Source: a virus. Taken from it: a DNA stretch of 58,349 nt. Below the pieces are notes generated by a model that saw nothing but the letters and a program-made list of their open reading frames with translations, was not told the DNA's origin and made no database searches. The stretch covers positions 1 to 58,349 of IMG/VR virus record IMGVR_UViG_3300009001_000013. The stretch is one strand, 5' to 3'. Below, piece by piece: positions 1 through 58,349 of the stretch; position 1 is the first letter of the stretch, and every line of letters starts with the position of its first letter. The position numbers were made by a program, and so were the translations under genes.

Positions 1-180
1 CTCGTCGCTGTAGTTGTTGCCCATGCTCTGGTCACCAAAACGAACAAGAACTCCGTTCTCTTGACCGGGACCAATGGTGCTTACCACGGCAGCTTTCTTC
101 GTGCCATGGCCTCTGGTTAACTTCGGCTTGTTTACACCAGCGAATCCTAACCTCTTTGCTTTCTCTGCAGCCTTAGACAT
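1..180 (-). CDS. N-terminal part of a small basic head or scaffold-like protein (cut by window edge)
   Basis: The ATG lies at 178-180 and the frame stays open for 60 codons to the window edge, so only the N-terminus is visible. The start is rich in Lys/Ala/Arg and is followed by a Gly/Thr-rich stretch. No family was recognised. The gene reads leftward out of the window after portal and fibre genes. If the genome is circular it would lie just before the capsid gene at the right edge, where scaffold or head-assembly genes are usual; that role is inference from position. The start is supported by a TATATTTG box that ends four bases before the ATG. Confidence 0.6.
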   Translation of the reverse strand, partial: MSKAAEKAKRLGFAGVNKPKLTRGHGTKKAAVVSTIGPGQENGVLVRFGDQSMGNNYSDE

Positions 181-184
181 ACTA

Positions 185-192
185 CAAATATA
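185..192 (-). promoter_or_regulatory. TATATTTG (-7-type) promoter box, leaderless position
   Basis: On the minus strand the box TATATTTG is followed by TAGT and then the ATG of the gene at 180. It matches the Bacteroidota -7 consensus TAnnTTTG and would put the transcript start at or next to the start codon. No good TTG -33 box is visible at the usual distance. Confidence 0.45.
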
Positions 193-210
193 GCAACATG
201 TTGTGAATGT

Positions 211-504
211 TTATTTTACTGGTAGTTCAGAAGACCTGAGGCTAATATGAGTCTCGTGAATTCCGTACTCACCCTCCGGTATAACGTGAAGGCAAATAGC
301 TCCGTCAGGTTCAATGATGGTAATCTCATAACCCTCTGGACCCACATTCAATGTTTCGTATGTAGCATAGCTAACCCCGTCGATTAACTCGCACTCCTCA
401 AACTCAGATTCAGCTGTGCAGAAGGTTATGTACTGAGCTACTCTGTCATCATTCCAGACAATCGGAAGCTCAATGCTTTCGTCAACTTCGATATAATACG
501 TCAT
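211..504 (-). CDS. Small acidic protein, probably virion-associated, function unknown
   Basis: A 97-residue acidic protein with alternating hydrophobic and charged residues that suggest a beta-rich fold. There is no signal peptide or membrane segment, and no family was recognised. Its ATG overlaps the stop of the upstream 403-residue fibre gene by four bases (ATGA), so the two are translationally coupled. It may be a chaperone or accessory of that fibre, which is common for small genes placed directly after a fibre gene; this is inference from position only. Confidence 0.7.
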   Translation of the reverse strand: MTYYIEVDESIELPIVWNDDRVAQYITFCTAESEFEECELIDGVSYATYETLNVGPEGYEITIIEPDGAICLHVIPEGEYGIHETHISLRSSELPVK

Positions 505-1712
505 GATACTGAAACTAAAACCATATTCGACTGCTGACCTTCTACTGGGATTACTCTATTAATGGTAAGCCCATCAAACATGCTCAAATCCTCAATAGCC
601 GTTCTTGACGCGCCCTCTAATATTAGTTCGCCTTCAGTAATGTTTGCAGCAGTGTGTCCTGTTACGTATGTCTTACCGTCCTTGACAAATGCAGCCCCAT
701 AACCAGACCTAGCTCCAGCCCCGTAAACCTTAGTGAATCCAGTGTAAGTACCATCTCTATCCCACCCAGAAGTCTTTGAGCCAGTCTCATCCCACTGGAC
801 ATTGCTGTTGGCATATCCAGCTCTATACAGATATCCGTTATCGGTTACGATATGACCTGTATACCTCCCAAGACCAACAGAAACCACATCGTTCAATGTG
901 CCACCACCAGCAATTGTTGTAATTATTGGGGTCGTTGTCGAACCCGACTTGCCTAAGCTATTGCCATTGTTGTATCCCCAGACGTAAAGACTGCCATACC
1001 CATCACCCGCTGTTGCTTCAGTAATCGCTCCACCTCCGTCAAACCCAGCTGATATGTCTATTGCATTAGTCACGCCAGTAAGCTTTGTAAGTGTTGATGT
1101 GTTACCGCTAGTTGTTCCTTGTCCAGTTCGATAACTAGCGTTGCGACCAGCCACATAAACTTCTCCGCTATCATTCATAATGATGGTGAAGTTTTCTCCC
1201 CTTTCTACTCTAGTCCAGTTTGTTGCGGTCCCTACTTTAGTCCAGCTGGTTGTGTTCGTGTTGGTTCCATTTCCGGCCTGCTGATAGTAGTTATAACCCA
1301 AGTGATAATACTCCCCGTTTTTTATTGCGGCAAACTCAAACCTACCCCCAGCAATATCCTCCCAGTCAGTATCGGTACCAAATTGAGTCCACGTTGTTTG
1401 AGTTCCATAGCTGTTGTAGCTACCACTCCTGTTAAGCATCCACAACGTTCCGTCGCCTTTTAGGGCCCAAAAGTTAAAGTAGTAATTTGAAACCACCTTA
1501 TCAAAGGTGTGTGCGGTTGAACTTGTGAGTGAATACTGCTCTGGACCTAAGTCCGAATCAACGCCAACAAGGTTGTACACCCAAGTGTTTACAGCGTCCC
1601 CAAACATGTAGGTTCCAGCTCCTACGCTTCGGCCTCCAGCCGGAACGTCAAGACCTGATATAGAAGCTATGTTAGCCATTGATAATCCTGAGTATTCTGA
1701 AATGTCTGGCAT
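501..1712 (-). CDS. Putative receptor-binding or fibre protein with RCC1-like propeller repeats
   Basis: A 403-residue protein in the fibre cluster. The first about 25 residues have an ISxxSGLxxANIAxISG-like pattern seen at the N-terminus of phage tail fibre proteins. The rest contains repeated blocks of about 45-55 residues, each with a hydrophobic strand ending in L-W, Y-V-A-G or Y-V-W-G followed by N/G/S-rich loops, as in RCC1-type beta-propellers. Propellers of this kind bind proteins or glycans, so a role in host recognition at the tail tip is likely but inferred. It lies downstream of the other fibre genes and is coupled to the 97-residue gene by an ATGA overlap. The RCC1 call rests on repeat rhythm and the WG-type ends; a different propeller family is possible. 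Confidence 0.65.
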   Translation of the reverse strand: MPDISEYSGLSMANIASISGLDVPAGGRSVGAGTYMFGDAVNTWVYNLVGVDSDLGPEQYSLTSSTAHTFDKVVSNYYFNFWALKGDGTLWMLNRSGSYNSYGTQTTWTQFGTDTDWEDIAGGRFEFAAIKNGEYYHLGYNYYQQAGNGTNTNTTSWTKVGTATNWTRVERGENFTIIMNDSGEVYVAGRNASYRTGQGTTSGNTSTLTKLTGVTNAIDISAGFDGGGAITEATAGDGYGSLYVWGYNNGNSLGKSGSTTTPIITTIAGGGTLNDVVSVGLGRYTGHIVTDNGYLYRAGYANSNVQWDETGSKTSGWDRDGTYTGFTKVYGAGARSGYGAAFVKDGKTYVTGHTAANITEGELILEGASRTAIEDLSMFDGLTINRVIPVEGQQSNMVLVSVS

Positions 1713-1726
1713 GTCCGGTCATCAAA

Positions 1727-2767
1727 TTACGCAATCTTGACATACTCTGGAGATGGGTCAAACCAAATGATGTAGTGATTCACTGACGATATGACTACAG
1801 CATTTATAACATAACCCATGTGTCGTCTGTAAACACCCGAAGTAGTTGGTGGGGCTAGAGTTAAAACGCCAGCACTAGATGGGTCCAGATAAAGGGGGTC
1901 TCCATAACTACTGCTGAATGTTCCGTTCACAGCAGACTGAGGAATCGCAACCATACCTCGGACATAAAAATTTCTGCTTCCTTGACCCCCAGTTACTGTA
2001 ACAACTGTAATACCTGCAATTTGGTTTATGTTAGTAGACGAACTAGAAGCATCTAGCAAGTCTGGGGCTCCTGCCGATTGCATAGTGTGAACCTTGAAGG
2101 CTGTAACGTCGCCAGCCTTAGTAAAACCCATTAGGTCTCCTGCACTATTTCCAGATGCGCCCATGTACGGACCATTCTCTGAACCGTCATAAAACTCCCC
2201 GAACCTAACGTTTGCGTCTGGCTGATACTCTAGGTATCCCGTCACACCCAATTCCGTTCCGTCAAACCTAAGGTTTCCCTCACCGTTAATTGTATTGGCT
2301 GTACCCGAAGCCGTAAGGAGGAAGTTGTCCGTATTGTTGTTTATGGTGACACCCCCACTAGCGGAAGCCCACTCAAGGTTTACGTCTGAGCCGGAGACAG
2401 AGTTGACCTGCAGAACCTGATTAGCCGATGGCAGTCCTGCGGGGAAGAAAAGGTTCTGGTCTGCAGACGCAGACGAGTTTGCCATCAAGCAAACATAATC
2501 AGTACCTACAGCACCTGCGAACAGCTTAAGACACCCCTGCGCACCAGAAGTATCCTCAAGGATTTGCATGCCGCCAGAAAGAGAAGTTGTAGAGGCTCCG
2601 GCATCGCTTGAGAACATGCTAAAAACGTTGTCCCCTGACGAGTTTTGAAAGAAAAGCCCAGAGCTTCCTGACGCAAACGTAAAAATTCTGGTGCTGGACG
2701 TTGCGGTTAGGTTGGTTGTAGCTAGGTTACCGTCCTCTTCAGTAAGTATTTTTTTCCAAGTGGACAT
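1727..2767 (-). CDS. Tail fibre-like protein with W-K-K/R N-terminal anchor
   Basis: A 346-residue protein rich in Ser, Thr, Gly and Asn, typical of trimeric fibre shafts. It begins MSTWKKILTEEDG, closely similar to the start of the 424-residue protein at 3151-4425 (MADWKRVLLETD), so both probably dock on the same virion partner. The middle section carries loops such as NNNTDNFLLTASGT that are common in phage fibre modules. The C-terminal third is more hydrophobic and could be a binding head. No catalytic motif was seen. It sits in a minus-strand run of fibre genes. Confidence 0.7.
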   Translation of the reverse strand: MSTWKKILTEEDGNLATTNLTATSSTRIFTFASGSSGLFFQNSSGDNVFSMFSSDAGASTTSLSGGMQILEDTSGAQGCLKLFAGAVGTDYVCLMANSSASADQNLFFPAGLPSANQVLQVNSVSGSDVNLEWASASGGVTINNNTDNFLLTASGTANTINGEGNLRFDGTELGVTGYLEYQPDANVRFGEFYDGSENGPYMGASGNSAGDLMGFTKAGDVTAFKVHTMQSAGAPDLLDASSSSTNINQIAGITVVTVTGGQGSRNFYVRGMVAIPQSAVNGTFSSSYGDPLYLDPSSAGVLTLAPPTTSGVYRRHMGYVINAVVISSVNHYIIWFDPSPEYVKIA

Positions 2768-2776
2768 GGGCTGCTA

Positions 2777-2956
2777 TTATTTAGCAACCTCCATAGCCTC
2801 GGCTGGCTGCTTTTTCTGCTCTGCTTTTTGAAGCCGTTCGAATTCCTTATCGACCTTCTCTAATAGGGCGCTTACTATTTTAGCGTCAGCGGCCTTTATA
2901 GTTTGATTTTCTACTGATGTCTTTACGATGTAAAGTTCGTTAAGCTCTAATTTCAT
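2777..2956 (-). CDS. Small helical protein, 59 residues, function unknown
   Basis: The ORF starts MKLELNELYIV and ends with a charged tail rich in K, Q, E and A (KKQPAEAMEVAK). Heptad-like spacing of L, I and V suggests a coiled coil or helical hairpin. It fills the gap between two fibre genes, in the same orientation, with 9 bases to the next gene. A fibre chaperone or assembly helper is conceivable but unproven. Confidence 0.6.
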   Translation of the reverse strand: MKLELNELYIVKTSVENQTIKAADAKIVSALLEKVDKEFERLQKAEQKKQPAEAMEVAK

Positions 2957-2974
2957 TGTAATGATGTTTATGGT

Positions 2975-3148
2975 CTATTTGGACTTCAATTGATTTTGTA
3001 GCTTTTGCACTACGTCTGCCAACAAAAGTACATCCTTCCCGTCAAATTTGCAATCATGCAAAACCTTTAGGATGAATGTTAACTCTTGTTGGGTCAGGGT
3101 GTCAGTGGTAACCCCACCGACATCCCTGCCCTTACCAAGAATAGGCAT
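2975..3148 (-). CDS. Small protein, 57 residues, function unknown
   Basis: The ORF begins MPILGKGRDVGG and continues into a helical region with the hydrophobic run VLLLADVVQKL. It starts two bases beyond the stop of the 424-residue fibre gene and is followed 18 bases later by the 59-residue gene. Tight packing and orientation support a real gene. The Gly-rich start followed by two helices resembles the small proteins often found beside fibre genes, but no family was recognised. Confidence 0.6.
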   Translation of the reverse strand: MPILGKGRDVGGVTTDTLTQQELTFILKVLHDCKFDGKDVLLLADVVQKLQNQLKSK

Positions 3149-3150
3149 TA

Positions 3151-4425
3151 TTAATCGATATACAAGTACAGGCCTTTAGTTCCTGAACCGCCGGTATTGT
3201 AGAAAAGCGCACCAGTAGGCATGATAGCAGATGTTGGGTCAGCAGTCCCTTTAGTCAATGCCGCTACACCCATGCTCGGGTATGAAGCAGCAGCACCGTC
3301 ATCCTTAAACTCCCATCCAGCAACTCCTGCGCTGCTGTCCTTCCAGAGGAAGTTCGCTCTGTTGGCTGCGGTGGACGTAGTGTCCACAATAAGACCAGAT
3401 GAAGTGGCGTTGGCAGCCGATTGAGCACCATCCGCTACCAAGATTGTCTTGTCTTCAACAGTCAAAGTCTGAACATCAACTGAAGACGTTGCTCCGTTTA
3501 CAACAAGGTCACCATAAATCGTAACTACTGGGTCACCGTTATTGGTTGTTGCTGCAGCAATCTTCATTACGTCTACAGCAGCGTTCGCAGTATAACCAGA
3601 TGACGCTCCGGGATTTGATGCTTTGAAGAAGATGTCACCACCAACCCCAGTACCCGTACTAAGACCTGACGTGAATGTGAGGTCGCCACCACTCAAGTCA
3701 GTATCTCCAGAAGTAGCAGCATTGACACCACTCATGGATATCATAGCAAGCAAGTTCTGGTCTAAGTCCAGCGTTGGGACTGTGGTACTTCCGTCACTGG
3801 TGATGTTGTCTCCGCCAATAACGGACGTAACCGTACCAATATTGCTCGTGTATCCAAGGCCGGTGACGAAATCATAAATCTGGTCACCTGTAGCAAGAGC
3901 AGTTCCATTGTTTGCCACCGCACCCGTTACGATTGTCAGCGCTGGGGTTGACGTGCCGTCAGCAACAGTTAGCTGGTTAGTCGATGCTGAAGAAACTTCA
4001 GTGACAGTACCTGTGTTCGTTGTGTACCCAAATCCAGTAACGAATGTGTGAATCTGGTCAGCCGTAGCAAGTGCCGTACCTCCATCTGCAATAGCCGCTG
4101 TCTTAGCTCTTACCGCTCCAGTTCCGTTTGATGCAGACAGCTCGATAGTTACACCATCAACAGTAACTTCAATTTCGTTCGGGTTAGCCGTAATACCATC
4201 ACCGCCAATTACATTCAGCGTGGGGTTTACTGTAGATGTTCCGGTTTGGGTCATACCCGCTCCAGCAGTAACTGACGTTACAGTACCCTCGGTGCTGCTT
4301 AAGCCACTAATCGCTGTCTGAATCGCGTCATAAACCGCGTCCTCTGAGGGAACTGTGGTGGTTACGCCATTCGTTACGGTTTGTGTAATGTCAGTCTCAA
4401 GTAAGACTCTTTTCCAATCTGCCAT
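3151..4425 (-). CDS. Tail fibre-like protein with internal repeats
   Basis: A 424-residue Ser/Thr/Gly/Ala-rich protein with the N-terminal anchor MADWKRVLLETD. A block of about 30 residues is repeated at roughly 115-144 and 173-202 (NGTALATGDQIYDFVTGLGY in one copy, GGTALATADQIHTFVTGFGY in the other). A weaker copy lies at 26-52. Such repeats are typical of fibre shafts that lengthen or shorten by repeat recombination. The C-terminal part has hydrophobic strands and ends GLYLYID, a common ending of phage fibre modules. It probably forms a trimeric fibre; its receptor is unknown. Confidence 0.7.
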   Translation of the reverse strand: MADWKRVLLETDITQTVTNGVTTTVPSEDAVYDAIQTAISGLSSTEGTVTSVTAGAGMTQTGTSTVNPTLNVIGGDGITANPNEIEVTVDGVTIELSASNGTGAVRAKTAAIADGGTALATADQIHTFVTGFGYTTNTGTVTEVSSASTNQLTVADGTSTPALTIVTGAVANNGTALATGDQIYDFVTGLGYTSNIGTVTSVIGGDNITSDGSTTVPTLDLDQNLLAMISMSGVNAATSGDTDLSGGDLTFTSGLSTGTGVGGDIFFKASNPGASSGYTANAAVDVMKIAAATTNNGDPVVTIYGDLVVNGATSSVDVQTLTVEDKTILVADGAQSAANATSSGLIVDTTSTAANRANFLWKDSSAGVAGWEFKDDGAAASYPSMGVAALTKGTADPTSAIMPTGALFYNTGGSGTKGLYLYID

Positions 4426-4464
4426 GATTTTTTGCTTAGAATTTCGTTGCTAAGATACAGAGTT

Positions 4465-4998
4465 TCAGGTTACCCCAAAATAAATATTATCATCTTCGTC
4501 GGCATACATGCCCCCCGCAAAAGCAGCTGGTGGACTAGCTACAGGGAATCGTTTAAACTCTACGACACCATCGAGGTTAACGTGACCGGTACCATTTGGT
4601 GTAAAGATAATATCCTGATTACTCGTAGAGACGATAGACTGTCCGTTGACATCTAGGTCGCCCCCTAACTGAGGAGTCGTGTCTTCAACTACGTTTTCTA
4701 ATCCGGAACCGCTACCACCTACCGCAGTCCAGTTGCTTGTATTTTGCCAATCACTATCATCTACTAACTGATACTTGTCTTCAAGCCCAACAACAGATTG
4801 ACGCGGACCATCGTATACGTACAACGTATCGTCGTTACACATATAAGCCAAGTATGGAGATGAGCGATTCGCCTCAGACAGACTATTCCTTTCGGATACG
4901 GTATTGAATATACCAATACCCCTAGTCTGCTGGAGAGCTAACTCAAGCAGCTTTGCTGAATCTGATGAATGCGATAAGGGGCCGTTAAACTCTGGCAT
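4465..4998 (-). CDS. Fibre or tail-tip protein with YVYDG-type module
   Basis: A 177-residue protein. Near residues 30-75 it has the pattern SVSERNSLSEAN...YLAYMCNDDTLYVYDG, a small domain often seen in phage fibre proteins that tethers a fibre to its base. After it comes a Gly/Ser-rich linker and a beta-rich C-terminus with the DIIFTPNGTGHVNLDG pattern common in fibre proteins. It starts one base after the stop of the 779-residue protein, so the two belong to the same transcript. The exact structural position is unknown. Confidence 0.65.
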   Translation of the reverse strand: MPEFNGPLSHSSDSAKLLELALQQTRGIGIFNTVSERNSLSEANRSSPYLAYMCNDDTLYVYDGPRQSVVGLEDKYQLVDDSDWQNTSNWTAVGGSGSGLENVVEDTTPQLGGDLDVNGQSIVSTSNQDIIFTPNGTGHVNLDGVVEFKRFPVASPPAAFAGGMYADEDDNIYFGVT

Positions 4999-4999
4999 A

Positions 5000-7339
5000 T
5001 CAAGACTCCGTATTTCTTAGTAAGTAATAAGTACCTCTGAGGCCAACGTTGGCTAATGCAGTGTACAACCTCAATACATGAAATGGAATTTTATTGCTCG
5101 CAGTTCCAAATTGAATCTGCAAGTCCAGCCCTTCTTTTAGGAGCCAGAAATCGCCTGTAGTCTGTGGTGGTTCTTCTATTCGTTGCGTGTAGTTGTTTCC
5201 CCCAAAGTCCTCAAAGAAGTCTTGGTTTAAGTTTCCACCTCCAGTCAAATCCTGATAGCCACCACTACCGTCAGAGAAATAGTATGAAGGGACAAACACA
5301 TATACGTAGTCGTTGACAGCTTGAGTATTTGGGACAAGCATAGAGACGCTGAGCTGAGATGTATTAGCATCTGCCAAATCTCCCGTAGACGTTATGTTTT
5401 CAGGGTAACTAGAGATTCCGTTGTTGGAAGTAACCCCATCGTACATATTCTGAAAGTCCGAGTCGCTGCTAGATGCAGTTAAAGCTGTTGAGCTCATAAT
5501 CATCTTAACAGGAACTCGGTTCACCGTATATGAGGCTGTCTCAAAGTCGCAGTGTGTAGAGCTTAGCGTAGAGTATGGTCTGACATTGTCCCACACTTTA
5601 ACCTTGTACGTATTCGAATCCCCAATGGCAACGTTGCCGTCGTCAATGTTGATTGTGAATAAACCTGTCCTCCCGTTAGAATCAAGAGACTCTGATGAGA
5701 TGTCCGTAACGCTACCGACAAGAGAATCATTCTCATCAAGAACTGCGTAGCTATCAAGCCCTACTCCGGATGTCTCCACCTCTACCTTGAACTTCAGGTT
5801 GCTCTCTCCATTGTATAGCTGCCTGTTAGAATCCGTCTCATCACTAGATACCGTAGCTGTTGCGTTTGTGGCTCGCTGCAAGCTGATACCGTTACTATTG
5901 CTTACGTTAAGAAGCCTAGGGGGAGTGTATGATGGATTGTACGTCACCTCAGAACTGAACACCTCACCCTGTCCATTATCAGGTTCTTCAGCGCTCACCT
6001 TCCAAGTGATATGCTCGTTAGTTGGGTTCTCCGTAGCAAAGGCAAAACTGTACAGCTCACTGTGAGTATAGCTTGCGCTTGAGCCCGTGACGCCTGTCTC
6101 TGTATGAATAAGGCTAAACGAGCCAGTACCAATCTTCTTGTAAAACTTGAACGTAATAGTCGAGCCCTGAGATGTGTTAGGGTTTGTGACGGATGCTGTA
6201 ACCTGAGCTGTCGCATCGGTAATGGCGGTATCGCTGTAACCGACGTTGCTTGGGTTCAGGGAGATTGATGGAGCTTGAATTGTGCCAAGCTGGACCAATG
6301 CCTCTCTAATGATATCTAACGCTGTCTTTGTCCCATCCCCAACTACAATGGTGTCATTGTGTGAGAACTTGCCGAAGTTACCCCCGTCTGGAAGGAACAC
6401 GCTAATGGCCGTGTCAAGCGTCTCGTCACCGATGTCAGTAAATGATAACGCTCCACTACCGTCAGTCGTCAGGGCTTGGCCTGACGTTCCGTCTGCTGTT
6501 GGCAGGGTATAAGCTGACTCAGCTGTGTTTGTGCTAGAGCCTATGAAAAATTTACCCTCAGGAAGATTTGGGACGTCGTTGCTACGACCGCTACCATAAA
6601 CCATTCCACTACCACTGGTCTCATGAGACTTGAGTACAACACCAAGGTTCTGAATAAGATTCGTTCCAGTGGGCTTCACGTTTGTGTATCCGCCAGTCTC
6701 TCCTACGTAAACGACATCACCTGCCGCAAATGCAGACGTATCTACATTCTTAATCAACCCAACTACTAGTGCCTCGCCCTCTGCTTCATCAGCGAGGGTT
6801 TCATTGAGCACAAAGGTGGCTGGCATTGCAGAGGTGGTGTCTGCTCTTGCTGCAATAACGTAAGCGAGCTGACCTGATGGGTTGGCTTCAGTAACGGCGT
6901 GAACCGGGGTACCCTTTACGAGCTCTCCTCCAGACACATTCTTAACGGTCTGAGTTACGTTGTTAGCGTCTGACGCTACGTCAGCATTGACCCAGTTAGT
7001 ACCATCGTACTGAAGCACCTGTCCGCTCGTCTCTGAAGTGAGGGATACGTCGGGTATCTCCCCTAAGGCTTCTACAGTTCCTGCCGGACCCTGCTCACCC
7101 TGTGGACCTTGCGCTCCATCGGCTCCATCGGCACCAGCCAGACCCTGCGGCCCCTGCGGACCCGTAGCCCCAGCCGGACCAGCACCAATAGCACCAGACA
7201 CAGAGATATTATTGGTCACCGTCGGAGTGACCGAAACGAACTTAGTTGTCGAGCCAGTCTTTACGATAGTAACTGAAATCACATCCCCTGCGACACTAGA
7301 TACCTTCAGTACGTTTGGTTGGTCTACGCTTACTGGCAT
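5000..7339 (-). CDS. Large tail fibre protein with collagen-like GXY section
   Basis: A 779-residue protein. Residues 1-50 are beta-rich, residues 54-87 form eleven uninterrupted Gly-X-Y triplets (for example GPQGPQGLAGADGADG), and then comes a module with SGQVLQYDGTNWVNAD, a very common phage fibre adapter. The remaining 650 residues are beta-rich, with Ig-like stretches near 350-570 and a C-terminal head. Collagen-like triplets trimerise fibres, so this is probably the longest adhesin of the particle. The stop lies two bases before the 177-residue gene. The receptor is unknown. Confidence 0.75.
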   Translation of the reverse strand: MPVSVDQPNVLKVSSVAGDVISVTIVKTGSTTKFVSVTPTVTNNISVSGAIGAGPAGATGPQGPQGLAGADGADGAQGPQGEQGPAGTVEALGEIPDVSLTSETSGQVLQYDGTNWVNADVASDANNVTQTVKNVSGGELVKGTPVHAVTEANPSGQLAYVIAARADTTSAMPATFVLNETLADEAEGEALVVGLIKNVDTSAFAAGDVVYVGETGGYTNVKPTGTNLIQNLGVVLKSHETSGSGMVYGSGRSNDVPNLPEGKFFIGSSTNTAESAYTLPTADGTSGQALTTDGSGALSFTDIGDETLDTAISVFLPDGGNFGKFSHNDTIVVGDGTKTALDIIREALVQLGTIQAPSISLNPSNVGYSDTAITDATAQVTASVTNPNTSQGSTITFKFYKKIGTGSFSLIHTETGVTGSSASYTHSELYSFAFATENPTNEHITWKVSAEEPDNGQGEVFSSEVTYNPSYTPPRLLNVSNSNGISLQRATNATATVSSDETDSNRQLYNGESNLKFKVEVETSGVGLDSYAVLDENDSLVGSVTDISSESLDSNGRTGLFTINIDDGNVAIGDSNTYKVKVWDNVRPYSTLSSTHCDFETASYTVNRVPVKMIMSSTALTASSSDSDFQNMYDGVTSNNGISSYPENITSTGDLADANTSQLSVSMLVPNTQAVNDYVYVFVPSYYFSDGSGGYQDLTGGGNLNQDFFEDFGGNNYTQRIEEPPQTTGDFWLLKEGLDLQIQFGTASNKIPFHVLRLYTALANVGLRGTYYLLRNTES

Positions 7340-7348
7340 GGCAAATCG

Positions 7349-7777
7349 TTAGGCAGTTACAGATACATCCTCGTTAACTTTTAACGTGCCATAAATTAAA
7401 GTAGCAACAGTGGGAGTGGCGAGGGGGCTGCCCTCACTATCGTTCACCACCTTTTGCTCCACGTCGTATGCATAGAGTCCTGATGGCATTGTCTTCATAG
7501 TGGCGGCTGACACCGTCAAGTCAATGTACCCGGCAGTAGCGTCATCACTATCTGCTGTAACCTCCGCCTTGAACTCAGCGGAAGATTCATTTAACACAAG
7601 GTTTCCCGTATCGGTTTCTCGAACCTCAAACAGAAACACATCTGCTTCCTGAAATGCGGCAACAGGTGGAGTGTCTGCCGTAGTCAGGGTCAGCCGCAGC
7701 GAAAAGGTGTCACCCTTTCTACAGATAACATCAACGCGCTGAGCTGTATCTAGATTGATTTGTGTTGCTTTAGCCAT
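7349..7777 (-). CDS. Virion beta-sandwich protein, BppU-N-like
   Basis: A 142-residue protein whose start pattern (INLDTAQRVDVICRKGDTF) resembles the N-terminal domain of phage upper-baseplate (BppU) proteins, which attach receptor-binding proteins. It is predicted to be all beta and has no cysteine motif or membrane segment. It overlaps the portal gene end by eight bases and precedes the collagen-like fibre by nine bases, so it is expected to link fibres to the tail or head vertex. The BppU likeness is from memory of the motif and is moderate. Confidence 0.6.
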   Translation of the reverse strand: MAKATQINLDTAQRVDVICRKGDTFSLRLTLTTADTPPVAAFQEADVFLFEVRETDTGNLVLNESSAEFKAEVTADSDDATAGYIDLTVSAATMKTMPSGLYAYDVEQKVVNDSEGSPLATPTVATLIYGTLKVNEDVSVTA

Positions 7778-10223
7778 TTCCGAAGAGCTCGTTAATTACG
7801 TCTTGATTATTTTCTGGTGCAGATGTTGGGAGTTCGCCACGCTGACCTTGTCGCTGAGAGATTAGCTTGGACTGCTCGATGGCTTGCTTTACAACACGCT
7901 CATCTTTCCTGTCCTCTTTAAGTGTTTCAATTTTCTCCCGGAACTCCTTATCGTCAGTCTTGAACCCGAGGCTTGCCTGAGCTCTAATCAGTTCAAGCTC
8001 CTTTCGCATTTGATGGAGCGAAGCGGCGACCTGAACTTCAACCTGACCCTTGAGCTGTATTTTTTGAGCTTCCATCTGAGCTTCCATTTGAAGCTTTTGC
8101 ATTTCCATCTGAGCGGCAGATTGCGCAGCTTGAGCATTTGCCTGAGCTTGTAGCTGAATATTCTGTTGCTGCTGAGCTTGTAGTTCCGCCATGCGCTTCT
8201 TGCGTTTAACAGCCAGAAGTCTCTGCGCTTGGTCAATGTCCTTTAACTGACGAATAGCTATTGCGTCTTCGAGGTCGATTTCTTTTTGAGCCAGCGTAGC
8301 TTGGATGTTTTGTTCCAAGAAGACTCTGTCGTCGTCAGACATTTCTTGAGTCACCCTAATGCCAAAGTTGTACATAGGCAAGTCATCGAAAGATGAAAGC
8401 AGCTCCATGCTCTTGTCTCCTATGGCTTTAGAATAAACTCTATAGAGAACAGAGTCAGATGGAATTACTTGTAAGCACTTAACAATGTCTTCGCAAACTC
8501 TCCTATACAGTACGATGCTTGCATTCGTGATGTCGTAAAGCGCGTTGTTTCCAGCGGCAATAGCCTGCTGCTGGACTCCTACAAGAGCATCACCCTTTGG
8601 TGTGCTTGCATCCATAACCTCGTTGATTCCAGTAGCATCGCGAATCATTCTAAGGTAGTGGTTGTACAGGTTGATGTACTCGTTGATATTCCTGATGCTG
8701 TTCTCAATTGAACGAATCGGAGGGTTCTGAAACCCGCCTTCAACATTCTTGCTCCTGTAGTAGAACACACCGGTCTGCTCATAGATATCTTGAATCTGCA
8801 GTGGTTGAAGCTCCCCGCCTCTCCCAAGCTGAACATTCTCCAAGCCTTCGATGTCAACCAAGATACCGTCAGGCTTAGCCTTAGCAACGGCCTGTTGTAT
8901 CTTGAGGTGGGTAAGCTGAAGCTGGTCGGCAAAACCAATAACACCACCAACAATAGACTTTGGCTGCATCTTCCTCAAGTTCGTGCATGACACACTATAG
9001 GAAAGCCTAGCCTTGGTTAGGTCATGAATATTCTTTGGGATGTTCTTCTTAATCCCATAGTTGTAGACCATGTCAGTCCCGTAGATGTAGCTACCGCCAT
9101 ACACAGTCTGATTCTCCATCTTGTGTGGCTGCCGGTCATACACCGAGCTGTTGGGCATCTTGTAGTCATTCCCTTTAAAGTAGAACCCGCTGTTGCCAAA
9201 CTGAGATTCTTTACTCTCATAGTAGACACAGTCAACGGATAGGAATTCAAAATCCATAATGTCGATGAGGTAATCATCGTACCCGTAAGTGTAACGCCTA
9301 GAGTTTCTGTCGTATGACCTGTTATGAAAAGCTGAGGAGTCGTTGTAATTCTTGTGCATTACGGTCTTCCCTAGGTTTTCGTACTGCTCTTCTGTGAGCT
9401 GACTACCCGCCTGACGCTTCAGTTCTTGAATGCTGACTCTCTTAATGTGTGCACCGTATACGATATCCGACATGTTCGGGTCATCAGTATAGCTATGCAA
9501 AAAGAAAGCCGGGTCAATGTACTTCGTGGTGATTCCGTAATTGGGGTCATTCTCCCTCTTCACTACAGACATTCCGCAGACTACCAAATCCTCTACAGCT
9601 CTTCGGTATACGTTCTGGTCGAACTCGTTCCAATCTAGAGTGAGAGCTGTTCCCAGCTGAGCGGCAATCTCAGCGTTAGTCTTCATGTTTTGGTCCATGA
9701 AAATCTCCGCCTCCTCAGTTGTGTCAGGAAGAATTGACGGGTCAATCATTGGCTGAAGACCCATAGCCTTTGCTTCCATAAGCAAGTCTTTATCCATGAT
9801 GGACGACTCTACTTCTGCAATAGCTCTGTCTTTTTCACTTTTACTTACGGGGTCGATAGCCTCGACAGCCGGATACGGTTTTCTGGAAAGGATGCGATTT
9901 ACCACAACCTTAACGAACTTAGGTACGATTGGGACTGGGCTCCAGTCCAGATTCAGTAAACTCCCGTCACCATTGTTGGGGTCAAGTGAATTCAGAATCT
10001 GCTTGTACACAGATGTGTCTTGCGTTCCGTTAGCGTAGTCACGATTCTTTTCGAAATCGTACATACGTCTACGAAACAAAGAAGTCTGGTCTTCTCCGTG
10101 ACCCCACTGCGACTCAATGGATTTTGCAAACTTGAGTCCGTAAGCTTTACCCGCCTTTTCTTCTGGTGACGCAAAGGGGTCTGGGAAATTCCCGTACTTG
10201 TTATTTTTACTCCCTTGGGTCAT
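7770..10223 (-). CDS. Portal protein
   Basis: An 817-residue protein placed directly after TerL. It has an early region with PIVPKFVKVVVNRILSRKPYP that matches the crAss-like and related portal pattern, a central domain with long helices (about 400-560), and a C-terminal Gln-rich coiled coil (about 680-760, repeats of Q, A, M and K) like the barrel of podovirus portals. The portal forms the dodecameric DNA gate at one capsid vertex and the dock for terminase and connectors. A TATATTTG box lies 24 bases upstream of the start codon. The length is similar to that of crAss-like portals. Confidence 0.85.
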   Translation of the reverse strand: MTQGSKNNKYGNFPDPFASPEEKAGKAYGLKFAKSIESQWGHGEDQTSLFRRRMYDFEKNRDYANGTQDTSVYKQILNSLDPNNGDGSLLNLDWSPVPIVPKFVKVVVNRILSRKPYPAVEAIDPVSKSEKDRAIAEVESSIMDKDLLMEAKAMGLQPMIDPSILPDTTEEAEIFMDQNMKTNAEIAAQLGTALTLDWNEFDQNVYRRAVEDLVVCGMSVVKRENDPNYGITTKYIDPAFFLHSYTDDPNMSDIVYGAHIKRVSIQELKRQAGSQLTEEQYENLGKTVMHKNYNDSSAFHNRSYDRNSRRYTYGYDDYLIDIMDFEFLSVDCVYYESKESQFGNSGFYFKGNDYKMPNSSVYDRQPHKMENQTVYGGSYIYGTDMVYNYGIKKNIPKNIHDLTKARLSYSVSCTNLRKMQPKSIVGGVIGFADQLQLTHLKIQQAVAKAKPDGILVDIEGLENVQLGRGGELQPLQIQDIYEQTGVFYYRSKNVEGGFQNPPIRSIENSIRNINEYINLYNHYLRMIRDATGINEVMDASTPKGDALVGVQQQAIAAGNNALYDITNASIVLYRRVCEDIVKCLQVIPSDSVLYRVYSKAIGDKSMELLSSFDDLPMYNFGIRVTQEMSDDDRVFLEQNIQATLAQKEIDLEDAIAIRQLKDIDQAQRLLAVKRKKRMAELQAQQQQNIQLQAQANAQAAQSAAQMEMQKLQMEAQMEAQKIQLKGQVEVQVAASLHQMRKELELIRAQASLGFKTDDKEFREKIETLKEDRKDERVVKQAIEQSKLISQRQGQRGELPTSAPENNQDVINELFGNG

Positions 10224-10247
10224 TGATTATTCTTTGGGGCTCAAGTG

Positions 10248-10255
10248 CAAATATA
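10248..10255 (-). promoter_or_regulatory. TATATTTG box upstream of the portal gene
   Basis: The minus-strand motif TATATTTG matches TAnnTTTG and lies 24 bases before the portal ATG, in the 52-base gap after TerL. No clear TTG -33 box is at the standard distance, so the call rests on the repeated motif. Confidence 0.35.
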
Positions 10256-10275
10256 ATCATCCAAGGCCAGCGGGA

Positions 10276-12390
10276 TTATAGCTTATATCTTCGGAAGAAA
10301 GTCTTCTCCTCAAAGTTGGTTGGTGGTTTCTTCGGCTTTACTTTTTGAGCGGCCAACAACGCAAGTCCGGAGCTTATCGACAAGTCAAACTTTGTACGCT
10401 TGTCAATCTTAAATCCAATCCAGTCTTCTAGCGTTCTGTTGAAGTACATCTTTCCTCCGTCGCCACCCTCGTTGAAACCAACGTGGTTGTGTATATAGTC
10501 TTCGATGGCCGAGGCGTGAGCCTGTATCACATCTTGGGAATTAGAAGGAATCCCTTTAGTCTTAACATTCACCGAGCTATTTGCTGCACGAAGATGCTCC
10601 GGCCTGTCCATGACATATCCGTCGTAACCTCTTGATTCAAAGTATCTTACGATTCCGTATTTGTTGTTTTCTATTAGGAGTGGGTATCCGTAAAAGACTG
10701 CGGCCATTAGCACATCCTCGTAGAATATCTTAGCCATCGGAGGTCGGCTGGCATACTCAGCAACAAACATGTTACTGGCATCAGACAAGTTAAACTTGTT
10801 GTATATATGGCAGGCGCCTTTAGACCCACGACTATCCACTGTGGCATCAAGGTCATAAGAGTCAACACCTCCACAGCCCATGTGAGTGTTTGGCGGTACG
10901 TACTTCCCTCTCTCTGTTCGCAACACACTACGCTCGTCCTTATCAGGCATCCAACACACGTACCATCTACCCCGAGTGTCAGGATGGAATATAACCTTAC
11001 TGTCCTTAACACCGCCCTGCCATTGGAAATTACCTCTGACTACGGGGTTCGGGTACAAAGAATCGTTATGCTCAATCTGCTCGTAAATCTTTCCGATGTT
11101 GAATAGCGAGCCTTCTACGCTATCCCTGAATGCTTCATCCGTTGTGAATGGGAATTGCCGAATTAACTCGTTCAACTCCTTGGCATCATGCTTCAGTGAC
11201 TCCCTCTCATTCTTCAAAAACGTCTTAGCACCGAAGGCCATTGTGTCGCCCTCTAGTGTTTCTATTGGTGAGTCAGGGTCGTTAACGATGGGATTACCGT
11301 ACTTATTAAAGAAACCCTCAAGAGATTCGTAGGCGGGAATGAACAGCCTATACAGGCCAGACGCAGTTCTGCCATTGGCGTTACGCTTGGCTGGGTCGGA
11401 GTCAGCCCACAACTGTTTGTACTCTTCACCTCCCTTATCCATAGGATTGACGGTACTACCGACAAGAGCCTTACCTACAATACGACGGCCAACAATAAGA
11501 CAGGTTCGCTCAATTCTCCAAGCTTCGCGAATATCAGAAGGCTTCTCCCATTTACCAGCTTCATCAAGGTAGAGCATGTGTAGCTTCTCACCGTCGTAAG
11601 CATTGTTTGTAGTGTTCTTCCAGTTGAGTACTGTGTTGAGCGCGTCACCGACGGAAGATGTCTTGTTACTCTTGGTAATTCGCTTGGATGGTTCGCGGAA
11701 AGCCAGCTCCATGCGTGGGTTAGTTGTACCATCTTGAATCGGTTTAAAGAAGAATGGGTAGTGCCTAAACATAGACACCGCCTTCTTCATGAAGATATTC
11801 TCCTGAGCATCTTTACCAGTCTTCGACTGAATGCCAAGAAGTTTGTCTTTAACCTGAGTAGCCTCGTCAACAAGAACAGAAGAACAGATATTAGTGTACC
11901 CAGAGCGGCGACACTTAGTATAAAGCTGACCGATACAACGAGGGTCAACTTCGCACGCAGCCATGTGGAGAAAGATTTCACGCTGAAAGGAAAGGTACGA
12001 AGGGTATCCAATATCAATTTTGGTCCACTGTAATAGCATATAGTGCCGCCCGGTAATGTACGTAGGTGTACCCTGATTGTAAAACCAAAAACCTTCACGA
12101 CGCCTTCTAAACTCCTCTTCGACATATGAATGAAATCTCTCTCGAAACTCCTTCGGTGCCTCTGCCCACTCGTCCATACTTCTAATCCGGGACAACTCCT
12201 TTGGCATAGGTGTCCTTTCCCACACCTGCATACCTGCCTCCAGACCTTCACCTTTGATTCCTTTCTTGGGTAGTTGGGGAAGAGCAATGTGAATCCCACC
12301 AAGTTCGATAATGTCTCCGACTGTACCGTTGGGACATATCTTGATAACCTTGTCATCGTATCCTTTAACATCGAGTAAAGCATCCATCAT
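10276..12390 (-). CDS. terL: Terminase large subunit
   Basis: A 704-residue DNA-packaging motor with an N-terminal ATPase and a C-terminal RNase H-like nuclease. The Walker B motif is LHMLYLDEAGKW (D276-E277). The P-loop region is non-classical, around CRRSGYTN, as in the crAss-like TerL group. A segment with GSTVNPMDKGGEEYKQLW and NANGRTASGLYRLFIPAYE is typical of that group. A nuclease acidic cluster is GGVDSYDLDA near 508-516, and ENNKYGIVRYF follows. It pumps DNA through the portal encoded just downstream. The gene overlaps the zinc-ribbon gene by four bases. No small subunit is certain; the 97-residue gene at 12715-13008 is one candidate. Confidence 0.88.
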   Translation of the reverse strand: MMDALLDVKGYDDKVIKICPNGTVGDIIELGGIHIALPQLPKKGIKGEGLEAGMQVWERTPMPKELSRIRSMDEWAEAPKEFRERFHSYVEEEFRRRREGFWFYNQGTPTYITGRHYMLLQWTKIDIGYPSYLSFQREIFLHMAACEVDPRCIGQLYTKCRRSGYTNICSSVLVDEATQVKDKLLGIQSKTGKDAQENIFMKKAVSMFRHYPFFFKPIQDGTTNPRMELAFREPSKRITKSNKTSSVGDALNTVLNWKNTTNNAYDGEKLHMLYLDEAGKWEKPSDIREAWRIERTCLIVGRRIVGKALVGSTVNPMDKGGEEYKQLWADSDPAKRNANGRTASGLYRLFIPAYESLEGFFNKYGNPIVNDPDSPIETLEGDTMAFGAKTFLKNERESLKHDAKELNELIRQFPFTTDEAFRDSVEGSLFNIGKIYEQIEHNDSLYPNPVVRGNFQWQGGVKDSKVIFHPDTRGRWYVCWMPDKDERSVLRTERGKYVPPNTHMGCGGVDSYDLDATVDSRGSKGACHIYNKFNLSDASNMFVAEYASRPPMAKIFYEDVLMAAVFYGYPLLIENNKYGIVRYFESRGYDGYVMDRPEHLRAANSSVNVKTKGIPSNSQDVIQAHASAIEDYIHNHVGFNEGGDGGKMYFNRTLEDWIGFKIDKRTKFDLSISSGLALLAAQKVKPKKPPTNFEEKTFFRRYKL

Positions 12391-12572
12391 AAAACTTGAC
12401 CATACCGAGTACTTCTGAAGCTCGGCATACCAACCTTAGTATTCTTGGGTGTCATATAGTCGCCGCACTTATTACATTTAATATCGTGTCTGACATTCCC
12501 GTCAATCACTTTAATTGATACGCTGTGACCCTCTTGTTCGAGGTCACATTTGGAGCAGATGAACTTTGCCAT
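12387..12572 (-). CDS. Zinc-ribbon protein, 61 residues
   Basis: Two CxxC pairs (C-S-K-C near residue 6 and C-N-K-C near 34) with beta-hairpin spacing form a probable zinc ribbon. The remaining C-terminus is basic and Arg/Ser-rich. It is coupled to TerL by an ATGA overlap and could assist packaging or bind nucleic acid; this is inference from position. Many phages place a small zinc-binding protein beside terminase, but no specific family was recognised. Confidence 0.7.
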   Translation of the reverse strand: MAKFICSKCDLEQEGHSVSIKVIDGNVRHDIKCNKCGDYMTPKNTKVGMPSFRSTRYGQVL

Positions 12573-12574
12573 GA

Positions 12575-12709
12575 CTATCTACCTTGACCAGTGTACCCTT
12601 TCTTGTACAGCTTGGATGCTTTGCATTTAGACACTTTCGTTTTTGCATGTACCCCTTTACGTCTCACCTTGTGCTTCTTGGCGTAGAGGCTGATTTGCTG
12701 CTTAGCCAT
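12575..12709 (-). CDS. Small strongly basic protein, 44 residues
   Basis: The ORF starts MAKQQISLYAKKHKVRR and has about one third Lys/Arg and very few acidic residues. Two bases separate it from the zinc-ribbon gene. The charge suggests nucleic-acid binding or a ribosomal-like basic peptide. The start codon, orientation and tight packing in the operon support it as a gene, though the short length leaves doubt. Confidence 0.55.
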   Translation of the reverse strand: MAKQQISLYAKKHKVRRKGVHAKTKVSKCKASKLYKKGYTGQGR

Positions 12710-12714
12710 TTTAT

Positions 12715-13008
12715 TTACTTTGAGTATTTCTCAGCGAATCCCCCGCTGTAGTCTTTCTGTTCTTGAATGCCGTTATCAGACTGCAGGTCTTTAACCATTT
12801 GCTCCAAACGTTGTCGCTCCACCAGAAGCTCCTTGCAGTCCACCGCCGTCTGCTTGATGGATTGAAGTTCAGCTTTTCTAGCAGAGCCACCAGCTTCAGG
12901 GTCAACAGGTCTTTTAACTTCATCAATCATATTGTTTATAGCAATCTCCATAGATACCATCAATCTCTTGGCCGCTTCTACTGTAGTGAATTTATGCTGT
13001 CTTGACAT
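12715..13008 (-). CDS. Coiled-coil protein, 97 residues; possible small terminase
   Basis: The protein is almost all helix. There is a leading basic region (MSRQHKFTTVEAAKRLM), then amphipathic segments rich in E, K, Q and L, including an LVERQRLEQMVKDL coiled coil. It overlaps the GroES-like gene by 17 bases and lies two small genes before TerL, the usual place for a small terminase subunit, which is normally a helical oligomer. No helix-turn-helix was convincing, so this role is a suggestion. Confidence 0.6.
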   Translation of the reverse strand: MSRQHKFTTVEAAKRLMVSMEIAINNMIDEVKRPVDPEAGGSARKAELQSIKQTAVDCKELLVERQRLEQMVKDLQSDNGIQEQKDYSGGFAEKYSK

Positions 13009-13579
13009 AACTGATATCCTCTAGTCTCATCCTGTAAACAATAGACTCGTCATCCAGCTTCATCTTGTAGTCTGAGTCTTTGTCAAATCCGACAACATCC
13101 CCAACCTTTACACCTTGATTCATTAGCTGTTGATGTGGCATGAAGACCACAGCCTCTCTATCATCGCGCTCCTTTACTTTAAGGTCGATGATAATCCCAG
13201 AAGGCGTTACTTCTTCTTCAACCTTCTCTTCAACTGGTTGTACGAACACCCATTCCGACAACATATGAAGCACCCCTTCTGAGTCCCTGTGCGCAATAGC
13301 ATGAGAGCCGCGAGGGTTCTCTTCATCGTACACAACAAGGTAGTTGTCGTCACCGAGCGATAGCGTCTTGTTCTGGGTAACATGGTGATGGAAGAATAGT
13401 AGGTCTCCCTCTCTCACTCCTGTCTCAATAACATGAGGAGCAGACACAACGCGCCCATAACAAATGCGATGGTTAAACTCGTCGAATCGTGAATCAAGGA
13501 AAATCTCTTTGTCACCGAGCTTGACTGTATCCTCAGTCTTCTTCGGTACGTTTACGATAAAGTGCCGTAAAGCTTTCAT
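12992..13579 (-). CDS. GroES-like co-chaperonin with two GroES-type domains
   Basis: A 195-residue protein. The C-terminal half (about 110-193) matches the GroES pattern: WVFVQPVEEK, then TPSGIIID, then GVKVGDVVGFD and a final IVYRMRLEDISYV, which is the cap-and-strand layout of co-chaperonin 10. The N-terminal half (about 4-105) repeats the same layout more loosely, with FIVNVPKKTED, GVREGDLLFFHHHV and a NYLVVYDEE end. A co-chaperonin caps the host GroEL chamber; phages such as T4 (gp31) bring their own to fold the capsid protein. The two-domain length, about twice the usual 95-110, is unusual. It lies upstream of TerL among late genes. Confidence 0.75.
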   Translation of the reverse strand: MKALRHFIVNVPKKTEDTVKLGDKEIFLDSRFDEFNHRICYGRVVSAPHVIETGVREGDLLFFHHHVTQNKTLSLGDDNYLVVYDEENPRGSHAIAHRDSEGVLHMLSEWVFVQPVEEKVEEEVTPSGIIIDLKVKERDDREAVVFMPHQQLMNQGVKVGDVVGFDKDSDYKMKLDDESIVYRMRLEDISYVKTA

Positions 13580-13812
13580 TCAAAGTTGCAATCGTATTCA
13601 ATTAGAATCGGCTGGTTCTCAACCGTCTTCCAAATATACGTTGAATCTTCGTCCTCTAGGTAAACGTGGTATCTTCTTACGTTGTACTTGTACAGTGCGG
13701 CGTCATCTTCTTTGATTGCTGAGACCCTTCCTTTTCCTGCCTTCATCCCAATGTAATATGCCATCGCGTCCTTCGGGTTTGGCCCGATGACAATCTTTCT
13801 AATAATGTTCAT
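13576..13812 (-). CDS. Small protein, 78 residues, function unknown
   Basis: The ORF starts MNIIRKIVIGPNPKDAMAYYIG and appears beta-rich, with aromatic residues and an acidic C-terminus. It overlaps the GroES-like gene by four bases (ATGA) and is five bases from the 95-residue gene, so it is in the same operon. No family was recognised. The GPNPKDAM pattern may be a functional loop. A role related to the co-chaperonin or head assembly is only a neighbourhood guess. Confidence 0.65.
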   Translation of the reverse strand: MNIIRKIVIGPNPKDAMAYYIGMKAGKGRVSAIKEDDAALYKYNVRRYHVYLEDEDSTYIWKTVENQPILIEYDCNFE

Positions 13813-13817
13813 CTCTT

Positions 13818-14105
13818 TTAGTTTAATGAGAACTGAGTCAGAAAATCCTCTGGACCTTCGTCGTCTAGGTCTGTAAATGCTTTCACTTGCAAATGCATAA
13901 ACTCGGAGAATTCTTCTACGTCCCTGCAGTTGTGACCATAGGCCAAGCTCCAGTTGTTTACGTCTTCGCTCTCCTCTTCGAGCACCCCAAAAGCCGCAGT
14001 GTATACTAGGTCTCCAGAGTGTCTGTATTTATTTACGACCTCGTCGATTTGTTGCATGAGGTCTTGGACCTCAGTGAACATAGCTTTCTTTAGTACGTCA
14101 TCCAT
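13818..14105 (-). CDS. Acidic helical protein, 95 residues, function unknown
   Basis: A helix-rich, strongly acidic protein (runs such as EEESEDVNNW, DLDDEGPEDF). There is no signal peptide or membrane segment. It lies between the fibre-like gene and the 78-residue gene, all in one direction. The acidity would fit a small assembly or DNA-mimic protein, but no family was recognised. Confidence 0.65.
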   Translation of the reverse strand: MDDVLKKAMFTEVQDLMQQIDEVVNKYRHSGDLVYTAAFGVLEEESEDVNNWSLAYGHNCRDVEEFSEFMHLQVKAFTDLDDEGPEDFLTQFSLN

Positions 14106-14121
14106 AACCTAAAGTTACGGA

Positions 14122-14961
14122 TTATGGAGCAGGCATAACTTGAACCGCTGAAACTGTAGAGCTTGAAGTTGTCAGGTTTGCATTAACAAGCCAGTCTGTA
14201 GAATCCACGGCCAAAACCTCTACCACGTCACCTACGTTGCCTCCTTTGCTTGATGCGTCAGGGTCTAACTGAATTGCGTTTATGCTTTGGTCTTTTGCCT
14301 GAGTCTGCACTCTAGACTGACCCGTAGCAGTATTCGAGGTGACAACAGCCTTGCCATAAACGTAATCACCTGATGCTGCAATAATTTGAGTTCTCCCAGT
14401 ACCCGTCACGCTCTTAATGATAAACTTAAACACGACTCCGGGATTGGCAGATGGCAATGTAATATCCAAACCAGAGCTTGCATCCACAAGATACGTGTTG
14501 CCAGAGTCAGCTGCGGTCAGAGTTGTATCTACACTAATAGTGTTGATTGTTTCGTCTCCGCGTCCAATCGTAATTGTATTACCAGTACGACTGTATGCCA
14601 AACCATCTGTAGCTGCAAACGTAACTGTAGTGCTAGAAGAGTCAGCCGCCGTGATAGTAATGGCTGGCGCTGCGCTGCCTGAGAGTGTTGTTGTTACCGT
14701 CTCGTTAGAGGGGAACGACCTGTACTCCACCGCCTTTGTGGAAGAGTTCCACACCAATGCATTTCCGCTGGAGCTAGAACCAGTGACGCTATCAATCTGA
14801 AGCGTAGCAGCCTTAACCGTTGTCGTGGAAAGTGACAGTGCAGATGAGTTTCCTACTCCGTCTTCGATTACCTTTAATGATGTGGTGAGGGTGGCTGCAT
14901 CGGATGTCTTGAGCATTCCTTGATACGTATCTTTCACCCTAGTGCCAGCAAGAGTTGCCAT
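14122..14961 (-). CDS. Fibre or adhesin-like virion protein, 279 residues
   Basis: Starts MATLAGTRVKDTYQGMLKTSD, an anchor pattern common to phage fibre proteins and different from the W-K-K type anchor of the downstream fibres. The body is Ser/Thr/Val-rich beta structure with repeated SSSTTVTFAAT-like strands. It is separated from the main fibre cluster by the terminase/portal genes. The gene is divergent from the plus-strand winged-helix gene, with 30 bases and a TATATTTG box between them. No catalytic motif was seen. Confidence 0.65.
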   Translation of the reverse strand: MATLAGTRVKDTYQGMLKTSDAATLTTSLKVIEDGVGNSSALSLSTTTVKAATLQIDSVTGSSSSGNALVWNSSTKAVEYRSFPSNETVTTTLSGSAAPAITITAADSSSTTVTFAATDGLAYSRTGNTITIGRGDETINTISVDTTLTAADSGNTYLVDASSGLDITLPSANPGVVFKFIIKSVTGTGRTQIIAASGDYVYGKAVVTSNTATGQSRVQTQAKDQSINAIQLDPDASSKGGNVGDVVEVLAVDSTDWLVNANLTTSSSTVSAVQVMPAP

Positions 14962-14977
14962 GTTCTTAAATTTACAG

Positions 14978-14985
14978 CAAATATA
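14978..14985 (-). promoter_or_regulatory. TATATTTG box in a divergent 30-base gap
   Basis: The minus-strand TATATTTG lies 16 bases before the 279-residue gene, with TGG (one mismatch from TTG) 17 bases further up. It sits in the short space shared with the divergent winged-helix gene, so the regulator could control both. Confidence 0.4.
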
Positions 14986-14991
14986 CAGCTA

Positions 14992-15429
14992 ATGAGTAGA
15001 CACCATCCGGTGCGGCAGAGGCGACAATTCAGCAAACTCAACAAGCGTTACGTCAAGAGGAACGACCTTAAGAAGCTATCACTGGTCCTGCGAGATGTAA
15101 AAGCGAACTACGACATAGGGCAAGCCGAGGTCGAATTCCTTTTGTTTGCCTACGATTACGAGTTCTTCACCGTTAACCATATAGCTAAGTCCCTCTCGAA
15201 GAGCAGGAAGAAACTGTATGAAAGGACCGTCCTTCCCTTGAAAAACAAAGGGTATGTAGATATAGTGTATCACGCCAAGGAAGTCGATTCGTATGTCAAT
15301 GCACTATTCGACGAGAAACTAGGCAATGAGCACCGACTGTCTTTGTCCCAGTCAGGTAGACTTTTAGTGCAGCGGATATACAGAAAGCTAGAGGGCGGTG
15401 AGCCTATTACCTTGCCGAAGAGCTCCTAG
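14992..15429 (+). CDS. Winged-helix DNA-binding protein candidate, 145 residues, plus strand in the minus arm
   Basis: The start MSRHHPVRQRR at 14992 was chosen over the longer in-frame start at 14920, which would run through the upstream gene. A helix-rich core is followed by FTVNHIAKSLSKSRKKLYERTVLPLKNKGYV in two parts: a recognition-helix-like region and an expected wing. This layout resembles MarR-type proteins. The N-terminus is very basic. It stands alone in the opposite direction and overlaps the end of the transglycosylase gene by 23 bases, so it may be a later insertion or a regulator of the divergent fibre gene. Family placement is moderate. Confidence 0.6.
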   Translation: MSRHHPVRQRRQFSKLNKRYVKRNDLKKLSLVLRDVKANYDIGQAEVEFLLFAYDYEFFTVNHIAKSLSKSRKKLYERTVLPLKNKGYVDIVYHAKEVDSYVNALFDEKLGNEHRLSLSQSGRLLVQRIYRKLEGGEPITLPKSS

Positions 15430-16099
15430 CCTCCGAGTACTCTCTTTCAAATCTATCGTTGTATCCCAGAATCTTTGAGATATAATCGCTGGTCTCAAGG
15501 GGTAGCATTTCAATCCAATCAAGGGAGTTGTAGATATCAATCCCTTTCTCTTTGGCCTCGTTGAGTATTCTTACCGTAGCCGTAGGTCCGAAGTTGTATG
15601 CGGCTAATGCCTTGGCCGCCTTGACTTCGTCGTTTCCGCGATTCCAATCTCTGCCCATAAGAGACTCCATGTACACTTCTTGTGCTTCAACAGAATGTTC
15701 TGGGTTAAAGGCGTCGAAGTCTGGTCGAATCAATCCCCGCTCCTTTAAGTACTGCTCCGTTCCGGGCATAATCTGAGCCAAGCCTCTAGCTCCAGCAGGA
15801 GACTCTGCCATCGGATTGAACCTAGACTCTTTGTATCTCTGCCTATCAAGAAGCGTCTGGTACCAATCGTCTTCTTTAGGTTGAGGTTCCTCTCGTACTT
15901 GTTGTCCCGGCTCTTCAGGAAACGTAGCAAAGAACATTTCATTAAGCTTAGGAGGGTCACCAATCTCCCCACCTTGCTCCATGTTGCGCTGAATAGCTGC
16001 CTCTTGTGCGTGTGCCTCACGCGCTGTATCGTGCGTACCCAGTACTCTATCGCTCTTACGTGAGATGAGCTGGAACTTGTTGCCTCTTTTAACAATCAT
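15407..16099 (-). CDS. Lytic transglycosylase (SLT domain)
   Basis: A 230-residue protein. The first about 70 residues are a basic linker without signal peptide. The SLT domain follows, with the catalytic glutamate in YKESRFNP (E91), the GLAQIMP motif at 106-112, AYNFGP near 166 and ETSDYI near 201. These enzymes cleave peptidoglycan glycan strands to 1,6-anhydro-MurNAc ends. In a phage the enzyme acts during DNA entry or lysis. The position far from the holin and next to virion genes favours a virion role; this is inference. It overlaps the convergent winged-helix gene. Confidence 0.85.
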   Translation of the reverse strand: MIVKRGNKFQLISRKSDRVLGTHDTAREAHAQEAAIQRNMEQGGEIGDPPKLNEMFFATFPEEPGQQVREEPQPKEDDWYQTLLDRQRYKESRFNPMAESPAGARGLAQIMPGTEQYLKERGLIRPDFDAFNPEHSVEAQEVYMESLMGRDWNRGNDEVKAAKALAAYNFGPTATVRILNEAKEKGIDIYNSLDWIEMLPLETSDYISKILGYNDRFEREYSEARSSSAR

Positions 16100-16175
16100 T
16101 TTTTTTGCTTCTCATGCAATATTACGAAATTGATGAACGTTGTATGAGCAGACAAACCCTTAAACCTATTTCGTT

Positions 16176-16622
16176 ATGAAGAACATCCTTTTAATCCTTG
16201 CCCTCGTTCCCGTGCTTGCAACGGCACAGGGAGACATGCACTTTCGCATCATCGCAGACTACGAACGCAACCTACTGGCATCCGTGTACAACGACAGTAT
16301 GGAATGGGTTGTGTTCATCGACGACTTGTACGAATCAAAGGATAGCGTGTCCTTCAGTCAAGTAAGCGAAGGAAGCACGTCGCTGGAGTACAAAACCAGA
16401 GAGCTAGGTGTACACCACTTGCTTCTTCGTAACAAGATTAGCGGTCAGGACATTGCATACGTGGCTATGAGAATCGACTACCACACACGAAGCTTCCGGC
16501 TCCGGAGAGGAGGTGTGTTCACTATGTGGATTCTAGAACCCAATGAAGAACATGCTGTTTACGCTCCGACCAGAAACAACAAGATTGATAGCCCCTTGTT
16601 TACTCCGGGACTACTGAATTAA
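16176..16622 (+). CDS. Secreted or periplasmic protein with signal peptide, plus strand in the minus arm
   Basis: A 148-residue protein beginning with a clear signal peptide (MKNILLILALVPVLATAQG, cleavage after A-T-A-Q). The mature part is beta-rich and ends with NNKIDSPLFTPGLLN. No family was recognised. It is the second plus-strand gene inside the minus late arm, separated from the divergent transglycosylase by 76 bases, and it overlaps the next minus gene by four bases. It may act in the host envelope, for example in superinfection exclusion or host modification. That role is a guess from export and orientation. Confidence 0.65.
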   Translation: MKNILLILALVPVLATAQGDMHFRIIADYERNLLASVYNDSMEWVVFIDDLYESKDSVSFSQVSEGSTSLEYKTRELGVHHLLLRNKISGQDIAYVAMRIDYHTRSFRLRRGGVFTMWILEPNEEHAVYAPTRNNKIDSPLFTPGLLN

Positions 16623-17830
16623 AACGAAGCTCTAACCCTTTGGTTCCTTCTCATAAGAGCGTTACGCAAAGGGCTGTAAGAAACGTCGTATGACTTGTTT
16701 CCTTCGCTGTCATAACCACGATGACGAACTCTGAAAGGGCTGGATGTATCTACGGTGCGTTCAGCCTTTTCTCTCATCTCGTCACTTACAGTAGCTGTCA
16801 TAGGCCCCCCGTCAACTTCTCCTCCACGACGCATGTATATCATGCCCCCGTTCTTCATGTCCTCTTGAATCAACCTACCTCTACTGTCATACCTAGGAAC
16901 GCTTTGTCTGGCTCTTTGCTGAGATTCTCTTGAGCGCAAAGCATCCGATGCGGCAGAGTCTGCTGCATCAATAAAGTATTGATTGTCAGCTCCTTCGAAT
17001 GTTCCTCTGGAGTCAAAGCTTCCGTCCTCACCATACTGAGGTCCTCTTTCCTGAGACCCTCTCTCATCCATAAACTGACTTACAAATTTTCTTGATTTTT
17101 CTGTGTCTTGAGATAAGTCCACTCCTTTCTCTTTAGCCATTTTTGCCAACATCGAAATGTCTCCCGGCATCACTGTTCTATCCCCTACACCGCTCAACAC
17201 CTTTGCTCCGCTATACCCCGGAAACCCTGCTGCTCGCACATCATCGCTAGCGTCATAAAACCTAGCCGTAGGCATTGTTGCTTCAGCAAATTCCAACGCT
17301 CCGTGGAAGTCACCAATCTTTCTGTCCGTCATATATCTAGCTGCGGTAGCCAACTTCTCATCGTCAGACATATTCGCCAACCCTTGGAAATTCTTGTTTC
17401 CCGATTCAATCATTTGATTGATTGCGTCTAACGCCTGCTCGGGGTTGCTCCTCATGTGGCTCACAACTCTTGCTGCATACTTGTTATACTGCTCGTCAAT
17501 AGAACCTTCTCCAGAAAGATAGTCTTGACCGAATGAAGAGTTTCTGAGCTTCTGCTTAGTTTCTTCATCCAAGTCGTCAAGCCTGCCTGACTCCGGCAAG
17601 CTAAAGTTGTATGCGTCAATCTTTCCTTTAGATTGAGCCTCCATCATGCCTTCGTTGTTACGGTAGCTTGGAGTAATAGTCGTCTGTGTAGTTTCGTATG
17701 GGCTGCCGGGCTCCTTCTTCGGGTCTCCTTCAATCTCAGTACCGTTTTCAGCGTATTGCATCTTGCCACCGAAGGCCATGCGCAATCTATCAACGGCTCC
17801 GCCGTTACCATATTTTCTTCTGTACTCCAT
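16619..17830 (-). CDS. Late structural or internal protein, 403 residues, function unknown
   Basis: The protein starts MEYRRKYGNGGAVDRLRMAF and is rich in Gly, Asp, Arg and Gln, with long helical and disordered stretches and two repeats of a GG-M-Y-RR or GG-A-V-D-R type motif near both ends. It has no membrane segment or catalytic motif. A TATATTTG box with a TTTG box 17 bases further up lies directly before the ATG, a convincing promoter. It resembles low-complexity virion proteins that lie inside the head, but no family was recognised. Confidence 0.65.
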   Translation of the reverse strand: MEYRRKYGNGGAVDRLRMAFGGKMQYAENGTEIEGDPKKEPGSPYETTQTTITPSYRNNEGMMEAQSKGKIDAYNFSLPESGRLDDLDEETKQKLRNSSFGQDYLSGEGSIDEQYNKYAARVVSHMRSNPEQALDAINQMIESGNKNFQGLANMSDDEKLATAARYMTDRKIGDFHGALEFAEATMPTARFYDASDDVRAAGFPGYSGAKVLSGVGDRTVMPGDISMLAKMAKEKGVDLSQDTEKSRKFVSQFMDERGSQERGPQYGEDGSFDSRGTFEGADNQYFIDAADSAASDALRSRESQQRARQSVPRYDSRGRLIQEDMKNGGMIYMRRGGEVDGGPMTATVSDEMREKAERTVDTSSPFRVRHRGYDSEGNKSYDVSYSPLRNALMRRNQRVRASF

Positions 17831-17834
17831 ACTG

Positions 17835-17842
17835 CAAATATA
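17835..17842 (-). promoter_or_regulatory. TTG-N17-TATATTTG promoter, leaderless position
   Basis: On the minus strand TATATTTG is followed by CAGT and then ATG. A TTTG box lies 17 bases upstream of it (at 17860-17863). Both boxes fit the Bacteroidota sigma consensus, and the ATG falls at the expected transcript start. Confidence 0.55.
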
Positions 17843-17853
17843 ATCTTAAGCTG

Positions 17854-18243
17854 TTATCTCAAATCAGTGTCGTGCTTCTTGGAGCCTTTGACAAAGCTGT
17901 TGACCCTCCCGAATGCCCATTGGTTCATACTCGTTCCTTTTCTGCTTCCTCCGCTCATCCAAGCCCCCTGACCTCTCCGGAATACCTGCCTCAGTTTCCC
18001 TACGGAAATGCCTGAGGATTCTGCCTTGGCGTTCAGGGTTTTCATCACAGCAGAGCTGAGGGCTTTGGCTGAGACCTTGCCGCCTGCCTTCATTTTCTTC
18101 AGGTCAATCTTCTCACCCTTCTCGTAGGCTTCCTTTCTTTTGTTCATGTTAGCTGCCCACTCTTGGTCACTGCCACTATTCGGCATACCGGTGAAATATT
18201 TCTTAGGCCACCCCTTCTCGTATGGCTGAGTCTTTTTACCCAT
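17854..18243 (-). CDS. DUF5824-like protein, 129 residues
   Basis: A basic protein with the C-terminal pattern RRGQGAWMSGGS...NQWAFGRVNSFVKGSKK. This resembles the DUF5824 family found in many phage and metagenomic proteins, sometimes as a domain of larger virion proteins. Its N-terminus (KKYFTGMPNSGSDQEW) is helix-rich and charged. It overlaps the 61-residue gene by eight bases. The family's function is unknown; a virion or packaging role is a guess. The family call is moderate. Confidence 0.6.
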   Translation of the reverse strand: MGKKTQPYEKGWPKKYFTGMPNSGSDQEWAANMNKRKEAYEKGEKIDLKKMKAGGKVSAKALSSAVMKTLNAKAESSGISVGKLRQVFRRGQGAWMSGGSRKGTSMNQWAFGRVNSFVKGSKKHDTDLR

Positions 18244-18421
18244 GGCTTGCTACTTTAAACTTCGCTTCCTCTACGGCGCCGGGGTGAGGCTTATAGTCCC
18301 CCTTCATAAGATAGTATCTACCCTGCTCCTCCATCCAATGATACCCAGACGGTGAGGGAACAGATACCTTATCGGATGACACCTTAAGCTTAGGTCGTTC
18401 TGATTTTCTAGCTGTCTTCAT
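18236..18421 (-). CDS. Small basic protein, 61 residues, GYHWM motif
   Basis: The protein has a very basic N-terminus (MKTARKSERPKLKVSS) and the conserved-looking core GYHWMEEQGRYYLMKGDYKP, which I associate with small phage proteins of unknown function. It overlaps neighbours on both sides, so it is within an operon of four small genes. Confidence 0.6.
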   Translation of the reverse strand: MKTARKSERPKLKVSSDKVSVPSPSGYHWMEEQGRYYLMKGDYKPHPGAVEEAKFKVASHG

Positions 18422-18645
18422 CCCTGTAGCTTCTTGGCAGCTGCGTCAATGACTGACTTATTCTTATTCGACAGGAAGTAGGTGGACGCAACGCGCACCA
18501 AGAAATCTTCGCTAGGGTTTGCGTCAGGCGCCATCTGCTTGAGCATACCTCTAACTACTTCGACCTGTCTCTTAGCTGATTCAGATACAGCTTTAGTCTC
18601 CGGCTTTTTACCGCCGTTCTTTTTACTTACCCTACCGTATTCCAT
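18418..18645 (-). CDS. Small protein, 75 residues, function unknown
   Basis: A basic N-terminus (VSKKNGGKK) is followed by an amphipathic helical segment (AKRQVEVVRGMLKQM, then FLVRVASTYFL). A TTG-N17-TATATTTG promoter with the box four bases before the ATG marks it as the first gene of a short operon with the 61- and 129-residue genes. No family was recognised. Confidence 0.65.
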   Translation of the reverse strand: MEYGRVSKKNGGKKPETKAVSESAKRQVEVVRGMLKQMAPDANPSEDFLVRVASTYFLSNKNKSVIDAAAKKLQG

Positions 18646-18649
18646 AGGG

Positions 18650-18657
18650 CAAATATA
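18650..18657 (-). promoter_or_regulatory. TTG-N17-TATATTTG promoter, leaderless position
   Basis: The minus-strand box TATATTTG is followed by CCCT and then ATG. TTG lies 17 bases upstream of the box, the same spacing as at 17835-17842. This is the best match to the Bacteroidota promoter consensus in the window. Confidence 0.6.
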
Positions 18658-18658
18658 C

Positions 18659-18925
18659 TTATTTAGTCAGACCCCAATTGTAGTTGCTGTCCCCCACATA
18701 CACCTTGTAGTCAATAGACCTGATGAACAGATTGAGGTTGTCTCTTTGCTTCTTAACCTTAGCCGGTGTCTTGAATGCGTGCTGAATAAGGCGGTCCCTA
18801 TGAATCTTAGAACCCCAGATTAAACTCTTGTCGTTGCCGGCCAGCACAACATCCTTGATGCGGTACTCGCGCTTTGCCTTGCCGTCATACAGGACTACGT
18901 CACAAAGGTGGATTGGGTCTCTCAT
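18659..18925 (-). CDS. Small protein, 88 residues, function unknown
   Basis: A beta-rich, moderately basic protein (IHLCDVVLYDGKAKREYRI, then LIWGSKIHRDRL). Its C-terminus ends YVGDSNYNWGLTK. No family was recognised. It lies after the thioredoxin-like gene in the same direction, with a 26-base gap. Confidence 0.6.
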   Translation of the reverse strand: MRDPIHLCDVVLYDGKAKREYRIKDVVLAGNDKSLIWGSKIHRDRLIQHAFKTPAKVKKQRDNLNLFIRSIDYKVYVGDSNYNWGLTK

Positions 18926-18951
18926 ACTTACTTAACGAAGCAAGCTAGAGA

Positions 18952-19308
18952 TTATTGCTTCAAGTCCCAAACGACTTTCTGAATCTCTTCAAAGGGTGTG
19001 CCGAGCTTAAAGCTTATGTCTGCTGCGAATTGATAAGCTACCTGCCCGTCTCTATAAACCACAACCAGTGGTACAGCTGAGATGCTTTTCTGGATATGCT
19101 CTGGCTGACTGGATAGCAATCCAAATCTGTACTCACAGCCCCTTAACTTTTGTAGGTCTCTACGTGTGTTGTAGTCGTTCCACTCAGCGTTAATCTGAAT
19201 TACTACAATGCTCGGCCCGTCATAACTATACGGTTCCACCATGGTCATGCTCTGTGCGCTACCATATAGAGGTAGGCAAAGGAGCAGGATTGAAATCAAA
19301 CGTCTCAT
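18952..19308 (-). CDS. Exported thioredoxin-fold protein without the CxxC active site
   Basis: A 118-residue protein with a signal peptide (MRRLISILLLCLPLYGSAQS). The mature part fits a thioredoxin fold: a strand IVVIQINAEW, the position where W-C-x-x-C would be reads W-N-D-Y-N, then a helix, and a cis-proline-type AVPLVVVYRDGQ strand pair. Only one cysteine remains, in RGCEYRF. It is therefore unlikely to be a redox enzyme of the usual kind; it may bind a periplasmic partner or have been repurposed. It is coupled to the membrane protein upstream by an ATGA-type overlap, suggesting a joint envelope role. Confidence 0.65.
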   Translation of the reverse strand: MRRLISILLLCLPLYGSAQSMTMVEPYSYDGPSIVVIQINAEWNDYNTRRDLQKLRGCEYRFGLLSSQPEHIQKSISAVPLVVVYRDGQVAYQFAADISFKLGTPFEEIQKVVWDLKQ

Positions 19309-19592
19309 CTTCTTTTGGCTTCGGTGCTCAGTTCATACAACCGTGCCTCGATAAGGTCCAGCTTCTGACCGTTCTCCTCCACCTTCTTCTGAGTATTCAT
19401 GATGGTCTCCCGGACTAATTTGTCCTTGAGGTCATACTCAGTGCGAGACACCTCTGGCTCTGGTAACTGCTTTGCCAGCTCAATCTCTGATTGGAGTGCA
19501 AACCACATGCTGGCTACCGTCACCACAAACCCGATGACTAAGACGACTGTCTTGATATCCAATGTCACCTCGGTACTCTCGCTAATCTTCAT
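19305..19592 (-). CDS. Single-span membrane protein with coiled coil, possibly lysis-related
   Basis: A 95-residue protein. Residues 14-33 form a transmembrane helix (VVLVIGFVVTVASMWFALQ), followed by a charged coiled coil to the end. The short N-terminus is likely cytoplasmic. The architecture resembles a membrane-anchored spanin or holin-partner protein, and it is the first gene of the left minus arm. It is coupled to the thioredoxin-like gene. A spanin role is an inference from shape, not a recognised family. Confidence 0.65.
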   Translation of the reverse strand: MKISESTEVTLDIKTVVLVIGFVVTVASMWFALQSEIELAKQLPEPEVSRTEYDLKDKLVRETIMNTQKKVEENGQKLDLIEARLYELSTEAKRR

Positions 19593-20254
19593 CGTGTTTT
19601 CGTTAAGCAGGTTGTCCTACAAAATTATATGAAATTGGGCTATAGAAAATACAGCTATAACCCATTTACATTCAGCGCACAAGCATCCGCGCCACACGAT
19701 TTAATGTTAGAGATTGCCTGTGTCCAAGTGTCTCGAAACGTTGGTAGACACAGTAGCTTACGTGAGGGTTCCTAAAAGCCCTCGACGTGAGCGTTCGTCG
19801 CTAAGCTTATGCGAAGTTACACGAAAAAAATTAGAAAGTCAAGTCCTTTGATTGATTAAGAACTCGATTAACAGCTTGGCTACAGTCAATGAGAATAAGC
19901 CAATGATAGTGTAAGCTACGTACAGCATGAGGTTGGATTATGCAAAATTCGCATAAAGGTACGATGGGGGCTTCGCTCAAGCAAATAGGGCTGAGTTGTA
20001 CAGATGGTGGGGATTATACATACACACGCACGGTTCGCCAGCCAAACCGAAACCGATTGCCGAGACCCACCCCCCGAAACTTTTCCGAGGTTGCGCCAAA
20101 ACTTTTAGCTTTTTGGTTCCGGCATACGACCGACAGCGATTCATGGGTCATGCACTAAGGGACACAGCGCCAAGGGACAATCCCCTAGCCCTGATTCACA
20201 CGAACAGGAACACCACCACCACAGGGTACGCACCCAAACTTTTTTGCACCTATA
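19593..20254. promoter_or_regulatory. Divergent control region between the left late arm and the early arm
   Basis: No gene is supported in this stretch. It separates the leftward genes from the rightward early genes. It contains an inverted repeat (GGGcTATAG ... CTATAaCCC) at 19637-19663 and hairpins at 19728-19751 (GTGTCT/AGACAC), 19760-19788 (ACGTGAGGG / CCCTC-ACGT with one bulge) and 19790-19802 (AGCG/CGCT), then the palindrome TAAGCTTA. The later part carries three copies of AAACTTTT. An operator, promoter, origin or small RNA role is possible. The eighth-copy early element begins at 20255. Confidence 0.5.
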
Positions 20255-20293
20255 CACAATAACATCAAAGCGATATACGTTCTACTACTGAAC
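20255..20293 (+). promoter_or_regulatory. Early bipartite element, copy 1 (divergent form)
   Basis: CACAATAA at 20255-20262, a 15-base spacer, then CGTTCTACTACTGAAC at 20278. It ends 16 bases before the first early gene. The downstream half deviates from the consensus CGTTAtnACTaTAGAAA but keeps CGTT and ACT. Confidence 0.5.
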
Positions 20294-20309
20294 GCGATAG
20301 CTAAATAGA

Positions 20310-20729
20310 ATGTCAAACCAACCTAACACATTGATTATGAGTGAGATGACCAACAACAACAACGGAGTAGCCGCATCTGTAGAGATGGCTGAGATGATGC
20401 TCAAGAACGCCAGAGTGATGGCCGAGGCCGCCTTCGGGATGGCGAAATTTAACCTTGACTCTGTCAAGACTGAGCTGAGTGTCGCTGAAGAGCGGCTGAG
20501 CATTTACGACGGCATCAGCATGAAGAGTGAGACAGGGAAGCTGAACCACCGAGACGCCAAGGATTGCGTAGCCAACATCAAGGAACGCATGAGCATCGCT
20601 GAGCGTGAGATGGAGGCTAGCCGAGACGTGATGCAGAGCATCCGACGAGCACACATCAACGTGAAGGCCACGATGGGCTACGGAGACCTCCAAGGCTTGC
20701 AGGGATGCCTTGAGGCAGATGCACAATAA
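20310..20729 (+). CDS. First early gene: helical protein, 139 residues
   Basis: After a disordered Asn-rich start (SEMTNNNNGVAASVEM) the protein is nearly all helix, with heptad-like repeats of A, M, L, K and E and many charged residues. It probably forms a coiled coil. No signal peptide or catalytic motif. It is the first gene behind the divergent region and ends with Ala-Gln-stop, whose codons GCA CAA TAA are the upstream half of the next early element. Its position suggests an immediate-early role, but no function is known. Confidence 0.65.
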   Translation: MSNQPNTLIMSEMTNNNNGVAASVEMAEMMLKNARVMAEAAFGMAKFNLDSVKTELSVAEERLSIYDGISMKSETGKLNHRDAKDCVANIKERMSIAEREMEASRDVMQSIRRAHINVKATMGYGDLQGLQGCLEADAQ

Positions 20730-20761
20730 TCAGGAAGCGAGAAACGTTACCACTATAGAAA
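20721..20761 (+). promoter_or_regulatory. Early bipartite element, copy 2
   Basis: GCACAATAA (including the stop codon of the upstream gene), a 15-base spacer, then CGTTACCACTATAGAAA. It lies 41 bases before the ArdC-like start. The core CACTATAG also recalls the 3' half of T7-type promoters. Confidence 0.65.
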
Positions 20762-20802
20762 CCAAGGGGAGGCAACTCCGTCTCCCCACAAATTCAATTC
20801 AG

Positions 20803-21711
20803 ATGAAGAAGAAAGTAGATGTATACCAGAAAGTGACCGACCGAATCGTAGCGGGATTGCAAACCAAGGGACTCCAATGGTTCAAGCCTTGGAGCGTGAA
20901 CGGGAGCATCGAGCACCCAATTAACAACGCTACAGGCCGTGCCTACAAAGGCATCAATGAGCTGTTCCTCACCATCGAAGGTCAGGAGAAAGGCTACGAG
21001 TTCAACGAGTGGTTGACCTTCAAGCAGGCTCAGGCCAAAGGTGGCAGTGTCCGCAAAGGCGAGTCCGGCACTGAGATTGTGTTTTGGAACATCGTCTTCA
21101 AGGGGGAGGACGGCAAGTTCTACCGCAAGATTCAAGATATCCCTCAAGGCATGGCGTTCGACAAGATTTTCAGCCCACGGCTATGGAACGTCTTCAACAT
21201 CGCTCAGTGCGACGATATCGAGCCACGCCGACCAAAGGCAGAGCCTACAGGTGAGTTCAACCCCATCGAATCGGCACAGGCTGTGTACGAGGCCAAGTAC
21301 CCCAAGGAGCAACGTCCCTCGTTGGCTCACGGCGGAGCGAGCGCGTTCTACAGCCCAAGCAAGCACCACGTGCAGATGCCGAAGCCTGAGACGTTCGTCA
21401 CCAACGACGACTACTACAAGACTCTGTTCCACGAGTTGGTGCACAGCACAGGCCACGAGACCATCCTCAAGCGATTGGAGAAGGTAGCTGCATTCGGCTC
21501 CGAGGCATACAGCAAGGAGGAGTTGGTCGCTGAGATTGGTGCGCAGTTCCTCGTAGGTCTGACAGGCATCTCGCCCAAGGACGATGAGGCCAACAGCCAA
21601 GCCTACATCAATGGGTGGGTCAAGAAGTTGCAGGACAAGCCAAAGATGGCTCTGTCAGCCGCGAACAAGGCGATGAAGGCAGTGAACTTCATCATGGGGG
21701 ACGAGGAGTAA
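20803..21711 (+). CDS. ArdC-like antirestriction protein (ssDNA-binding domain plus zincin-like peptidase)
   Basis: The start MKKKVDVYQKVTDRI at 20803 is preferred over the longer in-frame start at 20710, because the extension runs through the early element. Residues 1-130 match the ArdC N-terminal ssDNA-binding domain (GLQWFKPWSVNG, then NGIN-like and WLTFKQAQAKGG). The C-terminal half carries the zincin motif HELVHSTGH at 210-218, with EELVAEIGAQF near 239 as the third ligand. ArdC-type proteins on plasmids and phages protect incoming DNA against host restriction. Placed second in the early arm, it would act soon after entry. Confidence 0.8.
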   Translation: MKKKVDVYQKVTDRIVAGLQTKGLQWFKPWSVNGSIEHPINNATGRAYKGINELFLTIEGQEKGYEFNEWLTFKQAQAKGGSVRKGESGTEIVFWNIVFKGEDGKFYRKIQDIPQGMAFDKIFSPRLWNVFNIAQCDDIEPRRPKAEPTGEFNPIESAQAVYEAKYPKEQRPSLAHGGASAFYSPSKHHVQMPKPETFVTNDDYYKTLFHELVHSTGHETILKRLEKVAAFGSEAYSKEELVAEIGAQFLVGLTGISPKDDEANSQAYINGWVKKLQDKPKMALSAANKAMKAVNFIMGDEE

Positions 21712-21726
21712 TCCTCTCCCCAACCC

Positions 21727-21808
21727 GGCCTGTATCCGCATACCACACTGCGCAGACGTGCGTGGTGGCAGGGGGGATGCTCACGAGGTTCGAGTCCTCG
21801 ACAGGTCA
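21727..21808 (+). ncRNA. tRNA-like acceptor and T-arm structure without a normal anticodon arm
   Basis: A seven-base acceptor stem forms between 21727-21733 (GGCCTGT) and 21801-21807 (ACAGGTC, with one G-T pair). A perfect T-arm is at 21784-21800 (CGAGG, TTCGAGT, CCTCG). The 50 bases between contain a hairpin (ACCAC at 21742-21746 / GTGGT at 21762-21766) but no 5-base stem with 7-base loop and T33. It may be a tRNA remnant or a tRNA mimic. It lies in the 175-base gap after the ArdC-like gene. Confidence 0.5.
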
Positions 21809-21838
21809 CAAAGCGTTAACGAATTTTTACAAGTAGGA

Positions 21839-21877
21839 CATACTAAAGCCAAAACTGAATCCGTTCTACTATCAAAG
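21839..21877 (+). promoter_or_regulatory. Early bipartite element, copy 3 (divergent form)
   Basis: CATACTAA at 21839-21846, a 15-base spacer, then CGTTCTACTATCAAAG at 21862. It ends 9 bases before the start at 21887. The CGTTCT-ACT form with one base missing is shared with copy 1. Confidence 0.45.
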
Positions 21878-21886
21878 ACACACACT

Positions 21887-22126
21887 ATGAAAGCATTTCC
21901 ATCAACACCAATCGCATACGCAAGCCTTCCCTACAAGGGAGTCATCAATCTGAACGAGCCGTTCATTGCGACCATCCAATTTGAGACAGGCAGTGCGTGG
22001 GGAAGAGGAGTATGGGATTTGACCAAGCGGTTCAATGACGAGACTCACATGGACAATTGGGTCAACCTGATGTGCCGCAAAAAGGGATGGACTCTCGACG
22101 AGACCTACCTCCTGTACAACAAGTAA
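21887..22126 (+). CDS. Early small protein, 79 residues, function unknown
   Basis: The start MKAFPSTPIAYAS at 21887 was chosen because it follows the early element; the longer frame from 21758 runs through the tRNA-like structure. The protein appears mixed alpha/beta (VINLNEPFIATIQFETG, then HMDNWVNLMCRKKGW). No family was recognised. It is an isolated early gene with its own element. Confidence 0.6.
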   Translation: MKAFPSTPIAYASLPYKGVINLNEPFIATIQFETGSAWGRGVWDLTKRFNDETHMDNWVNLMCRKKGWTLDETYLLYNK

Positions 22127-22141
22127 AAAAAATCAGCCTGC

Positions 22142-22182
22142 GCACAATAACAAGAAACTCTTCTGCGTTATCACTATAGAAA
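22142..22182 (+). promoter_or_regulatory. Early bipartite element, copy 4
   Basis: GCACAATAA, a 15-base spacer, then CGTTATCACTATAGAAA, ending 20 bases before the start at 22203. It is the closest copy to the consensus. AATAAC and GTTAT could pair as a small inverted repeat. Confidence 0.65.
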
Positions 22183-22202
22183 GCAACATTAACACCATCA
22201 TC

Positions 22203-22481
22203 ATGAAAGCAATTCAGATAGACACCATGACCATCGGTCAGCAGTTCCTTCCCACTATCTTCAATGGAGACCTGTCTCACCTGCGCCCATCCGAGGAAAC
22301 TCTGATTGAGCAAGAGCATCACGACTACTTCCTGATGGGTGAAGAGAAATTCGGGGAGCGATTGGTGAGCATTGAGTACGAGTGCACTTCAAGTGACCGA
22401 TACATCTGCAAGTGTGACCTGACCCGACTCATCTCCGAATGCGTGGAAGTGAAGGTCATCGCAATGGTCAAGGAAGATTAA
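22203..22481 (+). CDS. Early acidic protein, 92 residues, function unknown
   Basis: Starts MKAIQIDTMTIGQQF and looks alpha/beta, with acidic stretches (RPSEETLIEQEHHDYFLMGE). Three cysteines occur in the C-terminal half (ECTSSDRYICKC). No family was recognised. It has its own early element and no overlap with neighbours. Confidence 0.6.
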   Translation: MKAIQIDTMTIGQQFLPTIFNGDLSHLRPSEETLIEQEHHDYFLMGEEKFGERLVSIEYECTSSDRYICKCDLTRLISECVEVKVIAMVKED

Positions 22482-22499
22482 CAGCCGTTAACAACCTAA

Positions 22500-22539
22500 G
22501 CACAATAACAGACATCTGTCCGCGTTATTACTAAAGAAA
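22500..22539 (+). promoter_or_regulatory. Early bipartite element, copy 5
   Basis: GCACAATAA, a 14-base spacer, then CGTTATTACTAAAGAAA, ending 26 bases before the start at 22566. AATAAC and GTTATT form a 6-base inverted repeat. It is preceded by CCGTTAACAACCTAA, similar to the sequence before copy 7. Confidence 0.6.
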
Positions 22540-22565
22540 GCAATTCAATTTAATCCTTTTACATT

Positions 22566-23729
22566 ATGGAAAACAAAGCATTGACACCCCAACAGAAAGC
22601 TGTAGTTGTACAGCTCGGCAACCTCCTCAAGGAGAAGAACCTTAACACCGAGTACCGCGTATCCACCGCCATCTTCGCAGAGTTTGCCCGCAATACAGCC
22701 AACACATTTGGCATCGTCCCAACTCCCGGATACTACACGCCGATGGAGATGCAGGTCAGCAAGGCACGCCGGAACGCTCTAGGTGAAGCTCTCGTCACCA
22801 CTGCCGAGCAATTCGACGAGCAGGCAGATGAACTCAAGACAGAGTGGGGCTACTACCGAGACATAGTAGTTGAGTTGATGGAGACCGAGTGCGACTTCCG
22901 AGTTTCTACCTACGAACTCCGGAGCATCATCCGCAAGGTTATTCGTGGCTCAATAGACTACAGGCAGTGCCAAGACCACAACGACGAGGTCAAGCGTGGA
23001 ATCAAGCGAGCCAAGTACCTCAAGAAGGTCAAGTTAGGTGACCCGTTGCGCAATGGCGTATCCGATGACACTCCGGTGTACGAGTTCACCGACGCTATGT
23101 TCGACGACCACATCCCTGAGTTCAACAACGTGCTGTTCATTGGGCATCAACTGCGAGTCGTCAAGGACAATGATGACAACACGTACAGCATTCAGAAACT
23201 GAATGGAACGTGGAAGTACCTCACCTTCACTGAGAACCTGCGCGACACCGTACTTCAGTTGCCCAAGCGTTTGGAAGATGCGGAGAAGCGTGCTGTGCGT
23301 GAGGCTATCGACCTGAGCAAAAAAGGTTTGTCTATCGCCAACGACCTGTTCACATCGTCGGAGGTGCTTGCGCTGGCTAACGCCCAAGGTGTCGAGCTAC
23401 CTGAGGTGAGCACCTTCGCAGTGTGCCGAGTCTCAGCAAACGGGCGCGAACCGTACAAGACTATTGCTTCGGGAGAGGTAAACGAGACCACAGCTATCTA
23501 CGTGGCCGAGAAAAACCTATCGTTCAGTGATGCCTTGAACCTCTGTAACATGATGAACAAGCAATTGATTCACGAGAATGCCGTTACCCGATTCACCAAC
23601 GCTGTCAACACAGCGCAGGAACTCCTTGAGTCTAACAAAAAAGACTTGGCCGAGGCTCAACAACTTCAGGCTGACTTCGTTCGACAGCTTGAAGAGTTCC
23701 GACAAACAATCGTGGAGGTAGCACAATAA
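22566..23729 (+). CDS. Early protein, 387 residues, function unknown
   Basis: The N-terminal half (about 1-150) is helical and highly charged; a middle part (about 170-220) is beta-rich with HQLRVVKDNDDNTYSIQKLNG; the C-terminal 120 residues again look coiled-coil. Near 260-330 there is ADDFTSSEVLALANAQG-like helix/turn text (DLFTSSEVLALANAQG). No catalytic motif or family was recognised. It is the largest early gene and ends with GTA GCA CAA TAA, so its stop overlaps the following element. Gene-specific expression and abundance would be expected. Confidence 0.65.
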   Translation: MENKALTPQQKAVVVQLGNLLKEKNLNTEYRVSTAIFAEFARNTANTFGIVPTPGYYTPMEMQVSKARRNALGEALVTTAEQFDEQADELKTEWGYYRDIVVELMETECDFRVSTYELRSIIRKVIRGSIDYRQCQDHNDEVKRGIKRAKYLKKVKLGDPLRNGVSDDTPVYEFTDAMFDDHIPEFNNVLFIGHQLRVVKDNDDNTYSIQKLNGTWKYLTFTENLRDTVLQLPKRLEDAEKRAVREAIDLSKKGLSIANDLFTSSEVLALANAQGVELPEVSTFAVCRVSANGREPYKTIASGEVNETTAIYVAEKNLSFSDALNLCNMMNKQLIHENAVTRFTNAVNTAQELLESNKKDLAEAQQLQADFVRQLEEFRQTIVEVAQ

Positions 23730-23761
23730 GTGCTACTTCCTCACCGTTATAACTGTAGAAA
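23721..23761 (+). promoter_or_regulatory. Early bipartite element, copy 6
   Basis: GCACAATAA (including the stop codon of the upstream gene), a 15-base spacer, then CGTTATAACTGTAGAAA, ending 18 bases before the start at 23780. Confidence 0.65.
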
Positions 23762-23779
23762 CCCTAAAAAACAAGAACT

Positions 23780-24259
23780 ATGGGATTAGATATGTACCTG
23801 ACTCGCAAGCACAACGTGCGCAATTGGAGTCACAGAGAAGACAAGCAGTACACCGTGACTGCGGAGTGTAACGGCAATGCCATCCCTTTCTTAGGAAGCA
23901 TAGGAAAGATTACCTCAATCAACGAGGAGGTGATGTGCTGGAGGAAGGCTAACGCTATCCACGGATGGTTTGTTGAAAACGTTCAGGATAACAACGATGA
24001 TTGCGGAGTGTACGAGGTAACTCTTGCCCAACTTCAAGAGCTACGGCACCTGTGCATCGAGGTTCTCCACGACCGAACCAAAGCAGAGCAGCTGTTGCCA
24101 TGTGTTCAAGGATGTTTCTTCGGAGGAACTGAGTACGACGAGTACTACTTCGAAGACCTTGAGAACACAGCCATGGTCATTAACAAGCTAGTGCTTGAGG
24201 CAATCGCAGCCAAGGCGAAGGAGCACTCAATGTGGTACGAATACAGCTCATCATGGTAG
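23780..24259 (+). CDS. Conserved phage/bacterial protein of the MGLDMYL type, 159 residues
   Basis: The pattern MGLDMYL, then CWRKANAIHGWFVENVQ, then DDCGVYEV and CFFGGTEYDEYYFEDL is conserved in a family of hypothetical proteins seen in phages and bacteria. Its function is unknown. Length is near the family's usual 150-170. It has its own early element, and the next small gene overlaps its end. Confidence 0.7.
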   Translation: MGLDMYLTRKHNVRNWSHREDKQYTVTAECNGNAIPFLGSIGKITSINEEVMCWRKANAIHGWFVENVQDNNDDCGVYEVTLAQLQELRHLCIEVLHDRTKAEQLLPCVQGCFFGGTEYDEYYFEDLENTAMVINKLVLEAIAAKAKEHSMWYEYSSSW

Positions 24260-24405
24260 TCGATAGGGAAGCGAGAGGGAGATACATGGAGGAGCTGTGG
24301 AAGCAAATCGAGTCTCCCTCTCAATCGCTCCCCGACTACGTCACTGAATGCAGATGCTTGGACTTCGAGGCAAAGCTGAATCTCGGATGGCCTGACCCAC
24401 GTTAA
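24253..24405 (+). CDS. Small protein, 50 residues, overlapping the upstream gene end
   Basis: The ORF from ATG at 24253 reads MVVDREARGRYMEELW and ends CLDFEAKLNLGWPDPR, with a stop at 24403-24405. It overlaps the end of the 159-residue gene by seven bases, so translational coupling is likely. This is the only gene in the 20.3-24.7 kb stretch without its own bipartite element, consistent with coupling. No family was recognised. Confidence 0.5.
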   Translation: MVVDREARGRYMEELWKQIESPSQSLPDYVTECRCLDFEAKLNLGWPDPR

Positions 24406-24423
24406 CACCGGTTAACAAACTCA

Positions 24424-24463
24424 GCACAATAAACAGAAACCCGTGGCGTTAATACTGTAGAAA
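24424..24463 (+). promoter_or_regulatory. Early bipartite element, copy 7
   Basis: GCACAATAA, a 14-base spacer, then CGTTAATACTGTAGAAA, ending 19 bases before the start at 24483. It is preceded by CGGTTAACAAACTCA, similar to the sequence before copy 5. Confidence 0.65.
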
Positions 24464-24482
24464 CCCACATAATTTAATTGAT

Positions 24483-24698
24483 ATGAGCAAACCATTTGAA
24501 CTTACCACATCAATCATGATGTACGAAAACGGAGAGATAAACGAGGTCAACGATGTGCTTGAGCTGTTCTCCGCACTCATCAAGACCGGGTTGGCTTGGC
24601 AACTCCAAGGCTTCTTCGGAAGGACTGCCCGTCACCTGATTGACATCAACGCAATTGCCGAGGACGGCACAATAATTTACGAGGAACTCCCGTTCTAA
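24483..24698 (+). CDS. Early small protein, 71 residues, function unknown
   Basis: An acidic start (MSKPFELTTSIMMYENGEIN) is followed by an amphipathic region (VLELFSALIKTGLAWQLQGFFG). No family was recognised. The next bipartite element begins inside its last codons at 24667, so the coding region and the control element share sequence. The upstream TTTAATTGATATG leader is typical for the early genes. Confidence 0.6.
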   Translation: MSKPFELTTSIMMYENGEINEVNDVLELFSALIKTGLAWQLQGFFGRTARHLIDINAIAEDGTIIYEELPF

Positions 24699-24707
24699 CT
24701 ATAGAAA
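24667..24707 (+). promoter_or_regulatory. Early bipartite element, copy 8, overlapping a coding region
   Basis: GCACAATAA at 24667-24675 lies within the 71-residue gene; after a 15-base spacer the second part CGTTCTAACTATAGAAA spans its stop codon. It ends 17 bases before the start at 24725. Confidence 0.65.
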
Positions 24708-24724
24708 CGCAAAACAGATTTGAT

Positions 24725-25072
24725 ATGATGACACTCAAAGAGATTAAGGCCACGGCCAAAGAGATGACAGCAAACAAACGAGCAATGAACACTAAACACA
24801 CCCCCGGACCGTGGAAAGCAGCTGAATGCGGCAGTATTGAATTTAAAGATGGTTTTGTGGGCGAGGCCTACGATTACAACCCCGGTCATTACGGAGAAAA
24901 ACAAGAGGAACTGCCGGTAATGGCGAACGCCCGCCTGATGGCCGCCGCGCCTGAATTGTTGGAGGCGTTGAAGAAATTAGCACAACACACCCGCAAAGTG
25001 AACGGTATTTATTCTCCAGAATACAACAAGGCAATATGTTTAGTCAAAAAAATCGAAGGCGATGAAGAATGA
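24725..25072 (+). CDS. Phage protein of the HTPGPWK / ANARLMAAAPELLEAL family, 115 residues
   Basis: A basic helical start (MMTLKEIKATAKEMTANKR) precedes the well-known phage pattern KHTPGPWKA, and the protein continues with MANARLMAAAPELLEALKKL. This family is very common in phages and has no known function. It is normally about 60-100 residues, so the extra N-terminal segment is slightly unusual and an internal start at 24785 (MNTKHTPG) is possible. The next small ORF starts inside its end and also carries HTPG. Confidence 0.7.
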   Translation: MMTLKEIKATAKEMTANKRAMNTKHTPGPWKAAECGSIEFKDGFVGEAYDYNPGHYGEKQEELPVMANARLMAAAPELLEALKKLAQHTRKVNGIYSPEYNKAICLVKKIEGDEE

Positions 25073-25163
25073 ACACACGCCCGGGCGGCCGTGGTATTAC
25101 GAGACACAACAATTCAAAGCCGACTTAGTAGCGGCATACACAAATCGTAAGGCTACAACCTGA
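25062..25163 (+). CDS. Tiny ORF, 33 residues, with HTPGRPW motif (possible remnant)
   Basis: Starts MKNEHTPGRPWYYETQQF and ends AYTNRKATT before a stop at 25161-25163. It overlaps the 115-residue gene in another frame by 11 bases and shares the HTPGxPW motif with it, so it may be a shortened duplicate. The region after it up to 25326 holds a 13-codon fragment (MNDYTSDCCGGSP) and looks decayed. Confidence 0.4.
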   Translation: MKNEHTPGRPWYYETQQFKADLVAAYTNRKATT

Positions 25164-25276
25164 CCAACGAAACTCAAACGTCAGGGCGTAACCTGTCAAG
25201 AATTTACAAGCGAAAATGAACGATTACACAAGCGACTGTTGCGGAGGCAGTCCGTGACTACCTGCGAGACCTGACG

Positions 25277-25310
25277 CAAAGTGTAAAGGGAAACAGCCTC
25301 AAAGTGTAAA
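25277..25310 (+). repeat. Direct repeat CAAAGTGTAAA, two copies
   Basis: CAAAGTGTAAA at 25277-25287 and again at 25300-25310, 23 bases apart, directly upstream of the gene at 25327. The spacing is close to two helical turns, fitting a protein-binding site; a function is not known. Confidence 0.4.
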
Positions 25311-25326
25311 ACGAATACTTAATATC

Positions 25327-25620
25327 ATGAGCTACGAATCATTTAAGAACAAAGAAACATGGCTCCTCAATGTGTGGGGATACATCGACGAGATTGCCAA
25401 CGAGTGGATAGAAAGCGACCAACCAAACGGAGCACACGTATCAGAAATCTCAGCAGACTACTGCAAAGAAAGCTTCATTGACATGGTGCGGGACACACTA
25501 AAGAAAGTTCCAAACGGAATCATCTCAGACTTCATCGAAGATGCATTGAGCACGATTGATTGGAGGGAGGTAGCAGAAACCGTGAAGGATACTGTACGAG
25601 AGCACAATGATGACCGTTGA
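25327..25620 (+). CDS. Conserved phage protein (MSYESFKNKETWLLNVW type), 97 residues
   Basis: The start MSYESFKNKETWLLNVW is a common phage signature (DUF7249-like) of unknown function. The rest is acidic and helical. It is the first gene of the second part of the early arm, where genes overlap and the bipartite element is no longer present. Two CAAAGTGTAAA repeats lie directly upstream. Confidence 0.65.
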   Translation: MSYESFKNKETWLLNVWGYIDEIANEWIESDQPNGAHVSEISADYCKESFIDMVRDTLKKVPNGIISDFIEDALSTIDWREVAETVKDTVREHNDDR

Positions 25621-25810
25621 AGACATCAAGAAGAAGTATCTGTTAGGATATCATACCAAGGTGGTGCAGTTGGAATGTATCGAGATGCTTGACAAGGACT
25701 GGGTGAAGATGTTCACCGATGCACTAGAGGAATGTCCTCAAAAGAAAGGTGTGGTATTAGACTGCATCGAGTATAAGTTTAATGAATTAACTAAAAAGAA
25801 AGAGTCATGA
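25607..25810 (+). CDS. Small protein, 67 residues, function unknown
   Basis: A helical, charged protein starting MMTVEDIKKKYLLGYHTK. It overlaps the previous gene by 14 bases and the next by four, so it is in a polycistronic unit. No family was recognised. Confidence 0.6.
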   Translation: MMTVEDIKKKYLLGYHTKVVQLECIEMLDKDWVKMFTDALEECPQKKGVVLDCIEYKFNELTKKKES

Positions 25811-26031
25811 CAGACAACAATCGAACCTTCAGCCTGAGTTCAAACCCCGGAACCAAGTCCGGTGTACTGCAAATCGAAATCGGTAACACCATACTATCGG
25901 TGACTACCATCGAGGGCATCAATGAGATAGTCGTGTTCAGCAAGGATAGCAAGGACACTATCTCTGAAAAGAAAGCTGTTACGGATTTCAGTGAGGTCAT
26001 CCACATGATATGGAACCTAGAAAAACTCTAG
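25807..26031 (+). CDS. Small beta-rich protein, 74 residues, function unknown
   Basis: Starts MTDNNRTFSLSSNPG and appears to be a beta-sheet followed by an acidic end (FSEVIHMIWNLEKL). It overlaps the previous gene by four bases. No family was recognised. Confidence 0.6.
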   Translation: MTDNNRTFSLSSNPGTKSGVLQIEIGNTILSVTTIEGINEIVVFSKDSKDTISEKKAVTDFSEVIHMIWNLEKL

Positions 26032-26034
26032 GCC

Positions 26035-26124
26035 ATGTACAATAAAGGCAAAGACGACACGTTAGTATGTGTAGGATGGCTCGGAGTCATCATCAGTTTA
26101 ATCATCATAATTCTAGTCACATGA
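26035..26124 (+). CDS. Small membrane peptide, 29 residues
   Basis: The ORF reads MYNKGKDDTL followed by one hydrophobic helix (VCVGWLGVIISLIIIILVT) and a stop at 26122-26124. It starts three bases after the previous stop and overlaps the next start by four bases, so it fits the operon. A single-span peptide of this size could act on the host membrane, but nothing more is known. Confidence 0.45.
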   Translation: MYNKGKDDTLVCVGWLGVIISLIIIILVT

Positions 26125-26336
26125 AGATGCAAGAAAAAATCGGTGGGCTGTCCGTAACACGCCAATTCCAACTCCACGACAGGGAGACTGTATGTAAGCT
26201 GTTCCTTAACATCTGCAGGCAGTACGACCTCGGCAACATGACCGAAGGTGAGTTTGTTCAGAAATGCATGACGCTCAACGACGATGCGGAAAACTTAGGC
26301 ATCATTGATGACCCTCTAACTGCTTGGGAATCATGA
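26121..26336 (+). CDS. Small protein, 71 residues, function unknown
   Basis: The start MKMQEKIGGLSVTRQF at 26121 overlaps the membrane-peptide stop (ATGA); a longer frame from 26067 is less likely. The protein is helical and acidic, with VCKLFLNICRQYDLGNM. No family was recognised. Confidence 0.6.
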   Translation: MKMQEKIGGLSVTRQFQLHDRETVCKLFLNICRQYDLGNMTEGEFVQKCMTLNDDAENLGIIDDPLTAWES

Positions 26337-26596
26337 GCGCAAGCAAAATGTTTAAAACTTTGTGCGCTAATCTGTTGAAAAGCTCACGAAAAACCTCGAA
26401 CTTCGCCCAACAAGCAAACGCTGAACGTGAAGCCTACAAGAACCTGATAAGGCAACAGAGCGTATTGTTAGATGAGTACGAAGACTTACTTAAAGCCTAT
26501 GAAAAGAACGACGAAGAAGGCACTGATAGCAATGCCCCTTCTGATACTAGCAGCACTAGTTCAGCCGATAGTATTCCTGCAAAGGAGAATGCTTAA
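26333..26596 (+). CDS. Small coiled-coil protein, 87 residues, Ser-rich tail
   Basis: The start MSASKMFKTL at 26333 overlaps the previous stop (ATGA). The middle is a coiled coil (SVLLDEYEDLLKAYEKN) and the C-terminus is a disordered Ser/Asp/Thr tail ending in AKENA. No family was recognised. Confidence 0.6.
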   Translation: MSASKMFKTLCANLLKSSRKTSNFAQQANAEREAYKNLIRQQSVLLDEYEDLLKAYEKNDEEGTDSNAPSDTSSTSSADSIPAKENA

Positions 26597-26635
26597 ATCA
26601 ATCCTAGAGTTTATTGAATCCTAAATATCAGTTAA

Positions 26636-27181
26636 ATGGAACACAAGTTTAAAACCCTCAACATTCGTGGTAAGAATTACGTTGAAGTCCACGAACGTAT
26701 CAAATTCTTCCGGCAAGAAAACCAGTACAAGAACTGGACTATCTCAACGGAAGTAACCATGACAGATGACAGAGAAGAGTGCATCTGTAAGTGCATCATC
26801 GGAGATACAGAGCAACGTGTGATTGCCACAGGTCATGCACATGAGGTCAAGGCATCAAGCAACATCAACAAGACATCCTTCATTGAGAACTGCGAGACAT
26901 CAGCAGTAGGACGTGCACTAGCTATGCTCGGAATTGGCATCGACACTAGCATCGCTTCAGCCAATGAGGTTAAGGATGCAATTAAGAAGCAAAATGCTGA
27001 CAAACCAAGCAAACCCAGCGAGCCAACAGCTAACAACAGCAAGCAGGATTACGACAAGGCTGTTACTTTCCTGAAGAATTCTAAAGACCGAGCAGAGGCT
27101 TGGACTAAGATTGAGAAGCAGTGTAAGACTAAGTTTGATGAGGAGCAATACAACAAGCTCGTCGAATACGTCAACGGATAA
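26636..27181 (+). CDS. ERF/Sak-type single-strand annealing protein
   Basis: A 181-residue protein with YVEVHERIKFFRQENQY, then CICKCII and VIATGHAHE, and the diagnostic ENCETSAVGRALAMLGIGI block near 86-104. This pattern belongs to phage annealing proteins of the ERF/Sak (Rad52-like) group. They coat single-stranded DNA and anneal it during phage recombination and replication. The C-terminal about 60 residues are charged and disordered, then helical. Its stop shares one base with the start of the exonuclease gene (TAATG), making a Red/RecET-like pair. Confidence 0.78.
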   Translation: MEHKFKTLNIRGKNYVEVHERIKFFRQENQYKNWTISTEVTMTDDREECICKCIIGDTEQRVIATGHAHEVKASSNINKTSFIENCETSAVGRALAMLGIGIDTSIASANEVKDAIKKQNADKPSKPSEPTANNSKQDYDKAVTFLKNSKDRAEAWTKIEKQCKTKFDEEQYNKLVEYVNG

Positions 27182-27945
27182 TGCTGAGTATCAAATTAGC
27201 TGAAGCTGTAGGCAAGGGGCATCTCTCATACAGCTCTATCAAGTACGCACTTCAAGACATGAAGTTGTGGGAGATGTACATGAGAGGACAGCTCTTCAAG
27301 GAGAGCGATGCGCTGACCTTCGGGAGTATGTACGACTGCCTCCTGTTCACACCTGAAGAGTTCGAGAAGCAATTCATGGTGATTGACGACGAGAAGAAGT
27401 GCGCAGAGATTGGTGGCCGTGCACCACGAATGACCAACAAGTACAAGGAGTGGGTCAAGCAGTGGGAAGATGACGCCGAAGAGAAAGGAGTAAAGCTCAT
27501 CGGGATTCAAGACTACAAGAAAGCCCACGAGATGATTGACAGACTAAAGGTTAGTGGTGTGCTTGAGCAATACCTCATCGGCGACTACCAACACGAGTTC
27601 AATCAAGAGATAAACGGTATTCCTGTTCGAGGATTCCTCGATTGCTTGAACAAGGAATACATAAGCGACCACAAGACTACCCGTAGTCTGTCTTCATTCA
27701 GGTACGCTGTTAAAGATTATGGCTACGACATTCAAGCCTACATCTACTGCACTGTACTCGGACTTGACAAGTTCTATTGGGTAGCGCAAGAGAAAGCTTA
27801 CCCGTATGCCATCGGTGTATTCGAGGCAAGCGAAGAGACCCTTGAACGGGGCAAAGAAAAGTTTGATACAGCTGTTGACCGAATCAATACGTACTTGGAC
27901 AACAACATTCAGACTGATACGTTCTACATTAAATCAATCATCTGA
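27181..27945 (+). CDS. RecE-like (exonuclease VIII type) PD-(D/E)XK exonuclease
   Basis: A 254-residue protein with LSYSSIKYALQDMKLW at the start, FGSMYDCLLFTPEEF near 48-62, then the nuclease core RGFLDCLNKEYISDHKTT (D154, D163, K165) and YDIQAYIYC near 182-190. These match the RecE/Cas4-like PD-(D/E)XK pattern with the QxxxY helix. It would trim double-stranded ends to give single strands for the annealing protein encoded directly upstream. The RecE histidine after the FGS motif is replaced by Tyr-Asp. The stop shares one base with the next start (TGATG). Confidence 0.8.
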   Translation: MLSIKLAEAVGKGHLSYSSIKYALQDMKLWEMYMRGQLFKESDALTFGSMYDCLLFTPEEFEKQFMVIDDEKKCAEIGGRAPRMTNKYKEWVKQWEDDAEEKGVKLIGIQDYKKAHEMIDRLKVSGVLEQYLIGDYQHEFNQEINGIPVRGFLDCLNKEYISDHKTTRSLSSFRYAVKDYGYDIQAYIYCTVLGLDKFYWVAQEKAYPYAIGVFEASEETLERGKEKFDTAVDRINTYLDNNIQTDTFYIKSII

Positions 27946-28217
27946 TGACACCACATGAATTCATAACCAAAGCGAGCCTTCATTTCGGCTCAGACATGGG
28001 CCAGAAGTGCAAGTTTGGCGGAGCTACCTTTGATGAGCGGTGCATGACTGCTTACTACGCAATCAAGGAACTGCATATGCCTTACAAAGACCTTGCTAAG
28101 GTTATGAATTCTGACAACATTGAACTACGTTTGATGTGGTTGTTCGCAGAGGGTAACATGGGAGTTGTACAATCCCGCAACCGGTACATAAAATTTAATC
28201 AATCCTTTAATTCATAA
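27945..28217 (+). CDS. Small protein, 90 residues, possible helix-turn-helix
   Basis: Starts MTPHEFITKASLHFGSDMG and contains AYYAIKELHMPYKDLAKVMN, whose helix-turn-helix-like spacing is weak evidence for DNA binding. It is coupled to the exonuclease gene by TGATG. No family was recognised. Confidence 0.6.
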   Translation: MTPHEFITKASLHFGSDMGQKCKFGGATFDERCMTAYYAIKELHMPYKDLAKVMNSDNIELRLMWLFAEGNMGVVQSRNRYIKFNQSFNS

Positions 28218-28221
28218 AGCC

Positions 28222-28485
28222 ATGGCTGATAACAGCAACAACGTGTATGTGGGGTACACTGAATCCCCACGAGTAACTCAGAAGATTAGCTTCACCTTGG
28301 AGGAGCTTGACAACCTGAAGCAGTATGCTACCTCAAAAGGTCGCGTGTATATCGAAGTCGTGTCTCGTCCTGACCGAGAAGACAATCGTAGAATGAAAGT
28401 ATTCTGCTCTGTCTACGACCCGAACGCACCGAAGGAGCAGCAACGTGCGTTGAACAAGCAGACATCCAACGAAGTACCCTTCTAA
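28222..28485 (+). CDS. Small protein with an SSB-like C-terminal tip, 87 residues
   Basis: The first about 60 residues look beta-rich (VYVGYTESPRVTQKISF, then RVYIEVVSRPDRED), and the C-terminus ends NEVPF, like the D-D-x-P-F tip that bacterial SSB proteins use to recruit replication and repair enzymes. It may bind single-stranded DNA or mimic the SSB tail. It lies after the recombination pair, which fits, but the core fold was not recognised. Confidence 0.6.
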   Translation: MADNSNNVYVGYTESPRVTQKISFTLEELDNLKQYATSKGRVYIEVVSRPDREDNRRMKVFCSVYDPNAPKEQQRALNKQTSNEVPF

Positions 28486-28573
28486 GGATAGCAGGTAGGA
28501 AAGGTTTCTTGTTTTCCCTTTCCTGAGAGGGAGGTTGTTCGGCAATTTGGAATAATGTCAGCCTCCCTCGTAT

Positions 28574-28647
28574 GCTCCCGTAGCTCAGTTGGACAGAGCA
28601 TTTGCCTTCTAAGCAAACGGTCACAGGTTCGAATCCTGTCGGGAGTA
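28574..28647 (+). tRNA. tRNA-Arg (anticodon TCT)
   Basis: The cloverleaf is complete: acceptor GCTCCCG / CGGGAGT, D-arm with AGCTCAGTTGG, anticodon stem TTTGC / GCAAA with loop CTTCTAA (anticodon TCT, 28608-28610), T-arm ACAGG TTCGAAT CCTGT. The discriminator base is A and no CCA is encoded. It reads AGA codons, which the phage uses often and hosts may read poorly. Confidence 0.92.
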
Positions 28648-28662
28648 CAAACCCATCGTTAT

Positions 28663-28724
28663 ATGCTTAAGCATTCATGATGTAGCAATATTGCATCATT
28701 ATACGCCTAAACAGTCATTAATGA
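28663..28724 (+). repeat. Three successive palindromes downstream of the tRNA
   Basis: ATGCTTAAGCAT (28663-28674, perfect), GCAATATTGC (28685-28694, flanked by TGAT and ATCA) and TCATTAATGA (28715-28724, perfect). They may be protein-binding sites, RNA processing hairpins or part of an origin. No T-run follows, so they are not simple terminators. Confidence 0.5.
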
Positions 28725-28774
28725 TTCAAAATCCCATCACCTTCCATGCATAGCTTACGCCGTAATTAAACTCA

Positions 28775-28993
28775 ACCTTGTCGGGTGAGGTGGGATAACC
28801 AGTCTAGCTCCTTGTGGCCTGCATGGTAGGGTCACTAGATTAACTCTACTTGGAGCGACATGATTAAATCGGGGGCGTAGTGTGAAGGACATTGCCCGTT
28901 ATGGTTATCAAAGACTGACTGCTGGAAAGACAGCGTGTATTCCTACACTCGGGGGGAGTTAGAGGTCGTCCACCTCAGTATTCAGCTCCCCCC
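28775..28993 (+). ncRNA. Candidate structured non-coding RNA with many compatible helices
   Basis: Between tRNA-Arg and the next gene no ORF is supported, but helices nest consistently: a hairpin 28775-28791 (ACCTT/GAGGT), a long-range helix GATAACCA (28794-28801) with TGGTTATC (28902-28909), inside it GCTCC (28807-28811) / GGAGC (28852-28856) around GTAGGGT / ACTCTAC (28826-28832 / 28843-28849), and GGGC/GCCC (28873-28876 / 28894-28897). Three hairpins follow: 28921-28934, 28935-28948 and GGGGGGAG/CTCCCCCC at 28951-28993. I could not match it to a known RNA class. Confidence 0.55.
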
Positions 28994-29031
28994 ACCGTAG
29001 GATAAAATTGAATTAATTAAACCACAGATAG

Positions 29032-29616
29032 ATGAACATCTTTCAAGACACACTTGACGAGTACTGCCTTCAGATTGGACACAAGCCTGAGAGAAACAGA
29101 CTCAGGCACAACGTAGAAATGCGAGCGGCATTTGCCAATGGGGTCAACCCATTCTTTCATCACGCAGATATAGCTCACCTGTTTGGGTTGGAGCGAACGA
29201 GCGTGTATCACTACATCCGTAGCCACGAGACATACTATATGTCCAGCCCTGACTACCGTAAATGGTTTGCTATTGCATCACAGATTGTGGAGGAGAAAGT
29301 AGATAAAAAAGTACCTTTGCGTGTAAGGCCACAAGGCAAAAACAAAATCAACACGCATGAGCAAATTGACACCATCAAAAGGACTATCGAAGTCCTCGAA
29401 AGATTCCTTGAAAGATTCCAAATCAAAGTCACAGGACGTAAGGCCAAGTCACTACAAGACTGCGGGCAAGGAGGTGTACGAAATGATGAAGGACATCTGG
29501 GGGGAGGAGAAGTACATAGCGTTCTGCGAGATGAACAGCTTCAAGTACAGAATGAGGGCGGGCAAGAAGGAAGGCCAGCCATTGGAGACGGACATCGCGA
29601 AGGCGCAGTGGTATGA
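29032..29616 (+). CDS. DnaA-domain-IV-like helix-turn-helix protein; C-terminus overlaps the next gene
   Basis: The first about 110 residues include FFHHADIAHLFGLERTSVYHYIRSHETYY, here given in part as IAHLFGLERTSVYHYI, which looks like a helix-turn-helix of the DnaA domain IV type (IAxxFGxxxxTVxxx). DNA binding at an origin or promoter is plausible. The last about 85 residues lie on top of the DUF3310 gene in another frame and have shadow-like composition, so the true functional end is uncertain. It follows the structured RNA candidate directly. Confidence 0.6.
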   Translation: MNIFQDTLDEYCLQIGHKPERNRLRHNVEMRAAFANGVNPFFHHADIAHLFGLERTSVYHYIRSHETYYMSSPDYRKWFAIASQIVEEKVDKKVPLRVRPQGKNKINTHEQIDTIKRTIEVLERFLERFQIKVTGRKAKSLQDCGQGGVRNDEGHLGGGEVHSVLRDEQLQVQNEGGQEGRPAIGDGHREGAVV

Positions 29617-29731
29617 ACAACAAGTAGAATCCCTGCGCAATGGAAAACAAGAGAGTAACAATTTACCCAACAATATATCGCACACAGGAAGCTCACATTA
29701 CGACGTTAGAGTATGTTCTAACGAGGATTAA
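29357..29731 (+). CDS. DUF3310 protein overlapping genes on both sides
   Basis: A 124-residue protein. A Ser/Lys-rich start is followed by the DUF3310 core: PSHYKTAGKEVYEMMKDIWG, then AFCEMNSFKYRMRAGKK and DIAKAQWYEQQVESL. This family is widespread in T7-like and other phages, and its function is unclear. The gene overlaps the helix-turn-helix gene by 260 bases and the primase-helicase gene by 92 bases, in different frames, which is unusually extensive. The conserved core lies in the overlap, so this frame is the real one there. Confidence 0.75.
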   Translation: MSKLTPSKGLSKSSKDSLKDSKSKSQDVRPSHYKTAGKEVYEMMKDIWGEEKYIAFCEMNSFKYRMRAGKKEGQPLETDIAKAQWYEQQVESLRNGKQESNNLPNNISHTGSSHYDVRVCSNED

Positions 29732-31436
29732 GGAGGGCAAGTCTCAGCCACGTGTTGAGGCTATCCGAAGTGGCGATAAGAAAGCTAAGCAGGAGCTTCC
29801 AGCTGTCTGCTTTAGTGGTGTGTTCTCCGATGGTGTTCGGAGTGACGAAACCTTGAAGTATCATAGTGGTCTTATCGTACTAGACTTTGACCACGTAGAT
29901 TCAGAGCGAGTAAAGTCGGCACTAGCCGGTGACAAGTACGTCATGTCCTGCTGGATATCACCAAGCGGTGACGGAGTCAAGGCATTGGTAGAGGTAACGA
30001 ATACGGAAAGGCATCGTGACCACTATCGTTCTCTTCGTGCATACTTTGACGACCAGTATGGGCTGGAGCTTGACAAGACAGGTGAGAATGAATCACGCGC
30101 TTGCTTTGAATCCTATGACCCGCAAATTGTAATCAAGGAGGAGTACGAGCGATACGGCGGCATGCTGTCTGAACGTTCAGAGAACCAGCAACTTCCAGAG
30201 CTTGGTGGTAAGACAGACTTCAGTAAGATTAATACTGCTGCTAGGATGATTGCCAAGGCTAATGATGGAGAGAAGCATCATATACTAGCAAAAGCCTCTA
30301 CTTTGATGGGAGGATTCATCGCGAGCGGTATCGTCGAAGAGGACGTAGCTCGATGGGTTCTTCAAAGGGAGATAGAGAAGCGAAATCCAAAAGACCTTGA
30401 CGGTGCGCTCAAGACTATTGACGATGGCATCAACAACGGCAAGAACCAACCCATTGGCGAGACGCTAAACGATGAGGAGAGGTTCAAGCGTGAGATGAAG
30501 CTGAATGATGGGGACATGTCCTTCATATCCAGTGATGATATTGATTACGATTGGATTGAGGAGTATGTGTATGGCAACATCCCTCTTGGGATGACTACTG
30601 GTAACTCGCGTGTCGATGAATACTTTGTGTTCAAGAAGGAGTTCGTCATGATTAACGGACACAGTAACATTGGTAAGACTACGTTTGCCTTGTGGATGCT
30701 CGTGGCTAGCGCGATGAACCATGATTGGAGGTGGGTAATCTACAGTGCTGAGAACAGAACAGCGGCAATCAAGATGAAGCTGATGACCTTTGCATTGAAT
30801 AAGAAGATGACTAGCACCACACATCAAGAGCGCAAGGCTGCTCGCAAGTGGGTAGAAGAACACTTCATTGTCATTGACAACAGCAAGACGTATAGCTACA
30901 TGGATGTTATTCTTTTCTGTGAGAAGGTGCACAGGCAGCAACCCATTGACGGTTTGTTTGTTGACCCTTACAACAGCCTCAAGACAGAGATGAGTTCAGG
31001 TCGTGGTATTGGTATGCACGAGTATCATTACGAAGCTGCATCAGAGTTCCTGACCTTCAGCAACAACATGAGTGTAGCTGTATGGGTGAACGCCCACAGC
31101 ATCACTGAGAGTCAGCGTAGAAAGGGCGACGATGGTTTACAGATAGCTCCATACGCAGAGGACACAGAACACGGCGGCAAGTGGGTGAACCGTGCTGATT
31201 GTTTTATCACCTTACACAGAAAGATTCAGCACCACGATGCAATTCAAAGGCGATGCGTAGAGATGCACGTTCGCAAGGTGAGGGAGGTTGATACAGGCGG
31301 TAAGCCCACCCCATTCCTTGAACCATTGATGTTCGAGTTCAACTCAACGCAATCAGGGTTTGGCTTAGCTGGCCCGGAGCCTAAGTTGTTCCCAACACTT
31401 AGTGAAAAACTTGTTGGTAAACAAAGTGAGATATGA
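29640..31436 (+). CDS. Primase-helicase fusion (BT4734/VirE_N-type primase-like domain plus RecA-fold helicase)
   Basis: A 598-residue protein. The N-terminal domain (about 55-170) carries LIVLDFDHVD and WISPSGDGVKALVEV, the pattern of the BT4734/VirE_N family, which belongs to the archaeo-eukaryotic primase-like superfamily. The C-terminal part is a RecA-fold helicase with Walker A GHSNIGKT (340-347) and Walker B IDGLFVDPYNSL (D442). A histidine motif NAHSITESQ follows. It would prime and unwind DNA at the phage fork. No DNA polymerase gene was found in the window, so replication may use the host polymerase. Confidence 0.8.
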   Translation: MENKRVTIYPTIYRTQEAHITTLEYVLTRIKEGKSQPRVEAIRSGDKKAKQELPAVCFSGVFSDGVRSDETLKYHSGLIVLDFDHVDSERVKSALAGDKYVMSCWISPSGDGVKALVEVTNTERHRDHYRSLRAYFDDQYGLELDKTGENESRACFESYDPQIVIKEEYERYGGMLSERSENQQLPELGGKTDFSKINTAARMIAKANDGEKHHILAKASTLMGGFIASGIVEEDVARWVLQREIEKRNPKDLDGALKTIDDGINNGKNQPIGETLNDEERFKREMKLNDGDMSFISSDDIDYDWIEEYVYGNIPLGMTTGNSRVDEYFVFKKEFVMINGHSNIGKTTFALWMLVASAMNHDWRWVIYSAENRTAAIKMKLMTFALNKKMTSTTHQERKAARKWVEEHFIVIDNSKTYSYMDVILFCEKVHRQQPIDGLFVDPYNSLKTEMSSGRGIGMHEYHYEAASEFLTFSNNMSVAVWVNAHSITESQRRKGDDGLQIAPYAEDTEHGGKWVNRADCFITLHRKIQHHDAIQRRCVEMHVRKVREVDTGGKPTPFLEPLMFEFNSTQSGFGLAGPEPKLFPTLSEKLVGKQSEI

Positions 31437-31460
31437 TTTGACCGCTTCGTAAATTGTATC

Positions 31461-31934
31461 ATGGCTATTCGCAGAAGAAAGAACCTGACGAAGCCACTGA
31501 AGGGGAGAAAGAAAAGAGACCTCAGCAGAGGCAAAGTAAAGCTTAAGTCAACCCTTGAGACTTACTGCTACGACCAGCTTAAAGAAGCAAAGCTAAAGTT
31601 CGAATACGAGTCCGAAACGTTTCAGTTGGTGGACTCGTTTCGGTATCCGGGTATTTACTACAAGTCAACCAGAGGCAAGGATGTAATGAGCGACGCTACC
31701 AACAAGGTGGTGTTAGCAATTAAGTACACCCCAGACTTCATTAGTCACGAGCATAGGTTTATCATTGAAACCAAAGGATACGTTCCATCCCAGCACACCT
31801 TTCCGTTGAGGTGGAAGCTGTTCCTAAAGTACATGCACGACAATGATATGGATGACTACATGCTATTCATTCCGAAGAACAAAAAACAGGTAGACCACAC
31901 CATTGAAATCATAAAATCCCACATCAATGACTGA
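31461..31934 (+). CDS. T7 endonuclease I-like PD-(D/E)XK nuclease
   Basis: A 157-residue protein with a very basic N-terminus (RRRKNLTKPLKGRKKRD) and the nuclease core STLETYCYDQL (E33), YTPDFI (D92) and FIIETKGY (E103, K105), the layout of phage endonuclease I-type Holliday-junction resolvases. It would cut branched DNA produced by recombination before packaging. It overlaps the next gene by eight bases. Confidence 0.75.
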   Translation: MAIRRRKNLTKPLKGRKKRDLSRGKVKLKSTLETYCYDQLKEAKLKFEYESETFQLVDSFRYPGIYYKSTRGKDVMSDATNKVVLAIKYTPDFISHEHRFIIETKGYVPSQHTFPLRWKLFLKYMHDNDMDDYMLFIPKNKKQVDHTIEIIKSHIND

Positions 31935-32148
31935 GCAGAAACTCAGTGAGCTTTACCACTACGCAACGGATGAGATACATAAGTTGACCGCCGAGCTGTA
32001 CGAAGAGCTGCACACAGATAAAGGCAGTCCGGAAAAGGACTGGCCTCTTACCCTTGAGAACGTAAGGAACTACAAGAAGGCTGTCATCATGGAGCTTGAG
32101 TCAATTAAGCACGCACTGAAGGAATTTAATGAACAGCAGCTACCCTGA
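31927..32148 (+). CDS. Small helical protein, 73 residues, function unknown
   Basis: Acidic and helical throughout (MTEQKLSELYHYATDEI, then AVIMELESIKHALKEF). It overlaps the neighbouring nuclease genes on both sides (8 and 20 bases). No family was recognised; a nuclease partner is possible from position. Confidence 0.6.
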   Translation: MTEQKLSELYHYATDEIHKLTAELYEELHTDKGSPEKDWPLTLENVRNYKKAVIMELESIKHALKEFNEQQLP

Positions 32149-32626
32149 GTTAACCGTCACTGACCCTATGGTTTGGGTGGCTGGAGCACGTGCCATGAAA
32201 ATGGGGCATATCAAGAATAGTATCACGGCTGGCAAGGCTAACCTAGAAGCATTCATCGCTGAGGAAGCGGTATCCAAATACCTGAAGCAAAAGCTTGAGG
32301 ACACTAAGGATTATGACATCCTCTGGGTTCCTGACGGAGAGCCCCTCACTGCAGATATCAAGACAAAAAGAAGGACTAAGCTGCCGTCTCCATACTTTGA
32401 TTGTCACATAGCGGACACGAGTCTGCACCAGCAATGCGATACCTACATATTCACATCGGTCATTCAGGAGGATGAGTGGTGGCGAGTATGGGTGCTTGGT
32501 TGGTTGACGAAGGATGAGTTCTTCTCGAAGGCTAAGCGTGTAAGAAAGGGTGATAAGGATGGTCAGTTCGTAGAGCACGTAGACGGATACAAGTGTAAGG
32601 TGTCAGACCTAAACCTAATGCCATGA
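32129..32626 (+). CDS. PD-(D/E)XK-like nuclease candidate, 165 residues
   Basis: A helix with AFIAEEAVSKYL is followed by YDILWVPDG (D63) and then LTADIKTK (D76, K78), the spacing of a PD-(D/E)XK core, with the later QCDTYIFTSVI strand as expected. A restriction-endonuclease-like fold is plausible. The exact activity is unknown. It overlaps the previous gene by 20 bases and the next by four. Confidence 0.6.
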   Translation: MNSSYPELTVTDPMVWVAGARAMKMGHIKNSITAGKANLEAFIAEEAVSKYLKQKLEDTKDYDILWVPDGEPLTADIKTKRRTKLPSPYFDCHIADTSLHQQCDTYIFTSVIQEDEWWRVWVLGWLTKDEFFSKAKRVRKGDKDGQFVEHVDGYKCKVSDLNLMP

Positions 32627-33207
32627 GTTCATTTGACAAAGACGTACAGGTAGCTGAAAGAATTGAGCGTGCTTGGGGCGACTTTGTCCTGAACCATTAC
32701 CCAGTGTCTCATGTTGAATACAGCGAAGGCAAGGTTCCCGGATGGGATTTGAAGCTAAGGAACTACGATGGGAGAGCGAAGTTTCATGAGGTGAAGTTCG
32801 ACCAGTCTTCAGCTGCACCTTGGCTGAACTACAAAGGAGAAGAAAGAAGAGCGACAGGCAACCTCTTTATTGAATACAAAAACCCACGCTCAGGCAAAGA
32901 CTCTGGAATCATGGCGACATGTTCTGATTGGTGGGTGTACATTGTGAAGGAAGCTTATGAGCTGGTTGAGCTTGCTGAAGTTCACAAGTACAAAGCCAAA
33001 GCCTACATCATAAAGGCAGACCAACTAAAAGAATTTGTGGTGTCGGGCAATTTAACTAGCGTCCCTACCGTTAGGGATACTAAGAACGGAACGGTGAATG
33101 CAGAGGGCTGGCTTCTACCTGTCCATACTTTAAAATCTTCTGACGTAATCTGTTACGAGCAGGATTTTACGACGTATATTAGAGCCCTTTTTTCTTCTAA
33201 CCTTTAA
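32623..33207 (+). CDS. PD-(D/E)XK-like nuclease candidate, 194 residues
   Basis: The core pattern VPGWDLKLRNYDGRAKFHEVKFD, here in two pieces: GWDLKLRNYDG (D42) and KFHEVKFD (E56, K58), fits a PD-(D/E)XK fold with an upstream E15-containing helix. A Trp/Tyr-rich middle (CSDWWVYIVKEAY) follows. It could be a restriction-type or DNA-processing nuclease. It is coupled to the preceding candidate nuclease by ATGA, and the RNR gene follows 10 bases later. Confidence 0.6.
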   Translation: MSSFDKDVQVAERIERAWGDFVLNHYPVSHVEYSEGKVPGWDLKLRNYDGRAKFHEVKFDQSSAAPWLNYKGEERRATGNLFIEYKNPRSGKDSGIMATCSDWWVYIVKEAYELVELAEVHKYKAKAYIIKADQLKEFVVSGNLTSVPTVRDTKNGTVNAEGWLLPVHTLKSSDVICYEQDFTTYIRALFSSNL

Positions 33208-33217
33208 TCCATTTTTC

Positions 33218-35122
33218 ATGGACAACAACCAATTGGTGGACTCCATCCCGTGGGGTCCAGTAGGATACGTCACCTATAAAAGAACGTATTCAAGACAGAT
33301 TAACAACAAGCGCAGTGAAGAGTGGCCGGACACTGTAGACCGCGTGGTCAAGGCGTGCGACAAGCAGCTCAACGTAGGCTTCACTACAGAAGAGGAGCAA
33401 GAGTTGAGAGATATTATGCTGAACCTAAAGGGTACAGTAGCTGGCAGGTTCTTATGGCAACTAGGAACTAAGACAGTCGATAGGCTTGGTCTTCCATCGC
33501 TTCAGAACTGCGCCTTCGTAGTAGTCGATGACCCTATCCGTCCGTTCACTTGGGCATTCGAAATGCTTATGCTTGGCTCTGGTGTGGGGTTCAACATCCA
33601 ACGCGAGAACGTGTACCAGATACCAAAGGTTCAGAAGAAAAGAATTAAATTGGTTAGGAAGGATGAAAACGACGCAGACTTTATCGTACCTGACTCAAGG
33701 GAAGGGTGGGTTGAGTTGCTCAAGAGAACCTTGCAAGCCAGCTTTGAGACTGGTGAGGGATTTAGCTTCGCTACTCACCTCATCCGACCAGCTGGAGCAC
33801 CTATCAAGGGCTTTGGCGGGACAGCAAGCGGAGCGGAAGACTTGGTGAAGGGAATCATGAGCATCAACGAGGTTCTCAATAGTAGAGCCGGCAAAAAGTT
33901 GCGCCCTGTCGATTGTCTTGACATCATGAACATTATAGGTAGCGTCGTAGTCGCAGGTAACGTCCGCCGTTCTGCACAGATTGCCTTAGGTGACCATGAC
34001 GACATCGAATTCTTGCGAGCCAAGCGCTGGGATTTAGGTAGCATTCCTAACTGGAGAGCCATGTCTAATAACAGTGTCATCTGCTCAAACATCGAACAGC
34101 TACCCGAAGAATTTTGGGAGGGGTACAAGGGAAACGGAGAACCATACGGCCTCATCAACCTTGATTCGTCTCGTCGCATGGGAAGAACTAACGAAACACA
34201 ATACCCCGACCCCGATGTTCAGGGATATAACCCGTGTGCTGAGCAAAGCCTTGCAAACTTTGAGACCTGTTGCTTGGCAGAGATTTACCTACCCAACATC
34301 GACTCAGCTGAGGAGCTGTTCAAGGTTGCGAAGTATCTTTACAGGGTAAATAAGCACAGCTTGGCGATTAAGTGCGAGGTCAAGGAGACTGAGGACATCG
34401 TGCACAAGAACATGCGCATGGGCATCGGTGTTACTGGGTATCTTCAAGCATCTGAGGAGCAGCGTCAATGGCTTGGTGAGGTGTATCAGAAAATCAGAGA
34501 ATTCGATGTCGAGTATTCGAGAACTAGAGGATTTCCAGAGTCAATTAAACTCACGACAGTCAAGCCCAGTGGCACGCTGTCTTTACTTGCTGGCGTTACA
34601 CCGGGAGCTCATCCCGGATATTCAGAATACTTCATTAGACGAATTAGAATGGCTTCAAGTAGCGACCTTGTACAAGCTTGCAGGGATAGAGGCTATAGCA
34701 TAGAGTACGTGAAGAACTTTGACGGTACTGAAGACCATGGCACAGTAGTGGTTGAGTTTCCTTGTAAGTTTCCCAAGGGTACCATGTATGCTAAAGACAT
34801 GACAGCTATCGACCAGCTTAACGTCATCAAAAGACTTCAGCAAGAGTGGAGTGACAACAGCGTGTCAGTCACCATCTACTACAAGAAAGAGGAGCTTAAT
34901 GATATCAAGTTGTGGTTATCCCTGAACTACTACGACGTGAAGTCTGTTAGCTTCTTGCTACACAATGACCATGGATTTGCTCAAGCTCCGTTCGAAGAGA
35001 TTACACAAGAGCAGTACGAGGAGATGAGCGCGAAGGTTCAGCCTATCAATAGCCTAGGCGTTCTCGATATGAGCGACATCGAGATTCAGGATTGTGACAC
35101 CGGAGCATGCCCAGTACGATGA
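33218..35122 (+). CDS. nrdJ: Class II (adenosylcobalamin-dependent) ribonucleotide reductase
   Basis: A 634-residue enzyme that reduces ribonucleotides to deoxyribonucleotides, giving precursors for phage DNA. It matches the monomeric Lactobacillus leichmannii RTPR type: YNPCAEQSL (C340), ETCCLAEIY (C351), LQNCAFVV (C98), the catalytic PSGTLSLLAGVTPG loop and the C-terminal CDTGACPVR redox pair (C626, C631). The 340/351 and 626/631 spacings equal those of RTPR (408/419 and 731/736). RTPR is 739 residues long, so this is a shorter phage form. It needs cobalamin from the host or medium, but no B subunit or oxygen. Confidence 0.9.
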   Translation: MDNNQLVDSIPWGPVGYVTYKRTYSRQINNKRSEEWPDTVDRVVKACDKQLNVGFTTEEEQELRDIMLNLKGTVAGRFLWQLGTKTVDRLGLPSLQNCAFVVVDDPIRPFTWAFEMLMLGSGVGFNIQRENVYQIPKVQKKRIKLVRKDENDADFIVPDSREGWVELLKRTLQASFETGEGFSFATHLIRPAGAPIKGFGGTASGAEDLVKGIMSINEVLNSRAGKKLRPVDCLDIMNIIGSVVVAGNVRRSAQIALGDHDDIEFLRAKRWDLGSIPNWRAMSNNSVICSNIEQLPEEFWEGYKGNGEPYGLINLDSSRRMGRTNETQYPDPDVQGYNPCAEQSLANFETCCLAEIYLPNIDSAEELFKVAKYLYRVNKHSLAIKCEVKETEDIVHKNMRMGIGVTGYLQASEEQRQWLGEVYQKIREFDVEYSRTRGFPESIKLTTVKPSGTLSLLAGVTPGAHPGYSEYFIRRIRMASSSDLVQACRDRGYSIEYVKNFDGTEDHGTVVVEFPCKFPKGTMYAKDMTAIDQLNVIKRLQQEWSDNSVSVTIYYKKEELNDIKLWLSLNYYDVKSVSFLLHNDHGFAQAPFEEITQEQYEEMSAKVQPINSLGVLDMSDIEIQDCDTGACPVR

Positions 35123-35412
35123 GCAGTAAGGCAAGTAAAGAGTTCATTGCGAACATGAAGATGTTTCGTGTAGAGCAAATCATGCAAGTCTTAGTTGACG
35201 AGGAGGCCATGCTTGCCGATGGGTTTGAGTCCGCCCTGCTTGGTCATACTCAAGGTTCAAACATTGTAGCTGTGTACGACTTCGATATGTGTGTTCACAT
35301 CCTTATGGAACGCGACGGCATGACATGCGAAGAAGCGGTAGAGTTCATGGACTACAATGTCACTGGCTCTTACGTAGGAGAGAAGACTCCAATCTTTATC
35401 TCACTGGTATGA
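35119..35412 (+). CDS. Conserved small phage protein (YNVxGxYVGExTPIF type), 97 residues
   Basis: The start MSSKASKEFIANM at 35119 overlaps the RNR stop (ATGA). The pattern LADGFESALLGHTQG, then VAVYDFDMCVHILMERDGM and YNVTGSYVGEKTPIFI is well conserved in phage genomes. Its function is unknown. It is the last early-arm gene and lies just before a likely terminator. Confidence 0.7.
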   Translation: MSSKASKEFIANMKMFRVEQIMQVLVDEEAMLADGFESALLGHTQGSNIVAVYDFDMCVHILMERDGMTCEEAVEFMDYNVTGSYVGEKTPIFISLV

Positions 35413-35427
35413 AAAGGATAGAGCATT

Positions 35428-35533
35428 GCTGGGTCAGCCAGCTTTACTATCTTGGTATTGTTACACCGGCTTGATGCAGGAGTTTCATTACCTTACGGAA
35501 GCCCTCGCCCTTCAAGGCGGGGGTTTCTTCTTC
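35428..35533 (+). terminator. Terminator region at the convergent arm junction
   Basis: A small stem GCTGG/CCAGC (35428-35442) is followed by a strong stem CCCTCGCC/GGCGGGGG (35502-35509 / 35516-35523) with TTTCTTCTTCT after it, typical for rho-independent termination of the plus strand. The strong stem lies inside the C-terminal codons of the M43 peptidase gene on the other strand. Confidence 0.5.
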
Positions 35534-36631
35534 TCTATAGAATGGGTCAAGCTCCGCGCCAAAGCAAATAGTCCCCCATTGAGACAGAACAATTGTGAAG
35601 TCTGTCACAGTAAAGAACCCATCGCCATTTAAATCCCCCTCAAGCCAATCGAGGTCACCGAAATGGTCTAGGCACATAAGTAAATCGTTAGTGCCTACTA
35701 CGTAGTCACCACTAACATCCCCGATACAGAAATCATCATCGTCTGTGTCAACAATGTTTGGTCGTGTGATAGATAGGATTGCATGCATCCGTTCTATCTG
35801 ACCGGCAGTGAAATTATGACGGCAAGAATCAACATAGTAATCCATGTGATTGTCGTGAACGTAGTCTGCCCAAGGTTGTGCCGGGTTCCAAGCCGGTGGG
35901 CATATAGGGTTGTCACATGACCAGCTCACCTTTATTGGGGGAGTGTCGCATACATAGTCTCCAGTCTCAGCGCAGTCACCTAAGTCCTGCCCGCAAAAGT
36001 CAACGGATTTGAATACGTGTTGCAATCCTAGGTAGTGACCAACCTCATGAATCATGGTTTTGTTTTCGTCTCGTGCTCCCCAGAGATGGTCTCCAAGCCT
36101 GCCAAAGACATTAGACCTTATCCATACACCATCGAATGGAGTGGGAGCTTGAGATGTCCATGCAAAACCTAGAATTCCAGAGCAGAACTGCGGGAATATG
36201 TGCACGTTCATATAAATATCTTGGTCCCAAATTAATGGCTCAAGGTAGTTTTCTGCAACAGTCCAGCCGTAGTAGCTGTACGGGACACAGGTGTTGTATT
36301 GAGCCAGTAGCTCTTGTCCCCCTTCCAGCTCATCGAGGTCGTGATACTCTATGCCATGTAAATCAAAGGTGAACAGCGCCTCTTCGAATTCCTCGTTAAG
36401 ATGTTCGTGCGCATCCCAAACAAGGTCTTCACTGAAGTAACTATAGTCATAGATTGAGCTGTCAGTATGATGGATGTGAACGACATAATTAATGTTCTTT
36501 AATGTGACCGGGTCATACAAGAAGCCCATCATCTTGGGCTGAGTCGCCACATCCCCAAATACCACGCAAGAGTCCTGAGCTGTTGCAGACAAAGCAACAG
36601 TTGCCATGACTAGGGCAAGTAGCCGTGTCAC
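35447..36631 (-). CDS. Secreted M43 (cytophagalysin/pappalysin-type) metallopeptidase with dockerin-like repeats
   Basis: A 394-residue protein. Signal peptide MTRLLALVMATVALSATAQ (1-19). The zinc motif HEVGHYLGLQH is at 195-205 and the met-turn region is NHMDYYVDSC followed by FTAGQIERM, the diagnostic layout of M43. Cysteines and CDTPP fit the family. Residues about 299-353 hold two dockerin/EF-hand-like calcium repeats (GDVSGDYVVGTNDLL and GDLNGDGFFTVTDF). No type IX sorting domain is evident. Its gene is coupled to the holin by ATGA, so it probably is expressed at lysis. It could digest envelope or matrix proteins during exit or entry; the target is unknown. Confidence 0.8.
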   Translation of the reverse strand: MTRLLALVMATVALSATAQDSCVVFGDVATQPKMMGFLYDPVTLKNINYVVHIHHTDSSIYDYSYFSEDLVWDAHEHLNEEFEEALFTFDLHGIEYHDLDELEGGQELLAQYNTCVPYSYYGWTVAENYLEPLIWDQDIYMNVHIFPQFCSGILGFAWTSQAPTPFDGVWIRSNVFGRLGDHLWGARDENKTMIHEVGHYLGLQHVFKSVDFCGQDLGDCAETGDYVCDTPPIKVSWSCDNPICPPAWNPAQPWADYVHDNHMDYYVDSCRHNFTAGQIERMHAILSITRPNIVDTDDDDFCIGDVSGDYVVGTNDLLMCLDHFGDLDWLEGDLNGDGFFTVTDFTIVLSQWGTICFGAELDPFYREEETPALKGEGFRKVMKLLHQAGVTIPR

Positions 36632-37074
36632 CTCTTTGACTTTTCAATGGTGCGTCCAGCAAAGTACGCTCCGAACGATGTCAGCATAAGGATTTGGAGC
36701 AGGTCAATGTAGCTGTCTTTTACATTGAACGGCCAGTTGTCCATACTGTCGAACACCATGGTCAGGCAAAACATAACCATAAGTGTGATGAGTGTCACAG
36801 GTCTGATAAGCTTAGCGAGCTTGACATCACTGTTCATGTCTGCCTTCCACCGCTCAGTCACGTTGTTTTGATACGCAATCTCTGCGTCTACCCTAGCCTT
36901 GGCTTCTTCTGGTGAGATGCCGGGCTCTTTGTCCAGTAAGTTCTTTACAATACCAAGCGCACCTTGGTCGGGCAACAGGTCACCTACAGTGTTGAGTATG
37001 TTAGGTGCTTTCTCGGCAAGCCATTTACCAAGGTTTGTGTCCTTAATTTTTTTGTTCTGCTCCATCGAAATCAA
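36628..37074 (-). CDS. Holin-like protein (3TM holin family type)
   Basis: A 148-residue protein with a helical cytoplasmic part (about 1-90) and two hydrophobic spans, VTLITLMVMFCLTMVF and LLQILMLTSFGAYFAG. This resembles the Holin_3TMs group used for phage and GTA release. It would open the inner membrane for the lysis proteins. The start may be at 37074 or nine bases later. It is coupled to the M43 gene downstream and overlaps the DUF5675 gene upstream. Confidence 0.75.
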   Translation of the reverse strand: MISMEQNKKIKDTNLGKWLAEKAPNILNTVGDLLPDQGALGIVKNLLDKEPGISPEEAKARVDAEIAYQNNVTERWKADMNSDVKLAKLIRPVTLITLMVMFCLTMVFDSMDNWPFNVKDSYIDLLQILMLTSFGAYFAGRTIEKSKR

Positions 37075-37525
37075 TGTATGTTATTGTTACCTCATCGCCA
37101 CACTCAATGGCCTCAGCTATTGGTGTATAGATTCTTTTGTATGCGTTTACCGAGCTGCCTACAAACCCATCAGACTGTACGTTCTCTGTCTGGGTGTCGC
37201 CCACCAGCAAGCAGCCACTAGTGTCGTCGTCGTCGTTACCAGCATGAATGAGTATGTATTCGAAGTTCGGCACGTTCCTTACCCATAGCATACCCTTATG
37301 AATATCCCCGAACCTGCTAGAGTATTTGGAATGAAAACCACCTACTGTTCTAAGAGTAATGTCGTATGTACCAGCAGGTATTCTCGTTTCGTGCATGACC
37401 TTTACATCTCTGTATTCATCCTCAAGAGTATAGGCCATGAACTTGCGGTCACCACTTGTGATGTCAAACAACAAGCCTAGCGTGCTGTCTTTCTGGCTGC
37501 TGAATCTTACTACTTCTAATTTCAT
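37043..37525 (-). CDS. DUF5675 protein, probable lysis or peptidoglycan-related protein
   Basis: A 160-residue beta-rich protein with TLEDEYR, then RIPAGTYDITLRTVGGFHSKY and ILIHAGNDDDDTSGCLLVG, the DUF5675 signature (HAGN...DTxGCxLVG). The His and Cys resemble an L,D-transpeptidase-like site. The family often sits in phage lysis cassettes and in integrated elements, and its activity is not settled. No signal peptide was seen, so export would need the holin. Its stop overlaps the holin start. Confidence 0.7.
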   Translation of the reverse strand: MKLEVVRFSSQKDSTLGLLFDITSGDRKFMAYTLEDEYRDVKVMHETRIPAGTYDITLRTVGGFHSKYSSRFGDIHKGMLWVRNVPNFEYILIHAGNDDDDTSGCLLVGDTQTENVQSDGFVGSSVNAYKRIYTPIAEAIECGDEVTITYIDFDGAEQKN

Positions 37526-40500
37526 TCTTCTATTGATTCAAGGTATCGTTCTTCCACAAAGAAGCTGGGTCTTACAAGACCAAGATATGTGTCAAGGAAC
37601 AGCTTAAACGATTTGTATTCGCTTGTCTCCATGCTCTCTCTCTTACCTCTGAGGTATGCGTAATAATCTCTAGCGTTCTTCAATTGTTTGGGTAGCTGTC
37701 TGGCCTCTCGCATAAACCTCTTGTAGTCTTCTGGGTAGGAAGATTGCATATGTTTCTCTGCTACTACAGGTTTAATGCTTGACTTGAACTCGTTGGTGGT
37801 TCTAATCTTGTCAAACGGATTGTCTGCCTTGGACACCAACTCAGAGACACGCTCTCTACCCTGACCCTCAGCCAACTCAAGACCATATCTCTCGGCAACG
37901 CTTTCGTATCCAGCGAGAGCAGATTCCGAAGACAACCTCCTATCTCTAGCCAAGTCATCCATCTTCTTAACCAGCGTCTCAACTTCCTTGCTTGACAATC
38001 CGATTAGTTGACCGCTCATCAACCCCAGCTTTAAGAAGTAGTGCATAGTGAGGGCATCCTTATCTTCTGGCCTGACGTAGTATTCCATGCCAGTAGACGA
38101 GACCACCTTGTTGTTCGGCAGGTTAATGTTGGCTATGGTTGTTCTCGCATCATCAAGGAAGTCACCGTATGGACCCAGTCCACGGAAGATGGTTTGCGTC
38201 GCATCCTTTGGCGCACCCTTGTAGTACATGGTTGCCCCCTTGTTAAGTCGAACCCATCTCTCATACCCGTCTTCGTCACCCAAGTTGAAGTCACCCTCTC
38301 TTAAAACATCCATCGGATACCATAGATATCTGTTCATCGCTGACTTGATTCCATTGTCAAGGACTCCGAACGGAGGCAATGGCTGAGCATCGACAGCAAC
38401 CTGCGTAGCAATGTCTCTCCAAACGTTCTCTGGCTCCATCTTCTCTTCTTCCTCATCACCCATGACAAGAGATGCCAGAGCTGGAATGATAATCTTGTTT
38501 ACGTATGCAAACAAAGTGAGTTCAGCAGCGTGTCCGACCAGAGCGATGGCCCCTTCTTTCTTGGCTTGAGCATCGCCCTTCGCAACTCTTATTACGTCCG
38601 AAGAGATGCTTCTCTTTTTGTTGACGGCGAATCTAGAAAATGGCAGTAGAATATTTTGAGCGAGGTAGGCGATACCAGACTTGATTCCCTTCTCTTGTTG
38701 GTAAAGGTCAGCGGCTTCCCTTGGTGTAGATGCGGCTTGGTCTTTACTCACCATGGCATCAGCGTAACTCAGTGCTGTTGCATTGGGGTTAGCTGCCTCC
38801 GCATCCCAATCAATCTCATCAAAGCTTTGGATTACCCCTTCGCTCATGAGCGCGTCAGCGTAGAACGTAAACCATGAAGCTACCGCCGCTACTTTATCGG
38901 TACCCTTGAGGTTCTGCAACGACCAGTTGGTAAACTTCTGAGTGACCTTCAGAACTGCTGGCTCATCAAACGAAATCTTACCTGTGTATGGGTCGATGTT
39001 TCCTGCTTCGTAATCCCTCTGGAATACAGGCGAGTTCTGTAACAGTTTGTACCTTCCGTCATCAAGAGCCATCTTGCTGTCCTTTCTGACTCCAGTCTTC
39101 AGTGTATATGCTGCCATCTCGTACACGGTGCCGACCAGATATGGGATGGCTTGCAGTGGGTTCTTAGTTTGGAACATTACCGAGGTTAGAACCGTGCTTT
39201 GCTTAAGGGTCTGAAAGAACACGCCGCCAAAAGCCTTAATGACCACAGCGTTTCTTACAACGTACAGAGGGTTGATGAATCTAGTTCCTTTGACTCTGAA
39301 TGTAGGCTGAAATACCGGAGGAATCTTGCCCGTATCCTGCTGCACGTACAGCATAATCTTTCTTTCAAGGTCTTTTCGGGCGGACGTGTCAGGGATAAGG
39401 TTCTTCATTGCATCGCTATTCAATGCATGATTGGCAGCAACCACGTCACCAACAGTGTGCGACAATATGATGTTATCCCTTAGCGTTCTCTCGTTAATAG
39501 AGAAGAAGTCAAGGCCAATTCTATTCTTACCCTTAAGTGAACGAGGATTTCTTTCGAAGCTACTGCCCGCAACTTTCTTAGCACCTGATAAGGATGTACT
39601 TGCCAGCTGCTCTTGCAGCGACTTTCGCATTCTAAGAAGGTCATCTACGTCGGTAACACCAGTCTCAGGAATCACCTCAAACGCAGTGTAGTTCTCTTCG
39701 GCCTCTAGTTCCTTGCCCAAGTATCGCTCTACGTAGTTTCTGAACTGAGGCATAAGTGTTGAATGAATGTCGCTCATGAACTGAACATACTCAGCGATGT
39801 CTTTTCTTTCATTCTCGACCTTGCTGATTAGCTCCGGCAATGTTGTCCCACCCCCGAACAGAAAGCTGTATGCGTCTTCAAATTCATCCAGCTCCTCTCT
39901 GCTAAACGTCTGCTGCTGTTCGTAGTAGTCAATCGTTCTACGCATGGCATTTCGAATCTCGATATACCACGCAGCTTCAGCACCTCCTCGCTCGCCCTCG
40001 AATTCTGGCATCTGCCTTGCCATGGAATATAACTGAGCAATAGCGTTGTCCATTTTGGTGGTAACGCTTCCTCCCTCCTCTGTAATTCTATTGACTTCAG
40101 CTTCAATTAACTCTACAATTTGAGCGTGCATGAAGTCAGCCTTAGCAAAACTGTTAGTCATCTGAGCAAGCCCGACAGCTACTCGCAGCTTAGCAAACGT
40201 AAGCCTATCCGTTGGTATGAGGTTGGATAAGTAGGAATTAACTGTGTCGAGCGGCCCGAGCAACACCTTGGCCCTAGCCCTTAACCCTTTAGAATTGGAG
40301 AGCTTTGCGATAGAGCTAGGCATGTCAATCACACCCTTGACAAGCGAGTGCATGTACCCGACACCATAAACAGAATCGTTAATGATGTAGTCGTCTAGCC
40401 TGTAGTCAAGGTTGATGATGTGGTGACGCTTGAGCATCTGAAGTCGCCTCACTAATTGGTCAATGTCCAAGTCGTCTACACTGTAGATTCCTAGAATGTC

Positions 40501-43500
40501 AGCAATCTGGCTGTCCTCAAGAAGCTTTTCGATGTTGGCTGCAATGCGAGGCACAAGTACGTCATAGATGATAGCATCCTTCTGCAGCTCCTCCTTTGTC
40601 GATGCCTGCTCTGCAAGAATCTGGGTGATGATGTCAATGTGCGCTGGATTGTTTTCATCAAGCGCAATCAACTCGCCAGTATCAGGGTGGTTGACGGTGG
40701 GATTGTCATCAATAAAGTTGAGTATAGCGCGACGACTGGAGGATAATCGGCTACGCTCGTAGTTCTTTACCAGTTTGTCATACTCTTCCTGAACGCTTGT
40801 CTTGTTCTTAGCCGCTCTCATCTGAGCTCTAGCCATGAATAGAGATTGTCGTCCAAGCTCTTCCATCGCGGAGTATGAACTCAGCACAGCCCTCAGTGTT
40901 TCAGCATCTGTCTTAGGAAAGGCTACCCCTATGTACGATTCAATCTCTTTATCGAATACAGCCTTTGATTTCGACATGGAACTGATGGTCTGCATCAGGG
41001 TCTTAACAAAGTTTTCAAGCTCTGCCTGTGGAAGCAGGGATGGGTTGATAGCTGCCAACCCGTTGGCAATCTTTGCGTATGTCGTAACGTTTTTAGGTGC
41101 GGCTCCACGTCCACGAACCTTAGCCATCCTCTTGAGTCTGGCTTGCAAGTCTCTTGCGTGTTTAATACCATCCAAGTATCTCTGCATCTCGGCCTTTGTA
41201 TCACGCTGGTCGAAGATGACGGAAATCTTGTCAATGAATGACTGCATAGCATCGAGCCCCTCCTCCTTTATTTTCTTGCCGCTTGTCCTATGAGCTTGTC
41301 TTATGTACTTAACCAACAACTTGACCTGCCCTCGTGTGAACGGAGTCTTAGCATTCTCCTTCATGCGGGCATCAATAAGCTCAATAGCCTTGGCGAGAAA
41401 CTCGTTGAAGGTTTCAGATTTATCCCTAAGCTCTTCGAGAGACTTCTTTAGATTCTTGGCTTTAGTAGACATCTTGCGAGTCTCTGCCGCATGCTTCATA
41501 GCCACGCGCATACCCTCTCTCTTGCCTTGAGTTCGGCCTTGCTTGTAAGCAACAGCTTCTTTATACAAACGCTCGGCTGCCTCCTTGGTCATACCATAAC
41601 CAGTAAGCGTTTCGATAACCTCCTTCTTCACTCTGACAAACGCATCCATCTGTGCGCTCTCGTCAATACTGGTTACGGGATTCTTTCTTCTCTTATCCCT
41701 TTTAACAATTGGTGATGGGTACTTAGCGTCAATCATCTGTGACACCAAACGAATCAGGTTACCCTGCGCCTTACCCTCCTCTTGCACCATGTTCTGTGCT
41801 TTGCCTTTCATCCTAGCCATGCCGTATGGCTGGTTCCTGAGACCGAGTAGAGCGTACCACGCAGCAGCAGCTGAAGCTTTTGGGTTCTTCCTGTCCTTGT
41901 ACTTGTTCTCTGAGAACGTTTCAACAAATGGCTCTAAGTCAAAGCCTCTTTCAGTAGTAAGCACATCTTGAGCTGGCACCTTATCCTTGAACAGGTGGAG
42001 CTTCGGTTGCTTTTTATTGCCGTTCTCGTCTACTTGAATTACAGCCGCAGGGAATATGGCTGAAGCCTCAGCATCCTCTACGAATGTCACATCGGAGTCA
42101 ATCTCAATAGCTCCATAAATCATGCCGGGAGGCACTCCTTGAAGGAACTCTTCCGTGAGCATCCGAGCTACAATAGCCTTGACCATGCTACCACCCTGAG
42201 TCTTGCCTACTTTATCCGTATCAAGCATTTCTTGGATGGCATCTCTAGCCTCTTGATTCTCCTTGAGCGCAACGCCCATGTTGACAAACATCCTATCCGT
42301 AAAGTACTTACGCTTGCCAAAGGTTGATGCCTTGACATCGCCCATGTACTCAAGGATTCTCTCTGCAACCTCAGCTCTTGAACCGTCAATCCTAACTGGT
42401 CGGTCTTTAGGGAATGTCTCTTTAAAGGTGTCGATGAGTAGCTTATTAAATACGGACTCAGCCATCACGCCCTGTTCGACTAGTCTTCTCAGAACAATCT
42501 CAGAAGCTCTAAGCGCACCAGTGTTGCTGAATAGTTTTTCTTGGGTTCCGCTAATCAATGTAAAGAACACCTTTCCGTCTGGCGAAGCCTTACGCATAGC
42601 GTTAATCTTGTCAGCCACAACCTTTGCCTCTTTAGTGTCAGCAAACGCCCACACATTTCCAGACTTGACCGGGTAGAATACTCCACCACCTCCGCTAAAT
42701 ATCAACTCATCATCGAAGTAAACATCCCCAACCATGAGGTTGTCAGGAGATGATGTCATAATAGTCCTATCCTCCAGTAGTTCAAATGCGTCCTGATTGT
42801 GGACGACAGCTCGGCGCATTAACTTCTTGAACTCAGAGTCATCCTTAGCATACTTGTTAGAAAACCTACCAAACTTCTGAGCCTTGTTGGTAGACATGGC
42901 CTCCGTGTTTTTTACGGTCTGGCCCGGAAGAATGTGCTGGAACTTAACTGTGGTTCCATCCTTGTTTACCACAGTGAATCGCTCGTCAGCTGGCGACACC
43001 TTCTCTACATCTTTCGCCAACACCAATGCTCCGATTTGAATTACCTCAGAAGCGGACACGATTGGGTTGCCGTCTCTCTTGTCGTAAAACCAGCTATGTC
43101 TAAATGGATTCATGCCAACCTGTACCCACCCTTCGAGCTTTCCAATTGCAAGGTCGGACATGTTGTACTCCTCGCTATTCATAATCTCTTCAGCCCTGTC
43201 TCTGAGCTGTTGTGGATTGTGGTTGTTCCAATCCCCAAACATCCTAGCGATTGTAGTCTTTGACTTTTCAATGGCTATGTTCAACGCGCCCTTGGCTACC
43301 GAATGAAACTCTACGTTGGTAGCTAGAGCTGTTTGCCCGTACCCAATAGACTTGCCGCCTAGGTTTGGAGCACGTTCATCGCCTCTTGCTCCTTGGTGGA
43401 TAGACACTACCCATACATCGTAATTATCGTAAGCTGGAATATCAAGTCTCAGACCCACGTAGTAGTTGTCAGGAATTTCTTTGTTCAATCCAATGATGCC

Positions 43501-46500
43501 TGACTCAAGCTTGTTGCTAGTTAGTGCCGCACCGATATCAAGTGTGGTTGGCACTTCAGGAACAGTTACAAATGGTGTGATAGGGGTCTCTTCCCTGACA
43601 ACCTGAATGTACTGCTCTTGAGTAATCTCTTGCGCCACGTAATCCTTGAGAGCGTCAACCACCTTGGGGCTTCGCTTCTGTCTCTGGCTCTCATCTAGTT
43701 TTAGCTGTTCTCTTCTTTCGTCTAGCTCTACTTCTGTAACGCCTTCAGCAGCGAGGTATGAATCTCTACCCGGCTTGTCTTCAAGCGAGGTAAGCATAGC
43801 CTGCGCTTTGCCGTTTGCAAGACGTTCAGCGTAATCAAACGCCTCCATGTAATCATTGAGACGGATACCCGCTCCAACTTCTCCCTCACCCTTGACAAAG
43901 AAGACTACGTCTGGTTGATTCTTAAGGGGTGAGTCGGGGTCGTTCCATCCTTCGGGTGCGAATTCAGAATTAAAGTCCAGTCTAGCTACCGGCTTCCATC
44001 CGTTGCCCACGTAAATGTTTTCAAGCTTGGTTGCAAAGGCATCGTAAAACCTACCACCCTCCCTTTGTCTGATTGTTTGCAAGGGCTTGCTAACCGCACT
44101 GAGTTGAGAGTCTGGGTTCTTAAACAGTCCACCCATATATCCGTTAGCCTTTACGTAAGCGCCAGCTAAACCATCTTTGGTCATGAACAGCTTGCCGCCA
44201 TCGTCTAAAATCTGTTGGGCATCTTCGACAGTCATTGGGTCTACCTGCAAGAACATCTTCATCTTGAGCTCTCGCATTCTATCAGTAGCCTCTGCCATTG
44301 CGTTAGCATACCTAGCCGCATCAGTAACCTCCTCGACATCACGCATCCTCGCCTCCATGCCCTGAAGCTTTGGAGATGTCAAGTCCTCAAGCTCTACCAT
44401 CATGGCATTATAGCCAGCCTTGATAGCTGCCGTGCGCACATCTTCGGTAGCCGTTAGCTGTTCGCCTGCTGCCATTTGACCGGTGAGCTTCTGCATTGCA
44501 TCAACTAGGTCTTGGAACTTAGGGTCTGCATCTAATATGTCGATGTCTACGCCGGGGATTGTCTTGAGTGCTTTATTGATGAATGACTTGAGAGTGTTAA
44601 TCAACCCCTTCTTTACGGTGACGTCCACGTTACCTGCGGTCATGTCACCTAACAGCTCAACCAAAAACTCCTCAGCAATACCCTTGTTTTCTTTAATGGC
44701 CTTGCGGATATCACCAGCTTCTCCGTATTGTTTCAGGAAGTTTATATACTTAGCCCTTAGTGGTCCAGTAAGAGACGCAAAGAACGCATCCGCCATTCCT
44801 GTCACAGCTTCCTCTCCGAGAGATTCAATCACGACATCATGGAAAGCCTCATGAAAACCAGTGTTCTGTAAGATGGCAGGGGCGTAGATATGTATCTCAC
44901 CCTTAGACATCCATGTTCCCCTAGCTTCACGACCAGTGGCGGCTTTGAAAGAATCAAGCGTCTTGTGAATCGTAACACCCTTGAGCTTACCTGTCTTAGC
45001 TAAAGCTTTAACAGCCGTAACCACATTCCTTAATGATTTCTGCATCTGAGAACCACTCTTGAATGAGCCGTCGTCAAACTGGTCGATAGTTTCAAACGTG
45101 GTGCTGTTGATAGCATCAAGAACCACATCAGCATTTTCAGCTGTTACGGTTACAGAGTCAGCGTCCCCTTGGAACAGCTCACCATATCCGTTGTATCTCT
45201 TGTCAATTCTAGAGATACCTCTAAGCACTCTATTGGTTTCGCTTTCAATGTCGAGGTCATACTCAAGTCCGAACTCACCGTCAAGCCTACCTCTCTCATC
45301 AAGGAGGGCTGTCATCTCTGCCTTAAGCTTAGCCCTTGTGTCTGCATCTTGAGCCCTACTGTGCTCAATACCAAGCCTAGCAATTCGCTTCTGAATTTCT
45401 TCAATCTTCTGGAATGCTTCTGGGTTTGACTCAGCAAGACCCTCGTAGAACTTTGCTCTGCCTAGCTTTCTGTCCCAAGCCCTAGCAATGGCATCGTTCA
45501 GTTTCTTACCAATCTCTTTTCTCAGCTCCTTGGTTGGTGCATTGTCATAGTCTTCAGCAAGCTTGGTGATTACAATCCTGTCTCTGATGGAATTGGTTGC
45601 TGTTACTGCGAGAGAAGAAGCTCTTAATCCACCCGCAGCTACACCCGCAGCGCCAGCGACCCCGCCTCCAAGAACAACACCCGCAAGCCAACCCTCTTTC
45701 GTTGCGTCCCACAAGCCCTCCATGCTAAACTCCATGTTGGGGTTTACCTTGCTGTTTACGTAGTACTGCCCGGCTGCGGTAGTGCCTTCAGTTAGACCTT
45801 CTTCTACCATACCTAGACCAACACTCTTCATCAAGCCTCTCGCAAAGCTTTCTACGCCCTTGCGACTAGCGGCTCTTAATGTATTAGTAGCAATAGCAGC
45901 ACCAACAAACGCTGGCGCTCCCTCCAAGAACCCCATTACGCTGGTGTATCCAGCCTTTTCAAAGCCGTCCATATCTTGGAACCACTTCTCGTCGCGTACT
46001 TGATTGTAGGTAGACGCCATGCCCATGAATGTGGTAGCTCCAAAAGCTCCCGCATGCTGAGTCCTTTGAGCACGCTTGCCCATCTGAGCAGACACCGTGG
46101 TTCTGCCCTTTTTTAATGTTTCAAGAGTTCTGTTGGCTTCGATAAACTTTCTCTGAGCCGCAACCCTTTCGGCGCCCCTTAGTCCTTTTACAGCTTTTGC
46201 ATAGCCCATACTACGCATCGAGGCGCCCCTAGTTACGTAACCCGAAGCAATAGCAGCACCCATCATAGGCACCGACTCTCCACCAAGTCTAAGTGATTCG
46301 TCAATCCACTGGCTGATAGCTTCGTCAGCAAGCCCCACCTCACCAGTAGACAGCTCCTTTCCTACCTTGTCCATCACGTCGCCAGTCCTATCCCAGTAGC
46401 TTTGAAGTGAGAACGGAAGTCTCTTTGCCGCTTCTTCTGCAAGTCTTTTACCCTCGTCGGCTGACTCAATTAGGTATCGGGAAACCATGTTGTCATCTCC

Positions 46501-47451
46501 AGCCATTGATGCCCACATATCACCAAGCATGTACTTAGCTCCGGCAACATTCTCCTTCCAAGCCTTTGAAACAGTAGCCATGAATCCGGACGAATTGTCC
46601 TTGAGGTACTCGTAACCACCAACGTATGTGTCATTGTTCAAGTCAACCACAACTCCGAACTCATCCATGAGGTATCGCTCGTACTTGGACAGTTCTTCAG
46701 GGTTGTTCTTAACGTAATCAGGAAGCAGCTCGCGGAGCTTTGGCCCGCTCACCATGGCTGCCTGACCGCCGAGTCTTTTCATGGCCTCATTAGCCCTCTC
46801 CTCGACAGTGTATCGCTGGCTCAACACTTCACCCTCCACCTCGTCGCGGCCAAGCATGTTGTTGGTCAGGTCATCACTAGTACCTGCCAGCAAAAATCTG
46901 TTTATCTCAAAGTCTGGGTCTTCAGACTGGTAAAGTAGGTCAACAATCTCTTTCTTGGCTGCGTCTTTTTCATCTGCTGTACGAGCAGAATCATACCGCA
47001 TCATAGAGTCATTAATGAGACTGTTTCTTACAGCGCTACTCCCTTGGTCGAAGGGCGCGAGAAATACTTGGCCTGATTCGGCTACCTCTCTGTATCTGTC
47101 TACGTCAAAGTTCTCATATACGCCCTGTAAATAGGCGTTATCAAGGTCTTCTACGTAAGCATTGAGCAGGTCGGCTGTGTACTCAGGAACAACCCTGTCA
47201 CCTATCCGTGGTCTTTGAAGTAAATCCGAAACTGTAGGCTCTGGTCTTCCACCCAGAACTGTACTCGGCTCTGAACCCAACGAACCCACCTCCGAAATGG
47301 GCTGAGACGGTGAGGCTTCTTCGCCTTGTATCTGCGGCTCTGAAATTTTTTTTTTTTCGTCGTAGTACTTCGAAACTATCTGATTAATTTCAGACATACT
47401 TGCGCCCCGCTGTCGGGCTTCTTCAACTAGAGCCTTAAGTTCTGGATTCAT
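37522..47451 (-). CDS. Giant internal virion / polyvalent protein, 3309 residues
   Basis: The largest gene. The N-terminus has a short helical start and an A12 codon run (K33-K35). Gly/Ala-rich hydrophobic helices near 395-410, 505-520 and 590-605 could insert in membranes. A zincin-like motif HEAFH lies at 867-871 (FHEAFHDVVIESLGEE). Near 1445-1480 is a module with RHSWFYDKRDGNP seen in large polyvalent phage and plasmid proteins. The middle is long coiled coils. Hydrophobic helices return near 2980. The size and position between virion and lysis genes match giant ejection proteins. No RNA polymerase motif was found. Confidence 0.7.
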   Translation of the reverse strand: MNPELKALVEEARQRGASMSEINQIVSKYYDEKKKISEPQIQGEEASPSQPISEVGSLGSEPSTVLGGRPEPTVSDLLQRPRIGDRVVPEYTADLLNAYVEDLDNAYLQGVYENFDVDRYREVAESGQVFLAPFDQGSSAVRNSLINDSMMRYDSARTADEKDAAKKEIVDLLYQSEDPDFEINRFLLAGTSDDLTNNMLGRDEVEGEVLSQRYTVEERANEAMKRLGGQAAMVSGPKLRELLPDYVKNNPEELSKYERYLMDEFGVVVDLNNDTYVGGYEYLKDNSSGFMATVSKAWKENVAGAKYMLGDMWASMAGDDNMVSRYLIESADEGKRLAEEAAKRLPFSLQSYWDRTGDVMDKVGKELSTGEVGLADEAISQWIDESLRLGGESVPMMGAAIASGYVTRGASMRSMGYAKAVKGLRGAERVAAQRKFIEANRTLETLKKGRTTVSAQMGKRAQRTQHAGAFGATTFMGMASTYNQVRDEKWFQDMDGFEKAGYTSVMGFLEGAPAFVGAAIATNTLRAASRKGVESFARGLMKSVGLGMVEEGLTEGTTAAGQYYVNSKVNPNMEFSMEGLWDATKEGWLAGVVLGGGVAGAAGVAAGGLRASSLAVTATNSIRDRIVITKLAEDYDNAPTKELRKEIGKKLNDAIARAWDRKLGRAKFYEGLAESNPEAFQKIEEIQKRIARLGIEHSRAQDADTRAKLKAEMTALLDERGRLDGEFGLEYDLDIESETNRVLRGISRIDKRYNGYGELFQGDADSVTVTAENADVVLDAINSTTFETIDQFDDGSFKSGSQMQKSLRNVVTAVKALAKTGKLKGVTIHKTLDSFKAATGREARGTWMSKGEIHIYAPAILQNTGFHEAFHDVVIESLGEEAVTGMADAFFASLTGPLRAKYINFLKQYGEAGDIRKAIKENKGIAEEFLVELLGDMTAGNVDVTVKKGLINTLKSFINKALKTIPGVDIDILDADPKFQDLVDAMQKLTGQMAAGEQLTATEDVRTAAIKAGYNAMMVELEDLTSPKLQGMEARMRDVEEVTDAARYANAMAEATDRMRELKMKMFLQVDPMTVEDAQQILDDGGKLFMTKDGLAGAYVKANGYMGGLFKNPDSQLSAVSKPLQTIRQREGGRFYDAFATKLENIYVGNGWKPVARLDFNSEFAPEGWNDPDSPLKNQPDVVFFVKGEGEVGAGIRLNDYMEAFDYAERLANGKAQAMLTSLEDKPGRDSYLAAEGVTEVELDERREQLKLDESQRQKRSPKVVDALKDYVAQEITQEQYIQVVREETPITPFVTVPEVPTTLDIGAALTSNKLESGIIGLNKEIPDNYYVGLRLDIPAYDNYDVWVVSIHQGARGDERAPNLGGKSIGYGQTALATNVEFHSVAKGALNIAIEKSKTTIARMFGDWNNHNPQQLRDRAEEIMNSEEYNMSDLAIGKLEGWVQVGMNPFRHSWFYDKRDGNPIVSASEVIQIGALVLAKDVEKVSPADERFTVVNKDGTTVKFQHILPGQTVKNTEAMSTNKAQKFGRFSNKYAKDDSEFKKLMRRAVVHNQDAFELLEDRTIMTSSPDNLMVGDVYFDDELIFSGGGGVFYPVKSGNVWAFADTKEAKVVADKINAMRKASPDGKVFFTLISGTQEKLFSNTGALRASEIVLRRLVEQGVMAESVFNKLLIDTFKETFPKDRPVRIDGSRAEVAERILEYMGDVKASTFGKRKYFTDRMFVNMGVALKENQEARDAIQEMLDTDKVGKTQGGSMVKAIVARMLTEEFLQGVPPGMIYGAIEIDSDVTFVEDAEASAIFPAAVIQVDENGNKKQPKLHLFKDKVPAQDVLTTERGFDLEPFVETFSENKYKDRKNPKASAAAAWYALLGLRNQPYGMARMKGKAQNMVQEEGKAQGNLIRLVSQMIDAKYPSPIVKRDKRRKNPVTSIDESAQMDAFVRVKKEVIETLTGYGMTKEAAERLYKEAVAYKQGRTQGKREGMRVAMKHAAETRKMSTKAKNLKKSLEELRDKSETFNEFLAKAIELIDARMKENAKTPFTRGQVKLLVKYIRQAHRTSGKKIKEEGLDAMQSFIDKISVIFDQRDTKAEMQRYLDGIKHARDLQARLKRMAKVRGRGAAPKNVTTYAKIANGLAAINPSLLPQAELENFVKTLMQTISSMSKSKAVFDKEIESYIGVAFPKTDAETLRAVLSSYSAMEELGRQSLFMARAQMRAAKNKTSVQEEYDKLVKNYERSRLSSSRRAILNFIDDNPTVNHPDTGELIALDENNPAHIDIITQILAEQASTKEELQKDAIIYDVLVPRIAANIEKLLEDSQIADILGIYSVDDLDIDQLVRRLQMLKRHHIINLDYRLDDYIINDSVYGVGYMHSLVKGVIDMPSSIAKLSNSKGLRARAKVLLGPLDTVNSYLSNLIPTDRLTFAKLRVAVGLAQMTNSFAKADFMHAQIVELIEAEVNRITEEGGSVTTKMDNAIAQLYSMARQMPEFEGERGGAEAAWYIEIRNAMRRTIDYYEQQQTFSREELDEFEDAYSFLFGGGTTLPELISKVENERKDIAEYVQFMSDIHSTLMPQFRNYVERYLGKELEAEENYTAFEVIPETGVTDVDDLLRMRKSLQEQLASTSLSGAKKVAGSSFERNPRSLKGKNRIGLDFFSINERTLRDNIILSHTVGDVVAANHALNSDAMKNLIPDTSARKDLERKIMLYVQQDTGKIPPVFQPTFRVKGTRFINPLYVVRNAVVIKAFGGVFFQTLKQSTVLTSVMFQTKNPLQAIPYLVGTVYEMAAYTLKTGVRKDSKMALDDGRYKLLQNSPVFQRDYEAGNIDPYTGKISFDEPAVLKVTQKFTNWSLQNLKGTDKVAAVASWFTFYADALMSEGVIQSFDEIDWDAEAANPNATALSYADAMVSKDQAASTPREAADLYQQEKGIKSGIAYLAQNILLPFSRFAVNKKRSISSDVIRVAKGDAQAKKEGAIALVGHAAELTLFAYVNKIIIPALASLVMGDEEEEKMEPENVWRDIATQVAVDAQPLPPFGVLDNGIKSAMNRYLWYPMDVLREGDFNLGDEDGYERWVRLNKGATMYYKGAPKDATQTIFRGLGPYGDFLDDARTTIANINLPNNKVVSSTGMEYYVRPEDKDALTMHYFLKLGLMSGQLIGLSSKEVETLVKKMDDLARDRRLSSESALAGYESVAERYGLELAEGQGRERVSELVSKADNPFDKIRTTNEFKSSIKPVVAEKHMQSSYPEDYKRFMREARQLPKQLKNARDYYAYLRGKRESMETSEYKSFKLFLDTYLGLVRPSFFVEERYLESIEE

Positions 47452-47462
47452 ACTCCGTTAGT

Positions 47463-49310
47463 TTATTCAAAGACTACGAACCCATCGCCATCAATCTTAG
47501 GGTAGGTGCCTTCCATGACGTCCTCAAAGATACGAAGTCTAAGCGCAGCTCGCTCGTTGTATGGGTGGTTACCAATTGCGTTATTGAGGTTCTCAGCATA
47601 CTTCTGTCCAAACTGTGCTGTAAGCATTTGGGTGAATGCACTTTGAGCTTCAATAGACTCCTTGACCATCGGGTCTTGCGTATCCTCAATCTTATACTCG
47701 TCAAGAATTCTTCTTCTGGAGTCATACAATAGTTGAGCTCCACTTCTTTTATTCTTGGAGGGGGCTGCAACCTGAAGGATTGTAGTCTCAACCTCTTCAA
47801 ATGCCTCGGGGTCGTTCTGTCTGTTAATCTGAACAGACTTGATGGGCGTGCCGTCTAGGTCAAGTAATACCCCCTCAAGGATACCCGGACCTGTAGCCAA
47901 GTCAAACCCAACCAAATCTCCATTAGGACCGTAAATCAGATTTTCCACCTCAACCTTGATGTCCCCTGCAGGCATCGTTGTCTCATCAACTTCATTACCC
48001 TGTGCATCAGCGGCAACACGGAGAGCTCTTCCAGATATTACCATCTTATATGAGCGCCCCGGAACACTTGCCTTAATCTTGTATGCGTCTGGCATTGAGA
48101 CAATATCTCCTTCTACGTCGCCGGACTCGACAGATAACGGACCAGTAAATGGTTCGAGTGGACTGTACTGTTGCTCTGGCTCTGGCTCCTCAACCTCTGG
48201 AATCTCGGAAAGGTTCTGCCTTCTGAGTGCAGCTGTTTCTTCCTGAACCTTGATGAGGTTGTAAGCCCTTTCTGCGGATGCTTCCAAGTAAACCTTAAGA
48301 GCGTTTCTAGTGTCAGCGTATTCGCTGTCGCCCATCAGCTTACTCAATTCGTCATCGGACACATCGAACACCCACTCCCCCTCGGCATTTAGTTTACCAG
48401 ATGCCATGTTTCTTCCGTCTGGCAGCGCAGTCTCAAACATAACTTCCCCGTTGTACAGTTGAGCAGCAGCAGCTATGTCGGCCTGACTGAGCTCTGTTGA
48501 GTGAGGTCTATTGATTGCCTTGTAAGCAACGGCCTGAATCGCCTCAAGCATCTCGGGAGTTCTAATTCTCAATCTGGACTGCAAGTCTTTGCTGATGAGG
48601 CTGTATGCAGCCTCTGAATCAATCTGTCCAATCGCGTACCCCTTGTCCCTTACCTGAAGAATATCTTCTTTTCCAGACAGTAACGATTCATAGATGTCAG
48701 CACCTACGTTTTCAGGCATGTAATCTGTTCCTGCCCACAATGTCTGAGGCATGAATACCTCGTCCATGTTGCCAATGTTAGATTGTTGCCACGGCATATA
48801 GCTATCACCCACCTTAACCTCAAGGCTTTTTGTTGTTGGGTTCCACGTGTACTCAGCCTTATTGTATTCGTTATAAAGCTGGAGGTTTTCCTCTACCGTG
48901 CCGGAAAGGTTCTGGAAAGAACCACTAGCAATAGAGTTTCTGGTTTGGGTGTCCATTGCGCTTTTAGCAGAGGCTACGTTTCTGAATTGGATAAACTCAC
49001 CCTTGAGTCTTAGATACTCGTCTACATCGCTTTGGTTCTGAGTTTGATATGCACGAGTCGAGGCTTCCTGCATTTCTCTCAATAGTATCTGACCGCCATC
49101 TCTGTACTTTGCCGCTATCCCTGCTGGAACACTCTCGTCTAAGGCTTTTGTCAGGCCATATGTAGCGTTCAGCCTAGCCTTCCTTTGTTCTTGACGGTCA
49201 TAAATATCCTGAAGACTAAGGCGAATAGACTCGCCCATCTCCTTGCCTATCTGAGCGTAGCTCACGCTAGGAGCTAAGTACCCTGTCTTAAATCTAGTTC
49301 CCTCAGCCAT
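47463..49310 (-). CDS. Virion protein, 615 residues, function unknown
   Basis: The start MAEGTRFKTGYLAPSVSYAQ at 49310 is preferred over the longer in-frame start at 49385, which runs through the next gene. The first about 150 residues are helical and charged, the middle is mixed, and a C-terminal part (about 400-520) is beta-rich. It overlaps the 318-residue gene by eight bases and ends 12 bases before the giant gene. It is probably an internal or ejection protein, by position and composition only. Confidence 0.65.
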   Translation of the reverse strand: MAEGTRFKTGYLAPSVSYAQIGKEMGESIRLSLQDIYDRQEQRKARLNATYGLTKALDESVPAGIAAKYRDGGQILLREMQEASTRAYQTQNQSDVDEYLRLKGEFIQFRNVASAKSAMDTQTRNSIASGSFQNLSGTVEENLQLYNEYNKAEYTWNPTTKSLEVKVGDSYMPWQQSNIGNMDEVFMPQTLWAGTDYMPENVGADIYESLLSGKEDILQVRDKGYAIGQIDSEAAYSLISKDLQSRLRIRTPEMLEAIQAVAYKAINRPHSTELSQADIAAAAQLYNGEVMFETALPDGRNMASGKLNAEGEWVFDVSDDELSKLMGDSEYADTRNALKVYLEASAERAYNLIKVQEETAALRRQNLSEIPEVEEPEPEQQYSPLEPFTGPLSVESGDVEGDIVSMPDAYKIKASVPGRSYKMVISGRALRVAADAQGNEVDETTMPAGDIKVEVENLIYGPNGDLVGFDLATGPGILEGVLLDLDGTPIKSVQINRQNDPEAFEEVETTILQVAAPSKNKRSGAQLLYDSRRRILDEYKIEDTQDPMVKESIEAQSAFTQMLTAQFGQKYAENLNNAIGNHPYNERAALRLRIFEDVMEGTYPKIDGDGFVVFE

Positions 49311-50259
49311 TGTTGTTTGCTTTTTCGAATCTTCTGACCATACTGCCAACGAACTTATGAAGCGAAGTCTTGCCCTTGCCCGCAAGCTCTCTCATTTTTC
49401 TAGCGTCCTCTGGATTAATTACATACTCACCCCCAGTCAGCGCGATACCGACCTCTCTTCCATCCTCGTCAACCACATACATCTCATTGGTATCGTGGTT
49501 AAACTCCCCCGGAGTCTTTTGGACTTTGAGTCCGTCTTCAGCATAATTGTAATCTGGCTGAAACCCTCCAGTATTTAACGGGGAATCTACCCCATCACGT
49601 AATGCACCTGTATTGGGTTTCTTTTTTCCGCCATCAGTGCCAAGATACCCCATAGACTTACCGAGTAGCGCACCAGCACCCAAAGTTGCGACACCTCCTA
49701 CGGCACCAGCAATGCCCTGACCAATTTGTTGCTTGGCCTGTGCCATCTGAGCATCTGCCAAAGCCTTTGCATCATACCCGTACTCAAGGTCTCTTGTTGA
49801 CCTAGCTTCCCTTAGCTGAATTTCTTGCTGTCTTGCTCCAGCTAAGTTAGTGAGCGCTTGAGTTTGAAGCTGCTGCTGGTTCATTGCCTCCTGACTCAGT
49901 TGAGACTGAGCTTGCTGTTGAGCTTGCATGATAGAGCCAAGACCTCTTGAGCCATATTGTTGTGCAGCTTGAGTTGTAGTAGCAAGAGACCTGTTGATGT
50001 CTTGATTTCTCATCTGAAGCAGCCTCTGGTCATACGCATTCTTCACTGCATCGTAGTACTCAGAAGGAGTAGATAAAGAGGGTTGAGACGCCTTTAGTTT
50101 TTCAAGCTCAGCATTCGCTTTTTGTTGCTCTGCTCCAGCCAGCCTCTTGGCTTTAACCCCTTGAGCAATATCCACTACACCCCCGATAGCCCCCGTGATA
50201 GAGCCTACTCCAAGTCCGAGGATATCGCCCATAAGCTGTTCTCCAATCTCTTTAGGCAT
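49303..50259 (-). CDS. Internal virion protein with Gln-rich helices and Gly-rich hydrophobic segments, 318 residues
   Basis: A glycine-rich hydrophobic segment (about 8-30), then Ala/Gln-rich coiled coil (about 35-165), a second hydrophobic Gly/Ala segment (IGQGIAGAVGGVATLGAGAL) and a C-terminal globular part with ALTGGEYVINPEDARKM. This layout resembles small ejection proteins that form a channel through the envelope. The TGGEYVINPED motif recurs in virion proteins of other phages. The ATG lies two bases after the stop of the 1738-residue gene. Confidence 0.65.
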   Translation of the reverse strand: MPKEIGEQLMGDILGLGVGSITGAIGGVVDIAQGVKAKRLAGAEQQKANAELEKLKASQPSLSTPSEYYDAVKNAYDQRLLQMRNQDINRSLATTTQAAQQYGSRGLGSIMQAQQQAQSQLSQEAMNQQQLQTQALTNLAGARQQEIQLREARSTRDLEYGYDAKALADAQMAQAKQQIGQGIAGAVGGVATLGAGALLGKSMGYLGTDGGKKKPNTGALRDGVDSPLNTGGFQPDYNYAEDGLKVQKTPGEFNHDTNEMYVVDEDGREVGIALTGGEYVINPEDARKMRELAGKGKTSLHKFVGSMVRRFEKANNNG

Positions 50260-50261
50260 GA

Positions 50262-53200
50262 TTACTGTTGTTTAGATGTTTGCCCATCGTCATGTAAAGG
50301 TGATGGGGTATAGTTCATATTTACTGCATAAAGTTCGACATCATCTGTGCTGTCGTTTGTTAGCCTTGCTTTAGCGTAGTAGTCTCTCATGTGGTCTCCA
50401 TTAACCTCATCATTAGATACTGCGATAAGTGTTGTGCCAAACAGACCTACTCCCGAGCCATCAATCTGAATAGTCTTCCTATCCAAGACTTTGTTTATTA
50501 CCCTACCTGTAGTGGATGTTGAGTTTAAGCTAAGGATTCTAATCTCATCGCCAATACCAAATGGCAGATTGCTTATTCTGTTTTTAAACCTTACTTGATT
50601 GAGTGACGCCCCTGAAAGCTGGTCTACCTCTCCAAGAACGATAATGTTTGAGCCAGAGGAATCAGATGCTGCATCGCTAACATCCTTTGGAATAACAGTG
50701 TATCGCATACCCTCTCTGTTCTCAAACATCTCTGCCGTAATGTTGGTTGTCTGAGAAGAGTTAGAGATGGTGCCATCCCAATTACTATCACCCTCAAGCC
50801 CAATAGCGTTGTACACCTTTACTGTTGAGGGATTTTGCCTAGACACCAGCTCCACCATGGAGTCGTATTGCGTGCCATAGAAATTGTTATTCGTGTCGTT
50901 AACGTTGTGCCTGTACATCTGCCCATTCTCGAAAGAGAAGAACCTATTATGTAGGTTAGTGTACATCTCAGGGTTAAACGAGTAGAAGCTTAACCAGAAC
51001 CCCTTAGTAGTGCTGTATGCAAGGGTGTGTCCGTCATCATCAACACCGTCAGTAACTGTAATTGATACAGCTGAATCGGTTGAGTCCCCAATTTTAATAA
51101 TGCTTGAGGGGAACGAAACAGAACCATCAGCCGGGTTGATTAACGCAACGCCACGATGCTTGTTGTCCGAGGTTAGTATGTCAATTCTGGCATCAGCTGT
51201 TGTCGTTCTCTTACTGGGGTCAACAAACACCGAGCCCCGCTCTGTAAGCTTGTCAATAAACATGATGGATTCCCCCAAGGTATCCCACTCTGGCAAGTAT
51301 GATTCTGTAATGTTTGCGTCATTCCACTTGATTGGGTCTTTGTCCCAAGTCATCATATTGCTACTTCCGTAGACAGGCTTCACCTTCCCAGAAGGATTCG
51401 CTACCCTTGCATTAACCGGTGGCTTCTGCAAATCCCCAATAGCATCACCATCAACAATAATATCGTTAACGTCTTGAGCTTCTGTAGTAACGACAAGCTC
51501 ATCGTTTTCAGGGTCAATGCCGCATGGGATTCTTGGGGTTGAGTCTCTGAGCAACAGGTCAGCAAATAGACCTTCAAAGAAAGAGCTCATGTGCTTGTCG
51601 CTAATAGGTTCAATACCTTGGCTTGACAAAGCAAACACCTTACCAGCATCCATGTCGCAGAAGTAGGTTACTCCAAACCTCTCGATTACAGACTCTGGAT
51701 TAAGGCCCGGCCCAAAAGCACCGGCGAAGTACGTTTCAGTACCGAGTATGTTAGTGCTGGTAACAAGCATTCCATCACCTGCAGATTCGATTAGCTGTCT
51801 ACCAATTGGGGTGGAGCTAACCTTCTTTTCCTGTAGCGTAAAGATGCCCTCTCCCTTATCAATCAAGTAGCATACAGCACCATTCTTAGAATTGTAATCC
51901 TTATATGGGTATAGAACAGGGTTGAATGAAGACAACATCAACACGGATGAGTCGGATGCAAACGGAGCGCTGTATGTGATGGCAGTGTGCCGTCTGATTT
52001 CTTTTTGGTCTGGTGTTTCAACGAATGGTCTACCGATACTGACAGCTTTAGAATCAAAGAAGTCATTCACAGACTCATCTTCAATTACCCACTTCCTGTA
52101 CAGCTGGTTATCAGGCTCCGTCGGGTTGTATTTATACGTAATAGTTGAATCACCCGTGGGGTTGTAATCATCCTCTGGATTGCTAAGCTGTTCTCTGATA
52201 CGGAGGAATACGTCCCCAGATGTTAGTGTTACTACCCCTTTGTGTATGCTGTTTGCGCTACCTACAGTAGCGTCTAAAGTTGCGCTAACGGTACCGAACT
52301 CGCCCGGAATTTGGAACGAGGAACCTGCTATCGTGTAAGCATACTGCCCATTTTCCAAGGGCCTGATAGTGTCTACAAATACCGTCGATAGGTCAGTGTC
52401 AATCCTGTCTCCAAGGTACAGTCGTTGTGACGAGAAGAAAGTAGTTGCAGTGAGTATGGAAATGTCGAAGGTGGGTGCCACGCTGTTTGACCTGTCGCCC
52501 GCGTGAGTCCTAACGCCACCAACCTCAACAATGTCGTACTGCTTTTTTACTTCATAGTAAATGCGAGATTCCTCTGGCGTTTCTTTTCGAGGTGTGCAAA
52601 TTTCAACCAGACAGTTCTGAGCAAAAAAGTCCTTACCAAGAAGAACATCACCGCGAGAAAACCCCGGTGTGTTGTTGTCTCTTACCGTCAGGAACCATCC
52701 ACTACGTCTGTAGTTTGTTTCGTCATCTCCATCACTATTGTCGGCCAGCCTAATAGGATTCTGGTCATCGTCTTGATAGTACTTGTACGAAGTAATTGCA
52801 AACTCATGCAGTGGTCTTTGAACTACGCCGTTAGAATCTTCATACTGAAGCACCCTAAGAATGTCTCCTTCATTGAACTCATATGATATTTTAGCCCCCT
52901 TGAAATCGCGGTATGAATTTGACTTCCCTTCAAGGCCACGCATTGAGATAAAGACTTGACCGTTGATTCCACCTTCTAACCCCTGAAGAATTGGCCTAGT
53001 CTTAATTCCATCACTTGACCTGATATCAGTAAACTCTGTCTGCTTTCCTGTAGCAGCTTCATTGACTACTACTTGAAGCACCTTGTCGTATGACGTGTTC
53101 TTCGAGTAGACAGGAGCCCATTTCTTAGCCCAATACGGCGGCTCATGAATCAATCTAAAATCAATCTCTGTTTTACCGTTGTTATTTCCCGGCCTGCTTT

Positions 53201-55478
53201 CTCCAAAGTGCTTTACATACCGCTCATTGATAGGCTGAACGCCAGAGGGTCTGTTCCTGTCATCGTAATAAACAATGCCAAAGTCATGGGTTGCTCCAGC
53301 TTTAAACGAACTCACTGCCGCCCCATCGGTAGATATAATGTCAATCGTTGAATTCTGCAAGGTGTAGTTGGTCCAGTAAGAACGAATTGCCCCGTCATTA
53401 GCACTGTAGTCCCTTAGCCTGTAGCCGCTGCCATTTGTTTGAGTGCTGATGTTCGCGTTTACTTGTGACCCGCTGTACAAGTGGTAAGCAGCTAAATCCA
53501 GACACCCACCTCTTTGTTCCGCAGCATAGTCCGGGACGTTAACGTCGCTAGAGGCAACAAAATCGTTGCCGAGAACCTGACCGGTACCAGAGTTAGTATG
53601 GTAAGGCGCTATTACAGTGTCGGCAGAAAGCTCTACACCAAGACACCTTACCTTGCATGTGATTTTTTGTGTGCTTTCGTTGTAAGATGCTCCGTAAATG
53701 GCGAAGGTTCCAGTTCCAGACATCCAAGCAATAAGTCTGTCCTTACTATTTGAATCCGCGCTTGCTCCCTGATAGCCTGTAGTGCCTGCGAGCATTGCCG
53801 TAGCCCCTACCAATTGACCATAATCAAATTGCTCAGGAGTAAGACCAACTACAGCTGGCGAGGTGTTGTTGTTTAACTCACTAACCAATGCCTGCGCAAA
53901 TGACTCTACCGTAGTAAATGACCCTGTGGGGAATTGATGCACGAACTGACATGGTGAGGACATCACCAACCTTCCCACTGCCTGTTGGTCGCTGTCTGGG
54001 TCGAGAACAAAAAGGTTCTGACTGTGTATCTCATCCCCGTTTACATCGTATGTAGTAGCAGGTACAGTCAGTCTAGTTTGAGAGGCGCTACTATCTAAGT
54101 CTGCTGCGAATCCAATCTTGTCGCAGTTAAGGGTAATGTCTAAAGAGCATATGCCATTCGATGAAATGCCTTGAGTGGGGAACTCACTAAGGTCAATATC
54201 AAATGATATTCCGTCTGTAGTTGAGTCACCAAACCGAGCAGTGGTGTACTCGTTATTAAGATAGAATCCGCCTCTGGCTAGTGTGCCTCCGTAGAAAGCT
54301 CTTGCGTTTTCCCAGAACTGGTCTGACCCGGTACCTACATATTCAACCGTTTCGTTCATGGGCTCGTTGTTGACTATCTCAAAGTCAACCTCTGATGCCA
54401 CCTGAAGATTAGGGTGGTACACAGGATAATTGTAAACGTCTGTCTCAACAAGGTTATCAAAGCCCTCTAGATAGTTCCCATAAATTAACCTGCCATTCGA
54501 AACCGCTTGAGCTAATGCTGCCTTAGGCACTGCGTCGTACAGCTTATTGGATTCCTCAGCGGAAGCATACGAGTACACCTTGTCGTTTCGAAACAAGAAT
54601 GCTTGCTGCTCTTGGGTGGGGTCGTTCTTAAGCTCTTTAATTTTCTGCCAAGCCCCATCATTATTTCTTCGGGCAAACACGCGAATCTTATCGACGGGTC
54701 CATCAGAATTTGTTACGACAATCCTGAGCTCATTGTTGTATGACTCCAAGTAGTCAACCGCAGCTGAATTGAAAGCTAGGTTAGTATTGCTGACAGCTAG
54801 GCTGGAGTAAATAGACATGGCGCTTACCTCACCATCGTCATACACATATTGATAAGCGAACTGAAAGCAATTCTCTTTAAGGTGATTCGCCTTGACTGAG
54901 TTGTTAGTTTGAAACTGCCAAGTAATAACCTCTTGTGGCGGCTGCTTACATACCGTGAGGTACTTGTTCTTCTGCTCGTCAGTACCAGAGGTCATCAAGC
55001 TGTTGTAACCTCCGTATAGCAAGCGCGTAGCGTTTACCTTCCTTGGCTCGTTTCTGTTGTCAGTAAAGTACAACAAGTGCTCCTGAAACTGGTTGATGAC
55101 TACATCACCCTTCACAAATCCATCACGCTCGAAGTTGAGCACTGAGTCTTCGTAAAGCTTTACGTAGTTGTCATTGACAGAATCGTACCGATATATACCG
55201 TGGTTTAACTCAGAGTTGTACAGGAAGAAGTAGACGCACTTGCCTGCCTCGCAAGGAACAGCACCAATAACCCTATTGTCACCTGAGCTTGGGATAGCAT
55301 CCGCTGTTGTAGCAGCCGACACAGCTTCGTTACCTTCAACGTTCTTGACAACCCCTTGGTCACCACCATTCTCATGAGCCACGCGGATGTTAAGCGCATC
55401 CGTCATCTCAAATGGCTTTACCAACCTCTCATCTTCATCCTTGTTGAGGTATTGAGGGATAAGCTTTTCTGTCGCCAT
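50262..55478 (-). CDS. Large tail-tube/stabilisation protein, crAss-like type, 1738 residues
   Basis: A beta-rich protein without catalytic motif. The N-terminal part (QYLNKDEDERLVKPFEMTD, then YFTDNRNEPRKVNATR) matches the start of the tail tubular/stabilisation proteins of crAss-like phages, analogous to T7 gp12. The NRNEPRKV pattern is a hallmark. It probably forms the tail hub or nozzle at the portal vertex and may bind fibres. It shares one base with the upstream ring-protein gene. Very long loops and repeats suggest several domains. Confidence 0.7.
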   Translation of the reverse strand: MATEKLIPQYLNKDEDERLVKPFEMTDALNIRVAHENGGDQGVVKNVEGNEAVSAATTADAIPSSGDNRVIGAVPCEAGKCVYFFLYNSELNHGIYRYDSVNDNYVKLYEDSVLNFERDGFVKGDVVINQFQEHLLYFTDNRNEPRKVNATRLLYGGYNSLMTSGTDEQKNKYLTVCKQPPQEVITWQFQTNNSVKANHLKENCFQFAYQYVYDDGEVSAMSIYSSLAVSNTNLAFNSAAVDYLESYNNELRIVVTNSDGPVDKIRVFARRNNDGAWQKIKELKNDPTQEQQAFLFRNDKVYSYASAEESNKLYDAVPKAALAQAVSNGRLIYGNYLEGFDNLVETDVYNYPVYHPNLQVASEVDFEIVNNEPMNETVEYVGTGSDQFWENARAFYGGTLARGGFYLNNEYTTARFGDSTTDGISFDIDLSEFPTQGISSNGICSLDITLNCDKIGFAADLDSSASQTRLTVPATTYDVNGDEIHSQNLFVLDPDSDQQAVGRLVMSSPCQFVHQFPTGSFTTVESFAQALVSELNNNTSPAVVGLTPEQFDYGQLVGATAMLAGTTGYQGASADSNSKDRLIAWMSGTGTFAIYGASYNESTQKITCKVRCLGVELSADTVIAPYHTNSGTGQVLGNDFVASSDVNVPDYAAEQRGGCLDLAAYHLYSGSQVNANISTQTNGSGYRLRDYSANDGAIRSYWTNYTLQNSTIDIISTDGAAVSSFKAGATHDFGIVYYDDRNRPSGVQPINERYVKHFGESRPGNNNGKTEIDFRLIHEPPYWAKKWAPVYSKNTSYDKVLQVVVNEAATGKQTEFTDIRSSDGIKTRPILQGLEGGINGQVFISMRGLEGKSNSYRDFKGAKISYEFNEGDILRVLQYEDSNGVVQRPLHEFAITSYKYYQDDDQNPIRLADNSDGDDETNYRRSGWFLTVRDNNTPGFSRGDVLLGKDFFAQNCLVEICTPRKETPEESRIYYEVKKQYDIVEVGGVRTHAGDRSNSVAPTFDISILTATTFFSSQRLYLGDRIDTDLSTVFVDTIRPLENGQYAYTIAGSSFQIPGEFGTVSATLDATVGSANSIHKGVVTLTSGDVFLRIREQLSNPEDDYNPTGDSTITYKYNPTEPDNQLYRKWVIEDESVNDFFDSKAVSIGRPFVETPDQKEIRRHTAITYSAPFASDSSVLMLSSFNPVLYPYKDYNSKNGAVCYLIDKGEGIFTLQEKKVSSTPIGRQLIESAGDGMLVTSTNILGTETYFAGAFGPGLNPESVIERFGVTYFCDMDAGKVFALSSQGIEPISDKHMSSFFEGLFADLLLRDSTPRIPCGIDPENDELVVTTEAQDVNDIIVDGDAIGDLQKPPVNARVANPSGKVKPVYGSSNMMTWDKDPIKWNDANITESYLPEWDTLGESIMFIDKLTERGSVFVDPSKRTTTADARIDILTSDNKHRGVALINPADGSVSFPSSIIKIGDSTDSAVSITVTDGVDDDGHTLAYSTTKGFWLSFYSFNPEMYTNLHNRFFSFENGQMYRHNVNDTNNNFYGTQYDSMVELVSRQNPSTVKVYNAIGLEGDSNWDGTISNSSQTTNITAEMFENREGMRYTVIPKDVSDAASDSSGSNIIVLGEVDQLSGASLNQVRFKNRISNLPFGIGDEIRILSLNSTSTTGRVINKVLDRKTIQIDGSGVGLFGTTLIAVSNDEVNGDHMRDYYAKARLTNDSTDDVELYAVNMNYTPSPLHDDGQTSKQQ

Positions 55479-56284
55479 CAGTATTTAGGAGATTGCTTAA
55501 AGTTCTTACGGATAGTCTTGAGAGCTTCCTCTTGACTGAACGCCTTAAGTCTAGCGTTGGCCTTTCTTCTTTCGTTGTAGTACTCCTGTCGAGCTCTAGC
55601 CTTCTCGCCCATAGGTACGCTGGACTTACGTTCCACCAGCTTGTAATAGATGTATGAGCGAAGAGCTTCCTCCGCTTCGACGTGAACCGTTGGGTTAATA
55701 GACCGAGCCTCATCAGCTACGTATTCAATAACAAGGTCAGTAGCCTGCACACCTGACAGCTCAATCCTGTTCTGGTCGTCATTCAGTCTGTACTGACCCT
55801 CGTAGAAACCACCACCCAACCCATAAATCTGTCCGATGTTGTTCTGGTAGATGTAATTACTAAATACAATGTAGTCATCATCACCAAAGATTCCAGTCCC
55901 TGATGAAGCTGTCTTTGCATCTACTCTGTCGTATAAGCCATCACCGTCAGAGTCAATCGGGTTACCCGCTGCGTCTGTGTCATACTTCTGAGAGTAATTG
56001 ATGTTCTTGTTCTCGCCGAGGACATACACCAATCCGTCTTGCTTAGCTACCCCAACCTTGGTCAGGCTTACAAAGTCGTCCGGCAAGTCAACTGTATCGT
56101 TGGAGTTGATGGTGAGCTTGAGTGAACGAACCCGCTTCAGCATGTCAAACCCCATCTCTCTGATACCTCTCAGCGCGAAGTTTCGAACCACTACGTCAGA
56201 AGCATTGCTCACGTAGTCATCTGAGTCGAGGGTCAACACAAAGTCATTGACGACTTGGTCTACTGTTACTAGATTCCTTGCCAT
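55478..56284 (-). CDS. Head-tail connector/ring protein (T7 gp11 or P22 gp4-like), 268 residues
   Basis: A helix-rich first part (MARNLVTVDQVVNDFVL, then FALRGIREMGFDML), a beta middle and a helical C-terminus (AEEALRSYIYYKLVERKS) match the pattern of podovirus tail-tube A/adapter proteins in crAss-like phages. It would form a ring below the portal. It is followed immediately by the large tail protein (overlap one base) and preceded by another ring-type gene. Confidence 0.7.
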   Translation of the reverse strand: MARNLVTVDQVVNDFVLTLDSDDYVSNASDVVVRNFALRGIREMGFDMLKRVRSLKLTINSNDTVDLPDDFVSLTKVGVAKQDGLVYVLGENKNINYSQKYDTDAAGNPIDSDGDGLYDRVDAKTASSGTGIFGDDDYIVFSNYIYQNNIGQIYGLGGGFYEGQYRLNDDQNRIELSGVQATDLVIEYVADEARSINPTVHVEAEEALRSYIYYKLVERKSSVPMGEKARARQEYYNERRKANARLKAFSQEEALKTIRKNFKQSPKY

Positions 56285-56287
56285 CTA

Positions 56288-57025
56288 TTATCTCTTTTGT
56301 GATTGCGTTTCCGCGTAGGTAAAGATGTTGGAGTCACGCAGATTCACTCCGATAAGCCGAGCCATCTCCTCAATAATCTCTGGAGTGTAGTGTTCTGGTA
56401 ACTCAAAGTCTACACTAGTGCTTACGTCGTATGCCTCCTTGTTGTTGCTTGTAGTGAACCCAAACTTCGGAAGGGATACAGTCCTAGCGCCAGTAGAGGC
56501 ATCCAACCCTTCAGGCTGCTTGTAGTACCTGACCTTAATCTTCTTAATGCTCTGTGGATAGATTTCAATCTCATCGTCCAAGAAAGCTACAGGAGCTGTC
56601 TCGGTGGGTGCGCTAAGCTCGCTATTGAGAACGTACTGCAACTTCTCCTCATCGTACTCCACGGGGATTGTGATAGAGGTATTGACGCTAAGTAAGGCGG
56701 ACCCGTCAGTCATGACATTGATGATGCGGGCCAAGTCGTCTGGCTTGGCGAAGTGAGCGCCCGTAGTACGAGTGATGGTACCAGACGTCTTAGAGAATAA
56801 AGCCAAGTCTTCCTTGAGTTGTTTGGTTTCAGACTTATCACGGCCTGAGTCAATACCTCTTTTGCGCATGGCATTGGCATTCATCAATCTCTTGAAAAGA
56901 GCGTTGAACACGTTCATCTGCGCAATGGGAGCAAACGAGTTGAACTCTGTGGGAGTTACAAATCCTCGTTGGTCTTTATTTGCGATGTCTTTTAGTGCAT
57001 TGTAAACCTCTCGAACGCTTGCCAT
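56288..57025 (-). CDS. Second connector/ring-type protein, 245 residues
   Basis: The start (VREVYNALKDIANKDQRGFVTPTEFN) followed by a helix-rich region, and a later beta-rich half (EIEIYPQSIKKIKVRYYKQP), fits another ring protein of crAss-like phages (the NKEQ-G-x-TPxEFN-type start). It would stack next to the 268-residue ring. A TATATTTG box and a terminator for the upstream gene lie in the 85-base gap before it, so it begins a new transcript. Confidence 0.65.
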   Translation of the reverse strand: MASVREVYNALKDIANKDQRGFVTPTEFNSFAPIAQMNVFNALFKRLMNANAMRKRGIDSGRDKSETKQLKEDLALFSKTSGTITRTTGAHFAKPDDLARIINVMTDGSALLSVNTSITIPVEYDEEKLQYVLNSELSAPTETAPVAFLDDEIEIYPQSIKKIKVRYYKQPEGLDASTGARTVSLPKFGFTTSNNKEAYDVSTSVDFELPEHYTPEIIEEMARLIGVNLRDSNIFTYAETQSQKR

Positions 57026-57042
57026 AGTTAGGGAATCTCCAG

Positions 57043-57050
57043 CAAATATA
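57043..57050 (-). promoter_or_regulatory. TATATTTG box directly after a terminator
   Basis: The minus-strand TATATTTG lies 17 bases before the 245-residue gene and immediately after the hairpin at 57061-57086. It would restart transcription of the tail genes after termination of the head operon. No TTG -33 box was clear. Confidence 0.45.
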
Positions 57051-57051
57051 C

Positions 57052-57086
57052 AGAAAAAGAAAGGGGGGCTTATAAGCCTCCCCCTT
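57052..57086 (-). terminator. Rho-independent terminator after the head operon
   Basis: On the minus strand a stem GGGGGAGGCTTATAAGCCCC (palindromic centre GGCTTATAAGCC) is followed by TTTCTTTTTC. It lies 24 bases after the stop of the 276-residue gene. Confidence 0.65.
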
Positions 57087-57110
57087 CCCTAGTTTATGTA
57101 CGATAGACTG

Positions 57111-57941
57111 TTATGCTATGTCATCCAGCTGGCGTTCCAGCTCAGAAAGAACACTTGAACCTTTATCAGTCATAACAAATCTAGTCATTACTTCGATTTT
57201 GTCCTGACCGACAGGCACAGAAACTATCAACTTTCCAGTATCGAACCACACGACAGCTCCGCTGCGCTGCTCAATGACTTGAAAATCAAACGATTGTGCA
57301 ACAGTAGTTCTAGCCATTACCATCGGGCTGTCAATAAGTCCCATGAACTGTGCTGGATTGCGCTTGGCAGATTGAACCAAGGCTCTCTTGATAGAGAGGT
57401 CTGACTGGTTCGTGTTGATGTTGAGGGCCATAGCTATCGGAAGCAAGTCGTCAATACCCTTAGACTTGATGATTGAGATGGCATCAGTCACAGCAAATTC
57501 CGCTTCAAGCTCCAGCTCAGACCTCTTCTCATCGTTGGCCAGTTCAAAAACAGAACCTCCGTTAATCTTATTATCTGGATGTACGTCCAAGAAATGTTGA
57601 AGGTTAGGCTTGTCGTAAGGAACGGAGAGAATTTTGTTCTCGAACACTACGTGCTCAAGCTTTGAAATTTGCGATTGCTCGTCAACGTAGATTGAAGGCT
57701 CACCCGGACAGTAACGAATCTGCCTCACGGTTTGTTTTTCTTCGTCGTATACGTTTACGTTCTTGCATCTGAGCTTAAAGAAAATGCCTCCCTTGTTACC
57801 AATCATCTGGTAAACTTTTGGGATTCTCTTTCCGTCAGGTAGCTGTCTTTTGACTTTGGCTACTTTCTTTTCAGCTGCCGGTGCAGCATCGGGTGCTTTT
57901 TGTGGAGGTCTACCCGGTGACCTCTTAGTTGCCTGTGGCAT
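57111..57941 (-). CDS. Structural protein next to capsid, 276 residues, AT-hook-like N-terminus
   Basis: The N-terminus (KRSPGRPPQKAPDAAP) has a GRP core like an AT-hook and a Pro/Ala-rich tail. The rest is a compact alpha/beta domain with NVNVYDEEKQTVRQIRYCPG, then HFLDVHPDNKINGGSVF. No family was recognised with confidence. The gene lies between the capsid end and the connector genes, where head accessory proteins are found. It has a hairpin on each side and may be expressed with capsid. Confidence 0.65.
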   Translation of the reverse strand: MPQATKRSPGRPPQKAPDAAPAAEKKVAKVKRQLPDGKRIPKVYQMIGNKGGIFFKLRCKNVNVYDEEKQTVRQIRYCPGEPSIYVDEQSQISKLEHVVFENKILSVPYDKPNLQHFLDVHPDNKINGGSVFELANDEKRSELELEAEFAVTDAISIIKSKGIDDLLPIAMALNINTNQSDLSIKRALVQSAKRNPAQFMGLIDSPMVMARTTVAQSFDFQVIEQRSGAVVWFDTGKLIVSVPVGQDKIEVMTRFVMTDKGSSVLSELERQLDDIA

Positions 57942-57969
57942 GTTGAATCGAATTTAATTAAACAGAGAA

Positions 57970-58006
57970 GTAATGAAGGGGAGAGCCATTCCCTCCCCCG
58001 CATTAC
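57970..58006 (-). terminator. Stem-loop between capsid and the 276-residue gene
   Basis: GTAATG (57970-57975) pairs with CATTAC (58001-58006), and GGGGAG (57978-57983) with CTCCCC (57993-57998), with small bulges. TTCTCTGTTTAATT follows on the minus strand. It may be a partial terminator or mRNA-end stabiliser that sets the high capsid level. Confidence 0.5.
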
Positions 58007-58015
58007 GTATCAGAA

Positions 58016-58349
58016 TTATGCAGCCTTAATCAACACGTGCTGGTTAGCAGCGCGAGTGACCAAGCAGCACTCAGAGCGGTAGTTGAACTTAGCCAAGTCC
58101 TGAGTGTCGTTGGTGAATCCGAGGACACCACCACCAGTTACCCAGTGCTCCATCTCACGGCTGTATCCGTTGGTAGCCTTGTAGTTCATCTCCAATGCAG
58201 GAGCCCTGTTACCAGAACGTGGGTCAACAACACTAGCGATTGGAATCATAACGCCGGAAGCAACTTGCTGTCCGATTGAAGTCTGTCCCAAGAGAGTTGG
58301 GTCATTCAACAATTTCCATGCATGCTTGTGGAAGGTGTAACCACCACGA
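58016..58349 (-). CDS. C-terminal part of the probable major capsid protein
   Basis: The frame is open to the window edge and starts outside the window, with RGGYTFHKHAWKLLNDP as the first visible residues. The end is DLAKFNYRSECCLVTRAANQ and then HVLIKAA. The WKLLNDPTLLG text and placement directly before the connector genes fit a crAss-like capsid protein, but no motif is diagnostic. The apparent start near 58312 is not a real start. Only 111 codons are visible. Confidence 0.6.
   Translation of the reverse strand, partial: RGGYTFHKHAWKLLNDPTLLGQTSIGQQVASGVMIPIASVVDPRSGNRAPALEMNYKATNGYSREMEHWVTGGGVLGFTNDTQDLAKFNYRSECCLVTRAANQHVLIKAA

Follow-up and report, generated by a model that had tools for sequence, protein, structure and literature searches.

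The gene described here encodes a zinc endopeptidase of the M43 (pappalysin) type and belongs to an overlooked, phage-only branch of that family, found in dozens of uncultured phages. It lies in a window of 58,349 nucleotides (IMG/VR record IMGVR_UViG_3300009001_000013, positions 1 to 58,349), the source of which is probably a phage of marine Bacteroidota bacteria. Its identity as a phage-borne M43 peptidase gene is near certain, and we have high confidence that it is a lysis-linked accessory gene. As to its function, the reading that we prefer, and to which we give a probability of about one half, is that it encodes an accessory, late-operon secreted protease of the pappalysin family (M43B-type), made as a zymogen, which would cleave proteins of the host envelope, cell surface or matrix at about the time of lysis and so help progeny release.

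The open reading frame covers exactly 35447..36631 on the minus strand, where the original prediction had placed the M43 gene; it starts with GTG and encodes 394 amino acids. The N-terminus, MTRLLALVMATVALSATA followed by QDSC, resembles a signal peptide as judged by eye and by hydropathy, in agreement with what had been claimed. This putative Sec signal peptide (36578..36631, minus strand; presumed cleavage before the Q) has a counterpart in the hydrophobic N-termini of nearly all full-length relatives. The catalytic domain (residues 133-286; 35774..36235, minus strand) scores 59.8 bits on the Peptidase_M43 profile (PF05572), for which the cut-off is 23 (E 3.9e-16; profile positions 10-151 of 152), which bears out the family assignment first made from the letters of the DNA. 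The zinc site HEVGHYLGLQH (residues 195-205; 36017..36049, minus strand) and the Met-turn NHMDY (residues 261-265; 35837..35851, minus strand) are likewise intact, as had been proposed, the Met-turn being present in 62 of 62 distinct relatives. The closest solved sequences are those of mirolysin, pappalysin-2 and ulilysin. An AlphaFold model built from 68 phage and bacterial sequences reached a pLDDT of 83 and a pTM of 0.74 (with phage sequences alone the model was weak, at a pLDDT of 66) and matched the structures of ulilysin (Z 23.4) and mirolysin (Z 22.9), the best match outside the pappalysins being a snake venom metalloproteinase with a Z score of 13.8. The phage protein thus shares the catalytic fold (Z 23), the zinc motif and the Met-turn with mirolysin from Tannerella forsythia and with ulilysin (M43B), about 25% of the structurally aligned residues being identical, but it differs from them in being phage-encoded, in its position in a lysis operon, and in carrying a C-terminal EF-hand pair with a phage-specific tail.

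The pattern HExGHxxxxxH is kept in 82 of 83 related viral loci, which argues that the reading frame is not a chance one. In the single exception, L053:3823-4987(+) on a 63.5 kb phage record, the M43 copy is split over several frames by decay or sequencing error. Since the Gly of HExxHxxGxxH is replaced by Ser in 22 of 62 distinct relatives, it is not certain that every copy is active; the window copy keeps this Gly (residue 202) and would be expected to be proteolytic. Purifying selection on the gene is strong: the median dN/dS over 48 pairs is 0.066.

Cys22, the fourth residue past the presumed cleavage site (36566..36568, minus strand), is invariant (73 of 73) and is a candidate cysteine switch. 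Mirolysin likewise has a cysteine a few residues past signal cleavage: its zymogen begins Q-R-T-C (Q20-R-T-C23), and Cys23 blocks the zinc (PMC8259862). Cys22 of the phage protein occupies the same post-cleavage position as this switch cysteine, in a part of the model whose pLDDT, below 50, is too low to show zinc contact. A cysteine just past the signal peptide is also found in 68 of 74 bacterial relatives. Elsewhere in the protein, the fact that C220 and C228 are both lost together in L157 and L158 suggests that these two residues form a disulphide.

Downstream of the catalytic domain, residues 302-356 (35564..35728, minus strand) form a dockerin-like EF-hand pair flanked by C302 and C356, with 12-residue loops that start at D305 and D333 and may bind calcium. 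Of the 62 distinct copies, 59 have both repeats of the calcium loop. The module shares its duplicated EF-hand loops and its C-terminal placement with both Dockerin_1 (PF00404) and the GC-type dockerin domain (NF041540), but scores below threshold for either one (17.1 bits against a cut-off of 22.9, and 12.3 against 29, respectively). The two loops thus justify the term dockerin-like, as it had been used, but do not establish a dockerin. The same C-to-C module is found many times per genome in related Flavobacteriales, where it ends 0-3 residues from the stop in 18 of 20 sampled copies (the other two are elsewhere in the frame), and it is C-terminal in all 8 instances within the bacterial loci examined. 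In these genomes, the pair was observed at the extreme C-terminus of secreted host proteins (L250-L269, from G035-G040). The suggestion that such repeats are typical of Bacteroidota surface proteins is thereby corrected to a C-terminal module of many secreted proteins of related Flavobacteriales, whose genomes mostly lack cohesins: in six related genomes, which may not represent the actual host, cohesin had no match in five and a marginal one in the sixth, while the T9SS protein SprA is present in five of the same six. A cellulosomal dockerin is disfavoured, both by the profile scores and by the absence of cohesins from most of these genomes. Rather, the EF-hand pair would seem to address secreted proteins, or to mediate their interactions, from the C-terminus, possibly as an uncharacterised sorting or docking signal. 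Profiles for T9SS type A and B sorting domains (TIGR04183, TIGR04131, PF18962, PF13585) did not match the window protein. Short phage outgroup forms stop in the same way as the bacterial copies, with the cysteine plus one residue, whereas the main phage clade adds a conserved extension, which in the window reads GAELDPFYREE (residues 358-368; 35528..35560, minus strand). Its DPFYRE-type motif is shared by 38 of the 62 distinct phage copies and is missing from the short outgroup forms.

Relatives of the gene are encoded on at least 212 IMG/VR stretches, but a tblastn search of the INPHARED phages gave a single weak match. PHROGs profiles did not match the protein, and a literature search on phage M43 or pappalysins found no report of such a gene among the papers covered. 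The original remark that few phage genes resemble it hence applies to isolates but not to metagenomic phages. In a tree with 79 Bacteroidota M43s, the 59 usable phage catalytic domains form one clade (SH-aLRT 100); the bacterial sample consisted of the best pattern matches, so that this separateness holds against the sampled bacteria rather than against all. A host origin, as had been proposed, is consistent with the Bacteroidota origin of the domain and of the module, but a recent capture of the window gene from a host is rejected by the grouping of the phage copies apart from the sampled bacteria. A search for the neighbouring holin over 399 Flavobacteriales genomes returned partial or distant matches, in 9 of them.

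The branch is not the only entry of the family into phages. Two contigs of sister phages, 60-65 kb long (L206:7962-9860(-) and L211:8095-9993(-)), carry a 632-aa M43 protein with a longer C-terminal part, encoded near the junction of the lysis and RNR genes together with the same holin family. These copies group with the bacterial copies L054 and L062 (SH-aLRT 99), outside the phage clade. Because they are nested with bacterial sequences, M43 genes have been captured by phages at least twice, both times beside lysis genes.

The window gene is the last one of the lysis operon, and its GTG start overlaps the stop of the upstream holin gene (phrog_3427, E 2.4e-22; 36628..37074, minus strand) by 4 bp. 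The operon also includes a gene for a DUF5675 protein (PF18925, E 3.5e-26; 37043..37525, minus strand), a candidate endolysin whose HAGN...SGC motif resembles YkuD-type active sites. The coupling of the peptidase to a holin, which had been noted in the window, recurs in most loci: of the 53 distinct loci for which upstream sequence is present, 41 have a holin of the phrog_3427 family that precedes the M43 gene on the same strand by no more than 2 kb, and in 20 of those 41 it abuts or overlaps the M43 start. The linkage persists across several downstream contexts and, in L002, with an unrelated holin (phrog_2359), and a DUF5675 or Amidase_2 gene is found within 2.5 kb of the M43 gene in 15 loci. 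The remaining 12 of the 53 loci lack this holin in the 2 kb upstream. Some loci have a different holin (L002, L028), some show a small gene for a coiled-coil protein with one transmembrane segment, and in a subgroup (L013, L025, L030) the M43 gene is about 10-15 kb from the holin; its neighbours in L036 and in the L025 group are structural or packaging genes. Save for the subgroup at a distance from the holin, the M43 gene is thus a late, lysis-linked gene. Two observations from these neighbourhoods may be added. In many of the lysis cassettes (L014:7706-8304(+), L004:1767-2371(+) and others), the one-TM coiled-coil protein recurs paired with a thioredoxin-like protein that is secreted and has no CXXC. 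Furthermore, the window encodes a 3309-aa protein (37522-47451(-)) that has an internal HEAFHD motif and is possibly another metallopeptidase domain carrier, with no Pfam match above cut-off.

The accessory nature of the gene follows from near-relatives that keep the holin-terminator junction without it. The order of DUF5675 gene, holin, terminator and RNR genes is shared by L164, whose holin is 92% identical, and by L170, neither of which has an M43 gene. When the two flanks of the window gene were aligned separately to L164 by local alignment, the left one matched at 83% and the right one at 81%, and they met within a few bases. One side of the junction falls at the holin stop, the other close to the end of the conserved DPFYREE motif. 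The variable tail of the protein, its last ~28 codons (35447..35533, minus strand), corresponds by homology to the terminator region of L164 and L170, which is non-coding in these relatives without M43. This part of the reading frame also contains a hairpin that resembles an intrinsic terminator, that of the convergent RNR operon (35497..35528, plus strand; -23.6 kcal/mol, z -4.1), with a U-rich tract after it. Furthermore, 26 of 34 holin-bearing records that were searched whole, many of them fragments, have no M43 copy. The data fit either a gain of the gene by the window lineage or its loss by L164 and L170. An essential lysis component is disfavoured by the empty sites and by the whole-record searches, in which the records may be incomplete. 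Being accessory, the gene is not a core lysis component.

In the reading that we prefer, the peptidase would be translated together with the holin and exported by Sec as a zymogen, with the N-terminal cysteine on the zinc keeping it latent and with the host-type EF-hand module at its C-terminus. Once active, it would cut proteins of the host envelope, surface or extracellular matrix at about the time of lysis, such that progeny would be freed from the cell and from its debris or aggregate. A bolder form of this proposal, in which marine Flavobacteriales phages have a dedicated proteolytic lysis arm, captured at least twice, with a latent pappalysin that is co-translated with the holin, addressed by its EF-hands and switched on at lysis to dismantle the protein surface, seems rather unlikely to us. 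The position at the end of the late operon could equally be explained by a permissive insertion site. Alternatively, the protease may shave phage receptors and other surface proteins from the infected cell and its neighbours, which would prevent superinfection and the loss of progeny on debris. We regard this as a tentative possibility; it agrees with late secretion, the host-type module and the accessory status, and with the further secreted or surface proteins, bearing T9SS signals, that sister phages encode in the same neighbourhood. However, the holin linkage suggests that the protein acts at lysis or later, and not in the early phase of infection, in which exclusion would help most.

A periplasmic protease could also stand in for a spanin by breaking the attachment of the outer membrane, the third step of Gram-negative lysis. 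The gene is at the place of an o-spanin, often after the small one-TM coiled-coil protein, which is weakly similar to Rz-like spanins (phrog_739, E 0.0026), and only unimolecular spanins were found in Bacteroidetes phages (PMC12596118). Nevertheless, the protein matches none of the PHROG spanin profiles and has no lipobox, Cys22 being preceded by Q-D-S, and L164 and L170 have nothing in its place. The lack of a lipobox and the empty sites, along with the holin-bearing records, many of them fragments, that have no copy, make this role improbable. We are about as sceptical of an auxiliary or ecological enzyme, set free at lysis to break down external protein or else kept to bring nutrients to the infected cell: the putative secretion is in line with it, and ecological roles have been proposed for surface enzymes of flavophages (PMC8776804), but the late, lysis-linked position leaves the infected cell little time to benefit. 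Least probable of all is a virion component that clears surface or matrix protein at entry. The adjacent structural or packaging genes in L036 and the L025 group would fit it, and the conserved phage-only extension could be a docking peptide, but a cleavable signal peptide is unexpected in a virion protein assembled in the cytoplasm.

Little is known about how Bacteroidota phages open and leave their hosts, and few of their spanins have been recognised. In this context, the M43 protein is a testable candidate for an added release step or for superinfection control, since it is widespread, conserved and holin-linked, yet belongs to no PHROG family and is nearly absent from sequenced isolates. 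A precedent for the reading that we prefer is the zinc metallopeptidase of the Maribacter phages Molly and Colly, a lipoprotein of 199 aa that was proposed to attack the extracellular matrix (PMC8776804). Like the window protein, it is a secreted metzincin of a flavobacterial phage; however, it is annotated as a member of the matrixin family, matches less well in structure (Foldseek rank 6, E 6.7e-6), was not found by tblastn, and at 199 aa has no room for an EF-hand module. Furthermore, Cryophage encodes T9SS cargo, namely an endoglucanase, a glycoside hydrolase and a PA14 protein, all with T9SS tails (PMC7468147). These, too, are host-type secreted proteins, encoded in flexible genome regions of a Bacteroidetes phage, but they have the T9SS tails that are not recognised in the window protein.

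In these phages, the place where the lysis operon ends has repeatedly received host-type secreted proteins. In L175, L176, L177, L185, L192-L194, L197, L203, L208, L209, L212, L218, L219 and L224, the slot behind the holin is filled by a secreted protein of ~690-840 aa. The copies that were read (L175, L177, L192, L209) have repeats of the GCTDPxAxNYxP type and end in a tail like that of T9SS type A, which in L177 scores above the cut-off for TIGR04183. A protein of ~347 aa with a signal peptide mostly comes after it. Proteins of the T9SS type B (CHU_C) kind are also encoded near lysis genes, at L205:2567-3955(-), L206:6949-7998(-) and L211:7079-8131(-), the assignment being profile-tested in L205 and L206 and made by similarity in L211.
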